Part shown: in pieces, positions 1 to 64,000 of the stretch
Position numbering within the stretch: position 1 is the first letter of the stretch
How the letters are laid out: every line of letters starts with the position of its first letter
Origin: Bathymodiolus brooksi
Taxonomy: Eukaryota; Mollusca; Bivalvia; Mytilida; Modiolidae
Direction of reading: 5' to 3'
Assembly: GCA_963680875.1 (NCBI GenBank)
Contig: OY804582.1
Location: 52,904,646 to 52,968,645 of the forward strand
Length of the DNA: 64,000 nucleotides
Position numbers and translations under genes: made by a program
Notes under the pieces: generated by a model
Told to the model about the DNA's origin: nothing
The model's database searches: none
What the model saw: only the letters and a program-made list of their open reading frames with translations

Positions 1-3000
1 GGAGTACAGACAATACAATGACCTAAAGAAGGAGTACAGACCATACAATGACCTAAAGAAGGAGTACAGACAATACAATGGCATAAAGAAGGACAGACAA
101 TACAATGACCTAAAGAAGGAGTACAGACAATACAATGACCTAAAGAAGGAGTACAGACAATACAATGACCTAAAGAAGGAGTACAGACAATACAATGACC
201 TAAAGAAGGAGTACAGACAATACAATGACCTAAAGAAGGACAGACAATACAATGGCCTAAAGAAGGAGTACAGACAATACAATGACCTAAAGAAGGAGTA
301 CAGACAATACAATGACCTAAAGAAGGAGTACAGACAATACAATGACCTAAAGAAGGAGTACAGACAATACAATGACCTAAAGAAGGAGTATAGACAATAC
401 AATGACCTAAAGAAGGAGTATAGACAATACAATGACCTAAAGAAGGAGTACAGACAATATAATGACCTAAAGAAGGAGTACAGACAATATAATGACCTAA
501 AGAAGGAGTATAGACAATACAATGACCTAAAGAAGGAGTACAGACAATACAATGACCTAAAGAAGGAGTACAGACAATACAATGACCTAAAGAAGGAGTA
601 CAGACAATATAATGACCTAAAGAAGGAGTATAGACAATACAATGACCTAAAGAAGGAGTACAGACAATACAATGACCTAAAGAAGGAGTATAGACAATAC
701 AATGACCTAAAGAAGGACAGACAATACAATGGCCTAAAGAAGGAGTACAGACAATACAATGACCTAAAGAAGGAGTACAGACAATACAATGACCTAAAGA
801 AGGAGTACAGACAATACAATGACCTAAAGAAGGAGTACAGACAATACAATGACCTAAAGAAGGAGTACAGACAATACAATGACCTAAAGAAGGAGTACAG
901 ACAATACAATGACCTAAAGAAGGAGTACAGACAATACAATGACCTAAAGAAGGAGTACAGACAATACAATGACCTAAAGAAGGAGTACAGACAATACAAT
1001 GACCTAAAGAAGGAGTACAGACAATACAATGGCCAAAAGAAGGAGTACAGACAATACAATGGCCTAAAGAAGGCGTACAGACAATACAATGACCTAAAGA
1101 AGGAGTACAGACAATACAATGACCTAAAGAAGGAGTACAGACAATACAATGACCTAAAGAAGGACAGACAATACAATGACCTAAAGAAGGAGTACAGACA
1201 ATACAATGACCTAAAGAAGGAGTACAGACAATACAATGACCTAAAGAAGGAGTACAGACAACACAATGACCTAAAGAAGGAGTACAGACAATACAATGAT
1301 CTAAAGAAGGAGTACAGACAACACAATGACCTAAATAAGGAGTACAGACAATACAATGACCTAAAGAAGGAGTACAGACAACACAATGACCTAAAGAAGG
1401 AGTACAGACAATACAATGACCTAAAGAAGGAGTACAGACAATACAATGACCTAAAGAAGGAGCACAGACAATACAATGACCTAAAGAAGGAGTACAGACA
1501 ATACAATGGCCTAAAGAAGGAGTACAGACAATACATTGGCCTAAAGAAGGAGTACAGACAATACAATGGCCTAAAGAAGGAGTACAGACAATACAATGAC
1601 CTAAAGAAGGAGTACAGACAATATAATGACCAAAAGAAGAAAGTACAGACAATACAATGACCTAAAGAAGGAGTACAGACAATACAATGACCTAAAGAAG
1701 GAGCACAGACAATACAATGACCTAAAGAAGGAGTACAGACAATACAATGGCCTAAAGAAGGAGTACAGACAATACAATGGCCTAAAGAAGGAGAACAGGC
1801 AATACAATGACCAAAAGAAGGAGTACAGACAATACAATGACCTAAAGAAGGAGTACAGACAATACAATGACCTAAAGAAGGAGTACAGACAATACAATGA
1901 CCTAAAGAAGGACAGACAATACAATGGCCTACAGAAGGAGTACAGACAATACAATGACCTAAAGAAGGAGTACAGACAATACAATGACCTAAAGAAGGAG
2001 TACAGACAATACAATGACCTAAAGAAGGAGTACAGACAATACAATGACCTAAAGAAGGAGTACAGACAATACAATGACCTAAAGAAGGAGTACAGACAAT
2101 ACAATGACCTAAAGAAGGAGTACAGACAATACAATGACCTAAAGAAGGAGTACAGACAATGCGATGACCTAAAGAAGGAGTACAGACAATACAATGACCT
2201 AAAGAAGGAGTACAGACAATACAATGACCTAAAGAAGGAGTACAGACAATACAATGACCTAAAGAAGGAGTACAGACAATACAATGACCTAAAGAAGGAG
2301 TACAGACAATGCGATGACCTAAAGAAGGAGTACAGACAATACAATGACCTAAAGAAGGAGTACAGACAATACAATGACCTAAAGAAGGAGTACAGACAAT
2401 ACAATGACCTAAAGAAGTACAGACAATACAATGGCCTAAAGAAGGAGTACAGACAATACAATGACTTAAAGAAGGAGTACAGACAATACAATGACCTAAA
2501 GAAGGAGTACAGACAATACAGTGACCTAAAGAAGGAGTACAGACAATACAATGACCTAAAGAAGGAGTACAGACAATACAATGGCCTAAAGAAGGAGTAC
2601 AGACAATACAATGGCCTAAAGAAGGAGAACAGGCAATACAATGACCAAAAGAAGGAGTACAGACAATACAATGACCTAAAGAAGGAGTACAGACAATATA
2701 ATGACCTAAAGAAGGACAGACAATACAATGGCCTAAAGAAGGAGTACAGACAATACAATGACCTAAAGAAGGAGTATAGACAATACAATGACCTAAAGAA
2801 GGAGTATAGACAATACAATGACCTAAAGAAGGAGTATAGACAATACAATGACCTAAAGAAGGAGTACATACAATACAATGACCTAAAGAAGGAGTACAGA
2901 CAATACAATGACCTAAAGAAGGAGTACAGACAATACAATGACCTAAAGAAGGAGTATAGACAATACAATGACCTAAAGAAGGAGTACAGACAATACAATG

Positions 3001-4758
3001 ACCTAAAGAAGGAGTACAGACAATACAATGACCTAAAGAAGGAGTATAGACAATACAATGACCTAAAGAAGGAGTACAGACAATACAATGACCTAAAGAA
3101 GGACAGACAATACAATGGCCTAAAGAAGGAGTACAGACAATACAATGACCTAAAGAAGGAGTACAGACAATACAATGACCTAAAGAAGGAGTACAGACAA
3201 TACAATGGCCTACAGAAGGAGTACAGACAATACAATGACCTAAAGAAGGAGTACAGACAATACAATGACCTAAAGAAGGAGTACAGACAATACAATGGCC
3301 TAAAGAAGGAGTACAGACAATACAATGGCCTAAAGAAGGAGTACAGACAATACAATGACCTAAAGAAGGAGTACAGACAATACAATGACCTAAAGAAGGA
3401 GTACAGACAATACAATGGCCTAAAGAAGGAGTACAGACAATACAATGGCCTAAAGAAGGAGTACAGACAATACAATGGCCTAAAGAAGGAGGACAGACAA
3501 TACAATGGCCTAAAGAAGGAGTATAGACAATACAATGACCTAAAGAAGGAGTACAGACAATACAATGGCCTAAAGAAGGAGTACAGACAATACAATGGCC
3601 TAAAGAAGGAGTACAGACAATACAATGGCCTAAAGAAGGAGTACAGACAATACAATGACCTAAAGAAGGAGTACAGACAATACAATGACCTAAAGAAGGA
3701 CAGACAATACAATGGCCTAAAGAAGGAGTACAGACAATACAATGACCTAAAGAAGGAGTACAGACAATACAATGACCTAAAGAAGGAGTACAGACAATAC
3801 AATGACCTAAAGAAGGAGTACAGACAATACAATGGCCTAAAGAAGGAGTACAGACAATACAATGACCTAAAGAAGGAGTACAGACAATACAATGACCTAA
3901 AGAAGGAGTACAGACAATACAATGACCTAAAGAAGGACAGACAATACAATGGCCTAAAGAAGGAGTACAGACAATACAATGACCTAAAGAAGGAGTACAG
4001 ACAATACAATGACCTAAAGAAGGAGTACAGACAATACAATGGCCTACAGAAGGAGTACAGACAATACAATGACCTAAAGAAGGAGTACAGACAATACAAT
4101 GACCTAAAGAAGGACAGACAATACAATGGCCTAAAGCAGGAGTACAGACAATACAATGGTCTAAAGAAGGAGTACAGACAATACAATGGTCTAAAGAAGG
4201 AGTACAGACAATACAATGACTAAAGAAGGAGTACAGACAATACAATGACCTAAAGAAGGACAGACAATACAATGGCCTACAGAAGGAGTACAGACAATAC
4301 AATGACCTACAGAAGGAGTACAGACAATACAATGGCCTAAAGAAGGAGTACAGACAATACAATGGCCTAAAGAAGGAGTACAGACAATACAATGACCTAA
4401 AGAAGGAGTACAGACAATACAATGACCTAAAGAAGGAGTACAGACAATACAATGACCTAAAGAAGGAGTACAGACAATACAATGGCCTAAAGAAGGAGTA
4501 CAGACAATACAATGACCTAAAGAAGGAGTACAGACAATACAATGACCTAAAGAAGGACAGACAATACAATGACCTAAAGAAGGAGTACAGACAATACAAT
4601 GACCTAAAGAAGGAGTACAGACAATACAATGGCCTACAGAAGGAGTACAGACAATACAATGACCTAAAGAAGGAGTATAGACAATACAATGACCTAAAGA
4701 AGGAGTACAGACAATACAATGACCTAAAGAAGGAGTACAGACAATACAATGACCTAAA
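1..4758. repeat. 30-bp tandem array (about 160 units), derived from a dispersed repeat
   Basis: A 30-bp unit of the form GGAGTACAGACAATACAATG plus ACCTAAAGAA repeats from the first base of the window. Common variants are ACC/GCC in the middle and 27-bp units that lack GTA. Both lengths are multiples of three, so both strands stay open for about 2.6 kb; these open frames are not genes. The array runs directly into sequence related to a dispersed repeat found elsewhere in the window, and single copies of that repeat (for example near 61,600) contain one copy of the unit. It continues off the left edge and lies upstream of the first visible EGF exon, presumably in an intron. Confidence 0.97.
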
Positions 4759-4870
4759 GAAAAAAGACAAACAGTGATCTACTAAACCACTACACAGAAA
4801 ACTAAAGATAGAACAACACAAACACCACAAAAATCATTGTGAACTTAGGTGTCATCACTTGACATATGTC
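4759..4870 (+). mobile_element. Remnant of the dispersed repeat that seeded the 30-bp array
   Basis: After the last 30-bp unit the sequence reads AAAAAAGACAAACAGTGATC, then a diverged ACTAAAGATAGAACAACAC and a GTGAACTTAGGTGTCATCAC stretch. The same order occurs at 41808-42004, 46405-46527 and 61547-61777 as (AAAAGGACAAACGATCTAC) ... (AAAACTAAAG) ... (GGTGCTCC..AAG..AAGCAGTTCCTGCTC). It is therefore the flank of the element in which the array arose. Confidence 0.7.
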
Positions 4871-5615
4871 ATCTGTCTGTTTTGCATTTTAATTTTTTCA
4901 CATTTGAACCTTCTTCTACAGAACTAATAGATATAAAGGAACCAAACTTTGCATTGGCTACCTTTAGAAAGAGGAAATTCAGATTTATAGAAATCAATTT
5001 GAACCTCCATAGGGAGGGGCTAGCAGGGGAGAAAATTAAGTACATTTTTTTTAGCCATACCATATTTAGGAATACTGAAATATTTGTTTCACAGCATCAT
5101 TAGAATTTGTAGATTTAGATTTGTACAAATGAAGGTCGTAGGATGTATGGGACCATAGTACACGAGTGCACATATGGGGATAATTAAAAAAAAAAAAGAT
5201 TTTCTTAAAAATCTGCAATGGAAATACAAATATAAATGGCATTAACAAGCTTTTTGATACATCAGTTTGTTTATCATTAAACAGAGCACATGCTCAGAGG
5301 TGTTTTCTGATTGGTCAATATATTTTTGCTGTCTTGCAAAAGACTGGACTGTCAAAGTGAATGAAAGGTTATCTGACATGACCCCATAATGGATGCTGTA
5401 AGATGTTAGTGTGTCACTAAATAAAGTTCCAGGAAACATCCTATGTTGATTACATTGGTTTTTATTTAGTTGTCAATTTATACCAGTCTTACTGACAACA
5501 GGAACCTATCACACACCTGTTGCATTAAAAACAAGTCATTAGTAGGAGTTATTTATTTATATGATAGTAAAAGAAGATGATTTTTGTACATTTGTTGTTA
5601 ACATTTTAATTTCAG
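4871..5615. other. Intron remainder, nothing recognised
   Basis: AT-rich sequence with a polypyrimidine tract leading to the TTTCAG acceptor at 5615. Short open frames on both strands are unconvincing. I see no EGF exon here. Confidence 0.6.
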
Positions 5616-5720
5616 AACTTTGTAATGGACACAGATGTGTAGTTAATGCATATTGTGATGTCACACAACACTGCAAATGTAAAAATGGTTACCATGGTGA
5701 TGGATTAACACATTGTGAGA
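5616..5720 (+). CDS. EGF exon 1 (class A), 105 bp
   Basis: Flanked by TTTCAG and GTAAGC. It encodes one six-cysteine EGF-like domain beginning LCNGHRC and ending NGYHGDGLTHCE. The Cys3-Cys4 loop (CDVTQHC) is one residue longer than in most class A exons, giving 105 rather than 102 bp. This is the first domain in the window; the preceding one must lie upstream of the 30-bp array. Confidence 0.9.
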
Positions 5721-6007
5721 GTAAGCACTAACACATTTATATAAAGACAATATACCATTTCAGACACTCTAACAAGTTCTTACACGAGTACATATTAGTG
5801 ATATCCTCCACGACTGTGAGAAATTCTGTCTTTTCCCGAGTGGAGCATAGTGGAAGGAGGATAAAATATGTTGAATTTCTCACACAAGAGTAGATATAGC
5901 AATCTTCAATTTTGGCAGAATGTAAGAACCTATTTCTTCCATAAAATGTGATGGTAAAACTCCATAAAGAAAGGCAAAACTTGCCAATCTTTGGGATGAT
6001 TTCCATT

Positions 6008-6361
6008 ATGAGTGAGTGTGTGAGTGATTGTTGTTTAATGTCAAGTGAGTAAGTTTTCAGCTATATGATGGCGAGAACAAGTTACTTTTTGATGAGATGA
6101 TGTCCGTTTTGTACTAAACCGACATGTATAGCTGGATTTGTATAGTGCTAGCTCACTGATAACAGGTAGACATGTTGCTCCACTCTGACACATTATCCTG
6201 ATTCTGTGCCACCAGTCTTTGCTCTTACTCCTTAATGCTGTGAGCTTAGTGGAGAAACATCAAATACCAATTATATAGTCTTTAGTTTGATCTGACTGGG
6301 GCTCAAACCCATATCTACTGCACTCAAGGCAAGCACACTAACCATTACACCACCGATGCTG
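6008..6361 (-). mobile_element. tRNA-derived SINE-like element, family 2
   Basis: Read on the minus strand it begins GGTGGTGTAATGGTTAGTGT, which resembles a tRNA A-box region, followed by a B-box-like GGGTTTGAGCCCC. It ends in the shared tail whose plus-strand form is GAGTGATTGTTGTTTAATGT. Related copies occur at 25108, 29984, 38800 and 51373, with fragments elsewhere. Confidence 0.8.
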
Positions 6362-6675
6362 TCAATTACCATTACGAGGTCAAATCATTCCTAGAATTTA
6401 ATATGGTGATGTTGAACAAATCTGTACATTTGATTGAACATTTACCAATTGAAAACAGTTTCATATACTCCTGTCTACTCTGGGCTGTCTTCCACAGAAA
6501 ATCTCTATTTACCTAAGAAAACCTCTCCATGTGAATTATATTACGCATGATCAGTGTGCACATAAAAGTTTAATTGACCAATTACAAATGATAAATAGTA
6601 TATCTTACCACAATACTATTGGATTTCTGAATCTGTTCGTTGGCTTTCACTGGACATAATATGTTAAACAGTGTT

Positions 6676-6885
6676 ATTGTCAGAGAAACTCAGTGTAGAC
6701 TATTAGAGTTTGATTGTTGGAGAAACTCAAAGTAGACTATTGGAGTTTGATTGTTGGAGAAACTCAGAAGAGACTAGTATTGGAGTTTGATTGTTGGAGA
6801 AACTCAGAGGAGAGGGAATGAGAGTTTAATTGTCTGAGAAACTTAAAGATCAGTATTGTAGTGTAATTATCAATGAAACTCAGGA
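6676..6885. repeat. Degenerate 36-40 bp tandem repeat, about 6 units
   Basis: The motif GAGAAACTCA recurs at 6683, 6721, 6758, 6798, 6837 and, as ATGAAACTCA, near 6873. The spacer reads TATTGGAGTTTGATTGTTG with substitutions. It is intronic and has no coding value. Confidence 0.85.
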
Positions 6886-7086
6886 GACAGTGATGGTCAA
6901 CAAGTCTATCAAAATCAACTTAAAACTGGTGCATACTTACTATCAGAAAAACGAATGACAACATAGACAATACAATACTTTAAATGTTTTTATGTCTATT
7001 GTTTTTTAAAGCTGTACCACCAGTCCTGCTATTCAACTCTAATTAGCATATATATTGTACATTTAGATGTAAATTTGTTTTTATAG

Positions 7087-7194
7087 AGATTGAAACTTGT
7101 GGAGGAAGACTTTGTGCTAAACATGCCCACTGTGTCAACAATCAGTGTACCTGTAAACCTGGCTACTATGGTCAGGGATGTACTGAATGTAAAG
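7087..7194 (+). CDS. EGF exon 2 (class B), 108 bp, with its tail expanded downstream
   Basis: The acceptor is TTTATAG and the donor GTTAGT. The domain starts IETCGGRLC and ends CKPGYYGQGCTECK, with seven cysteines; the extra one is in the YGQGC turn. The last 51 bp of the exon, its donor and 20 bp of intron form the unit of the tandem array that follows. Exon 2 lacks the aromatic residue found between Cys3 and Cys4 in later class B exons. Confidence 0.9.
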
Positions 7195-8670
7195 GTTAGT
7201 AGTTTACAGCTAAGTGTACCTGTAAACCTGGCTACTATGGTCAGAGATGTACTGAATGTAAAGGTTAGTAGTTTACAGCTAAGTGTACCTGTAAACCTGG
7301 CTACAATGGTCAGGGATGTACTGAATGTAAAGGTTAGTAGTTTACAGCTAAGTGTACCTGTAAACCTGGCTACTATGGTCAGGGATGTACTGAATGTAAA
7401 GGTTAGTAGTTTACAGCTAAGTGTACATGTAAACCTGGCTACTATGGTCAGTGATGTACTGAATGTAAAGGTTAGTAGTTTACAACTAAGTGTACCTGTA
7501 AACCTGGCTACTATGGTCAGGGATGTACTGAATGTAAAGGTTAGTAGTTTACAGCTAAGTGTACCTGTAAACCTGGCTACTATGGTCAGTGATGTACTGA
7601 ATGTAAAGGTTAGTAGTTTACAGCTAAGTGTACCTGTAAACCTGGCTACTATGGTCAAGGATGTACTGAATGTAAAGGTTAGTAGTTTACAGCTAAGTGT
7701 ACATGTAAACCTGGCTATTATGGTCAGTGATGTACTGAATGTAAAGGTTAGTAGTTTACAGCTAAGTGTACCTGTAAACCTGCCTACTATGGTTAGGGAT
7801 GTACTGAATGTAAAGGTTAGTAGTTTACAGCTAAGTGTACCTGTAAACCTGGCTACTATGGTCAGGGATGTACTGAATGCAAAGGTTAGTAGTTTACAGC
7901 TAAGTGTACATGTAAACCTGCCTACTATGGTTAGGGATGTACTGAATGTAAAGGTTAGTAGTTTACAGCTAAGTGTACCTGTAAACCTGGCTACTATGGT
8001 CAGGGATGTACTGAATGTAAGGGTTAGTAGTTTACAGCTAAGTGTACCTGTAAACCTGGCTATTATGGTCAGTGATGTACTGAATGTAAAGGTTAGTAGT
8101 TTACAGTTAAGTGTACATGTAAACCTGGCTACAATGGTCAGGGATGTACTGAATGTAAAGGTTAGTAGATTACAGCTAAGTGTACATGTAAACCTGGCTA
8201 CTATGGTCAGGGATGTGCTGAATGTAAAGGTTAGTAGATTACAGCTAAGTGTACCTGTAAACCTGGCTACTATGGTCAGGGATGTACTGAATGTAAAGGT
8301 CAGTAGATTACAGCTAACTGTACCTGTAAACCTGCCTACTATGGTCAGGGATGTACTGAATGCAAAGGTTAGTAGTTTACAGCTAAGTGTACATGTAAAC
8401 CTGCCTACTATGGTTAGGGATGTACTGAATGTAAAGGTTAGTAGTTTACAGCTAAGTGTACCTGTAAACCTGGCTACTATGGTCAGGGATGTACTGAATG
8501 TAAAGGTTAGTAGATTACAGCTAAGTGTACCTGTAAACCTGGCTACTATGGTCAGGGATGTACTGAATGTAAAGGTTAGTAGATTACAGCTAAGTGTACA
8601 TGTAAACCTGGCTACTATGGTCAGGGATGTACTGAATGTAAAGGTTAGTAGATTACAACTATTTGTACAT
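7195..8670 (+). repeat. 69-bp tandem array of exon 2 tail plus splice donor, 21 units
   Basis: Each unit is GTTAGTAGTTTACAG followed by 54 bp copying the exon 2 end (CTAAGTGTACCTGTAAACCT through GAATGTAAAG). From 7195 to the last donor at 8644 is exactly 21 x 69 bp. Each unit carries a GT donor, and most carry a TTTACAG acceptor-like site. In the EGF frame every unit reads into TAG just after the donor, and several units also contain TGA or TAG in the exon-like part. The array appears non-coding. The 527-residue open frame here is in another frame. Confidence 0.95.
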
Positions 8671-8763
8671 TAACACCAGTCTCTGTCTGTACTCAATGTA
8701 AAGGTCAGCAGTTTACAACTCAGTGTAAATTCAAGCCATTTGCATGGGACTACTTCCCTTTTT

Positions 8764-9260
8764 AGCTCACCTTGCCAAAGACAATGTGAGCTTTTGCCAT
8801 CACTTGGCGTCCGTCGTCCATTGTTTGTCGTCCGTTAACTTTTCACATTTTAATCTTCTCCTCTGAAACCCCTCAGGCCAAATGAACTGAAACTTGGTAG
8901 GAAGCATCTATGGAAGGTCCACTATGAAGATTGCTCATTTCGTCCCGATCCATTAACAAACATGGCCACCACAGGCAATTCTTGTTTCTGATTGGCCGAT
9001 TTTTAAAAATCTTCTCCTCTGAAACCGCTTTGTCAAATGAACCGAAACTTGGTAGGTAGCATCTATGGAATGTCCTCTATGAAGATTGCTCATTTCGTCC
9101 CGATCGGTTGGCAAACATGGTCATCACATGCAATTCTTGTTTCTGATTGGTCGATTTCTAAAAAATCTTCTCCTTTGAAACTGCTTAGCCATATGAACCG
9201 AAACTTGGTAGGAAGCATCTACATGTATGGAAGGTTCTGTATTAAGTTTCCTCAAAGCAG
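8764..9260. mobile_element. Dispersed repeat with internal 156-bp duplications
   Basis: It begins TTAGCTCACCTTGCC. Inside, CTTCTCCTCTGAAACC recurs at about 8855 and 9011, and as CTTCTCCTTTGAAAC near 9168, so the internal period is about 156 bp. The GAACTGAAACTTGGTAGGAA segment recurs with it. The whole looks like a family I associate with molluscan genomes; class unknown. Confidence 0.65.
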
Positions 9261-9335
9261 AATGAAAGGTGAGTGACACAGGCTCAGCCCACTGAGCCTC
9301 TAGTTTGCTCACAGCATTACAGAGATATAGCCTAG

Positions 9336-9538
9336 ACTAGTTGGCCCAGAGTCAGAGTGGAGCAACCTGTCTACCTATAGATTGTTGTTTCAGTAAGTTA
9401 GCACCATAAAAATCAAACTGAAAGTGTTGTTCTTCAAAAAGCAAGCCTCATCATTTTGTCTCATCAAAAAAAATTAATTGCTCTTGTCATGGTATGGCTG
9501 AAAAATGGCTCAATTTCATCAAATAACAATCACTCAAT
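9336..9538 (+). mobile_element. Family 2 SINE fragment
   Basis: Contains AGAGTGGAGCAACCTGTCTA and, further on, a CAATCACTCA end. These match the reverse complement of the 6008-6361 copy. The tRNA-like head is missing. Confidence 0.65.
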
Positions 9539-9740
9539 CATATATATATTCACTTACTTACACAATTTCCTTATAAAACTGGGCTTTATATATAGCTCTG
9601 GCGGGTCACTATTTTCTATTATTTTTTCAGGATTATGAAATTAAGGAAAAAGAATAAAAAAGAAGGAGCATGTTTATTAATACTAAATACTTTACATAAA
9701 ATAATTAGATTGATACAGAAATGAAAATTTAATGTTTCAG

Positions 9741-9842
9741 AATTATGTGGAGGAAAGAGATGTGTAAATAATGCTTATTGTAATCTTGGAAACTGTGTTT
9801 GTAGAAAAGGTTACCATGGAGATGGATATTTTATTTGTGAAG
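9741..9842 (+). CDS. EGF exon 3 (class A), 102 bp
   Basis: The acceptor is TGTTTCAG and the donor GTCAGT. The six-cysteine domain runs from LCGGKRCVNNAYC to KGYHGDGYFICE. It is a standard class A exon, 2.5 kb after exon 2 because of the 69-bp array and other repeats. Confidence 0.92.
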
Positions 9843-10079
9843 GTCAGTAATGTGTAACTCATTGACAGGTTGGTGATTTCTTTAATTTTTTATATAGATA
9901 ATTTACGTATAAAACATTTTGCACATCAGTAATGTTTTTTATTTTATAAAATAAATTTGTTAGCAGTTTGTTTAATAAATATTCAAAAAGATATACAAAC
10001 AATATATACATTGTAATCAGATAAAAAACAAAAGGATAATCAGATAACATTTGTGGTGAATAAACTGATGGGTTATGTT

Positions 10080-10258
10080 AAGGATTATGGTGTTGAACGG
10101 CACTTTCAACAATATTTCAGGTATATTGTGGTGATAAATTTTATTGGTGGAGGACACCAGAGAAAACAAACTACCTGCCGCAAGTCACTGAAAAGCTTTA
10201 TCACATAATGTTGTATCGAGTGTACCTCTCCATGAGTGGGATTCGAACTCTGTTCTGT
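10080..10258 (-). mobile_element. tRNA-derived SINE-like element, family 1
   Basis: The plus strand reads CACTTTCAACAATATTTCAG (the element's tail) through CACATAATGTTGTATCGAG to GGGATTCGAACTC, a B-box on the minus strand. The tail motif CTGAAATATTGTTGAAAGTG is shared by about a dozen copies in the window. The tRNA-like head is partly lost here. Confidence 0.8.
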
Positions 10259-10570
10259 TAATGAACCTGATACATATCATCATACTATGCACATAACATA
10301 TACCCCCATTCTAATTAAAATTAGATCTCCGTACTTTCTCCCTATTTTCTATCGGTTGTTTTGTAGTCGCTGCGTGGAAGTAGAAAATAGGGAGCAAGTG
10401 CTGAGAGAAGTTTCTGAACATTCTTCAACAGCAAACTGTGCAGAACTTGTGTGCTATAGACATGTACTGGTACATTATTAAACTAAAACCTCTATTCAAG
10501 TCAAACGGTACAACAGAACATAACATCATAATCAATAGGTAGTCTCTTTAATTCACCAGTATGTTTTCAG

Positions 10571-10678
10571 TTGACGGTATCTGTAATGGACAGACATGTG
10601 CAGCGAATGCTCATTGTGTTAACCAGAAATGTCAGTGTAAGCCTGGTTTCTATGGGCAACCATATACTGTTTGTAGAC
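10571..10678 (+). CDS. EGF exon 4 (class B), 108 bp
   Basis: Flanked by TTTTCAG and GTAAGT. The domain starts DGICNGQTCAANAHC and ends KPGFYGQPYTVCR, with six cysteines. A proline replaces the usual glycine in the terminal turn. Like exons 2 and 6 it lacks the class B aromatic in the Cys3-Cys4 loop. Confidence 0.92.
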
Positions 10679-10796
10679 GTAAGTATATGTAAACGTGTAT
10701 GTTTTTAGTTTTTTTCTTGAATTTCATTCAGAAGAGTAGATTTTATTATTTCCAGTGTAACAGTAGAGCATGTTTTATCTCTGAAAAATGCAATGT

Positions 10797-10878
10797 CCCA
10801 GATGAGATTTGATCCCAGGACCTCTCACATTTTAAGCCACCACTCTACCAACTGAGCTAAAGGAGATCTCCACTAATG
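10797..10878 (-). mobile_element. tRNA-like pseudogene or SINE head
   Basis: On the minus strand, TTTAGCTCAGTTGGTAGAG matches a tRNA D-arm/A-box and CCTGGGATCAAATCTC a T-arm/B-box. The anticodon stem does not pair convincingly and the acceptor stem is not evident, so I do not call a functional tRNA gene. Confidence 0.55.
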
Positions 10879-11319
10879 CAGTTAGCAGAGGTGGCTATGA
10901 ACCTACTACGGTTCTTATAGCATTAGGTAGGGGAGAGTTCCCGTTGCACCAGAATCCAAGTTTGTTTATATACTGAAATTAACACATACTCATCCAAGCT
11001 TTGGAGTTTTAACAGACCTACTGGAAATATATGATAATGATCTTGGTTAAACTAGCTCCATCTCCAATCCTACTAGAAATCATATGTCATATTCTATTTT
11101 TGAAATTAGATTGATATTACAGATCTTCTTAGTGATTTGTTATATTTTTTGATTTGTTTGATCTATATAGAATAATGGCAGTTAAGAAGACGAGACAGAC
11201 ATTATCGCTATTATATGTTAATGTGTGTAGAGACCTTCAAAATGTTTGTTATTGTTTTTATTAGTACCATCATAATGTGAAAATTTCTGTATCAGAGTCA
11301 GTTTGTTGATACTGAAAAT

Positions 11320-11512
11320 ATCAAAAAGTTGTGAGTTCGACTCTCGCTCATTGTGAGGTGTACTAGATACAACATTATGTGATAAAGTTTGTCAGTGACT
11401 TGCGACAGATCAGTGGTTTTCTATGTACTTCTGTTTCCTCCACCAATAACACTGACTGCCACGATATAACTGAAATATTGTTGAAAGTGGCGTTAAGCAC
11501 CATAACCCCAAC
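11320..11512 (+). mobile_element. Family 1 SINE copy
   Basis: Starts at the B-box-like GTTGTGAGTTCGACTCTCGC and runs through ACAACATTATGTGATAAAGT to the tail ending AAAGTGGCGTTAAGCACC. The upstream tRNA-like part is truncated. Confidence 0.8.
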
Positions 11513-11554
11513 CCTACTTTTCATTAGTTGCTGATTATTAGTTTTTATTCACAG

Positions 11555-11656
11555 CATTGTGTAATGGTCAGAAATGTAAAGAAAATGCAATATGTGTAAA
11601 TGGCAAGTGTAAATGTAAATATGGTTACCATGGAGATGGAAATGTCAGATGTGAAA
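11555..11656 (+). CDS. EGF exon 5 (class A), 102 bp
   Basis: Flanked by TTCACAG and GTAAGT. The six-cysteine domain starts LCNGQKCKENAIC and ends KYGYHGDGNVRCE. A clean class A domain, C-x4-C-x5-C-x4-C-x-C-x11-C. Confidence 0.92.
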
Positions 11657-12399
11657 GTAAGTTTGTTGTGGTTTATTATACAAATAGACAAAGAAAGGAT
11701 ACAAATTTAATTTCAAATTAACAAATTTAATAGTTTATATTTCTTGGTGATATTTTTTTTTGCATCTACCTATACTATATGCAATTGTTAATTACGAACA
11801 TCTATTTGTTCACATATTGGTTTGTTGAAATGTTGTGGGAATTAAACTTTATTTTGACAGTTTGTGGAAGTTGCATGCAAATTTTCCCGGGCAAAATATT
11901 GAAAATCTTAAAATGTCATTAGAAAGTTTACACTCTTGATAACCTCAGAAAACTACATCAAAATCAACAAAATGCCACTTCTTTCTCATGATATGAGAGA
12001 ACATGCCTTAGATATACTCTAGGCAGACATGAGTTTCTATTGGTTGTAAATGTCTGATTTTGTACCACCTCCATCATTGGTTTCAATGTTTGTGGTGACC
12101 GAACGTCTAATCTGCAGCTGAAGACAGGTTTATTCATTTATGTCACATACGGCACATGTTCCTTTTAACCACAGTGTGGACTAATGATGTTCAAGGTAGA
12201 TAGATTAGTGCATGAACAATCTGCTTCATAATGTAAATCTTTGGCCTAGGCATGCATATTTAGGCCTAACAATCAACATTTATCTTTTGTCTGGTGTGCG
12301 ATAAACTTGAGTACAGCCAACTGAATCCAAGAGAGTGAACCAGGATTCATTGTGGAAAACAACAAATGACTCCTTTTGTTGGTCAGCCACCGACATAAT
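11657..12399. other. Intron segment, nothing recognised
   Basis: AT-rich intron sequence before an inverted-repeat element. No EGF exon, repeat period or protein match seen. Confidence 0.6.
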
Positions 12400-13703
12400 C
12401 AGGGCTTTCAATAAGTTATGAAGTTGCAGGCTATTTCCAAAAAGTAGGTGGAGAAATGGAGGCGCTCTTGTGCCCCGGCCAGTGGTTTGGAGACCGCAAA
12501 AACAATGTGTAAATCTATAAGCAGTCATGATTTTAATTATAGGCAGATGAACATTTATGAAATCTTTAGAACCTCAATCCTGACTGTTCAAGTGTGCAGG
12601 AAAAATATATAAAGAACTAACACCACTGACACAATGAGTGCAGACTAAAAATAGCAGTGTACATGTATATCATCATTTAATTGGCCCTACCGTTTGTCGA
12701 GTTCCCATCAATGATCCAACAACACATTCTGAAATCAGTACACCTCAGCACATTTTTAGGCATTTAACAAACTTAAGATCATTGTATGATGTTTTAAAAA
12801 GAAGTAGTTTCTTTTAACAGAAACTTGACAGAAAAGACAAATACGTAATGATCGACACTAACTTTTTACACATTTTTTTTTCAAAAGATTTTACCCAAGG
12901 CAGAGAATAATTGAACTGTAAGAAAACTTATTTCATCAAAACAAATCATAAATCATCTCTTTTGGAGGCTTTGATAAGCCAGTGGCTTAGATCGGCCTGT
13001 TTTAGTTTTGCCATGATGTTGCGCAACTGGTACATGTACTCTGATAGTTGCATTGTCCTTAATGGAATAAATAAGACTGGGATACAGTCCTAAACAAATC
13101 TCTCGACCAATGAAAAAATGTGTATTAAACAGTATATCGGAAAACTTATTTCAGGAAGTAAAATAATCTATAAATAAAGTGCCATAAATATAGATTTATT
13201 ATCGAAACATTGCAACAATTGACATGATTGAAATAAAATTTCATATTTGTTTTTGTTTTTGTTTTTGTTTTAATTTTTCAACAAAATAGCCGGCGGCCTT
13301 TCTCTAAATAAACAGAAAATCGCCGACTACTGGCTTCTATTGAAAGCCCTGTATAATGGCCTGTTTTAGTTTTGCCATGATGTTGCGCAACTGGTACATG
13401 TACTCTGATAGTTGCATTGTCCTTAATGGAATAAATAAGACTGGGATACAGTCCTAAACAAATCTCTCGACCAATGAAAAAATGCGTATTAAACAGTATA
13501 TCGGAAAACTTACTTCAGGAAGTAAAATAATCTATAAATAAAGTGCCATAAATATAGATTTATTATCGAAACATTGCAATAATTGACATGATTGAAATAA
13601 AATTTCATATTTGTTTTTCTTTAAATTTTTCAACAAAATAGCCGGCGGCCTTTCTCTAAATAAACAGAAAATCGCCGACTACCGGCTTCTATTGAAAGCC
13701 CTG
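12400..13703. mobile_element. Inverted-repeat DNA element with hAT-like ends and an internal tandem duplication
   Basis: The left end CAGGGCTTTCAATA and the right end TATTGAAAGCCCTG are inverted repeats. CAGGG...CCCTG ends are common in hAT-type elements. Both flanks contain ATAAT, but not in exact register. The right part is duplicated: 12994-13357 is repeated at 13358-13703 with few differences, mainly a shorter TTTTTG run in the second copy. I see no transposase frame, so it is probably non-autonomous. Confidence 0.75.
12994..13703. repeat. 364-bp tandem duplication at the right end of the inverted-repeat element
   Basis: GGCCTGTTTTAGTTTTGCC starts at 12994 and again at 13358. Both copies contain the same GCGCAACTGGTACATGTAC and GCCGGCGGCCTTTC blocks and end in GAAAGCCCTG. 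The second copy has lost part of a GTTTTT microsatellite. Confidence 0.92.
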
Positions 13704-13937
13704 TATAATGGCAAATCACAAAGTTGTTGTTGATAATTAATGTGCACCTCCTATTTTATTTTCCGATCCAAATGATTTTTATTGTTTCCCGTGTCAAATG
13801 ATGGATAAGAGACAGTGGCCATCCCTATCCACAAATTATCTGAAACCAGTGATTAATGTATTTAAATGAAACCTTCAATGGATTTAATAATGTTATTGTG
13901 CATCTCAAATTTTATTTTTTCATCTCAGTAATTTATT

Positions 13938-14459
13938 AAGTCTCCCAAACAACGTTTGGAGACTTATTGTTTTTGCTCCGTTTCTTATTATTATTATTCT
14001 TATTCTTATTATTCTCCTTTCTTTCCGTGCACCATGAACTTGTCCACGGCAGATCTCAGGAACTACAGGACAGAATTTCATGAAACTTGGTGCAGTTATA
14101 GATATATGTTTCTAGTTGATCCTAAAGTTTTCAGATTTGTGGTAAAGGGGGTCAAAGCCATATTTTTGGGGGTTCAAAGGGGGTGGAGGTTACTATAGAA
14201 TTCTATGGGAAACTTGAAATTTCGTACATTAATGTTGATAACTTCTAACTGGATAATGATAGAGACATAAATTTTGACATAATGATAGGTCACCATTAGA
14301 GGAGCAATTCTGCGTTTTCAAAATTTTCAAGATGTCTGCCATTTTAAAAATGGCTGCCAAAACACGGCATAAAAATGGGGGGTAAAAATTCAACATTGTC
14401 CGATATCATCAAAATTTGATATGTGGGTAGATAGTGTCAGTGGCCGGTTTGGGAGACTT
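13938..14459. mobile_element. Short inverted-repeat element (MITE-like)
   Basis: Begins AAGTCTCCCAAAC and ends GTTTGGGAGACTT, a perfect 13-bp terminal inverted repeat. The interior holds a TTATTATTATTC microsatellite and no convincing frame. Confidence 0.75.
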
Positions 14460-14540
14460 CATAATCGCTAGATTATAATCATATCTTGTTTTCACCTTCC
14501 CTTAGCAACTATTTTTTTTCAGTAACATACGTTTGTATTT

Positions 14541-15278
14541 TATTATCCCCTCGCCAACGAAAGTTGCGAAGGGATATAGTAACGCTACCATCCGTCCTTC
14601 CGTAACATCCTTGTGAACACTCTAGAATCAACATCCTTCAATGGATTTTGACCAAACTTGGTACATGCTTAGTCCTTAAGAGAATCTGGAACCCTATTGA
14701 TTTTCAAGGTCATAAGTCAAAGTCACCGGGTCAAATTTTTGAGAGTATTCAGTATACACTTTGTCATTGCAAATTCTCCTACATGATTAATCAGAAGTTC
14801 ATGAAACTTTGTACATTGCAAGATCCTAATATGAAGATGTGCACATTAGTAGGATATCCCAGTCCATTGAGTTTTACCCCTGTTATGCTTCTTTGGACAT
14901 AGAAATTTTGAGACAATTCAGTATGCACTTTGTCATTGCAAATTCTCCTACATGCTTAATGAGATGTTTGTGAAACTTAGTACATTGCAAGATCCTAATA
15001 TGAAGATGTGCACATTAGTACCATATCCTAGTCCATTGAATTTTTCTAGAGTTATGCCCAAAACTATGCACTTGTACATCCTTAGATTCTAATGTGCAGT
15101 TATGTGCATTCAAACATAGAAATTCACCATTTGAACTTTTCTTTACGAAATATGGTTATTGGACTGATGGATCTTCACAAAATATGGTTATTTTCAAGGT
15201 CATATGTCAAAGGTCAAGGTCACCGGGTTAAACTTTTAGGCGAGGGGATATGCCACGCTTTGCGTTGCCCTTGTTCAA
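14541..15278. mobile_element. Dispersed repeat with CCCCTCGCC/GGCGAGGGG ends and an internal duplication
   Basis: The left side begins TATCCCCTCGCCAACG; the inverted GGCGAGGGGATA is at about 15239-15250. Two imperfect internal copies of about 165 bp share CACTTTGTCATTGCAAATTC and CATTGCAAGATCCTAATATG. The class is uncertain. Confidence 0.65.
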
Positions 15279-15911
15279 GTAGGCATGCATCTAACAACTC
15301 TACAGAAACATGTGAAAGGTTGAACTCCTTAAAATGATGTGAAAGAGAGGGGTATGTGACTCACAGGTCACTCTACCTATCCTTTATATATATATGCTAG
15401 TGTTAAGTAGATGGAAAATTTAAATACGAAGGCAATACCTGGTCTTATATTAATTTTACCCCAATTTTTATAGCCACCACCCCCCCCCTCCCATCACCCT
15501 ATTTTCTCTATTATCTCTTATTTACTTCTAGCTTATGCCTATGAAAAGAATGTTTAAACAGTGATGGTCAACAATTCCACCAATCTCAACAAAACAAACA
15601 ATTACCTCTCACTCAACTCATTGAACAACATAAAATGATCTTGCCATTGGGAAATCAGGTCCTAGCTTGGGACAGGCACAACAATATGGAGGAGAGAAAC
15701 TAGTTAATGGTATCCCAACCCTCCCCCACTTGATAAATTTGATCTCCAATGGCAATACAAATATAAACAAATGATAAAAAACCTCTACATATTTGCTTCC
15801 ATTCAAAAATGAGATTAAAATTGTCTGAATGTAGCTTTTATAAAATATTCAATAAATCAATATGTTATAAGATTGATATTTACTAATAACGTCAATAAAA
15901 ATCTATTTCAG
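15279..15911. other. Intron remainder before exon 6
   Basis: Contains a short poly-C run near 15480 and AT-rich sequence up to the TATTTCAG acceptor. Nothing else recognised. Confidence 0.6.
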
Positions 15912-16019
15912 CACATGATATCTGTAATGGTAAACATTGTGCCATGAATGCTGTCTGTGAAAACGACCAATGTTTATGTAGACCTGGATATTGTGGAGAT
16001 GGCTACATTAGATGTGACC
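15912..16019 (+). CDS. EGF exon 6 (class B), 108 bp
   Basis: Flanked by TATTTCAG and GTGAGT. Starts HDICNGKHCAMNAVC and ends RPGYCGDGYIRCD. It has seven cysteines: the usual aromatic or histidine in the terminal turn is replaced by Cys (GYCGDG). Confidence 0.91.
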
Positions 16020-16214
16020 GTGAGTTTTTTTTATGTGCTATACGTTTGTGACATTTCACTGTGAAGAATTGGTCTGTCATACAAGTTCTTGTTTAATTTG
16101 TCAAATACTGGTTACCAAATTCTGTGTCAACTTGAAGATTTATTGTGCTGCTGATTGCTTCGCCACAATAAGTGGTGATATTGAGTATTTGAATGTTTAA
16201 ATGGCGATTTTGGG

Positions 16215-16458
16215 TTAGGGTTACAGTTATGGTGTTTAGTGCCACTTTCAACAATATTTCAGTTATCGTGGCGGTCAGTTTTGTTGGTGGAGAAAACCAC
16301 CGACCTGCTGTATGTCACTGACCAACTTTATCACATAATGTTGTATCAAGTAGACCTCACCTGAGCAGGATTCAAGCTCACAACTTAAGTGATGATAGGC
16401 ACAGATTGCATAGGTAGTTGTAAATCCAACTACCATATGATCACAACCACGATGGCCC
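16215..16458 (-). mobile_element. Family 1 SINE, nearly full length
   Basis: Plus-strand order: GTGCCACTTTCAACAATATT (tail), GGTCAGTTTTGTTGGTGG, CACATAATGTTGTATCAAG, GATTCAAGCTCACAAC (diverged B-box), GGTAGTTGTAAATCCAACTA (A-box side), then CACGATGGCCCC. Confidence 0.82.
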
Positions 16459-16909
16459 CTCTGTTGATTTTGGATTATATCGACGGGTAAATATGTAAAT
16501 TTAAGTGAATACAATATGCATTACCCGGAACATATTTTTTTGTCAGCTGGTTCCAACCACCAAGGACAATATAAAGAACCTTTTCCTTCAATCTGACATT
16601 GTGAAGATAATTTGTAAATAAAATTATAAAAAAACAATTTAACTTGTTTTGATTTTCATTCCATTTCATAACTGTAAAAAATTTGAATTATCATTACTTT
16701 TGGTGATTCCAATAAACAGCATCTTTTGGGGTGAAAATGGGTGGTAGGACAATATAGTTAAAATAGTGTTTGTAGGAAATTTTCAAAGTTGTATAGGTGA
16801 AGAGTGAAAAAAATAATTCTGGTAGATTGGCAAGGAAGGTCACTTTGTAGATGTCCTTTGGCACATATATCCTGTAAAATGTATGTACATATATCTTATT
16901 TATTTTCAG

Positions 16910-17011
16910 CTCTGTGTAATGGGAGAAAATGTGTTGAAAATGCATACTGTTACAAAGACACATGCCAATGTAATGATGGTTTCCATGGAAATGGTTATAT
17001 TAAATGTGAAA
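16910..17011 (+). CDS. EGF exon 7 (class A), 102 bp, with a transposon just inside its intron
   Basis: Flanked by TTTTCAG and GTAAGT. Six cysteines; starts LCNGRKCVENAYC and ends NDGFHGNGYIKCE. A TA-flanked inverted-repeat element begins at 17019, so only seven intron bases (GTAAGTA) separate exon from insertion. The donor consensus is intact. Confidence 0.92.
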
Positions 17012-17018
17012 GTAAGTA

Positions 17019-17956
17019 CAGTTGACTCTCATTGTCTCGAACTCGGTTGAGTCAAGTTTTTATCGAAGTCCCGAACTTCGTTGTGTATAAATATATATAA
17101 TTTGACTCCTGTTGAGTCGAATTCGGATGAGTCGAAATTTCGGTTGTCTCGAATAAAAGTTTTGGTCCCGAGATGTAGAAAGCCATATTATTTACATTCG
17201 TTAAGTCAAATTTACCTGTCAAAACATGTGTATTACCTTGGGATTAAAATCGGATCACAGGTGAAACATTCAGTCATTGACTTTAACATTTTTACCTTAG
17301 GTTATTTCACATGTTTATTTCACAATCTGTCAAATTAATTAGTGATAATATTTGAATTGGCATGGTATTATGACACAGGTTAGATGTGTACAATAAAAAA
17401 TTATCGATTCATAATAAGTGCGCTTGGGTCGGCATACATCAATGATTATGAAAAGTACACAAAGGAAGCGTTTTATCTATTGAATTATTTGTCGGAAATT
17501 AATTTTGATTAAAGAAGAATAGTTTTCTTCTACACTTTATTGAATAATAAAAACACACAATTTATTGTAAATAAACAGTGTTGTACAAAGAAAAATACGT
17601 CATGATGGGTGAAGTTTAATGACAATGCAACAGCTGAAAAACATAAACAAAACAGATAAACATATTCATACACACAAAAAAAGATATCTAGAAGTTATCA
17701 GTCATTCCACAAGATTCAAAGAATTTAACAGAGAGGAAAAAACAGCAAAAAAAACATCGAATATGTTTAAAATCGTTCCGAGAATAGGGACATGAGATGC
17801 TGGTTTTAGCTCTTCAAAATTTCGCTCGAGTTGTCTCCCTTTCATTGTTAAACAAACTACACTTCCGGTATTTTCGTAACTCCTCTTGAGTCGAACTATG
17901 GTGGATTCAAATTTTGTTCATGGTCCCATCGAATTTGAGATAACGAGAGTCAACTG
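17019..17956. mobile_element. Inverted-repeat DNA element with TA target duplication
   Basis: Left end CAGTTGACTCTCATTGTCTC; right end GATAACGAGAGTCAACTG, its inverted counterpart. TA lies directly outside both ends (17017-17018 and 17957-17958), as for Tc1/mariner/pogo-type insertions. It is 938 bp with no intact transposase frame, so probably a non-autonomous derivative. Confidence 0.85.
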
Positions 17957-18341
17957 TATATTAAACCTTTAATGTAGGCTTATGGTTCCGATGTACAATT
18001 ATTTTGCAATTTACAATAATTAAGGAGTTCATGAAAAGGATATATTATATCTTGGTTAGGGTTGCATGCCTGTAGCAAGAAATTTTAAAGAGAGGTTCCG
18101 TTAGAAATAGTCATCCGACGGGTTCAAAACCCAGACTGTAATAGTCATAGTTCAATGGAAATCATGATTTTAATAAATAGTCATAGTTCCTCCGAAATGA
18201 CAACCTTCAAAGTGCTTCTTTGTATTCAAGGAGTGATCGAAAACAACAATCAATCTAGTTTTAGCATCCACATTACAGACAGGTTCCTCAGATATATTGC
18301 ATTGCAAACCCCTTATATTGTTGTTACTGTTCTAAATCAGA

Positions 18342-18440
18342 ATTGAGGGTTAGAGGTTATAGTGTTATTGCCACTTTCAACAATATTTCAGTTGTTATAT
18401 CATGGTGGTCAGTTTTATTGGTGGAGGAATCAGAATTAAT
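18342..18440 (-). mobile_element. Family 1 SINE tail fragment
   Basis: Contains GTGTTATTGCCACTTTCAAC through GTCAGTTTTATTGGTGGAGG, the tail end of family 1 only. Confidence 0.75.
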
Positions 18441-18574
18441 TCTACTGTTATCGGTATATGACAAATGACTAAAATCTAATAATAACAGATTTTCTATTCA
18501 CTACTAAACAGTATTAAATCTTTGTTGCAATGATTTTGTTTTTTTAATTTTGTGTGTGTGTTTTTTTTTTGCAG

Positions 18575-18682
18575 CACAAGATATATGTGGAGGGAAACAA
18601 TGTGCTCCTAATGCTAAATGTGTGAATTTCCAGTGTGTATGTAAAGATGGTTATGTAGGATCTGGATATTCTGAATGTGAGG
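18575..18682 (+). CDS. EGF exon 8 (class B), 108 bp, origin of the 46-bp donor array
   Basis: The acceptor is TTTTTTTGCAG and the donor GTATGT. Six cysteines; starts QDICGGKQCAPNAKC, has the class B loop CVNFQC, and ends KDGYVGSGYSECE. Inside the exon, the codons for the Cys4-Cys5 region read GTATGTAAAG, the same ten bases as the splice donor. The sequence from there to the exon end is the unit repeated downstream. Confidence 0.92.
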
Positions 18683-21600
18683 GTATGTAAAGATGGTTAT
18701 GTAGGATCTGGATATTCTGAATGTGAGGGTATGTAAAGATGGTTATGTAGGATCTAGATATTCTGAATGTGAGGGTATGTAAAGATGGTTATGTAGGATC
18801 TAGATATTCTGAATGTGAGGGTATGTAAAGATGGTTATGTAGGATCTGGATATTCTGAATGTGAGGGTATGTAAAGATGGTTATGTAGGATCTGGATATT
18901 CTGAATGTGAGGGTATGTAAAGATGGTTATGTAGGATCTAGATATTCTGAATGTGAGGGTATGTAAAGATGGTTATGTAGGATCTGGATATTCTGAATGT
19001 GAGGGTATGTAAAGATGGTTATGTAGGATCTGGATATTCTGAATGTGAGGGTATGTAAAGATGGTTATGTAGGATCTAGATATTCTGAATGTGAGGGTAT
19101 GTAAAGATGGTTATGTAGGATCTAGATATTCTGAATGTGAGGGTATGTAAAGATGGTTATGTAGGATCTAGATATTCTGAATGTGAGGGTATGTAAAGAT
19201 GGTTATGTAGGATCTAGATATTCTGAATGTGAGGGTATGTAAAGATGGTTATGTAGGATCTGGATATTCTGAATGTGAGGGTATGTAAAGATGGTTATGT
19301 AGGATCTGGATATTCTGAATGTGAGGGTATGTAAAGATGGTTATGTAGGATCTAGATATTCTGAATGTGAGGGTATGTAAAGATGGTTATGTAGGATCTA
19401 GATATTCTGAATGTGAGGGTATGTAAAGATGGTTATGTAGGATCTAGATATTCTGAATGTGAGGGTATGTAAAGATGGTTATGTAGGATCTAGATATTCT
19501 GAATGTGAGGGTATGTAAAGATGGTTATGTAGGATCTAGATATTCTGAATGTGAGGGTATGTAAAGATGGTTATGTAGGATCTGGATATTCTGAATGTGA
19601 GGGTATGTAAAGATGGTTATGTAGGATCTAGATATTCTGAATGTGAGGGTATGTAAAGATGGTTATGTAGGATCTAGATATTCTGAATGTGAGGGTATGT
19701 AAAGATGGTTATGTAGGATCTGGATATTCTGAATGTGAGGGTATGTAAAGATGGTTATGTAGGATCTAGATATTCTGAATGTGAGGGTATGTAAAGATGG
19801 TTATGTAGGATCTGGATATTCTGAATGTGAGGGTATGTAAAGATGGTTATGTAGGATCTAGATATTCTGAATGTGAGGGTATGTAAAGATGGTTATGTAG
19901 GATCTAGATATTCTGAATGTGAGGGTATGTAAAGATGGTTATGTAGGATCTGGATATTCTGAATGTGAGGGTATGTAAAGATGGTTATGTAGGATCTGGA
20001 TATTCTGAATGTGAGGGTATGTAAAGATGGTTATGTAGGATCTAGATATTCTGAATGTGAGGGTATGTAAAGATGGTTATGTAGGATCTAGATATTCTGA
20101 ATGTGAGGGTATGTAAAGATGGTTATGTAGGATCTGTATATTCTGAATGTGAGGGTATGTAAAGATGGTTATGTAGGATCTAGATATTCTGAATGTGAGG
20201 GTATGTAAAGATGGTTATGTAGGATCTAGATATTCTGAATGTGAGGGTATGTAAAGATGGTTATGTAGGATCTAGATATTCTGAATGTGAGGGTATGTAA
20301 AGATGGTTATGTAGGATCTAGATATTCTGAATGTGAGGGTATGTAAAGATGGTTATGTAGGATCTGGATATTCTGAATGTGAGGGTATGTAAAGATGGTT
20401 ATGTAGGATCTAGATATTCTGAATGTGAGGGTATGTAAAGATGGTTATGTAGGATCTAGATATTCTGAATGTGAGGGTATGTAAAGATGGTTATGTAGGA
20501 TCTGAATGTGAGGGTATGTAAAGATGGTTATGTAGGATCTGGATATTCTGAATGTGAGGGTATGTAAAGATGGTTATGTAGGATCTGTATATTCTGAATG
20601 TGAGGGTATGTAAAGATGGTTATGTAGGATCTAGATATTCTGAATGTGAGGGTATGTAAAGATGGTTATGTAGGATCTGGATATTCTGAATGTGAGGGTA
20701 TGTAAAGATGGTTATGTAGGATCTAGATATTCTGAATGTGAGGGTATGTAAAGATGGTTATGTAGGATCTAGATATTCTGAATGTGAGGGTATGTAAAGA
20801 TGGTTATGTAGGATCTAGATATTCTGAATGTGAGGGTATGTAAAGATGGTTATGTAGGATCTAGATATTCTGAATGTGAGGGTATGTAAAGATGGTTATG
20901 TAGGATCTGGATATTCTGAATGTGAGGGTATGTAAAGATGGTTATGTAGGATCTAGATATTCTGAATGTGAGGGTATGTAAAGATGGTTATGTAGGATCT
21001 AGATATTCTGAATGTGAGGGTATGTAAAGATGGTTATGTAGGATCTGGATATTCTGAATGTGAGGGTATGTAAAGATGGTTATGTAGGATCTGGATATTC
21101 TGAATGTGAGGGTATGTAAAGATGGTTATGTAGGATCTGTATATTCTGAATGTGAGGGTATGTAAAGATGGTTATGTAGGATCTAGATATTCTGAATGTG
21201 AGGGTATGTAAAGATGGTTATGTAGGATCTGGATATTCTGAATGTGAGGGTATGTAAAGATGGTTATGTAGGATCTAGATATTCTGAATGTGAGGGTATG
21301 TAAAGATGGTTATGTAGGATCTGAATGTGAGGGGATATGTAAAGATGGTTATGTAGGATCTGAATGTGAGGGTATGTAAAGATGGTTATGTAGGATCTGG
21401 ATATTCTGAATGTGAGGGTATGTAAAGATGGTTATGTAGGATCTGGATATTCTGAATGTGAGGGTATGTAAAGATGGTTATGTAGGATCTAGATATTCTG
21501 AATGTGAGGGTATGTAAAGATGGTTATGTAGGATCTGAATGTGAGGGTATGTAAAGATGGTTATGTAGGATCTGAATGTGAGGGTATGTAAAGATGGTTA

Positions 21601-23522
21601 TGTAGGATCTGGATATTCTGAATGTGAGGGTATGTAAAGATGGTTATGTAGGATCTAGATATTCTGAATGTGAGGGTATGTAAAGATTGTTATGTAGGAT
21701 CTAGATATTCTGAATGTGAGGGTATGTAAAGATGGTTATGTAGGATCTGGATATTCTGAATGTGAGGGTATGTAAAGATGGTTATGTAGGATCTAGATAT
21801 TCTGAATGTGAGGGTATGTAAAGATTGTTATGTAGGATCTGGATATTCTGAATGTGAGGGTATGTAAAGATGGTTATGTAGGATCTGGATATTCTGAATG
21901 TGAGGGTATGTAAAGATGGTTATGTAGGATCTGGATATTCTGAATGTGAGGGTATGTAAAGATGGTTATGTAGGATCTAGATATTCTGAATGTGAGGGTA
22001 TGTAAAGATGGTTATGTAGGATCTGGATATTCTGAATGTGAGGGTATGTAAAGATGGTTATGTAGGATCTAGATATTCTGAATGTGAGTGTATGTAAAGA
22101 TGGTTATGTAGGATCTAGATATTCTGAATGTGAGGGTATGTAAAGATGGTTATGTAGGATCTGGATATTCTGAATGTGAGGGTATGTAAAGATGGTTATG
22201 TAGGATCTGGATATTCTGAATGTGAGGGTATGTAAAGATGGTTATGTAGGATCTAGATATTCTGAATGTGAGGGTATGTAAAGATGGTTATGTAGGATCT
22301 GGATATTCTGAATGTGAGGGTATGTAAAGATGGTTATGTAGGATCTAGATATTCTGAATGTGAGTGTATGTAAAGATGGTTATGTAGGATCTAGATATTC
22401 TGAATGTGAGGGTATGTAAAGATGGTTATGTAGGATCTGGATATTCTGAATGTGAGGGTATGTAAAGATGGTTATGTAGGATCTAGATATTCTGAATGTG
22501 AGGGTATGTAAAGATGGTTATGTAGGATCTAGATATTCTGAATGTGAGGGTATGTAAAGATGGTTATGTAGGATCTGGATATTCTGAATGTGAGGGTATG
22601 TAAAGATGGTTATGTAGGATCTAGATATTCTGAATGTGAGGGTATGTAAAGATGGTTATGTAGGATCTAGATATTCTGAATGTGAGGGTATGTAAAGATT
22701 GTTATGTAGGATCTAGATATTCTGAATGTTAGGGTATGTAAAGATGGTTATGTAGGATCTGGATATTCTGAATGTGAGGGTATGTAAAGATGGTTATGTA
22801 GGATCTAGATATTCTGAATGTGAGGGTATGTAAAGATGGTTATGTAGGATCTGGATATTCTGAATGTGAGGGTATGTAAAGATGGTTATGTAGGATCTAG
22901 ATATTCTGAATGTGAGGGTATGTAAAGATGGTTATGTAGGATCTAGATATTCTGAATGTGAGGGTATGTAAAGATGGTTATGTAGGATCTGGATATTCTG
23001 AATGTGAGGGTATGTAAAGATGGTTATGTAGGATCTAGATATTCTGAATGTGAGGGTATGTAAAGATGGTTATGTAGGATCTGGATATTCTGAATGTGAG
23101 TGTATGTAAAGATGGTTATGTAGGATCTAGATATTCTGAATGTGAGGGTATGTAAAGATGGTTATGTAGGATCTGGATATTCTGAATGTGAGGGTATGTA
23201 AAGATGGTTATGTAGGATCTGTATATTCTGAATGTGAGGGTATGTAAAGATGGTTATGTAGGATCTAGATATTCTGAATGTGAGGGTATGTAAAGATGGT
23301 TATGTAGGATCTAGATATTCTGAATGTGAGGGTATGTAAAGATGGTTATGTAGGATCTAGATATTCTGAATGTGAGGGTATGTAAAGATGGTTATGTAGG
23401 ATCTAGATATTCTGAATGTGAGGGTATGTAAAGATGGTTATGTAGGATCTAGATATTCTGAATGTGAGGGTATGTAAAGATGGTTATGTAGGATCTGGAT
23501 ATTCTGAATGTAAGGGTATGTT
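18637..23522 (+). repeat. 46-bp tandem array of exon 8 tail plus splice donor, about 106 units
   Basis: The unit starts GTATGTAAAGATGGTTATGT and ends GAATGTGAGG. The first unit is the last 46 bp of exon 8. Two main variants alternate irregularly (GGATCTGGA or GGATCTAGA), and at least five units are 37 bp because nine bases are missing. From the exon 8 donor (18683) to the last one (23516) is 4,833 bp. Each unit offers the same GTATGT donor. If the first donor were not used, the frame would read GGT ATG TAA and stop. Because 46 is not a multiple of three there is no long open frame. Confidence 0.97.
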
Positions 23523-23999
23523 AGTGTAATGTGTGTGCAATCAACTGTTTCCTTCTCTGTTTGAATAAGTAATTTTATCTAACAATAAGTATGGGATTTA
23601 AACCATGGGATTTAAACCATGAGATACAAATCATTCTACCATAGTAGTATGAAGAGTTTGAAGATACCAATGTGAATCGAGATGTGCTTTAGTCGGAACG
23701 TCATCTGTTTGGAATATGGGGAAAACACCCATTACGTCTTTGTATGTAAATGTAGAATCCTGTTCATAGATTCTTTAAAATAATGTTTGAAACATTCAAG
23801 ATTTGTTTCATGTCACTACTCGACGGTATCATAGTGAGACGATTTACACATCTGACTCGACAGGATGCAAACATTAGTACTAACACAATATACATATAAT
23901 TTGAACCATTATAAGACTTGGTAATAGACATTCTTGCTTGTGTATGATATGTTTCAGAATAAAGAAATTATGGCACTATTTGCCAATTGTAAAAGTAAA

Positions 24000-24030
<31 letters not shown>

Positions 24031-24429
24031 TTTTTTTTTTTTTTAAACAAGTAATTATTATTTAAGACATTATTAAGACACCATACATAAGACTTTAAAT
24101 AAGTAGGTATATATAAGTAAAAACCATAATTTGAAAATGATTTGTCGTTTACCTCCCTTTTAGGCAAACATGGTGTTGTTCACATCAGGCAATCAGATAT
24201 ATTCTTATCAGGAAGACTTGCAGCAGAAATTAAGTTGTTCTAAAATTTCAGCTAGCTTAATAATTCACTATGTTTTACACTAAGAAGGCCGAAACTTTAA
24301 ATGTAAACGACTTTCTGTAAAGCATCAAATTTGTATGACATTCTCCTAAATTAGATATCTTTTCATTTGTTTTCATCAATTTGTTTTGGATGTACAATAC
24401 ATAATGATATAAAAACTGTTGAATTTCAG
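23523..24429. other. Intron remainder with poly-T tracts
   Basis: Unique AT-rich sequence. Contains two long T runs between 24000 and 24045 and nothing else recognised before the TTTCAG acceptor of exon 9. Confidence 0.6.
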
Positions 24430-24531
24430 AATTATGCAATAACAAAAAATGTGCCAAATATGCTGTATGTGTAAATGGACAGTGTCAGTGCAGAGATGGT
24501 TTCCATGGCAACCCTATGACTAGTTGTACTC
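24430..24531 (+). CDS. EGF exon 9 (class A), 102 bp
   Basis: Flanked by ATTTCAG and GTAAGT. Six cysteines; starts LCNNKKCAKYAVC and ends RDGFHGNPMTSCT. One of four class A exons with N-P or K-P instead of D/N-G in the last turn (also exons 15, 29 and 33). Confidence 0.92.
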
Positions 24532-24689
24532 GTAAGTATTGTTTCAATAGAATATAGAATTTATGTCTTTTATTGTTCAGAACATATTTTTCTTTCTTAT
24601 TATAACCCACACAACAAAGTTGATGATGGTATAATGTTTTTGACCCATTTATTTTTCCCAATACTTTGTCACCCAACTAGATCCCAATT

Positions 24690-24806
24690 CTTTGTATGGT
24701 TTTCTCTGGTTACTCTGGTTTCCTCCACCAATAAAACTGACCGCCATGATATAACTGAAATATTGTTGAAAGTGGCATTAAATACCATAACCCTAAATCC
24801 TAACCC
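24690..24806 (+). mobile_element. Family 1 SINE tail fragment
   Basis: Reads CTGGTTTCCTCCACCAATAA, then the tail CTGAAATATTGTTGAAAGTG and CATTAAATACCATAACCC. Confidence 0.78.
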
Positions 24807-25107
24807 AATTGTTTGTCACCCAAACTAGATAATTTATTTCTTATCAGAATTTCTTAAAATGTTTAGGGCAGCTTTCTATGACCACTACACATGTCAAATT
24901 TTGAATGAAAACAATTTTTAAAAAGTATGTTAAGGGAAAAACTTGTTTTATCTAAAAAAGAATGAGTATTTGAGATCTTGTCGCCTTACCATAGCATTCA
25001 TATTTAATTAGAATTTTTAAAGATTTTTATGGTGGCTTCTTTATTACCAAAGCTTGGATTAAGTGTGAAAAACAGGTATTTTACCATTCCTTTTATGTAC
25101 AATATCA

Positions 25108-25476
25108 AATGAGTGAATGATTGTTGTTTAATGCCAACTCAGCAATTTTTCAGCTATATCATGGCAAGAACAAGTTAATTTTCAATGAGATGATGATAAG
25201 GTCTGCTTTGTGCTAGACCAACATGCCTAGTTGGACTTTTATAGTGCTAGTTCATTGAAACAACAGTCCATGGATAGACACGTCACCCCACTCTGACACA
25301 TTATCCTTATTCCGAACCAACCAGTCTTTGTTCTTTCTTCTTAATGCTGCATGTATAGCGGAGAAGCAACAAATACCAATTTTATAATCTTAGAATTGAC
25401 CCGATCAGGGCTCGATTCCACAATCTACCACAATGGAGGCGAGCAAGCTAACCATTACACCACCGACATGGTTGAC
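25108..25476 (-). mobile_element. Family 2 SINE, nearly full length
   Basis: Starts GAGTGAATGATTGTTGTTTA and ends ACCATTACACCACCGACATG, the inverted tRNA-like head. A B-box-like GGGCTCGATTCC lies at about 25407 on the plus strand. Confidence 0.8.
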
Positions 25477-25642
25477 TATTGTATTAATATTATAGAAAAT
25501 AATCAAATATTTATATAGATAGACTTCAAAGGAATATTGGTAGCAGTGAATATAGTTCAAATTACCATGTTTATAGCTAATTGTTGTTTTTATGTGGTAA
25601 ATGTTATGGATACCCATTTATTATTATTATTTATTTTTACAG

Positions 25643-25750
25643 CCATTGAATACTGTGATGGAAGGAAGTGTGCACTAAAAGCAAAGTGTGTTAACTTTCA
25701 GTGTGTATGTGATGATGGTTACTATGGCGATGCATATTGTACATGTACAT
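25643..25750 (+). CDS. EGF exon 10 (class B), 108 bp
   Basis: Flanked by TTTTACAG and GTGAGT. Starts IEYCDGRKCALKAKC, loop CVNFQC, ends DDGYYGDAYCTCTC. Eight cysteines, the most of any domain here: two extra in the C-terminal YCTCTC run, which is also unusual in having lost the second glycine of GDG. Confidence 0.9.
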
Positions 25751-25928
25751 GTGAGTATTTTTAATTACAGGGTTATACATCCAATGTTGCACAACATTGT
25801 CAAACACATGTATCTTTAAAAAGAATTGGGCTTAATTTGATCAAATCATCTTGAGGTGTTACATGTAAAGTCATATATTTACAAATTATAAACCAATATT
25901 TTTGTGTTATTCCATTAATGCATGTTAA

Positions 25929-26066
25929 GGCACATATTATACACATATGTTAACTACATATTATACACATATGTTAACTACATATTATACACATATGTTA
26001 ACTACATATTATACACATATGTTAACTACATATTATACACATATGTTAACTACATATTATACACAG
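25929..26066. repeat. 24-bp tandem repeat, about 6 units
   Basis: CATATTATACACATATGTTAACTA repeats almost perfectly. The unit is eight codons long, which explains the open frame through it. It sits in the 494-bp intron between exons 10 and 11. Confidence 0.95.
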
Positions 26067-26244
26067 TATCTGTATTTTCAAAAAGAAAGAAAGAAAAGAA
26101 AAGTATAAGACACAGATATAGAGGAAATGAACAACTTACAATTGAAGATGTTTGTGAGAAAACCCCCTTTTGACATGACAACCAACTGGATTTTTGTTTT
26201 TCATGGACATTTAGATTTTAACTATGATACGTTATTTCTTACAG

Positions 26245-26346
26245 CACTGTGTAACAATGTTAAATGCTGCAACAATTCAGAGTGCCAGAATGGTCAATGT
26301 GTCTGTAAGGAAGGTTACCATGGTGATGGTGCCAAAAAATGTGAAG
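26245..26346 (+). CDS. EGF exon 11 (class A), 102 bp
   Basis: Flanked by TTACAG and GTGATA (a weaker donor). Seven cysteines: Cys2 is doubled (KCCNNSEC). Ends KEGYHGDGAKKCE. Confidence 0.9.
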
Positions 26347-26571
26347 GTGATACAAATTTCTTTAAGTTCATAATAGCTTTTTGAATGACATTTGCATGTG
26401 TGAATAAAAAGGTATCAAATTTCGACAAACTTGGACAAATGTTATTGTTCACCCACCATTTTTGTAAGCATCTAAGTTAGAATTTCATAAATAACATTTA
26501 TTATGACTAACTAAATGATGTATTTTTATGATTATTCTATTCTCGTTTTTGTTTTCTTCACATCATTGCAA

Positions 26572-26833
26572 ATTATGGTTTGTGGTTTATGGTTTATTGT
26601 GTTTAATGCCATTTTCAACAATATTTCAATTATATTGTGTTTGTCAGTTTTATTGGTGGAGGAAACCGGAGTACCCTGAGAAAAGTCGCAATTCACTGAC
26701 AAACTTATCACATAATGTTGTATCGAGTACACCTCACCATGAGCAGGGTTCGAACTCACAACTTTAGTGGTGATAGACACTGATTGCATAGGTAGTTATA
26801 AATCCAACTACAATACGATCATGACCACAATGG
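26572..26833 (-). mobile_element. Family 1 SINE, nearly full length
   Basis: Plus-strand order: CATTTTCAACAATATTTCAA, TTTTATTGGTGGAGGAAACC, CATAATGTTGTATCGAGTAC, GGGTTCGAACTCACAAC (B-box on the minus strand), GGTAGTTATAAATCCAACTA. Confidence 0.85.
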
Positions 26834-26945
26834 CAAAAGATAAATATCTGATTGATAAATGTTGTTAAGAATTAAGTATTAAGAATTCATACTGTGTCTT
26901 ATGATGATCAACCATTTGATTTTTATGTTTAATTTTAAATTCCAG

Positions 26946-27053
26946 TGTTGTCTCTGTGTGGTGGCAAAACATGTAAACCAAATGCTGCATGCATAGACTA
27001 TCAATGTCAGTGTTTGCCTGGTTACCTTGGGAATGGTTACAGTGAGTGTAAAA
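26946..27053 (+). CDS. EGF exon 12 (class B), 108 bp
   Basis: Flanked by ATTCCAG and GTAAGT. Six cysteines; starts LSLCGGKTCKPNAAC, loop CIDYQC, ends LPGYLGNGYSECK. Confidence 0.92.
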
Positions 27054-27184
27054 GTAAGTTGTTTAGCATGGTTACCATAGTAATAGTATAAATAGAACAT
27101 GAAAGTTTGACCATGTCACCATATCTTGAGTATCAGTCTTTGCCAACATTATAATCTTCTGTTTTAAACAAAAAATATAAGGTT

Positions 27185-27352
27185 TTGAATTAGTTTCAGT
27201 GAGCGAGTAGTATAAAAATCCAACTAAGCATGTTTTTTGTCTAATACAAAGCAGATATCATCATCATCTCATCTAAATGTAAATTTGTCTTGCCATGATA
27301 TAGCTGAAAAATTGTTCATTTAATGTTAAACAACAATCACACACTCAATGGA
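27185..27352 (+). mobile_element. Family 2 SINE fragment
   Basis: Contains TCCAACTAAGCATG, CATGATATAGCTGAAAAATT and CAACAATCACACACTCA, the plus-oriented 3' half of the family 2 element. Confidence 0.65.
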
Positions 27353-27962
27353 CTAGAAAAATAATTAAGCAATATTGATTGTCAGATGATGAACTTTGAA
27401 ATATAGAAATGTGAGATACATGTATTCTTAAAAGTGTGTGAGCTGACTTTTTATTAGCTCACCAAGAACCAAAATGACATGTCCTCATAAACTTATGACT
27501 TAAATTTTGCACATTTCACTTTGATTTGAGAAACCACAAGATCTTAATTTGGAACTAAATTTGACAGAAATGTTACTTGTATGAAAATGAATCAAAAGAT
27601 TCTTCTAAATAAATTTGTATATGTATGGTCACAGGATGGTCCATTGTAAAAAGTTGACATTTTTTATGTGGATCAAATATCCAAGACTGGCAATGCTGCA
27701 TGATAAAATTCAATATGGGAACTTTTTGAAACAATATTCTTCTCTGACACAACTGGGTGAGACAGGAGAGGTTGTTGTTGTTAAATTTAGGGTGACCCAA
27801 GAGAAGTTCTTGTTATAGTTGGTGAAATTGTTGACTTTAACTGTTGACCTCAACTTCAGTGTTATCAGTTATCTAATTTTCAGTTCATATATAAAGAAGT
27901 TAGCGAAGTTTAGTTTGAATAATATCAGAAACCATTTAGCCAAAGATTCTTTTTTATTTCAG
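27353..27962. other. Intron remainder, nothing firm
   Basis: A TTAGCTCACCAAG start near 27457 and phrases such as GGTCCATTGTAAAAAGTTGAC suggest an old dispersed repeat, too diverged for me to bound. Confidence 0.4.
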
Positions 27963-28067
27963 AATTATGTAATGGAAAAATTTGTAAAGAAAATGCTTAT
28001 TGTTCTCACAACGACCAATGCTTGTGTAAGCCCAATTACCATGGCGATGGAACAAAGCTTTGTGAAC
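27963..28067 (+). CDS. EGF exon 13 (class A), 105 bp
   Basis: Flanked by ATTTCAG and GTAAGT. Six cysteines; starts LCNGKICKENAYC and ends KPNYHGDGTKLCE. The loop CSHNDQC is one residue longer than the class norm, and N replaces the usual G before the aromatic. Confidence 0.91.
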
Positions 28068-28721
28068 GTAAGTATCTTTCTCTTTGAATGATTTAGAAAA
28101 TTGCTTACAACGACCATTTTATATTACCTTATTTTCATAATGATTAGATTAATGTGTCTATACTAGATAGCAAAACTTTTTAAAGAGCCTTCAAAAATAT
28201 TTGCAATGTATAAAGAAGGAACTGGGTAGAAGATCAAATTATGAGTAACAAATGTTCCAATATTCAGTTTGTGAATCACAGAAAATTATGAGGAAAATAT
28301 TTGAAATGATTCTACTCTGAAACAATTGACCCATTTGAAATCAAACCTGGCAAGAATGTTCCTTGAATAGTTTGTTTTTGATCAGAAGCCCAAGATGGAC
28401 ACCTTATAGTTTAATATAAGGCCCTATATATGATAATGAATGAAATAGTTTTCATAAAAAACTAAACTTTTGATTCAACCTAATCTATACATGAATTATC
28501 AAACGCTTTCATTTTTTGTATGGATCAGAAATTCAAGATGGCCACCACATCAGGCAGGACTGACTAATACATATGATCCTATTGGAATTTTTTTTAGAAA
28601 TATTCAAATTACATTTGAAATCAAACTTGGCTGGAGTGTTCTTGGATATCATATGTCTCTGCAAAAAGTTTGTTGTTAGTGTTGATTGGAAATCCAAGAT
28701 AGCAGAAACCACATTCCATAG
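28068..28721. other. Intron segment, nothing firm
   Basis: Contains phrases like those at 27650 (CCAAGATGGCCACC), so possibly diverged dispersed repeat. No exon seen. Confidence 0.4.
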
Positions 28722-29385
28722 TTATAATAATGATAATAATGAATTCTTTATTTATAGAGGGTTACACAGTTAGTTAATAACTAATCTTCCCTGAGGCCCT
28801 CATTGACATATTTAAACATACATTGTAAAGTACACTATATAAAAGTTACACACAAGAAGCAATACATTGTAATAAGTATACGCAAAAAGATTTAGTAAAT
28901 ATTTAATGGTAATTTAAGGTACATCATCATTTAAAATGAGACTTTTAACTTTTGTTTTAAATGCATTATGAGAAAAAACTTGCCGTATCGAAAACGGAAG
29001 TTCATTCCATAGCTTTGGTCCAGAGTATGTAAATGTTTTCTTAAAAAGTTCAGTTTTTGCCTTTGGGATTTCTTATTTTCACTTACAACATTTCGGAGCG
29101 AGTAAGGATTTCTATCAGACAAGTATTGGATTTTATTTTTTAAATATACAGGTGCTTCATTCTTTAGACATTTTGAAACAAGAAGATATATATGATATTT
29201 GATTCTTTGTTCAATACTCATCCATCCCAGTTGTTTAAATAGAGGTTCAGATGGTGCTATGGGATCTTGATCTAATATCCATCTTGCTGTTCTTTTTTTG
29301 GAATTTAAGAATGCGATTTAGTCCCTCATTTGAACAATTTCCCCAAACAACACAGCAATATAAGACTTTGTGTGAAAAGGAATAA
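28722..29385 (-). mobile_element. 3' end of a non-LTR retrotransposon (LINE), frameshifted
   Basis: On the minus strand the translation matches the C-terminal region of LINE reverse transcriptases: a CVVWGN motif, then LGWMSIEQRIKYH, LLVSKCL and P-Y-SLR; a further frame gives GPKLWNELP. These lie in different frames, with frame changes near 29290 and 29055, so the copy is dead. The 3' end is an ATTATT-type microsatellite (28722-28740 on the plus strand), a common LINE tail. Everything upstream of the C-terminal region is missing, as usual for 5'-truncated copies. The family is not resolved. Confidence 0.85.
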
Positions 29386-29753
29386 GATGGTTTTTTTATC
29401 TCAAAATTATGATTTTCTTGAACTCAAACTGTTCATGAATAAACATGTGAATGATATAGGCTCAGGAGCCAGTAGTTTATTTATATATATGTGTAAATAG
29501 AATAAATAATAAAAACAATTTGTAAAACAAAACAATTCATAACTCTAGCTACTTATGTCTCTCCTTCTGTTTTATAGAAAGCTATATTTCAAATTAAAAA
29601 CCTGTAAAGTTGAATCTTAGTTTGGAAGGCATTTAACCTAACATCAGATTGTCTTGCCCTTCCAATCCCTCATATTTTCATACAACTTTTCTAGGAAGAG
29701 ACATAAAATAAAAAATTTATTTTACATGTTTTAAACTCCTTATTTATTTTCAG

Positions 29754-29861
29754 CCATAAGTATATGTGGAGGTAAATCGTGTGTATCTAATGCACATTGT
29801 TTTGACTACAAGTGTGTGTGTGATGCTGGGTATGTTGGTTGTGGATACACAAAATGTGAAA
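29754..29861 (+). CDS. EGF exon 14 (class B), 108 bp
   Basis: Flanked by TTTTCAG and GTAAGT. Starts ISICGGKSCVSNAHC, loop CFDYKC, ends DAGYVGCGYTKCE. Seven cysteines: Cys replaces the acidic or asparagine residue of the G-D-G turn. Confidence 0.91.
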
Positions 29862-29983
29862 GTAAGTTTAGATAATATCTATTGTTTTATATCTCCCAAT
29901 CTTATAGGGAAGAAATATCATTTGATCATGTCCTTCCATCGTCTGTAACCAAAGATTTTGTGTGCAACTCCTGCTATATTTTA

Positions 29984-32862
29984 AATTGAGTGATTGGTTC
30001 TTGTTTAATGTCAAATGAGCAATTTTTCAGCCATATCCTGGTGAGAACAAGGTTACATTCAATGAGACGATGATGATGTCTTCTTTAAACTAGTCCCAAC
30101 ATGCTTGGTTGGATTTATTATTTTGCTGAAACAACAGTCTATGTGTAGGCATGTTACTTCACAGGGACACATTATCTTGATTCTGAGCCAACCAGTCTTT
30201 ACTTCTACTCCTTAATGCTGCATTCTTATAGTGGAGAAGCAGCAAACACTAGTTTTATAGTCTTTGGGTTTGACCTGCCCGGGGCTCGGACCCATGATCT
30301 ACTAGTTTTATAGTCTTTGGGTTCGACCTGCCCGGGGCTCGGACCCATGATCTACTAGTTTTATAGTCTTTGGGTTTGACCTGCCCGGGGTTCGGACCCA
30401 TGATCTACTAGTTTTATAGTCTTTGGGTTTGACCTGCCCGGGGCTCGGACCCATGATCTACTAGTTTTATAGTCTTTGGGTTTGACCTGCCCGGGGCTCG
30501 GACCCATGATCTACTAGTTTTATAGTCTTTGGGTTTGACCTGCCCGGGGCTCGGACCCATGATCTACTAGTTTTATAGTCTTTGTGTTCGACCTGCCCGG
30601 GGCTCGGACCCATGATCTACTAGTTTTATAGTCTTTGGGTTCGACCTGCCCTGGGCTTGGACCCATGATCTACTAGTTTTATAGTCTTTGTGTTCGACCT
30701 GCCCGGGGCTCAGACCCATGATCTAGTTTTATAGTCTTTGGGTTCGACCTGCCCGGGGCTTGGACCCATGATCTACTAGTTTTATAGTCTTTGGGTTCGA
30801 CCTGCCCGGGGCTTGGACCCATGATCTACTAGTTTTATAGTCTTTGGGTTCGACCTGCCCGGGGCTCGGACCCATAATCTACTAGTTTTATAGTCTTTGG
30901 GTTCGACCTGCCCTGGGCTTGGACCCATGATCTACTAGTTTTATAGTCTTTGTGTTCGACCTGCCCGGGGCTCAGACCCATGATCTACTAGTTTTATAGT
31001 CTTTGGGTTCGACCTGCCCGGGGCTCGGGCCCATGATCTACTAGTTTTATAGTCTTTGGGTTCGACCTGCTGGTGATTGGACCCATGATCTACCGCACTT
31101 GAGGTGACCGGGGCTGGGACCCATGATCTACTAGTTTTATGGTCTTTGGGTTCGACCTGCCTGGGGCTCGGACCCATGATCTACTAGTTTTATAGTCTTT
31201 GAGTTCGACCTGCCCGGGGTTCGGACCCATGATCTACTAGTTTTAGTCTTTTGGTTCGACCTGCCCGGGGCTCGGACCCATGATCTACTAGTTTTATAGT
31301 CTTTGAGTTCGACCTGCCCGGGGCTCAGACCCATGATCTACTAGTTTTATAGTCTTTGGGTTCGACCTGCCGGTGATTTGGACCCATGATCTACCGCACT
31401 TGAGGTGACCGGGGCTGGGACCCATGATCTACTAGTTTTATGGTCTTTGGGTTCGACCTGCCCGGGGCTCGGACCCATGATCTACCACACTTGAGGTGCC
31501 CGGGGCTGGGACCCATGATCTACTAGTTTTATAGTCTTTGGGTTCGACCTGCCTGGGGCTCGGACCCATGATCTACTAGTTTTATAATCTTTGGGTTCGA
31601 CCTGCCCAGACCCATGATCTACTAGTTTTATAATCTTTGGGTTCGACCTGCCCTGGGCTTGGACCCATGATCTACCACACTTGAGGTGCCCGGGGCTGGG
31701 ACCCATGATCTACTAGTTTTATAGTCTTTGGGTTCGACTTGCCCGGGGTTCGGACCCATGATCTACTAGTTTTATAGTCTTTGGGTTTGACCTGCCCGGG
31801 GCTGGGACCCATGATCTACTAGTTTTATAGTCTTTGGGTTCGACCTGTCCGGGGCTTGGACCCATGATCTACTAGTTTTATAGCCTTTGGGTTCGACCTG
31901 CCCTGGGCTTGGACCCATGATCTACTAGTTTTATAGTCTTTGGGTTCGACCTGCCCTGGGCTGGGACCCATGATCTACTAGTATTATAGTCTTTGGGTTC
32001 GACCTGCCCTGGGCTTGGACCCATGATCTACTAGTTTTATAGTCTTTGGGTTCGACCTGCCCGGGGTTCGGACCCATGATCTACTAGTATTATAGTCTTT
32101 GGGTTCGACTTGCCCGGGGTTTGGACCCATGATCTACTAGTTTTATAGTCTTTGGGTTCGACCTGCCCGGGGTTCGGACCCATGATCTACTAGTTTTATA
32201 GTCTTTGGGTTCGACCTGCCCGGGGCTCGGACCCATGATCTACTAGTATTATAGTCTTTGGGTTCGACCTGCCCTGGGCTCAGACCCATGATCTACTAGT
32301 ATTATAGTCTTTGGGTTCGACCTGCCCGGGGCTTGGACCCATGATCTACTAGTTTTATAGTCTTTGGGTTCGACCTGCCCGGGGCTCAGACCCATGATCT
32401 ACTAGTTTTAGTCTTTTGGTTCGACCTGCCCGGGGCTCGGACCCATGATCTACTAGTTTTATAGTCTTTGGGTTCGACCTGCCCTGGGCTTGGACCCATG
32501 ATCTACTAGTTTTATAGTCTTTGGGTTCGACCTGCCCGGGGCTGGGACCAATGATCTACTAGTTTTATAGTCTTTGAGTTCGACCTGCCCGGGGCTCGGA
32601 CCCATGATCTACTAGTTTTATAGTCTTTGGGTTCGACCTGCCCGGGGCTCGGACCCATGATCTACTAGTTTTATAGTCTTTGGGTTTGACCTGCCCGGGG
32701 TTCGGACCCATGATCTACTAGTATTATAGTCTTTGGGTTCGACCTGCCCTGGGCTTGGACCCATGATTTACTAGTTTTATAGTCTTTGGGTTCGACCTGC
32801 CCGGGGCTCGGACCCATTATCTACCGCACTTGAGGCAAGCATACTAATAATTACAGCACTAA
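29984..32862 (-). mobile_element. Family 2 SINE inflated by an internal 53-bp array
   Basis: The left part (29984-30252) is a normal family 2 copy, from GAGTGATTGGTTCTTGTTTA through GTCTTTGGGTTTGACCTG. The right end (TCTACCGCACTTGAGGCAAG to 32862) is the normal inverted tRNA-like head. Everything between is tandem copies of the segment around the B-box. Confidence 0.88.
30253..32828. repeat. 53-bp tandem array inside a SINE, about 48 units
   Basis: The unit joins CCCGGGGCTCGGACCCATGA, TCTACTAGTTTTATAGTC and TTTGGGTTCGACCTG. Variants include CCTGGG, TTCGG and CTTGG; some units extend into TCTACCGCACTTGAGGTG. Every unit contains a B-box-like sequence on each strand (GGGTTCGACC on plus, GGGTCCGAGCC on minus). 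Overlapping minus-strand frames are by-products. Confidence 0.95.
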
Positions 32863-33587
32863 TGCTGTCTATTTCAAAGTAATTCTGTTTGAAACTTCAC
32901 ATACCAGATTATTACCATATAGAGTTATTTATGGCATTGAAACAATTTTTAAACAATTATTTTAAAGGAGTTATTGCCCTTTGTATAACTGCAAATATTA
33001 CATATAGGATATGAAAGCTTGTCCATGCTTTTTAAATAATTTTTTTTTTTAAACTTTCCCTGCTTTTTTCCATATGGAAGTGTACATATCATTGTGACTG
33101 TCTGCTTTAATCATATTAAACAATGTATCAGATGAAAACATGTGAGAATAAAGATGAAGAAATGTCAAAGACTCACTTAATTTGTATTGTTTTGGGCAAA
33201 TTGAAATTCTGTAGCTGTGGACTGATGTTTAAATTGTGATACAGGAAGTTGTAATTTGAAATTACCCATACACTAACTAGATACAGCAGTTTCCTTAGCA
33301 AACAAAATGTAAGAGTATACATGTATTTTTCTGCAAAAATAACAAAATAAAATGAGTTCAGTCATGAAAATATGCAATTATGTTATCCAGCTTCTCTAAC
33401 AGCTGAACAATGAAATAAATTCTGAAATCAAATACAAAACCTTTTTGTTGTATACAGGTGTATTTGATTGGAAAAAAACAGGTTAAGTTTGAATGCAGAA
33501 GTCAAATTCATCATGTCCTAGTTGTACTTGAAAGTAACTTTCACATTATGTAAATGGTGTCAAATTTGTTGTGTATTTTATATATTC
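32863..33587. other. Intron segment, nothing recognised
   Basis: AT-rich, unique-looking sequence between the SINE array and a small fold-back element. Confidence 0.6.
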
Positions 33588-33702
33588 AATATTGGTGCAT
33601 TGACGGTAAATATAGAATTTATGTGGCAAGGAAAGCGAATCTTTCCATCCGTTTCGTGCCGAGCCACATAAATTCTATATTAACCGTCAATATACCAATA
33701 TT
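33588..33702. mobile_element. Small fold-back element, about 115 bp
   Basis: AATATTGGTGCATTGACGGT ... AGAATTTATGTGGC on the left is mirrored by GCCACATAAATTCTATATT ... ACCGTCAATATACCAATATT on the right, with a short GC-richer loop. The stem is nearly perfect over about 45 bp. Confidence 0.85.
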
Positions 33703-33812
33703 GTATTTATCCTGCAATAAAATTTCTAACCAAAAAAATGTTATTTAATTTAATATAATAAAAGAAAGATAACGGAAACTCAATTGATACCTCAATAGTA
33801 GTTCTGGTAAGG

Positions 33813-33969
33813 GGTGTGGCTTAAAGGCTTTATTAGGCTAATGTGAAAAGTGTTATTATGACAAGGGTGTGGCTTAATAGCTCTATTAGGCTACTGTGAA
33901 AGTGTTATTATGACAGGGGTGTGGCCTAATGGCTTTATTAGGTTAATGTGAAAAGTGTTATTATGCCAC
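33813..33969. repeat. 52-53 bp tandem repeat, 3 units
   Basis: GGTGTGGCTTAA or GGTGTGGCCTAA starts at 33813, 33866 and 33918. Each is followed by TTATTAGG and GTGTTATTATG. Confidence 0.92.
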
Positions 33970-34204
33970 TGTCATAATAAAGCAGCAGTTTATTTCAACC
34001 CATTTATTATGACAAAAAATAACCCAATTGCAGGATTAATAAGTGTACAGAAGAGGAAACATTACTATTATTTGGCATCTGTCACCTGTTGTAATGTTGA
34101 AAGACATTCTCATTGGTTACCACACAAATGTCATAGTGACAAAATGTAATATCTAGGTTTCCACACAGAATTTCTGTTGTAGTGTCAGAAACATACATGA
34201 TAAC

Positions 34205-34312
34205 CAGTATTTACACCAATTCCTTAATGCTGTGTGCTTAGCTGAGAAGCAGTAAAGATCAATATGGTAGTCTTTGGTTTGATCTGACCGTGGATCGAAT
34301 CCATTATTAACT
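34205..34312 (-). mobile_element. Family 2 SINE fragment
   Basis: TCCTTAATGCTGTGTGCTTA and GATCTGACCGTGGATCGAAT match the middle of family 2. Confidence 0.65.
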
Positions 34313-34434
34313 ACTTTCCAGGCAGTCATGTTGTCATGGTAGGTCAAGAATAAATAAATGCAGACCATTATTTTCTTTTATTAACAAACATTGGAATACA
34401 AGATGTTTATTTACCTATATTTGTATATTTTTAG

Positions 34435-34536
34435 AACTTTGTCAAAATAAGAGATGTGGAAATTATGCATATTGTGATGCTAATGAATGTATTTGTCAAA
34501 ATGGATACCATGGAAACCCATACATAAAATGTGAAC
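34435..34536 (+). CDS. EGF exon 15 (class A), 102 bp
   Basis: Flanked by TTTTTAG and GTAAGT. Six cysteines; starts LCQNKRCGNYAYC and ends QNGYHGNPYIKCE. The preceding intron is 4.6 kb because of the SINE array. Confidence 0.92.
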
Positions 34537-34656
34537 GTAAGTTATTTACTAAATTAACATATAACAGCAACTAAAGGAAAGAGATAAACATAAACAAGAT
34601 GAAGGTGGAGTATCAGTGTTTAATGTGGTCATTTTGATTGGTGGAACAAACTGGAG

Positions 34657-34846
34657 TACAGTATTCCCCCTCATTTAAAGCCCCTCCCACCAAAGGCAAC
34701 CTCTCTTATCTGGCCAAATTTCAGATGTACTGAGATGGTACATGTAAAATACTTCTAAATTGGCCACCTAAAGGGAGGTTACCTCTGTTATAAGGCCACA
34801 TTTCATTGCAGATGGGTTAACCTTATAAGAGGGAGACTACTTTTAC
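34657..34846. mobile_element. Short inverted-repeat element (MITE-like)
   Basis: The left end is TACAGTATTCCCCCTC and the right end CTTATAAGAGGGAGACTACT. A similar element is at 48985-49163. It sits inside a diverged family 1 SINE remnant (GATTGGTGGAACAAACTGGA). Confidence 0.65.
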
Positions 34847-35676
34847 TTAAGAATATCACATTAACTGTTATAGGTACCTAGAAATTGAACTAACATATCA
34901 TACCTGTTAACCCTCCCCCTTTGCACGGGAGTCTCCCACATGGACTGGGTCTCCTGCGCGGGAGACATTAATCTCCCGCACGATCTCCCCCCAACAAGAA
35001 AATCAAGTACAATGAAATCTTGACCTACATTTTGCAATCAATATTTCTGGAAATTCCCCATTTGGAACTCCCGCTCTGACAAAAAACGCTGAGAGATACG
35101 AATGGTAAAGGTGTTTAAATGATATCCGGTTATTGATCTGTTTGACACCTTTACAGGTAAATTGGGTCATGGAGATTAATTAAGGTGTTGATGATTATAC
35201 AACAATTATCCACTGATTGACAGTTAATTGGGGATAAGGAAGTGGGTTTGTGGCACACGCTTAGATGATTAAAAGTGTGATAGCGGCAATTAAAAATAGT
35301 TATAAACCGTTGTGCAAACAGGAGTCGGACAACCTTTGATGCCGAGGAAAACTTCTTATTTCGATCAAACGTGCAATGAATTCATCTCGGATTGAGTTGT
35401 TATGGCTTGTTTGGGACCAAAGCCGATCAAAGTATTATTTAAGGACTAAGTTCCAGGATGGAATTGATAAACCACAAAAATGCCGAAACGTATGCTATCA
35501 CCCAACGCACCAGCAGCAAAGTGACTTTTTAATTTTAGTGCTCTATGACTTTATTGTTCAGAACATTCTGTCTTCATTGTTATTGCTTTGTTATAACCTT
35601 ATGATTATGAATGATTATGAATAAATTACTAGTATAAATAAAGTTTTTATCCTTCATTCATCATATGAAACACTAC

Positions 35677-36935
35677 TACACTGTGTACAAACTGACCCAG
35701 CAAAAAATGTTTGGACTCGTGCATATCTAATTCCGGAACGGAACCGGACTGTAAGAAGGCAAGAAGAAAGTAAGAATTCTGTTTATTTATTTGTTTTTTT
35801 TGCATGAACTTGGGGGAAATAAATGCTTTATTAACCATTTCCTGCTGTCAGATGAAACATTTTGGCTATGTCATCGTATATTAATTGAGAAATAAGCGAT
35901 AATGTGCCGCAAAATGACGATCAGCTTGACCCCAACCCCGAATTTCGCTCAGTTTCTCTTTGAATTGCTCACATTGAATGGAACGAAATGTATTGAAGGA
36001 ACGATTGATGAATAAAGATGACAAGAATCGTCACTTTGTGATTTTAATTATTGATATAAGTAAGCACAGGGCGAAAGAAATGGGTCATGTCAAAATGGCA
36101 GGACCCGGTTTCGTGAATGATGTTACAGCATGATGACCCAGTTTTGTTCCAAAAATATTTACGAACAAACAGGAACCAAAGCAACAGAAATCCACAGCCA
36201 CCACTGTTTATCCTGTGATACAAGATTTCCACAATTCGATGACTTAATAAAACATTTTAGAGAAAATCATCCGTACCATTGTTATTACTGCAAAACAACC
36301 TTCGTCCTATTTGAAGAAGTAATAAAACACTCGACGGAAAACCACGGCTCACTAATGTTGAAAGTTAAATACCTTGAACTGAATCCATCTAGTGGACATT
36401 ATGGTTACAAAAGCCTTAATTTCAATGTTATTCCAGAGAAAATAAAGGCTTTGGTTCCTGTTTGTTCGTAAAAATTTTTTGGAACAAAACCGGGTCATCA
36501 TGCTGTAACATCATTCACGAAACCGGGTCCTGCCATTTTGACATGACCCATTTCTTTCGCCCCGTGCTTACTTATATCAATAATTAAAATCACAAAGTGA
36601 TGATTCTTGTCATCTTTATTCATCAATCGTTCCTTCAATACATTTCGTTCCATTCAATGTGAGCAATTCAAAGAGAAACTGAGCGAAATTCGGGGTTGGG
36701 GTTAAGCTGATCGTCATTTTGCAGCACATTATCGCTTATTTCTCAATCAATATACGATGACATAGCCAAAATGTTTCATCTGACAGCAGGAAATGGTTAA
36801 TAAAGCATTTATTTCCCCCAAGTTCATGCAAAAATCAAATAAATAAACAGAATTCTTACCTCCTTCTTGCCTTCTTACAGTCTAGATGTGCACGAGTCCA
36901 AACATTTTTTGCCGGGTCGGTTTGTACACAGTGTA
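35677..36935. mobile_element. Fold-back element: two arms of about 500 bp around a 265-bp loop
   Basis: The left arm (35677-36182) starts TACACTGTGTACAAAC and ends AACAGGAACCAAAGC. The right arm (36448-36935) is its inverted copy, starting GCTTTGGTTCCTG and ending GTTTGTACACAGTGTA. Arm identity is high apart from small indels. The loop is coding-like and contains two C2H2 zinc fingers. Confidence 0.9.
36130..36471 (+). CDS. Two-finger C2H2 zinc-finger ORF in the fold-back loop (113 aa)
   Basis: The open frame starts in the left arm, crosses the loop and ends in the right arm. Finger 1 uses C26, C29, H42 and H47; finger 2 uses C51, C54, H67 and H72. Both have C-x2-C-x12-H-x4-H spacing and lie back to back, with only three residues (P-Y-H) between H47 and C51. 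Residues 1-18 and about 107-113 are encoded by the inverted arms, so the termini are probably not native. C2H2 fingers bind nucleic acid or protein; the role here is unknown. It could be a captured host exon, a transposon-encoded finger protein or a fossil. No promoter or splice evidence was seen. Confidence 0.5.
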   Translation: MMTQFCSKNIYEQTGTKATEIHSHHCLSCDTRFPQFDDLIKHFRENHPYHCYYCKTTFVLFEEVIKHSTENHGSLMLKVKYLELNPSSGHYGYKSLNFNVIPEKIKALVPVCS

Positions 36936-37212
36936 CTAATAAGACAGAAATGTAAACAATATATATTGAAATGGGATGCAGTTGGTTCAATACTGAAACA
37001 AACAAAAGGAAAACATCAATTAACAATAAAAACATGCATCAAATACGTCGATAAAAAATCTCCAGTTGTAGCATAGCAACTCTATCACATGTATGCAACT
37101 ACAAGGTACAATTTTGTGCATTTAAAGGTGACGCACAAAATCTCCCCCTTAGAAGAGTTGGTAGGGGGTGATCTCCCCCCTAGCAGTTCCCAGAGGTTAA
37201 CAGGTATGAAAT

Positions 37213-37569
37213 ATGGCCATGATCACTAAGGCTCCTGGATTGTTATAAATTCTAACATGACATCCTTCATTGGCTATATTAATAATATTGTGATAAAACT
37301 CCCGATATATTTTAATTCGCACATGTATGTATGTGTATTGTTGAACAAATTATTGACATAATTCCTATGTGATTTCATGTATTCATACAGAACGTGGCAC
37401 ATACAAACTTAAAAATACTCTTTATAACTAGATACAAATTGTGGCTTCCATGAATTATTTCTTACGTAAGATAGGGTTAGCAATTGAAAAGTAATATATA
37501 GCAATACCATGCACAAATTATATATCCTGTTTATAAAATATTAACAATGTTTTGTTTTGGTATTTTCAG
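37213..37569. other. Intron remainder before exon 16
   Basis: AT-rich, nothing recognised; ends in the TATTTTCAG acceptor. Confidence 0.6.
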
Positions 37570-37677
37570 CTGAAAATATATGTGATGGTAAACTGTGTGC
37601 TCCCTATGCTGTGTGTAAAGACTATAAATGTTACTGTAGACATGGTTTCCATGGAGATGGCTACAGAAGCTGTACAA
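37570..37677 (+). CDS. EGF exon 16 (class B), 108 bp
   Basis: Flanked by TTTTCAG and GTAATA (non-consensus donor tail). Six cysteines; starts ENICDGKLCAPYAVC, loop CKDYKC, ends RHGFHGDGYRSCT. Confidence 0.91.
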
Positions 37678-37797
37678 GTAATATGTTTTATAATATATCA
37701 AAATGTGGCCAAGTAAAGGCTATTTCACGAAAATGTCTATGGTCGAGGTATTATGGGTTCTCAAACATTGACCAAAGACTTCATTTACTAAGAAATA

Positions 37798-38060
37798 AAG
37801 TTTGGTTTTATGGTTTTTAACGCCATTTTCAACAATATTTCAGCTATATCGTGCCGGTCAGTTTTATTGGTGGAGTAAACCGGAGGACTCGAAGAAAACC
37901 ACCGATCTGTCGCAAGTCACTGACAAACTTGATCACATAATGTTGTACTCCTCGCCCTGAGCGGAAGTCGAAACCACAACATCAGTGGTGATAGGCACCG
38001 ATTGCATAGGTAGTTGTAAATCTAACTACTATACGATCATGGCCACGACAGCCCCCTAAG
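37798..38060 (-). mobile_element. Family 1 SINE, nearly full length
   Basis: Plus-strand order: TTTTAACGCCATTTTCAACA, GGTCAGTTTTATTGGTGGAG, CGCAAGTCACTGACAAACTT, GCACCGATTGCATAGGTAGT, then ACGACAGCCCCC. Confidence 0.85.
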
Positions 38061-38551
38061 AAATATGAGATGGTAGACATACCAATACAAATTTAATTAG
38101 GGCCCTATGGGAAATGTATCTTAATATAATTCTGAAAACTCTAAACCATTTGACAGCAAGCTTTGCTGGAATGTTTCTTCAATGATCCGTTACAAACTAT
38201 GTGTATTTTTGTGTCAAATATAAGAATGAAATGCATAAAATCCTCAGAATAGTGTAATATATCACAATTATAAAATAAAATGGAATAAAAGAACTTATTT
38301 CTTTTATTATCAGCGCACAAAAAAGACTTTTTTTTTTAGACATCCATCATTTTCCAGATTCAGACGAATCATTGAACAGTCAGTCCATGTAAGAAAGCTT
38401 GCTGATATATTTCTTTGAGTAGTTTCTTCCAAAATTTAAATTTTTCTGGAGAATAGACTTTTACAGAGAGATCTATAATTTTTTGAAAGAAGATGAGGAT
38501 TGTTACTATCAGATGTCTGAATTTTAACCTAACATTATATTATTATTCCAG

Positions 38552-38656
38552 AATTATGTAATGGCAATGTTTGTGTTTCTAATGCTGTTTGTAGTGCAGA
38601 TGGGCATTGTATATGTGGTCCTGGTTTCCATGGAAATGGATTGAAAAGATGTGAAG
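38552..38656 (+). CDS. EGF exon 17 (class A), 105 bp
   Basis: Flanked by ATTCCAG and GTATAA. Six cysteines; starts LCNGNVCVSNAVC, has the longer loop CSADGHC, and ends GPGFHGNGLKRCE. Confidence 0.91.
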
Positions 38657-38799
38657 GTATAAGATATACAGTCATTGTTGAGTTTATTATTTTTATTGTT
38701 TAAATAATATTCAAACTAATTAAAATTAGATATACGAACTTGCTCATTTTTTGTTTGCTGGCCGCTGCCAAAAATTAGCAAGTGTTATCTATTTTTAGT

Positions 38800-39090
38800 G
38801 ATTGAGTGAGTGATTGTCGTTTAATGCCAACTCAGCAATTTTTCAGCTTGCAAAACAAGTCAATTTTCATTGAGATGTCGATGAGGTCAGCTTTATACTA
38901 GATGGATTTTTTTATAGTGCTAGCTCACTGAAACCGCAGTCTACGGATCGACATATCGTCCCACTTGGACACATTATCCTCATTCCGAGCCAACCAGTCT
39001 TTGTTCTTTCTCCTTAATACTGCATGCTTTGCGGAGAAGCAACAAATACCAATTATATAGTCTGGCTTGTCCCAAACCCACATCTATTTT
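38800..39090 (-). mobile_element. Family 2 SINE, head-truncated
   Basis: GTGAGTGATTGTCGTTTAAT through GCGGAGAAGCAACAAATACC to GGCTTGTCCCAAACCCACAT. The tRNA-like head is missing. Confidence 0.75.
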
Positions 39091-39491
39091 TAGTAATCTA
39101 AGGTATATAAATATCTATTTTTAGTAAAGCCCAGTTTATACATGTTTTATAATTAAATCAAGAGACAAATATCAGCTTTTAGATAATATGATATTATAAT
39201 GAAAATATGTATAGATAGATTTCTATATTTTTGGGATCTAATAATATAAATAAGTGAAAAGGCTAGTCCAATTTTATATTTTTTACTGTATTATTTGTGA
39301 TTTTGTAAATAATTCAGTTTTACTTGCCATTTTTGTAAACAGGATACATAATTGAAGTTTTCAAAATATTCAAGATTTAACATGAAAAATTTTAAATGCT
39401 AAGAAGCACCATTTTCCTTTTTTTATAAAAAAAAAAAAAACGCCAAAAAACACACACACAAAATTGTGAAATTTGAACTAACTTTTTTCAG

Positions 39492-39596
39492 TTTTATCCC
39501 TGTGTGGAGGTAAAGTGTGTCATCAGTATGCAGAATGTGATAATTACCAATGTAAATGTAAATTTGGTTACTATGGAGATGGCATTACATGCACAG
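39492..39596 (+). CDS. EGF exon 18 (class B), 105 bp
   Basis: Flanked by TTTTTTCAG and GTATGA. Six cysteines; starts LSLCGGKVCHQYAEC, loop CDNYQC, ends KFGYYGDGITCT. One codon shorter than other class B exons because the last Cys follows GDGIT directly, the standard EGF spacing. Confidence 0.91.
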
Positions 39597-40313
39597 GTAT
39601 GAATAGAAGACATTATATCCATAGAAAATTTAAACTGGCATGTGTAATAGCAGGTTCTGTTGATAAAAAAATAATCCCCTTAAAATCTATTAAAATACTG
39701 AATGGCATTTGTCAGTATTTCTATATCCATTTGTGTGACCATTGAACTCATAACGAAATTTAATTGGGGTATTCCAGTGCCAGTCGGCTAATCAAATATG
39801 CATGTGATGTGTCGAATATATTGAAAAATGATATTGCTTGAAAATTGAAAACAAACAACTTGGATGAAAGCAAAAATAGAAGAGATGGGTGGTATTTAGT
39901 ACCAATATTTGCATACCATTAAAACACAAACACCCAATTAAAAATTTCTAAAAATATTGTTAAATTTAAGTTTCATCTTTAATTGTACATTCTGATATAT
40001 TTACATATGTACATGCATGCTAGTATACCTTTTTGATTGGTTCATCTTTATATGGAGAAGCACCCAATCAAATATGCTGTTAACTACTATATGAAAATAT
40101 AACTCAATATGTCATCGGTTTGTGAACATAGTAATCCTGACAAATGACAAGGAGGGAAACGTCATCATTTAGTTGTCGTGATTTGTAGAAGAAAAAAAAA
40201 TTAAAATTATTTTAGGAATTCCTCATTAGAATTTTAGTTTTAGGTCCTAATAATAATGGGTAGTTTTTAAAGCTAACTTCCAACACAAATGTTTTCTTTC
40301 CTTTCTCTTGTAG
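39597..40313. other. Intron 18, nothing recognised
   Basis: AT-rich, no repeat family I can name; ends in CTCTTGTAG. Confidence 0.55.
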
Positions 40314-40415
40314 CCTATTGTGGAGGGAACAAATGTGTAGATCATTCAACTTGTAGTGGAGAAATGTGTAAATGTGATAATGGTTACCATGGTAATGGAA
40401 CTCTAAAATGTGAAG
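40314..40415 (+). CDS. EGF exon 19 (class A), 102 bp
   Basis: Flanked by CTTGTAG and GTATAG. Six cysteines; starts YCGGNKCVDHSTC and ends DNGYHGNGTLKCE. It shares CVDHSTC with exon 25, suggesting these two class A exons are close relatives. Confidence 0.91.
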
Positions 40416-40828
40416 GTATAGTTTTCATAAAAATATTTAATTGACAATAAAAAGAATATTGATCAACAATGGAAGTCAATGTAAATTTAGGTCCTAGCTT
40501 GTGACAGACACAGAATTGTTGCTGTGTTAGACTTGTTATTGTTATCATAACCCTCCTGTCTTGATATGCAGTTTGTATTCACTGTTAGGTCTGTTACTCA
40601 ACAACATATTATTGGGCAATCATACATGATCTACACATTGATTTTGTTACTAAGGACATCCTTTGTCCATACCAATTTTATACTTTTTAATTTGACCTGA
40701 CCCGCGGCTCGCTGCAATCAAGGTGAGCACACTATCCATTACACAACAGATGCGGTTTGATGGCATTTGATACACAACCTCCTATTGCTTGTATAGAAAT
40801 ATAATGATATTGTTTTTTAATTTATTAG

Positions 40829-40936
40829 ACATGGGAACTTGTGGAGGGAAGGTATGCTGTAAGAATTCAATGTGTATGAACTACCGCTGTGTATGTAAAA
40901 ATGGTTTCTATGGCAATGGATATGACATTTGCTTGC
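40829..40936 (+). CDS. EGF exon 20 (class B), 108 bp
   Basis: Flanked by TTTATTAG and GTAAGT. Starts MGTCGGKVCCKNSMC, loop CMNYRC, ends KNGFYGNGYDICL. Seven cysteines, with a doubled Cys2 like exons 11 and 32. Confidence 0.9.
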
Positions 40937-41016
40937 GTAAGTTAATGTATATAAATCATTTTGGTAGACGTGGTATTCAAGACATATACTAATACGCTTG
41001 TTTGAAATCATTTCCA

Positions 41017-41807
41017 TTCCGTCAAAAGTTTTTTATTTTTGTCTGCTAGACCACATAATTTTGATGGAATGTTAGGCACTGAACTTCCGTTGTCAATGTA
41101 CACAACAAAAAATCCAATCAATATGTGGCATTTTAACATTCCCCAACTTAAAGAATTCTTAGCATTTTCTGTAAAAGACATATCAATTAAATTATTTTAT
41201 TTGTATCAAAGACTTCAATGCACAGACAAATACTTCTTTAAAATTAAATGTGTTTTCTTTCTTTATTTACTGCTGTGATTGTACATAAATGAATCATGAA
41301 AGGAAAACGATCTGTCTTGATATATTTCTGTTATCAGGCTGACAGTGGGGTACCGAACACAGTATTTACTCAGCCGTTTCCTTGGCATCTCCATATTATA
41401 GATACTTATAATCTATTGTGTCTACGACTAACTGATTTGTTAATGTTGTCATGGTAATAACGTAAACATGGAAGTCATCTGCCTAACATTTCAGACATCA
41501 ACACATGAAAAAAGACGGAACATGATCGGAATTGACATGATTCAAAACAAGCGGATTACAAAGAATCATTTACTTAGTCAAATAAACTGGTTTAGATTAT
41601 TATTTCATCTTTTGAAGTATGATATATATATTATATGTACATGTATATTGTATTTTTCTACTACTTAAATACATTAATTCCTGCATTGAGATGGCCTGAT
41701 GGTTTTATTTTGTTCCTTGTGAATAGGAAAATATTTTTTCCTGAAATTTTCTCCAACCTTCGTAATCAATTGTTGGTTAGAAATTTTGTTAATCATTTTC
41801 ATGGAGA
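41017..41807. other. Intron segment, nothing recognised
   Basis: AT-rich; several short open frames without protein character. Confidence 0.55.
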
Positions 41808-42004
41808 GAAGTTTGAAGATACGAAAGGGGTAATCTGAAGCCTTATGTCATCGAAGAAGGACAGATAAATACAATGGTCTAAAGAAAAAGGACAAACGAT
41901 CTACAAAACATACACATAAAATTAAAGTTCAAGCAACTAAAAACTGAGGGTTAACATAGGGGCTCCAGAAGGTAAGCAGTTCCTGCTCCACAATCTGTCG
42001 TGAT
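41808..42004 (+). mobile_element. Dispersed repeat, parent family of the 30-bp array
   Basis: Reads GAAGTTTGAAGATACGAAAG, then GGACAGATAAATACAATGG (a single relative of the array unit), AAGGACAAACGATCTAC, ACATAAAATTAAAG and GGTAAGCAGTTCCTGCTCCA. The same order occurs at 61547-61777. Confidence 0.8.
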
Positions 42005-42292
42005 TGTCAAATGTAATTTATTTTAATTCACTCATTAGGCCCTTCAGTTGAAGATCATTGCAATCGATGTGTACCTACGTGACCAGATCTATTTGAATCA
42101 CAAGTTTTATCTTATATTTCTTGTTATCATCGTCAATAAATTTGCAAGAACTATTTTGAAGAGAGAAAACAAATGAAAAAATAATTATGAACTGATAACT
42201 ACTCTGCAAAGAAATAAATAACTTTCCTAAGGAAATTTTTCCACAGTTATTTCTTGGTGCAATGTTTATTGTCAATTCTATTGTAGTCAGCC

Positions 42293-42490
42293 CCAAAGGG
42301 TTAGAGTTGTGGTGTTTTAAATGCCACTTTCAACAATTTTTCAGTTATATTGTGGCGATCAGTTTTATTGATGGATGCTGGAGGAAACCAGAGTACACAG
42401 AGACAACCACTGATCTGCCAGAAGTCACTGACAAACTTTATAACATAATGTTGTATCGAGTACACCTCGCTTGAGTGGGGTTCGAACTCG
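42293..42490 (-). mobile_element. Family 1 SINE, head-truncated
   Basis: Reads ATGCCACTTTCAACAATTTT through GACAAACTTTATAACATAAT to GGGGTTCGAACTCG (B-box on the minus strand). Confidence 0.82.
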
Positions 42491-42608
42491 AATAATTCAT
42501 ATTACCACTATATGTAATGATCATGCCAGAAATGATATTAAGGTGATTTCATATTAATTTCATAATTCAATGTTTTTCAGTATGTTTTTGTTTTTCTGTT
42601 ATTTTTAG

Positions 42609-42710
42609 CTTATTGCAACAACAAAAAATGTGTGAATAATGCAAACTGTATTAAAGGAAAATGTTTATGTAAGCAAGGTTACCATGGAGACGGATATTAT
42701 AAATGTGAAC
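42609..42710 (+). CDS. EGF exon 21 (class A), 102 bp
   Basis: Flanked by ATTTTTAG and GTAAGT. Six cysteines; starts YCNNKKCVNNANC and ends KQGYHGDGYYKCE. Confidence 0.92.
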
Positions 42711-43132
42711 GTAAGTTTTTGTATGATTTAAATTTCTCATGTGTTAGATACAATATTTTGAACAATTTGTTCTTAAGTAGATAACACAGTATAGATAATA
42801 AAACTATAATGTCAGTCATTATCACATTTGTCCTTGAAATTAAACCGGATTATCTATTATAACAATATTCATTTCAATATTTATAATGCATATTGAATAA
42901 CAGCAGTTTTGAAGGTTGAGACAGACATTATCACTAGTATTGCAGCGAGTCTTATAAGATGAGCATGTTGAAACCTTCAATATGGACGTTATTGTTTTAT
43001 CGGTATTAAACGTCTTGATGTGAAGTCACACTGACCAATATTTTCCAGTATCGATCACAAAGGAAAAATGTCCAATTTACTGATAAAATGTAATATTTGT
43101 CAGTTGTCTAACAGCATATAGGTGTGAGACCA

Positions 43133-43312
43133 AAAACTGGTTGTTTCAAAGACAGGATAATATGTGTCTGAGTGGAGCTACCTGTCTATACCTTTCGGCT
43201 GTTGTTTCAGTGAGCTAGCACTTTAAGCATCATCATCTATTCAAAAAGAAGCTGTAACTTGTTCTTAGCATGATATCGCTGAAAATTGGTCAGATGGCAT
43301 TAAAACAATAAA
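43133..43312 (+). mobile_element. Family 2 SINE fragment
   Basis: CTGAGTGGAGCTACCTGTCT, then GTTGTTTCAGTGAGCTAGCA and CATGATATCGCTGAAAATTG match the reverse complement of the minus-oriented copies. Confidence 0.7.
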
Positions 43313-44002
43313 AACAGATATCAAATTTAGTGTGCACGACATGTTTCTGGAATAACCTTCATCAGGTATGTTCGAGTCGAAAGATTGGAAAACCAAATAA
43401 TGTCAGTTTTTTGGAGCATGGAAACAAAAGGCCAAAATCTGCAAATGTCACCTATGTCTGAGGGAGGAGAACCTTAATTTTAATAATGATTACAATGATT
43501 ATACTCTCACTCACTCTGTTGTCTAATTTTATCTCAGTACAAACTCTATAGATAACAATCATTTTATTCTTCATGGAGCATATGTAGGATTAAATAGTGT
43601 CCTCCGTGAAATATTGTCCTCTGTTACAATTGTTTTCTATGATAATAAAGTCCGAGGACAGAATAAAGCGCAGAGGTGACTTCTTTTGGTCTGTTGGGGA
43701 TTTTTCATTTGAAAAAGATACAATCGGACACATTTTCACAGGACAATATTATGGCTTATACATATTGTTGATTTACACAAGTAAAAGAAGGTTTTTGTAA
43801 GTGTTTGGTATATGTAATAGACAAAGTTAGGCCAAACAGGCTGAGTGTTCCATCTACAAATGTAAATACATGTATAAAGATATCATTATTATGGAGATTG
43901 TTACACTTTTAATTATTTATTTACTGTATTTGGTATATATACAATGGACAAAGATTTATTTTTAAAACATGATAAGAAGTCTGAATACAAATGTGACAGT
44001 GG
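43313..44002. other. Intron segment, nothing recognised
   Basis: No exon, inverted repeat or family match found. Confidence 0.5.
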
Positions 44003-44042
44003 GTTTTTTTGGTTGATGTTGCTTACTCCACTTTCAACAATA

Positions 44043-45749
44043 CTGTGAATTCATTTAATTTCGTTGGTACCAATTTTCGTGGATTGGGAAAAAAAAGGCA
44101 TTTCGTGGGATAGTTAAATTCGTGGATTGCCGATTGCAAAAAATAAAAAAAAAGTTTTGAAATACTTAATTTCGTGGATTTTCACTTCAACTTCATAGAT
44201 TTTGCGTGTCACGATTCTACGGTAAAGTGTTCATTTTAAGTAAATTTAGAAGTACACCAAACAAATATGGATCATTGTTGTACATTATCAGCTTGTTACA
44301 ATTTTGATAATTATTTGATTGCATAATTAATACTTCTTTGAAGAAGCCCACAAATTAAATCAATAACATCCAATCAGAAATAATTTGTAATTATCGAAAG
44401 ATGATCAAAAGATAAGAAGCGGGCATACAATGTTTGCATCCCAAGCCGTGAATCTACTCATTGGACAACTTGTCATAAATACCGAGAAAAAAATGGTTTC
44501 TCTCATAACACAATGTCTCTACAACAGTGGTTAAAGTCTGGTAGCATTAAGGTGAAAGTTCCCATTATGCCGGGACTGCCTGATCCGTCAAACGGGTATG
44601 TTTTAGCTTAAACTTAAATTATAATTCTTTGTACTCTACGGAAACATGACATGCCATAAATGATACATATAAAAAAGTTGCATTTAACGGTAAAGAAAAA
44701 AGGTGTGAAATTTTATGTCACAGCAGTTAAACATCACGTGCAGGGCTCACCAAACCAGGCGAAGTGGGCGACTTCTTTGCCTTGGTTTCAATGAAGTCGC
44801 CCAATTTCTGTCAAAAATCGAAGTTTTAGTCGCCCTGTCAGTCTTTTAAAGTCCGTATTTTGTTCACCAATAATCATACTTTTTCTTCAATATTCACATA
44901 AAAAGAGCTCCCATGTTCCTGAAGTGTGACCCATACAGGGTTTGATGTTCAATATTTTATTCCAAACTTGTTAATTGCATCCTTTTAAGATCATTGTTCG
45001 TTTTTGTGAAAGGTAGGGGAACATGTGGTAGCGGGGAAAGAAACGTTAAAATTTGGATCGATTTTCGGAAGTCTCCCAGATTTTCCCTCACTTCACCGTT
45101 AAGTCAAGAGAGAGAGAAGTCAAGTCGCCCTGTTTTTACTATGTGTGGTGAGCCCTGCACTTGTCAACAAATTAAAATCCTGACCACCGGGCATATATGA
45201 TACCAGAATACTGACCGTTAATCCGATTATTATCACTAATAAACTTTATGATTGTCAATCAAAGTGTTTACACAGCAATTATAAAAGGCGACAATAATGT
45301 TAGTATTATCGATTAAAATTTTGCCAAAAATGTTTTGTATTGATGTTATATGTACAAGCAATTTAATTTCTTTTTACTAATTTATCCTTTATTTTACTTT
45401 ATTAATCAACACTTCATTAAACAATACAAAAATACTGGTAGTTATTACTGCAAAATGTTTTCATAAATGTCACAACAATAAACAATTTATTCCAAGAGCT
45501 TACATGTTTATCAATCACAAAATGACACACAGGTACATTTATTTTAGATTCACAAGACATGCATTACAATTACATCATGTAACAATGTTGAATTACCTAC
45601 ATGGCTACAAACGTTTGTGTTGTCGAAACCTTGCTTGCCGCCAAACAGAAATAAATGGTGATTTTTCGTCGAAAATTTAAATTCGTGGTTTGCTGGCACC
45701 CACGAAAACCACGAATATTGGTATACAACGAATAAAAATGAATTCACAG
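44043..45749. mobile_element. Inverted-repeat DNA element with TA duplication, 1.7 kb
   Basis: The left end is CTGTGAATTCATTTAATTTC; the right end AAAATGAATTCACAG is inverted. TA flanks both ends. Subterminal blocks (TTCGTTGGTACCAATTTTCG and its inverted counterpart near 45715) extend the symmetry. No transposase frame; a nested element occupies 44738-45160. Confidence 0.88.
44738..45160. mobile_element. Nested inverted-repeat element, about 420 bp
   Basis: GTGCAGGGCTCACCA on the left mirrors TGGTGAGCCCTGCAC on the right. Inside, GAAGTCGCCC-type blocks occur on both sides. The CAGGG...CCCTG core is hAT-like, but the flanks give no clean 8-bp duplication. Confidence 0.75.
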
Positions 45750-46023
45750 TATATCAGTTATATCTTGGCGGTCAGTTTTATTGGTGGAGGAAAACCGAGT
45801 ACCCGTTGAAAACCACCGACCTGTCTCAAGTCACTGACAAACTTTATCACATAATGTTGTATTGAGTACACCTCACCATAAACGGGGTTCAAACTCACAA
45901 CTTTAGTGGTGATAGGCACTGATTGCACAGGTAGTTGTAAATCCAACTACCATACGATCATGACCACGACGGCCCCCATGTGACAATGGATTTCCAGTAT
46001 TATGTTAATTATCTTAATTTCAG

Positions 46024-46131
46024 TGTTAGGTATATGTAATGGACAGAGGTGTGCCGAACATGCAGAGTGTTCCAACTATAAATGTAAATGTAGATCTGGT
46101 TACTATGGAGATGGGTATTGTGGGTGCAAAG
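46024..46131 (+). CDS. EGF exon 22 (class B), 108 bp
   Basis: Flanked by ATTTCAG and GTCAGT. Starts LGICNGQRCAEHAEC, loop CSNYKC, ends RSGYYGDGYCGCK. Seven cysteines; the extra one is in the C-terminal YCGC. Confidence 0.91.
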
Positions 46132-46304
46132 GTCAGTAATAATTTGTTTATGAGACAGTGTCTTATATCAGGAAAGATTTTATACTTTTAACCTTGATAA
46201 TCCCTACTGAACTTTAATATAGGTCACAAGTACTCAACTTTTGACAATTTAATATTAATTTTAATCATTTTGCAAGGCTTTTTTATTATAGATCTCAACA
46301 TTAA

Positions 46305-46396
46305 GGAGTTAGAACAAAGACTGGTTGGCTGGGAATCAGAATAATATGTTCGAGTGAAGCTGACATGACTGTTGTTTCAGTCAGCTAGCACTATAA
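46305..46396 (+). mobile_element. Family 2 SINE fragment
   Basis: AACAAAGACTGGTTGGCTGG and GTTTCAGTCAGCTAGCACTA are family 2 landmarks. It abuts a copy of the parent repeat of the 30-bp array. Confidence 0.65.
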
Positions 46397-46404
46397 TAAA
46401 TACA

Positions 46405-46527
46405 AAAACTACAAAAGGACAAATAACGATCTACAAAACATACATATAAAACTAAAGACGACATGAACCTCACCAAAATCCAGGGCTGAACTCAGGTGCT
46501 CCAGAAGGTAAGCAGTTCCTGCTCCAC
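46405..46527 (+). mobile_element. Dispersed repeat, parent family of the 30-bp array (partial)
   Basis: AAGGACAAATAACGATCTAC, AAAACTAAAGACGACATGAA and GGTAAGCAGTTCCTGCTCCA in order. The segment with the array unit is missing. Confidence 0.78.
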
Positions 46528-46581
46528 TATATTGTGTTAGTGACCTTTATTCACAGTTGACAAAAACATTGTATATTTCAG

Positions 46582-46683
46582 CCTTATGTGGTGGGAATCC
46601 ATGTAAACCATTCTCAGTATGTCACAATGATAAATGTGAATGTATCCAAGGTTACCATGGCAATGGGTTCATACTCTGTGAAC
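46582..46683 (+). CDS. EGF exon 23 (class A), 102 bp
   Basis: Flanked by ATTTCAG and GTGAGT. Six cysteines; starts LCGGNPCKPFSVC and ends IQGYHGNGFILCE. Confidence 0.92.
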
Positions 46684-47260
46684 GTGAGTATGCTATGATT
46701 TATTTTATTTTACTCATTTTGTTCAATTCAAGGTAAAACAGTATTGTATTTGAAGAGTTGCTGTCATCGAATGGGAATTTGATGGTGACAAATACAGCTT
46801 TATTGGTGATGTGAATCAGAGCCCTACAAGACAAATCTTCGTCTCCTCAAATACAAAGCTGTTTTTCCTATTCTAATGCATTACAAAAGAAATATTCCCT
46901 TTTAGTCCTGAAACATTTTACATACAGAATAATGATTATTGATGAATATTAAGACAAAAGAAAACAAGGTTTTTAGAGGTAGGATGTGTTTTTTATTCAA
47001 TTATGCGGCAATAATTAGACATGGATTACACAATTTCAATATGGTGACTCTTTCAAAGTAGAACGCATGAGTTTCGACATATGTCACCTGTGGATTGTCC
47101 AAAAAAGCAGTAATCAATGAAAACACGTCTTACATAAAAGTTGCATTAGAATTATAAATATTATTCTAATTTCATTACAACACTTCCGACTGATCAAAAA
47201 CAGCCAGTTTTTAAATTGATTTTGTATTTATATACAATGTAGAATTGTCTTGTTTTACAG
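46684..47260. other. Intron 23, nothing recognised
   Basis: AT-rich; ends in TTTTACAG. Confidence 0.55.
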
Positions 47261-47368
47261 CATTGACACAGTGTGGTGGTAAAACTTGTCATTTTAATGC
47301 AGAATGTATAGACTTTAAATGTCACTGTAAATATGGCTTCACAGGAGATGGGTACAGTAACTGTGTAG
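47261..47368 (+). CDS. EGF exon 24 (class B), 108 bp
   Basis: Flanked by TTTTACAG and GTAAGT. Six cysteines; starts LTQCGGKTCHFNAEC, loop CIDFKC, ends KYGFTGDGYSNCV. Confidence 0.92.
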
Positions 47369-47419
47369 GTAAGTAATGATTTAATTTTATATATCTGTTT
47401 TTACTTAAAACTGTTACTT

Positions 47420-47960
47420 TGCTGCAACACTGTAATTAAAGTGCTGTCAGTAATGAAAGTACTTTTCTACAACACTGTCAGTAAGTAAAGTGTTGTCAGT
47501 AATGAAAGTACTTTTCTACAACACTCAGTAATTAAAGTGTTGTCAGTAATGAAAGTACTTTTCTACAACACTCAGTAATTAAAGTGTTGTCAGTAATGAA
47601 AAAGTACTGTTCTACAACACTCAGTAATTAAAGTGTTGTCAGTAATGAAAGTACTTTTCTACAACACTGTCAGTAAATAAAGTGTTGTCAGTAATGAAAG
47701 TACTTTTCTACAACACTATCAGTAATTAGAGTGTTGTCAGTAATGAAAATACTTGGCTACAATACTGTCGGTAAGTAGAGTGTTGTCAGTAATGAAAGTA
47801 CTTTGCTAAACACTCAGTAACAAAGGTACTTTGCTAAAACACTGTCAGTAATGAAATTACTTTGCTACAACACCATCAGTTTTTAGAGTGTTGTCAATAA
47901 TGAAAATACTCTGCTACAATACTGTCAATACTGAAGGTACTTTGCTGCAACATTGTCAGT
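47420..47960. repeat. Irregular 46-50 bp tandem repeat, about 11 units
   Basis: AAAGTGTTGTCAGTAATGAA and AGTACTTTTCTACAACACT recur; TGTTGT and ACAACA make each unit partly palindromic. It starts about 50 bp after the exon 24 donor but does not copy the exon. Confidence 0.88.
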
Positions 47961-48377
47961 CTTAATTTTTAACCAATTGAAATATATTTGTGAAACATTC
48001 ATAGTATATGTAGATATACTCTCTCATGCTGTTTTTATACATTTCTTTTAAATTGAAACAAACCCTTATGATTTTAAGAAACCATTTTCAGTCTCTTGTA
48101 CAGATCCATGTTATTTGTAGCTTCCTCTGACAATTTTGACATGTATTATGAAGATTTGCACAATTTAATTTTTCATTGAAAGATCATTCCTTCACAGTAA
48201 ACTTTTTGATAATTCAAGTTTATTTAATTTTTGTTCTTTTATCTGTTTGCATGGGGATATTTTTTATGCATATTTCATAATCACAAAATAAGCGAAAATT
48301 TCAATATTTAAAGAATACTAATAATGGTAATATTTGTATTAAAAATCTAAATAATCGTAATATGTTGTCTTTTATAG

Positions 48378-48479
48378 CACTGTGTGGACACCATAAATGT
48401 GTAGATCATTCCACATGTGTGAGAAATCACTGTGAATGTGTTACTAGTTACCATGGAGATGGCACTTACATGTGTGAAG
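48378..48479 (+). CDS. EGF exon 25 (class A), 102 bp
   Basis: Flanked by TTTTATAG and GTATTT. Six cysteines; starts LCGHHKCVDHSTC and ends TSYHGDGTYMCE. S replaces the glycine that normally precedes the aromatic of the GY turn. Confidence 0.9.
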
Positions 48480-48556
48480 GTATTTATGTGTTCCTGTAGT
48501 GTTTAATGTGTGTATTAATGCTATTGTATTATTAAATGGGTATTTTTATATATTGG

Positions 48557-48670
48557 TCATGTATTATGTCCTATGTTAGTTATATTGGATCGAGGGAGGC
48601 TGTATTGGACTGAGGGTCAAAATACAGCTTTTTAAGACCCAATGCCCCTCACCCGAGACATAATACATGA
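48557..48670. mobile_element. Small fold-back element, 114 bp
   Basis: TCATGTATTATGTC on the left mirrors GACATAATACATGA on the right. Confidence 0.65.
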
Positions 48671-48984
48671 TATGAGCACAGCCATCTATTAATTGACTCT
48701 AATAAACTAAAAGTTAGTAAGTGAAGTAACACCTGTAATTGATTACTTAAGTTGGAGCAACAAAAGTGACATACCATGAGAACTACTCTGGTTGTATTAA
48801 ATACCCATGTTAATATCTCTTAAGAAAAGACAACAATACTCATCATTGTCACCAGTTTATACTTCATTTAGGTCGACATGTTTCACTGCCCTACTGTAAT
48901 TCGTCCTTTTGACAACTCCCAACAAATGTTTCTAGGAAATCTATCATTGGATTTGTTGTATTTCATAGTTTAGGTGAATGATAA

Positions 48985-49163
48985 TAAAGTAGTCCCTCTC
49001 TTACACAATGTATATGACCACTCCACCACAGACCACCATTCTTTATCAGGCCATATATCAGAAAGCACTGAGATAGTAAAATACCACTAAATTGTCCCCT
49101 CTAGAGAGGCCATTTTTTCTTTGCAGATGGTGTGGTCTTTCTTATAAGAGGGGGACTACTGTA
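48985..49163. mobile_element. Short inverted-repeat element (MITE-like)
   Basis: AGTAGTCCCTCTCTTAC on the left and CTTATAAGAGGGGGACTACT on the right. Related to 34657-34846. Confidence 0.7.
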
Positions 49164-49263
49164 TTGGAATGTTTCAGATGGGTAAGATCAAGAGGGTAAA
49201 AACTCGAAATTACATCGACGATCATACTAAGATTGATCTTAAAACAGTATAAATTTAAATGAT

Positions 49264-49485
49264 GTTTATATGGAGCAGAAATTTGTCAGTGATGACATAC
49301 ATATTATTGTGTTTATAGATGTTTATTTAGGGAAGAAATTTGTCGGTCGCGACATACATATTATTGTGTTTATAGATGTTTATTTAGGGAAGAAATTTGT
49401 CGATCGCGACATACATATTATTGTGTTTATAGATGTTTATTTAGGGAAGAAATTTGTCGGTTGCGACATACATATTATTGTGTCA
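49264..49485. repeat. 57-bp tandem repeat, about 4 units, just upstream of exon 26
   Basis: GATGTTTATTTAGGGAAGAA, ATTTGTCGGTCGCGACATAC and ATATTATTGTGTTTATA make up the unit. 57 is a multiple of three, hence a short open frame. The last unit ends about 25 bp before the exon 26 acceptor. Confidence 0.93.
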
Positions 49486-49509
49486 ACACTCTGTTGGTGT
49501 TTATTGCAG

Positions 49510-49617
49510 CTGATGGTATCTGTAGAGGGAAGATATGTACCAGTAATGCCAGGTGTGACAACTTTACGTGTGTGTGTATGACTGGTTATACTGGGAATGG
49601 TTATCATAAATGTGATG
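49510..49617 (+). CDS. EGF exon 26 (class B), 108 bp
   Basis: Flanked by TATTGCAG and GTAATA. Six cysteines; starts DGICRGKICTSNARC, loop CDNFTC, ends MTGYTGNGYHKCD. Sandwiched between a 57-bp repeat on the left and a duplication of its own tail on the right. Confidence 0.91.
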
Positions 49618-50469
49618 GTAATATAATATATATGTAGAGGGACGGTTATCATAAGTGGGTCTGAAAGGGGTCTAAGTGTGATACGTGAATGGTCTTTTTT
49701 CGGAAGCGTGACACGTGAAAAACGGAAAATATAGACGTGAAAACGTGATCTCTTGTGCAACGTGATCCGTGAAAAATCATTATTCTGTACGTGAATGCGT
49801 GAAAATCTAACTTTCTTTTTAAGTGTGAAGACAAATCAAAGTCCGTATTCTGATGCTTCGTTGCGTCGGAACTTGATTTGTGACTCTACATTTCCTTTTA
49901 CTGCATCCCGTTTTTAGGATACTTTTTATGCTAGACTCTCTGACAAGTTAAAATTTAACCAGGGCAGCGATATTCTTAATCGGATATTGAATGAAGTTAT
50001 GAAGAGGGTAAATTCAAATCATGGTTGTAGAACTTAAAATATCCATTCAATGATGGAAGACGAAACACAAGCACGTCTGGTGTATTCATATGCTCAGGAA
50101 GAGTGAGCGATATCTACCACTCGTATATAGTCAACAACATTCAAATCGTAATATAATCAGTGAAATTAGTCACAATCTGACAGCTATGAGGAACTGCCAT
50201 ATAACTAAACAACAAAAACCAACTATAAAACTACACATACAGATGTCACAATAAGGTCTTTAACATATATAACTGACACCAAGAAGTCCCTGACAATAAA
50301 CGGTAATCAATCCAAACAGATAAACGTGAAACGTGAAATATCCAAATATCTAAGCGTGAAGCGTGATTTTGTCAAATTTTAAGCGTGATTGCATGATTGG
50401 TACCCCCCCCCCCCCCCCCTTTTAGGACCCCCTCATAAATGTAATGGTAATACAATATATATGTAGTTA
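49599..50469 (+). repeat. 45-bp duplication of exon 26 tail plus donor, second copy split by a MITE
   Basis: GGTTATCATAAATGTGATGG plus the donor and TAATATAATATATATGTAG (49599-49643) recurs: GGTTATCATAA at 49644, then the insert, then TCATAAATGTAATGGTAATA near 50433. The duplicated donor reads GTAATA again. Confidence 0.8.
49655..50432. mobile_element. Inverted-repeat insert in the duplicated exon 26 tail
   Basis: The left end GTGGGTCTGAAAGGGGTC and the right end CCCCCTTTTAGGACCCC are imperfect inverted repeats. TCATAA occurs on both sides, consistent with a target duplication. The interior is rich in ACGTGAAA-type words, with a long poly-C run near 50404. Confidence 0.75.
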
Positions 50470-50814
50470 TTTTGATATATTGAATGAGAGGTTCATCTTC
50501 CCTGTCTGTTTTCTATATCCCCTTGTATAGTATTTGAGGAATTCGCAAATTTTATGTAAGTCAGTGATTTTACTGTCACAAATATATGTTATAATGACAA
50601 CCTATTGGCAGCATAATTCAGTTTTAGACATTAAAATCAATGATTACCTGGGAAGTATTACAATATAATACAATCGTTCCATGTCATTGTTTTGATTTAC
50701 AAAATGTTCCCAGAACAATTTCTTCGGAGCATATAGGTATCACTTTGTCCTCAATTTTTGAAACATTTTCAACAGCTCTATTATCAGTTATGATTTAAAT
50801 ACAAGGTAGGTGTG

Positions 50815-51370
50815 TTAGGGTTAGTTTTATGCTGTTTAGTGTCACTTTCAACAATATTTCAGTTATATCTTGGCAGCCAATAAACAATAATTATCATATC
50901 ATATATATGATCTACTAGTATATCAATACAGTGTGTAAAATCAACAATTTGCAAAAAGTAAAATGACAATAGATTAAGCAAGACCAAAGACTACAATTTC
51001 TGTAATATTTATCAGAATGAATAATACAGTTTATATTACAACACAGATACCATTTCCAAAAATATATTTTACTTTGTAAGGGGTCGTTGTGGTCGTGATG
51101 TCAGTTGGATTTATAACAACCTGTGCAATCAGTGCTTATCACCACTGAAGTTGTGAGTTTGAATCCCGCTGATGGTGAGGTGTACACGATACAACATTAT
51201 GTGATAAAGTTTGTCAGTGACTTGAGGCAGTCGGTAGTTTTCTCCGAGTACTCTGGTTTCCTTTAATCTATTGTCATTTTACTTTTTGCAAATTGTTGAC
51301 ACATGTTGATTTTACACACTGTATTGATATACTAGTAGATCATATATATGATATGATAATTATTGTTTAT
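50815..51370. repeat. Inverted repeat (arms of about 100 bp) around a family 1 SINE
   Basis: The left arm 50879-50976 starts AATAAACAATAATTATCATA; the right arm 51264-51370 ends GATAATTATTGTTTAT and is its inverted copy, with a 10-bp local duplication (CACATGTTGA). A minus-oriented SINE tail precedes the left arm (50815-50878), and a plus-oriented SINE (51085-51263) lies inside and ends at the right arm. Confidence 0.88.
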
Positions 51371-51372
51371 AT

Positions 51373-51725
51373 CAGTGAGTGAGTGATTGTTGTTTAGCAC
51401 TAAGTGAGCAACTTTTCATCTATATCATGGATGGAACAAGTTACCTTTCGATGAGATGATATCCACTTTGTACTAGACCAGCATGCTCAGTTGGATTTTT
51501 ATAGTACAAGCTCACTGAAACAACAGTCTGTGAGTAGACTCCATTTTAACACATCATCCTGATTCCGAGCCTCCCAGTCTTTGTTCTTACTCCTTACTAC
51601 CTGCTTATCGGAAAAACAAGCAAATACCAATTTTATAGTCTGGTTCAATTTTATGTTTGGTTCAAGCCCACGATCTACAACATTCAATGCAAGCATGCTG
51701 ATCATTAGACCACCAATGTGTTTTT
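51373..51725 (-). mobile_element. Family 2 SINE, nearly full length
   Basis: GTGAGTGATTGTTGTTTAGC through CAGCATGCTCAGTTGGATTT to CATGCTGATCATTAGACCAC (inverted tRNA-like head). Confidence 0.8.
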
Positions 51726-51804
51726 TTATGAAAATACTACCCCTTTATACTACAGAAAAAATATATAAGATGATTGTCGAAATTCCATCAATGTCTTTTT
51801 CCAG

Positions 51805-51906
51805 AATTATGTAATGGACAGAAATGTCATGACAATGCCTTCTGCTACAGAGGCCAGTGTACATGTCGTACAGGTTACCATGGTGATGGAGTTCATAGAT
51901 GTGAAG
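51805..51906 (+). CDS. EGF exon 27 (class A), 102 bp
   Basis: Flanked by TTTTCCAG and GTTCGT (weak donor). Six cysteines; starts LCNGQKCHDNAFC and ends RTGYHGDGVHRCE. Confidence 0.91.
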
Positions 51907-52552
51907 GTTCGTATATGTTCATAAGTTTAAAAGAGAAAATCATTTTATGTCGTGAGCTTTAATCAATACATAAACTCTGTAGTCAGATGGTAGTTTTTTT
52001 GTTCTAAGGTCCTTATTTTTTTCTTTTGGACGTATATATATATATGACTTATAAAATTGTATTTTGTTGACAATTAAAATCGAAACTAAACAACTTCTGA
52101 AACAACTAATGCTAATGCTAGGCATACTTTGCAGTAAGAGACTTTATTTGTCATCACATGCAGTAGAAGCTACCTATATAACATTATTCAAACTTTGTGC
52201 AGTGATTGCACACATATTGAAAATTTACACCTTATTTTGGACAGATTTGAATAATTAAAAAAAATATTCTATTTTTAGGAACTTAGTTATTTTTGTCATC
52301 ACATGCTGTGGATGGTACTCACCCAGTTACAGTTGTTTTATCTTAATTTTAAACATTTACAAATCATGTGTAATTGGTTATTCTACTTTCAGAACAAAAT
52401 TCTTAATTTTTTTTTTCATATTTCTGTTCCAAACCCAGTAACAAAATTTAGAAGATGATAATGCTGAGTTTTTCAAATTCAGAGAGTCAGGCGATGCTCA
52501 CATAATCAAACTTGTAACAATAAACAATATAACAATAAAATATATTTTATAG
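51907..52552. other. Intron 27, nothing recognised
   Basis: AT-rich; ends in ATTTTATAG. Confidence 0.55.
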
Positions 52553-52660
52553 ATGACAAGTATTGTGATAGTAAGACATGTGCTGCTAATGCCGACTGTA
52601 TTAACTTTGCTTGTCAATGCAAAGAGGGTTACCATGGACACGGCTATACTTGTTGTGAAC
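52553..52660 (+). CDS. EGF exon 28 (class B), 108 bp
   Basis: Flanked by TTTTATAG and GTAGGT. Starts DKYCDSKTCAANADC, loop CINFAC, ends KEGYHGHGYTCCE. Seven cysteines; the last is doubled (TCCE). Confidence 0.9.
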
Positions 52661-52841
52661 GTAGGTATTTTTTACTTTATCATATTAAAAATCAAGTCTT
52701 CAGTGATTTCGTCAAAACAGTTAAATTTTCCAGAGTGAGATAGTGTTGTTTCAATTTTCACAAATAGCTACTTCCAAATATGTTAGCTACCAGACATATT
52801 ATGTTTTTAAATATCAGCTGTAATGCTGGCTTGAATGGTTA

Positions 52842-53216
52842 AGATTTGGTTAGCTTATGGTGCTTAACGCCACTTTCAACAATATTTCAGTTATATCGTG
52901 GCGGTCAGTTTAATTGGTGGAGGAAATTAAGAGTACCCGTAGAAAACCACTAACCTGTCGCAAGTCACTGACAAACTTTATCACATAATGTTGTATCAAG
53001 TACACCTCGCCATGATCTGGATTTCGACCTCACAGCGTCAGTGGGGATAGACAATGATGGCATAGGTAGTTGTAAATCCAACTACTATACGATCAGGACC
53101 TGAGTTGAAGACGCCCCCCCGCTTAAGATTCGACCTCACAACTTCAGTGGGGATAGGCAATGATTGCATAGGTAGTTGTAAATCCAACTATCATACGATC
53201 AGGACCACGATGGCCC
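52842..53216 (-). mobile_element. Family 1 SINE plus a duplicated head
   Basis: The copy from 52842 runs TTAACGCCACTTTCAACAAT to about 53099. From 53100 the B-box/A-box part (ATTCGACCTCACAACTTCAG, GGTAGTTGTAAATCCAACTA) is repeated once more. Confidence 0.82.
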
Positions 53217-53648
53217 TGGTTAAGATTTGTAATACATGCCATAGATTACAAATTTCATTATTTTTCATCCCAAAGGAACAAACAAACTAAAATTAGAACT
53301 TGAATGGCTCCTCCCCCTTTTATGAAATGTCAAAAAGATCTAGATGGAAACCTTGTAAGTAGCCATGTTCAGATGACCTTATCTCATTCAATCAAATGCT
53401 TCTCATCAAATCTTGAGGTACAACTGAAGTCGGATTTAGTGACTTATTTAGCTTCATCCATATCCCGGTAAGGAACGAATGTTACATGTCCCATAAGAAA
53501 TATATTATACAGAAATACATACTTGCATTGAAACAAATAATAGTATCATCTTGAAGAGAGGCAAAATCTCTTTGATTTTAACAATTAATTCAACAATTCT
53601 ATTTATGACAGATGGTAATAATAGTAATGATAAATGAATAAGACAAGA

Positions 53649-53845
53649 TTAGCGTTATGGTGTTTAACGTCACTTTCAACAATATTTCAGTTATATCATG
53701 GCAGTCAGTTTTATTGGTGGAGGAAACCGGAGAATACCACTGACCTGCCGCAAGTCACTGACAAACTTTATCACCTAATATTGTATCAAGTACACCTCGC
53801 CATGAGCAGGATTCGAGCTCACTTTAGTGGTGATAGGCACATGTA
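53649..53845 (-). mobile_element. Family 1 SINE, head-truncated
   Basis: TTTAACGTCACTTTCAACAA through GCAAGTCACTGACAAACTTT to GGATTCGAGCTCAC and GGTGATAGGCAC. Confidence 0.83.
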
Positions 53846-54374
53846 CCACTTTAATATTTAAATGCTTAGATAAGAAGATGAAGCTTGTTTTAAACTTTCT
53901 GACAATTTATAGTACCCAGTCACGAAATAAAAATGTTCTTGAAGTAAAACATCATCTCTGATTTTATCATAAAACATCACCTGAATATAACATCTTACAG
54001 AGTTTTGTTAAATCTTAATGAGCTACATATCAGAAAAGGGGGAACAATTGATAGATTTAATTTTTAATCAGATTGCCACAGAAAGTGACCACAGTCATTC
54101 CAACTGGACAGAAAAAAGGGATCTTAACATTATAAACCATATTGTTTATCTATATATCTTTGATAGATAATGTGAAATAAATATTGTTCCATGCTGGAAA
54201 TCTTACAGTAAAAACTTAAAGGAGATATAAGTTGTAAACAGCTATTGTAATATCACATCAAAAAAGATAAGCCTATAAATTATAAAGAGGGATAGTGTAT
54301 TATAAGTTAGAACTATAAATATCAGTCTTAGTATAGAGATAAGGTAACAACAAAATGGTCGTTTTCTTTTACAG
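53846..54374. other. Intron remainder before exon 29
   Basis: AT-rich; nothing recognised. Confidence 0.55.
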
Positions 54375-54476
54375 CTTTATGCAGTGGTAAAATTTGTGCA
54401 AAATATGCTTTGTGTATGGATGGATGTTGTACCTGCCAAGAAGGTTACCATGGAAACCCATTTAAATTTTGTGAAT
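54375..54476 (+). CDS. EGF exon 29 (class A), 102 bp
   Basis: Flanked by TTTTACAG and GTAAGA. Starts LCSGKICAKYALC and ends QEGYHGNPFKFCE. Seven cysteines; Cys4 is doubled (CMDGCCTC). Confidence 0.9.
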
Positions 54477-56148
54477 GTAAGAAGATTATGTTTATTTTAG
54501 TTGACTTTTTGGGTTTATTTTCTATTAAGCGGCATTAAAAAGTTGTTGGCATATTGTTTCTTAGTTTGATTGTTTTTTCAGGAAAATGTCCGTTATTTCT
54601 GGCAGTTCTTTTGTATGTAGTAGTTGCATCTCCAGTTGAGCATTCACTTTTCAAGTGTAAGGTCACTGACGGAAGATAGATTAAACTTATTTTATTACTC
54701 CATACTTTAACAAATGAATTGTACACAAGTTATATCAAATTATAATGGTGCTCTTCACAAAATAGATACATTACCAGTGGTCGCGGTAGTTTTTGAATTA
54801 GTGCGTGAGAAAAACGTAGATCAAGCAAAATTCTGCATGCTTGTCAAAAAAAATTGCACGAAGCATTTAGATAAGGACGTAGATAAATAATAGTTTATAC
54901 CTGGTGTGATTTCTGTTAATTTTCCATTCAAAATGTTACTTTTGATGTGCAAACGAAACACAATAAAGCTAAGCATCCCTATATTTACTGTTAATTTATT
55001 TCAAAATAAATTGGGCTGTGTATTCCATTTCTGTCTATTTATATCTACAGGTAAGTACATATGTATGTGCACAACTGGTAAAGGTCATAAAATTTGATAT
55101 GTGAATCTGATTGGACAATTAGGAAAACTGAAGGGACCGTTAATTATACATCTTTATTAAAGATTGAACAGGTAGAAAAACATCAAAGAATTAAAAAAAA
55201 ATCAAATAGTAATGTAAACTGATCAGTGCCCACATGATTGAAAGACGAGTGAAAGATTAAATTTGACTGTTCTTTTCCGAATTAAACAGCTGTCTTGCTC
55301 TATTCAAGTCCATGCTATCATTGTCAGGCCCTTCAATGTCATGATTGTTTTGAGACATTCCTTGATTATCACTATTTCCCGTTTTCATAAAGTCATACAG
55401 CGACCTTTGAATTGACTTTTAAGCCATGCTGTCTGAGAATACAAGACCAGAACCCGAGTTAAGCCATTCAGAACAGTTCTTCCGATTATTTATTTAAAAA
55501 AATCTATGGAATGGAAACAACAAATTTTTTTTCGTTTATTGTGAGAAACTGGTCAAGAGATATGCGTTTAAAAAAATGTGGAACACTGAAAATTTGTGTG
55601 AAAAACACGGATTTTCATGTAAGCACAACCGCTGATTACATGATGCATGCATCTGCAATGTTATTAAATACATGTAATACTAAATCGAAATAAGATATAA
55701 TATCTAGGTTTTAAGCATAGTAACACTGTAAAAGGAGTTTGTTGTTCACAAATACTTCAGGTAAATTGTAGGAAATTTAGAAAGATATGAAGGAAAGAAA
55801 AAAAATATGAAAATTTGAATTGTGATCAGGGAGTGTTGAAACCTTTTGTTTGTTTCATGTACAGTTGGACTGTCAAGTTTAACTCGTCAGATAAGTCATC
55901 ATCTCTGAATAGCTACAAAGTCCAAACTCATTTTTAATTGGTCTCTTGTTAATGGGTTATTACAGCATTCAAGAAAATAGTGAATAGATTCTTCAACCAC
56001 CCATCCACATAGACAACCTAAATCATTAATAAAATTGACACAACACAAATATAATTATTATTGCATAATTTCCTTAAAAGCATAAAAAGTTATTGAAATT
56101 CTGAAGAAATCTGAAGTCTGATAAAAAAAACTTTATATTCTGTTTTAG
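54477..56148. other. Intron 29, nothing firm
   Basis: 1.7 kb of AT-rich sequence. A short stretch near 55068 (ATGTATGTGCACAACTGGTA) vaguely recalls an EGF exon tail but lacks the rest of a domain. Confidence 0.5.
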
Positions 56149-56256
56149 TGAAGAAGTTTTGTGGTAATAAAACCTGTGCAGAAAATACTGAATGTGTTGA
56201 CTATAGATGTAAATGTAAGGCAGGATATACTGGTAATGGCTACAAAAAATGTGATG
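56149..56256 (+). CDS. EGF exon 30 (class B), 108 bp, with its tail expanded downstream
   Basis: Flanked by TGTTTTAG and GTAAGT. Six cysteines; starts KKFCGNKTCAENTEC, loop CVDYRC, ends KAGYTGNGYKKCD. The codons for C-K before KAGY read TGTAAG, so the exon itself contains GTAAG, as does its donor. Confidence 0.92.
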
Positions 56257-56578
56257 GTAAGTGTTCTTGTTGATACTGGTAATGGGTACACAAAATGTGA
56301 TGGTAAGTGTTCTTATTGATACTGGAAATGGGTACACAAAATGTGATGGTAAGTGTTCTTATTGATACTGGAAATGGGTACACAAAATGTGATGGTAAGT
56401 GTTCTTATTGATACTGGAAATGGGTACACAAAATGTGATGGTAAGTGTTCTTATTGATACTGGAAATGGGTACACAAAATGTGATGGTAAGTGTTCTTAT
56501 TGATACTGGAAATGGGTACAAAAAATGTGATGGTAAGTGTTCTTGTTGATACTGGAAATGGGTACAAAAAATGTGATG
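56257..56578 (+). repeat. 46-bp tandem array of exon 30 tail plus donor, 7 units
   Basis: Each unit is GTAAGTGTTCTTATTGATAC followed by TGGAAATGGGTACACAAAAT and GTGATG. Donors lie at 56257 and every 46 bp to 56533, with a final GTTAGT at 56579. Skipping the first donor in the EGF frame gives GGT AAG TGT TCT TGT TGA, a stop. Confidence 0.96.
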
Positions 56579-56794
56579 GTTAGTTTTCATATAGATTTCA
56601 GAACATGTTATAACAAATTTTGGACAATGTGTTTAAACGTAAAGCATGGTATGATATAGATACAGTAACTTTGGCTTATTGTTCATATGTATTTAATAAG
56701 AGTTTGATGAATGCTTTGTCCAGAATAGCTGACCTAGTTAATACAAAATGTTAAATGTGATAGGATCGTCAAATAAAGCAGATCCTACAGGAAT

Positions 56795-57610
56795 CTTTTT
56801 ATGTCTCCTCTTCGAACAAAGGGAAACATATTGTTTTAGTCTGATTTTTTCTTCCGCTTCTGCTTCTTCTTCTTCTTCCGCTTCTTCTCAGCTAAGCTTG
56901 TCCGGACCATAACTTTTTATGACGGGACATATTATGTGATTGGGTATGGTGAGCGGCGGGCATCCACACAGGTTTCCGCACAATAACTTTAGTTCTGTAT
57001 ATCGGATCTTTACCAACTTGGCCACATGGTTCCCCTGTGGAAGGGGAAGAACCCTATTTATTTTAGGGTCATTAGGTCAAAGTTCAAGGTCACCGTTACT
57101 ATAAATAGAAATTTTGAAAACAGGGTCGTTTCCGCACGATAACTTTAGTTCTGTATATTGGATCTTTAACAAACTTGGCCACATGATTCCCCTGCGGAAG
57201 GGGAAGAACCCTTTTTATTTTGGGGTCATTAGGTCAGAGGTCAAGGTCACCATTACTATAAATAGAATTGGTGTCAACATGATCGTTTCCGCACAATAAC
57301 TTTAGTTCTGTATATTGGATCTTTACCAAACTTGGCCACATGATTCCCCTGTGGAAGGGGAAGAACCCTATTTATTTTGGGGTCATTAGGTCAAAGGTCA
57401 AGGTCACCGTTGCTATTACTAGAATTTTTGACAACATGATCGTTTCTGCACGATAACTTTAGTTCTGTATATTGGAACTTTACCAAACTTGGCCACATGA
57501 TTCCCCTGTGGAAGGGGAAGAACCCTATTTATTTTGGGGTCATTACCATTATACCGTTTGATAATTTATATAGACGGGCATATTTTGTGATGCACACATT
57601 TCTTGTTTGT
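56795..57610. mobile_element. Dispersed repeat with four internal 156-bp units
   Basis: AATAACTTTAGTTCTGTATA or GATAACTTTAGTTCTGTATA recurs at about 56982, 57138, 57294 and 57453, each followed by TTGGCCACATG and GTGGAAGGGGAAGAACCCT (or close variants). A CTTCTTCTTC stretch precedes. I associate this family with molluscs; class unknown. Confidence 0.7.
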
Positions 57611-57984
57611 CTTTCGAGATAGGTCAATAATATTTGGTATGTGGGTGCATGACCATAAGGCGGTGTGTCGCGTATCGTAATGACCTTAGTGGGACCTTGA
57701 CCTTTGACCTTAAGGTCAAATAATTGTTTTTTAGATAGTATCATTCAACTCATGTGTAACTTATTGTTGTACAGATGGCCGCATTAAGGGGAGACATAAG
57801 TTTTAGGTATCTAAAACAGTTCTGCCTAGTTTTAATTGTATTACTGTTACGTTAGGCTTGCTGTCAGCCATTATTCCTTTATGTGTAGTTTTTGAAGGAT
57901 GTAAACTGAAAATATTTGGTTAATTTTCTAATAGAAGTTATTTGGCATTAATGTGATCATTTCTTAAATTTATTTTTATCTTAG

Positions 57985-58086
57985 CTTTGTGTAATGGGAA
58001 GAAGTGTGTAAAGAATGCCATGTGCTTACATAACAGATGTGTATGTCAAGAAGGTCACCATGGTGATGGTGATTACAGATGTGAAG
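57985..58086 (+). CDS. EGF exon 31 (class A), 102 bp
   Basis: Flanked by TATCTTAG and GTCAGA. Six cysteines; starts LCNGKKCVKNAMC and ends QEGHHGDGDYRCE. Confidence 0.92.
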
Positions 58087-58720
58087 GTCAGATATTACAT
58101 TAAAGGTCATTGAGTATTAATTTTGCTATATGATAGTAAAAACATCTATTATTTCAGAGAAATCATTCTGAAATTCATTATTAGGAGATTTTATTCTTTA
58201 ACTTTACACAATGATCAAGTCTAATCTCTGTGTCACTAAGTGTAGCAATCCTTTAAAACGGTGGGAAATAAAAACTACTTACCATTTTGCATCACACTAA
58301 AGTGCATCTGAGTGATCATTCTTTTTGAAACTTATATTCCACTGTGACATATCTTTCATTTTAGTCATTTTGAATTAAGGGGTTTTATTCGTGTGTCACA
58401 GATGAATTAACATGGAGTTTTTTACCGGAAGTGGGTGCATTTGTTTGAATGTCCTCAGAATTCTTCTGAAGTCAGTTGCACATTGACCTGAACACCAAGA
58501 GGTTTAAGATCTGTACAGGCAATTTATGCCAAATGTCTCATTAGTAATGAAAAAAGAATAGCAAATATTAGTGAATTTTATGGATATATGTGTTAGGATT
58601 ATAGATTTTGCCTCTATTACTAAGATTTCTACGTTAGATTCTAGAGCTGTTCTGACGGTCTGGTATGTTTTGTTTTGTCGTTTTGTTCCAGTGACTATAA
58701 TGTTGTCTTATATTTTTTAG
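58087..58720. other. Intron 31, nothing recognised
   Basis: AT-rich; ends in ATTTTTTAG. Confidence 0.55.
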
Positions 58721-58828
58721 CGGATGGTTTTTGTGATGGTCACGTTTGCTGTAAGAACGCTCAGTGTGACAACTTCCTGTGTAAATGTCAGAAAGGTTAT
58801 TATGGAGATGGTTATGATCGCTGTGATC
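58721..58828 (+). CDS. EGF exon 32 (class B), 108 bp
   Basis: Flanked by ATTTTTTAG and GTAAGT. Starts DGFCDGHVCCKNAQC, loop CDNFLC, ends QKGYYGDGYDRCD. Seven cysteines, doubled at Cys2. Confidence 0.91.
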
Positions 58829-58969
58829 GTAAGTTAAAATCAATCACATTTCACGAAAATTTTTGATAGAATTTATTATAATTCTTTTTATATATGCTTG
58901 AAGAAACATTTTTTTGGAAAAGCAATGTATACATAATATTTGGAGATTAAAATGATAAGTGTACTTTTT

Positions 58970-59128
58970 ACAACATTATGTGATAAAGTTTGTCAGTTAC
59001 TTGTGGCAGATCGGTGGTATTCTCAAGGTACTCTGGTTTCCTCGATCAATAAAACTGACAACCACGATATAACTGAAATATTGTTGAAAGTGGAGTTAAA
59101 CACCATAACCCTAACCGTGCTTTGTTAT
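58970..59128 (+). mobile_element. Family 1 SINE, head-truncated
   Basis: ACAACATTATGTGATAAAGT through TCTGGTTTCCTCGATCAATA to the tail CTGAAATATTGTTGAAAGTG and ACACCATAACCCTAACC. Confidence 0.85.
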
Positions 59129-59533
59129 GTTTTCTGGTGAACATGTACAAGTATTGTAGTTTTAGATCACAGATATACCTATCTAACTAAACACTAGCAG
59201 AACTAGATGATTTGTTCTGTATAGCAAGGCATTAATTTTAGACAATAACTTTAAAAGAAGAATCTGTAGAAGTTCATTATAGCATGTGTCATGATAATTG
59301 CTTTGTCGTGTGTTTATTAGTATGTTTCTATCTAATTAGTACTGTGCCTCTATTAGCACCATCAATCATCATGAATACCTATTCCCTGACCAGTTTACCA
59401 CATTCGTCAGGCAACAGAAACATTCATATTGACCAATTAGCCATTCTAATTTTGCAATTGCTCAATCAATTTTACAATTTTGCGATTCAATCTGTAAAAT
59501 TGGTATTGGAATAGCTCAAAGTTGAAAAAGTTA

Positions 59534-60605
59534 TACAGTAAAACCTGTCTAAGCCAAACCCCTTTGGGACTGAAGAATTTGTTCAGTTTAGACAGGTGTT
59601 TGGTTTACACAGGTTCAAATTACATAGACATTTAATAGATGGGACTGTAAAGTCTGTCTGGTTTAGGCAGGTTTTTGGTTTACTCAGGGTTCTGTTTAGA
59701 CAGATTTTTGGTTTACTCAAGGTTCTGTTTAGACAGGTTTTTGGTTTACTCAGGGTTCTGTTTAGACAGGTTTTTGGTTTACTCAGGGTTCTGTTTAGAC
59801 AGGTTTTTGGTTTACTCAGGGTTCTGTTTAGACAGGTTTTTGGTTTACTCAGGGTTCTGTTTAGGCATGTTTTTGGTTTACTCGGGGTTCTGTTTAGGCA
59901 TGTTTTTGGTTTACTCAGGGTTCTGTTTAGGCATGTTTTTGGTTTACTCAGAGTTCTGTTTAGGCAGGTTTTTGGTTTACTCAGGGTTCTGTTTAGGCAG
60001 GTTTTTGGTTTACTCAGGGTTCTGTTTAAGCAGGTTTTTGGTTTACTCAGGGTTCTGTTTAGACAGGTTTTTGGTGTACTCAGGGTTCTGTTTAGACAGG
60101 TTTTTGGTTTACTCAGGGTTCTGTTTAGACAGGTTTTTGGTTTACTCAGGGTTCTGTTTAGACAGGTTTTTGGTTTACTCAGGGTTCTGTTTAGGCAGGT
60201 TTTTGGTTTACTCAGGGTTCTGTTTAGACAGGTATTTGGTTTACTCAGGGTTCTGTTTAGACAGGTTTTTGGTTTACTCAGGGTTCTGTTTAGACAGGTT
60301 TTTGGTTTACTCAGGGTTCTGTTTAGGCAGGTTTTTGGTTTACTCAGGGTTCTGTTTAGACAGGTTTTTGGTTTACTCAGGGTTCTGTTTAGGCATGTTT
60401 TTGGTTTACCCAGGGTTCTGTTTAGGCAGGTTTTTGGTTTACTCAGGGTTCTGTTTAGGCATGTTTTTGGTTTACTCAGGGTTCTGTTTAGGCATGTTTT
60501 TGGTTTACCCAGGGTTCTGTTTAGGCATGTTTTTGGTTTACCCAGGGTTCTGTTTAGGCAGGTTTTTGGTTTACTCAGGGTTCTGTTTAGACAGGTTTCA
60601 CTGTA
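59534..60605. mobile_element. Inverted-repeat element inflated by a 33-bp array
   Basis: The left end TACAGTAAAACCTGTCTAAG is mirrored by the right end TTTAGACAGGTTTCACTGTA. TA lies at both outermost positions. Nearly all of the interior (59672-60595) is a tandem array whose unit resembles the element's own subterminal sequence (GTTTAGACAGGTGTTTGGTT at 59585). Confidence 0.88.
59672..60595. repeat. 33-bp tandem array, about 28 units
   Basis: Unit: GGGTTCTGTTTAGACAGG then TTTTTGGTTTACTCA. Variants: GGCAGG, GGCATG, CCCAGG. 33 is a multiple of three, so two overlapping plus-strand frames stay open for over 300 codons; neither is a gene. Confidence 0.96.
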
Positions 60606-61413
60606 CTTACTTCTGGTAGTCTTCTGTAACTAGTGAACAGCTTTAGCCAACTAATCAAGTGACAATACTTTTCAATATATATTGTTTAGCTGATTCTTAT
60701 ATTTTTTTCTCCTGTTCAAAAGATTTATTAGAAAAAAATTATAATCCCCTCAAAAGAAGAAAAGTTTTATGGCTTTATTTTAGTCAATTGAAAGATTTCC
60801 AATAGAAATGTTAATACTAGGTAACAAATTTTGAAGAAAAAAACACAATTGTAAAATTTATGTGTTTTGAAAATAAATTTTAAATTATTGGGACATTTCT
60901 GATATTATCTTACTGTGTTTTTGAAGATAAACTTTTTTTACTCCACAATTTTTGTATGTAATCAAAATTAAATCTATCCTCTTATATAGTAAGTAAGTAT
61001 TTTGTATGCACGCAGTTTCTGCCTCTCGATCAGCAAATCAGCTGAATAAAATGGCTGAGGTGAGTATAATTTAAATAATAAAGATTTAAAAGAAAGAGGT
61101 GAGTATAAATTTCATTCTTTTATTGTTCAAGTTTACAATCTGAAGTTCTGATAGTATTTTAAATTGTAAGATTGGCTGATCTTGTGAGCAATAGTCAAAC
61201 TGAAGTAACCATAGGAACTATATTAATGTTCCTATCTGGTCACCAGCTTGGTAAACTGATCAGGCAATAGGTATTCATGAAGGTCTATTGTGTTAATTGT
61301 GGCACAGTAATAATGTTACAAACTTTGATTTCTCATAATATATACAGGTATTTTTAGATTGATGTTTTAATTCTGTTTTGACATTTAAAAGTTCTTTTTT
61401 TAAATTGTTTCAG
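60606..61413. other. Intron remainder before exon 33
   Basis: AT-rich; nothing recognised. Confidence 0.55.
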
Positions 61414-61515
61414 CTTATTGTGGAGGAAGACTTTGTGTAGAACATGCTCATTGTGTGAACGAGAAATGCATGTGTCATACAGGTTTCCATGGTAAACCAT
61501 ATGTAAAATGTGAAC
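61414..61515 (+). CDS. EGF exon 33 (class A), 102 bp
   Basis: Flanked by TTGTTTCAG and GTGAGT. Six cysteines; starts YCGGRLCVEHAHC and ends HTGFHGKPYVKCE. GGRLC and HAHC are shared with exon 2. Confidence 0.91.
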
Positions 61516-61546
61516 GTGAGTTGTTTATCCAAATACTTGATTTAAT

Positions 61547-61777
61547 CAAGAAGAGTTTGAAGATACCAAAGGGGTAATCAGAATCCATAAATTCGAAGAA
61601 GAACAGACAATACAATGGCCAAAAGAAAAAGTGCAAAAGGACAAACAACGATCTACAAAACATATGTATAAAACTAAAAATCGAGTAACATGAACCCCAC
61701 ACTAGAAACCGGGGGTGAACTCAGGTGCTCCGGAAGAGTAAGCAGTTCCTGCTCTCTATTGACACCTGTCGTGTTAA
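61547..61777 (+). mobile_element. Dispersed repeat, parent family of the 30-bp array (fullest copy)
   Basis: Contains GAACAGACAATACAATGGCC (one copy of the array unit), AAGGACAAACAACGATCTAC, GTAACATGAACCCCAC, GAACTCAGGTGCTCCGGAAG and AAGCAGTTCCTGCTC. The same landmark order links it to 4759, 41808 and 46405. Confidence 0.82.
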
Positions 61778-62677
61778 TTAAGTATTTGTGGACCAATTTT
61801 AGTTTTTAGAGGCATTCCTGAATTGCAAGTGGTATTGAATATGAAACAGTTAAATCTTGTTATGTAAAAATTGGTTTACTCAAAATTTGAGTTAAGTTGG
61901 AAATGTTTAGAAGTCCTGTTTTAAACTTAGTGCTTTTCAACTTTATTTACTCGTATTTTTTTCAAAAGATGATGTGTCAAAATTTCTGGTTTCTCAAAGT
62001 AACTTTTCAGTCCCTAATACACAAATCCATTCAAATGATGTTCGTTATGTTGAAATTATGTAGATTAAATCAATTAACAAACCTGTCAAGGTGTCAACAG
62101 CATGGCTCCATATGTTTACTGCAGAAGGTGAGATTATATTTTTATGGTATTTTCACTTTTCTCCCACTTTTGAGTTTTTGAAATACAGGTAGAGAAAAAT
62201 TTGTGGGAGAAACGTGAAAAAGTGTAAAAGGAATTAATGAAATTTACCTGTAATTAGACTTACAGAGAATCCAATGTAGATTAAAATAATGAAGAAAATA
62301 GTTTTTATCATATTTCATTAAAAAGCACTAATACACAAAATGTAAACAATAATAGATTGAATGCACAACATAAATAAGCACAAGGAATTATTCATATTAA
62401 TTCATAAAATAAATTTGTAATTATTAAGTACTATGTACAAATAAATAAGCATAGATATTATTAGTACAAATTATACTAATGTAATGCACAATTAGAATAA
62501 TAAATATGAATACAAGAAAATGTAAATAAACATTAATGTTACAAATAAATTCAGATCACAATTGACATACATATAGTTTGTCTTATAAGAGTCAATTACA
62601 CTACTGTCAAATTTCCATGTAGAGAAGGAATATGGCTTGATCAGTGTATTCTTGAACAGGAAGTTTTTTGTTTTCAG
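61778..62677. other. Intron remainder before exon 34
   Basis: AT-rich; nothing recognised. Confidence 0.55.
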
Positions 62678-62785
62678 CTTTAGAATATTGTGGTGGAAAG
62701 AAATGTCATATGAATGCTATGTGTGAAGATTATATATGTAAATGTAGAAAGGGTTACCATGGTGATGGATATGATTTCTGTGACC
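62678..62785 (+). CDS. EGF exon 34 (class B), 108 bp
   Basis: Flanked by TTTTCAG and GTAAGT. Six cysteines; starts LEYCGGKKCHMNAMC, loop CEDYIC, ends RKGYHGDGYDFCD. Confidence 0.92.
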
Positions 62786-63153
62786 GTAAGTCGTCCTACT
62801 TATTTGTTTACAAATGGTACGTGGAACAATTATGTCAAATTCATAATTAAAGTCACATATTGTATTCAAAAATGATGTCCGTAGCCTTTTTAAAGTTTTG
62901 CTATGAAAGGAAAGGATTATTGTATGTATATGATAAACATTCCTCACAAAATCTTTTGTGCAATAACTCAATGTTTTGATAATTAAAATAAAAACAGAAA
63001 ATATTTTTTTTTACATATAATAATAATTCTTTTCTGTTTATATGAAAAAAGATTTGCCTCTAAAACTTAAAGGATGAAAGTTGATAAAGCTGCATTGTAT
63101 TAGACATACTGAGTATGCCATTTCAACATACAACACTTTATGTTATATTTTAG

Positions 63154-63261
63154 CTGAGGGATATTGTAAAGGTGTAAAATGTGCAGAGAACTCTGAATGT
63201 GTTGATGGTCGCTGTGTCTGTCGAGGAGGGCATGTAGGGGACGGACATCACAAATGTCAAC
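63154..63261 (+). CDS. EGF exon 35 (class B length, breaks the A/B alternation), 108 bp
   Basis: Flanked by TATTTTAG and GTAAGT. Six cysteines; starts EGYCKGVKCAENSEC and ends RGGHVGDGHHKCQ. By length and Cys position it is class B, although a class A exon was expected after exon 34; its loop CVDGRC is class-A-like. It follows the shortest intron (368 bp). Its tail is duplicated downstream. Confidence 0.9.
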
Positions 63262-63700
63262 GTAAGTAAAGTAGGGAGGGGAGGGAGCGGACATCGCAAA
63301 TGTCAGCGTACGTTAAGTAGCAATGAGGAGGGGGCATGTAGGGGACAGACATCACAAATGTCAACGTAAGTAAAGAAGCGAAGGGAGAGGGCATGTAGAG
63401 AATGAATATCACATGTCAGTATGAGTAAATATTTACTGCGAGACAACTGGAGGATAGACATGAAAAATGTCAATGTAAGTAAAGTAGTGAGAGGGGAGGT
63501 TGAGGGGGTGGGAGGATGTGCATTTAGGGAGGCATGTAGAGGATGAACGTCACATGTCAGTATGAGTAAATATTTACTGCGAGACAACTGGAGGAGGGAC
63601 ATCAGATTAATCAATGTGAGGTTTACAGAGGGGGACATTTTGGAGCACATCAAAAATATAAATGTGAGGTTTATAGAGAGGGACATGTTGGAGCACATCA
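63226..63700 (+). repeat. Irregular tandem copies of exon 35 tail plus donor
   Basis: The exon end GGGCATGTAGGGGACGGACA ... AAATGTCAACGTAAGTAAAG recurs diverged at about 63291 (CGGACATCGCAAATGTCAGC), 63333 (GGGGACAGACATCACAAATG, with CGTAAGTAAAG) and 63453 (GACATGAAAAATGTCAATGT, with GTAAGTAAAG). A second block (TGAGTAAATATTTACTGCGA) occurs at 63422 and 63562. Unit length is uneven. In the EGF frame, reading past the true donor gives CGT AAG TAA. Confidence 0.82.
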
Positions 63701-63799
63701 AATATGAGTGAATGCCCATAATGTAATTTTTTAAAGATTTTTTAGAATTTCATACAGCTATGATATGATGTCTTATTTATAGTGAAGTTTAATTGACTT

Positions 63800-63885
63800 T
63801 TCTCCGGTTTCCTCCACCAATTAACTGCCACGATGTAACTGAAATATTGTTGAAAGTGGCATTAAACACCATAACTCTAACCCCT
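63800..63885 (+). mobile_element. Family 1 SINE tail fragment
   Basis: CGGTTTCCTCCACCAATTAA, then CTGAAATATTGTTGAAAGTG and CATTAAACACCATAAC. Confidence 0.82.
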
Positions 63886-64000
63886 GAATACAAGTTTGAC
63901 TGTATTTGTTCTGCATCGTATATGCTTCAATTCTTACTTATTAATATTTTAATTATAGTAAAGTCTATTGATATATTTCATAATAAATCTGATCATGACC

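What the first reader, a model, noticed from the sequence alone, without database searches (positions are those of the whole stretch)
18637..23522. About 106 consecutive copies of a working 5' splice site at exon 8
The last 46 bp of exon 8 plus its GTATGT donor is copied about 106 times. The exon itself contains GTATGTAAAG (part of the Cys4-Cys5 codons), which matches the donor, so each new donor is a copied piece of coding sequence. Using any donor but the first reads GGT ATG TAA, an immediate stop. The cell must therefore choose the first of about 106 near-identical donors, or the transcript is wrecked. The array could act as a U1 snRNP sink, a regulated poison region or a source of noisy splicing.
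Basis: partly seen in the sequence, partly recalled or inferred. Interest (0 to 1): 0.88.

Follow-up and report, generated by a model that had tools for sequence, protein, structure and literature searches.

The report
Splice-donor minisatellite with 106 donors
In a gene built of EGF-like exons, likely from a bivalve, the last 46 bases of one exon stand 107 times in a row and give 106 near-identical donor-like splice motifs; only the first would keep the protein intact, so the array is likely a tolerated repeat of a kind already known from lancelets, here unusually long and beside three more in the same gene.

Summary
The array is real in this sequence. Window 18637-23521 holds 107 copies of the last 46 bp of an EGF-like exon; their ends carry 106 intact GTATGT donor motifs and one ATATGT. 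103 of them score as high as the gene's own median-type donors, against 14 non-genuine sites in 51.7 kb elsewhere. Using donor 2 reads GGT ATG TAA, a stop. The exon is one of 35 phase 1-1 EGF exons with no stop.

The donor enrichment is modest (P 0.004-0.06, depending on how arrays are counted).

The kind is known: 'mirages' of lancelet genes, reported not to disturb splicing (passages of PMC3087553, PMC3902484), and the human IFI6 minisatellite with several donors.

Best reading: a likely neutral minisatellite seeded by slippage between two GTATGT motifs, with only the first donor predicted to be used. A U1 sink or poison switch has no support here. No RNA, long reads or relative's DNA was available.

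The parts
18575..18682 (+). Exon 8 of the window's EGF gene: 108 nt, phase 1-1, six cysteines
18637..18682 (+). First repeat unit = last 46 bp of exon 8 (the only copy predicted to be coding); it starts with the exonic GTATGTAAAG
18683..18688 (+). First donor GTATGT, the one predicted to be used (profile score 8.2)
18637..23521 (+). Array of 107 units with 106 intact GTATGT donor motifs; 4,839 bp of the 5,747-bp intron 8
23516..23521 (+). Last donor GTATGT, followed by unrelated intron (TAGTG); presumed ancestral donor
24430..24531 (+). Exon 9, whose acceptor would end intron 8
7144..8668 (+). Donor array of exon 2 (exon 7087-7194): 69-bp unit x 22 (51 nt exon end + 18 nt intron with GTTAGT), with a decayed tail to about 8740
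56227..56596 (+). Donor array of exon 30 (exon 56149-56256): 46-bp unit x 8 (30 nt exon end + 16 nt intron with GTAAGT)
63235..63413 (+). Donor array of exon 35 (exon 63154-63261): degenerate repeat of about 58 bp with the exon end plus GTAAGT; further decayed copies to about 63700. The start at 63235 is my extension of the TRF call (63291)

Best explanation
The last 46 bp of this exon stand 107 times in tandem with 106 intact GTATGT donor motifs, in what is likely a neutral minisatellite of the lancelet 'mirage' kind, presumably seeded by slippage between a GTATGT in the exon and the GTATGT of the donor, with only the first donor predicted to be used. Shown: the copies, the donor motifs, the stop after donor 2, the intact exon and three further donor arrays in the gene. 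Inferred: the first duplication joined the exonic GTATGT to the ancestral donor 46 bp downstream, so that each new junction made a donor out of coding sequence; the array then grew by unequal exchange, perhaps partly in blocks of 12 units. Predicted and untested: exon definition picks the first donor, the one nearest the exon's own acceptor, so the other units leave with the intron and drift freely.
For: Exon 8 is the only 1 of 35 exons whose first six donor bases also occur inside the exon; the last donor, which borders unique intron, shares the same six bases. Copies beyond the first are free of coding constraint: array 2 units carry Gly-to-Arg or Val, Cys gains, one stop and 9-bp losses, and 7 of 22 copies in the exon-2 array have an in-frame stop, while the coding first copies are intact. 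All 35 exons keep reading frame, cysteines and GT-AG ends. Use of donor 2 gives a stop within 1-5 codons in each of the four exons. Array 2 has no acceptor-like site of genuine strength inside the repeat (best -2.66; lowest genuine acceptor 1.99), so it should not make pseudo-exons. Autocorrelation of unit types peaks at lag 12 (0.537; 0.0065 of 2000 shuffles reach it). Mirages with the same anatomy are reported with regular mRNA (passages).
Against: No transcript shows which donor is used. 103 donors score about alike and the first is only slightly more accessible in folding (0.063 against 0.039-0.051 for the next 14), so sequence alone does not explain the choice. In human IFI6 downstream repeat units are used as donors (PMC4526556 passage). 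The longest repeated run of unit types (8) is no longer than in shuffles, against growth by large blocks. The six-base test is partly circular for the first donor, itself a copy of the exon; it rests on the last donor. A clear matching motif was not found for the exon-30 array.
Confidence: 0.7

Rival explanations
1. Noisy splicing: a sizeable share of transcripts use donors 2-106, gain a stop and are lost to nonsense-mediated decay, so the array is a mild load that varies with copy number.
For: 103 donors in the array score 8.0 or more, like the first, with similar predicted accessibility. In IFI6 downstream units are used (PMC4526556 passage).
Against: Lancelet RT-PCR is said to show regular splicing despite such repeats (PMC3087553 passage). 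The first donor gives the shortest exon, which exon definition favours (established knowledge, no call).
Confidence: 0.13
2. Exon 8 is often skipped: the crowd of donors disturbs exon definition and the symmetric exon is left out in frame, dropping one EGF domain.
For: The exon is 108 nt with phase 1 at both ends, so skipping keeps the frame.
Against: The exon is intact, which suggests it is still used; this is weak evidence for a young array.
Confidence: 0.08
3. Regulated poison region: the cell switches between the first donor and later ones to turn the gene down.
For: Any later donor gives a quick stop.
Against: One donor would do; four arrays of different unit, age and length look like drift. 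No regulator site was looked for beyond Rfam, which gave 0 matches in the window.
Confidence: 0.04
4. U1 snRNP sink, or U1 protection against early polyadenylation along the intron.
For: 106 donor motifs per transcript; the array has no AATAAA or ATTAAA, against 157 on the + strand of the window.
Against: U1 is present at about a million copies in a human cell (recalled, no call), so one gene could hardly drain it. The lack of polyadenylation hexamers follows from repeating one 46-bp unit.
Confidence: 0.02
5. Assembly error inflates the copy number.
For: No reads were available; in lancelet one mirage was misassembled in the draft genome (PMC3087553 passage).
Against: The order of 12 unit types is irregular, and four arrays of the same kind stand in the gene, which a stutter of the assembler would not give. 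Even a few copies would leave the kind unchanged.
Confidence: 0.08

Closest known systems
Lancelet 'mirages' (Adh3, globin BflGb6 and BflGb9, TnC, PGBD5)
   Same: Minisatellite-like tandem repeats across exon-intron boundaries, carrying copied splice signals (passages of PMC3087553, and PMC3902484)
   Different: The counts I saw were 3 and 6 units (BflGb6 haplotypes), here 107; lancelet cases hit 5' and 3' boundaries, here four donors and no acceptor; here the main unit is purely exonic; here mRNA is untested
Human IFI6 (6-16, G1P3) minisatellite (Turri, Cuin, Porter 1995)
   Same: A minisatellite at an exon end whose units supply several splice donors (title seen as a citation)
   Different: In IFI6 downstream units are used and give protein isoforms (PMC4526556 passage); here unit 2 gives a stop. 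The original paper is not held
[quoted passage not shown]
   Same: Tandem duplication near a splice boundary in which exonic sequence supplies a donor (PMC4974935 abstract)
   Different: No new intron is predicted here: array 2 has no acceptor of genuine strength inside the repeat; an existing intron is lengthened instead

Membership tests
Mirage | Tandem repeat that spans an exon-intron boundary | tested here: met
   Array starts 46 bp inside exon 8 and runs into intron 8
Mirage | Minisatellite-sized unit (published 10-160 bp) | tested here: met
   Units of 46, 69, 46 and about 58 bp; published range from passage
Mirage | Copied splice signals | tested here: met
   106 GTATGT donor motifs, 103 of them scoring 8.0 or more
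Mirage | Regular mRNA despite the repeat | not testable with these tools
   No RNA data
Mirage | Length differences between haplotypes | not testable with these tools
   One sequence only
Mirage | Homogenised inside, edge units exempt | tested here: inconclusive
   Exon-30 array: units 3-6 identical, edge units differ. Array 2: rare types lie distally, 3 in the first half and 13 in the second
IFI6-type donor minisatellite | Downstream units used as donors in mRNA | not testable with these tools
   No RNA data
IFI6-type donor minisatellite | Downstream donors keep an open frame (isoforms) | tested here: not met
   Donor 2 gives a stop in exons 2, 8, 30 and 35
Intron gain by tandem duplication | New intron with its own acceptor between copies | tested here: not met
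   Array 2: best acceptor-like site within the repeat -2.66, lowest genuine 1.99. For the exon-2 array it is open: 20 acceptor-like sites at 5.1-5.9

The most novel reading that the evidence does not exclude
Donor sites of this gene, perhaps of this lineage, are seeds for minisatellites: exon tails with their donors are again and again turned into arrays that grow from the exon side, so that long introns are built out of coding sequence while splicing stays locked on the first donor.
Probability: 0.22. Interest if true: 0.72.

Novelty: new member of a known kind. Interest (0 to 1): 0.5.

Why it matters
If the first donor is used with high fidelity, this is a natural test of how a spliceosome picks one among 106 near-identical donors, with copies that differ almost only in position. 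Four such arrays of different ages in one gene would also make it testable whether donors are hot spots of minisatellite birth, and whether introns grow out of exon tails. If it is only a neutral repeat, it extends mirages from lancelets and human to what is likely a bivalve.

Tried and rejected
Own genome: the genome search 'own' did not complete in 5 of 5 tries, so a genome-wide count of donor arrays could not be made. Rfam: 0 matches in the window. U1 sink and poison switch: considered, no support. Folding as the reason for first-donor choice: only a slight difference. Block growth by long runs: longest repeated run of unit types is 8, as in shuffles, although lag 12 stands out. Microhomology as a general rule: 11 of 35 exons contain the first five bases of their donor and 1 of 35 the first six, and exon 30 gives no clear motif, so it is offered for exon 8 only. 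Link to the 108-nt exon class: 4 of 4 arrays lie in a class of 18 of 35, P 0.058, not significant; exon 18 (105 nt) was put in that class by position.

Rows and choices: the 31 TRF rows were merged by hand into 25 arrays. With TRF's own coordinates 3 of 25 arrays have a donor in the first unit (expected 0.92; P 0.050 by shifting, 0.061 by random placement). With the exon-35 array extended by me to 63235 it is 4 of 25 (P 0.008 and 0.011); for periods of 30 or more, 4 of 17 (P 0.004 and 0.008). The test was made after the arrays had been seen. Within 40 bp, one array (49261-49483) also lies near an acceptor. Acceptors of exons 22 and 34 were re-chosen; the protein was not re-translated by a call.

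Full report
Observation. Window 18637-23521 is a tandem array of period 46 with 97% matches. Cut at unit starts it has 107 units: 102 of 46 bp, 4 of 37 and 1 of 39, in 12 types; two types (A, 55 copies; B, 36 copies) differ at one base. 106 of the 107 unit ends are followed by GTATGT and one by ATATGT. The unit is the last 46 bp of exon 8, and the array makes up 4,839 of the 5,747 bp of intron 8.

Gene. A search of six frames for the EGF cysteine pattern gave 35 exons on the + strand, plus one spurious row on the - strand in another repeat. For each I required an acceptor and a donor in phase 1, and all 35 passed; lengths are multiples of 3 and the joined frame has 0 stops in 1,223 codons. Acceptors of exons 22 and 34 were then moved upstream by 6 bp, so that lengths alternate 102/108 with few exceptions. 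The first 491 residues match Pfam EGF families, best the teneurin-type EGF model PF25024 (E 9.3e-44) and also EGF_3. Of 208 proteins with E up to 0.001 (120 listed), the best are a VWFD-domain protein of the pearl oyster Pinctada imbricata (47% identity over 62%) and a 'Tenascin-X' of the scallop Mizuhopecten yessoensis (50% over 39%). The source is therefore likely a bivalve; the species is unknown.

Donor strength. A profile of the 31 donors outside the arrays gives the first array donor 8.2; 13 of the 31 score at or below that when left out of the profile. In array 2, 103 sites score 8.0 or more, the first donor included; outside the five masked stretches there are 14 such sites besides the genuine ones in 51,724 bp. 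The exonic GTATGT scores only 2.0 because TGT, not AGG, precedes it. No acceptor-like site of genuine strength lies inside the repeat; one at 18633 (7.8) lies in exon 8 just before it.

Consequence of choice. Reading on to donor 2 gives a stop at once in exon 8 (GGT ATG TAA) and exon 2 (GGT TAG), after two codons in exon 35 and after five in exon 30. Skipping exon 8 would keep the frame.

Not alone. Comparing each exon and its edges with its own introns gave matches for 7 of 35 exons: downstream copies of the exon end plus donor for exons 2 (22), 8 (106), 30 (7) and 35 (4); one single copy of the exon-26 donor end 0.8 kb downstream; one relic of the first part of exon 22 upstream; and a 13-bp match for exon 32 that looks like chance. 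The enrichment of arrays at donors is modest and post hoc: P 0.05-0.06 with TRF's coordinates, about 0.01 or less with the exon-35 array extended by me. 0 of 35 acceptors lie in an array; one lies within 40 bp of one.

Age and growth. In array 2 the 16 units of rarer types are all at position 33 or later (3 in the first half, 13 in the second; P 0.015), and in the exon-2 array units differ more from the consensus with distance from the exon (rho 0.51, P 0.014); one intronic control array shows no trend (rho -0.04, P 0.85). So the exon side looks youngest in two of the four arrays; the other two were not tested. Unit types show a period of 12, but no unusually long repeated run. The exon-35 array is strongly decayed, the exon-2 array has a decayed tail: the four look of different ages.

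Origin. The first six bases of the donor occur inside the exon in 1 of 35 exons, exon 8. The last donor, at the border to unique intron, shares GTATGT with the exon, which is what slippage between the two would leave. The exon-2 array shows a shorter shared TGTAC at its borders; the exon-30 array shows no clear motif.

Known kind. Lancelet genes hold tandem repeats across exon-intron boundaries called mirages; [quoted passage not shown] PMC3902484). The human IFI6 minisatellite 'provides multiple splice donor sites' (title, seen as a citation), and a passage says that two downstream units are used (PMC4526556). A human study saw repeats at exon-intron boundaries that may form new introns (PMC2812944 passages). 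Ten searches of an open-access library listed no mollusc case and none of this size; most subscription papers are not held there.

Verdict. A real, very long member of a known kind, in a gene that likely grew four of them. The choice of the first donor, its fidelity and the copy number in living animals are untested.

Noticed in passing
7144-8668: Each 69-bp unit of the exon-2 array carries an acceptor-like site (TTTACAG, 5.1-5.9; genuine range 1.99-15.66) 54 nt before its donor, so a unit could act as a phase 1-1 mini-exon coding half an EGF domain; 15 of 22 copies have no stop in the coding part.
   Followed up: partly
1-4761: 160 copies of a 30-bp unit, cut by the window edge, open on the + strand for 552 codons as EYRQYNDLKK repeats; similar words recur near 61600.
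   Followed up: no
5616-63261: EGF exon lengths alternate between about 102 and 108 nt through the gene, which suggests growth by doubling of a two-exon block.
   Followed up: partly
50433-50466: Single 34-bp copy (94%) of the exon-26 end plus donor, 0.8 kb downstream of that exon; perhaps the rest of a lost array.
   Followed up: partly
43800-43867: Relic of the first part of exon 22 (84% over 68 bp), 2.2 kb upstream of it.
   Followed up: partly
30248-32824: GC-rich array of a 53-bp unit, 49 copies, in intron 14.
   Followed up: no
49261-49483: 57-bp unit x 3.9 that ends 27 bp before the acceptor of exon 26.
   Followed up: no
59661-60598: 33-bp unit x 28 within intron 32, open in more than one frame; used as the intronic control.
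   Followed up: partly
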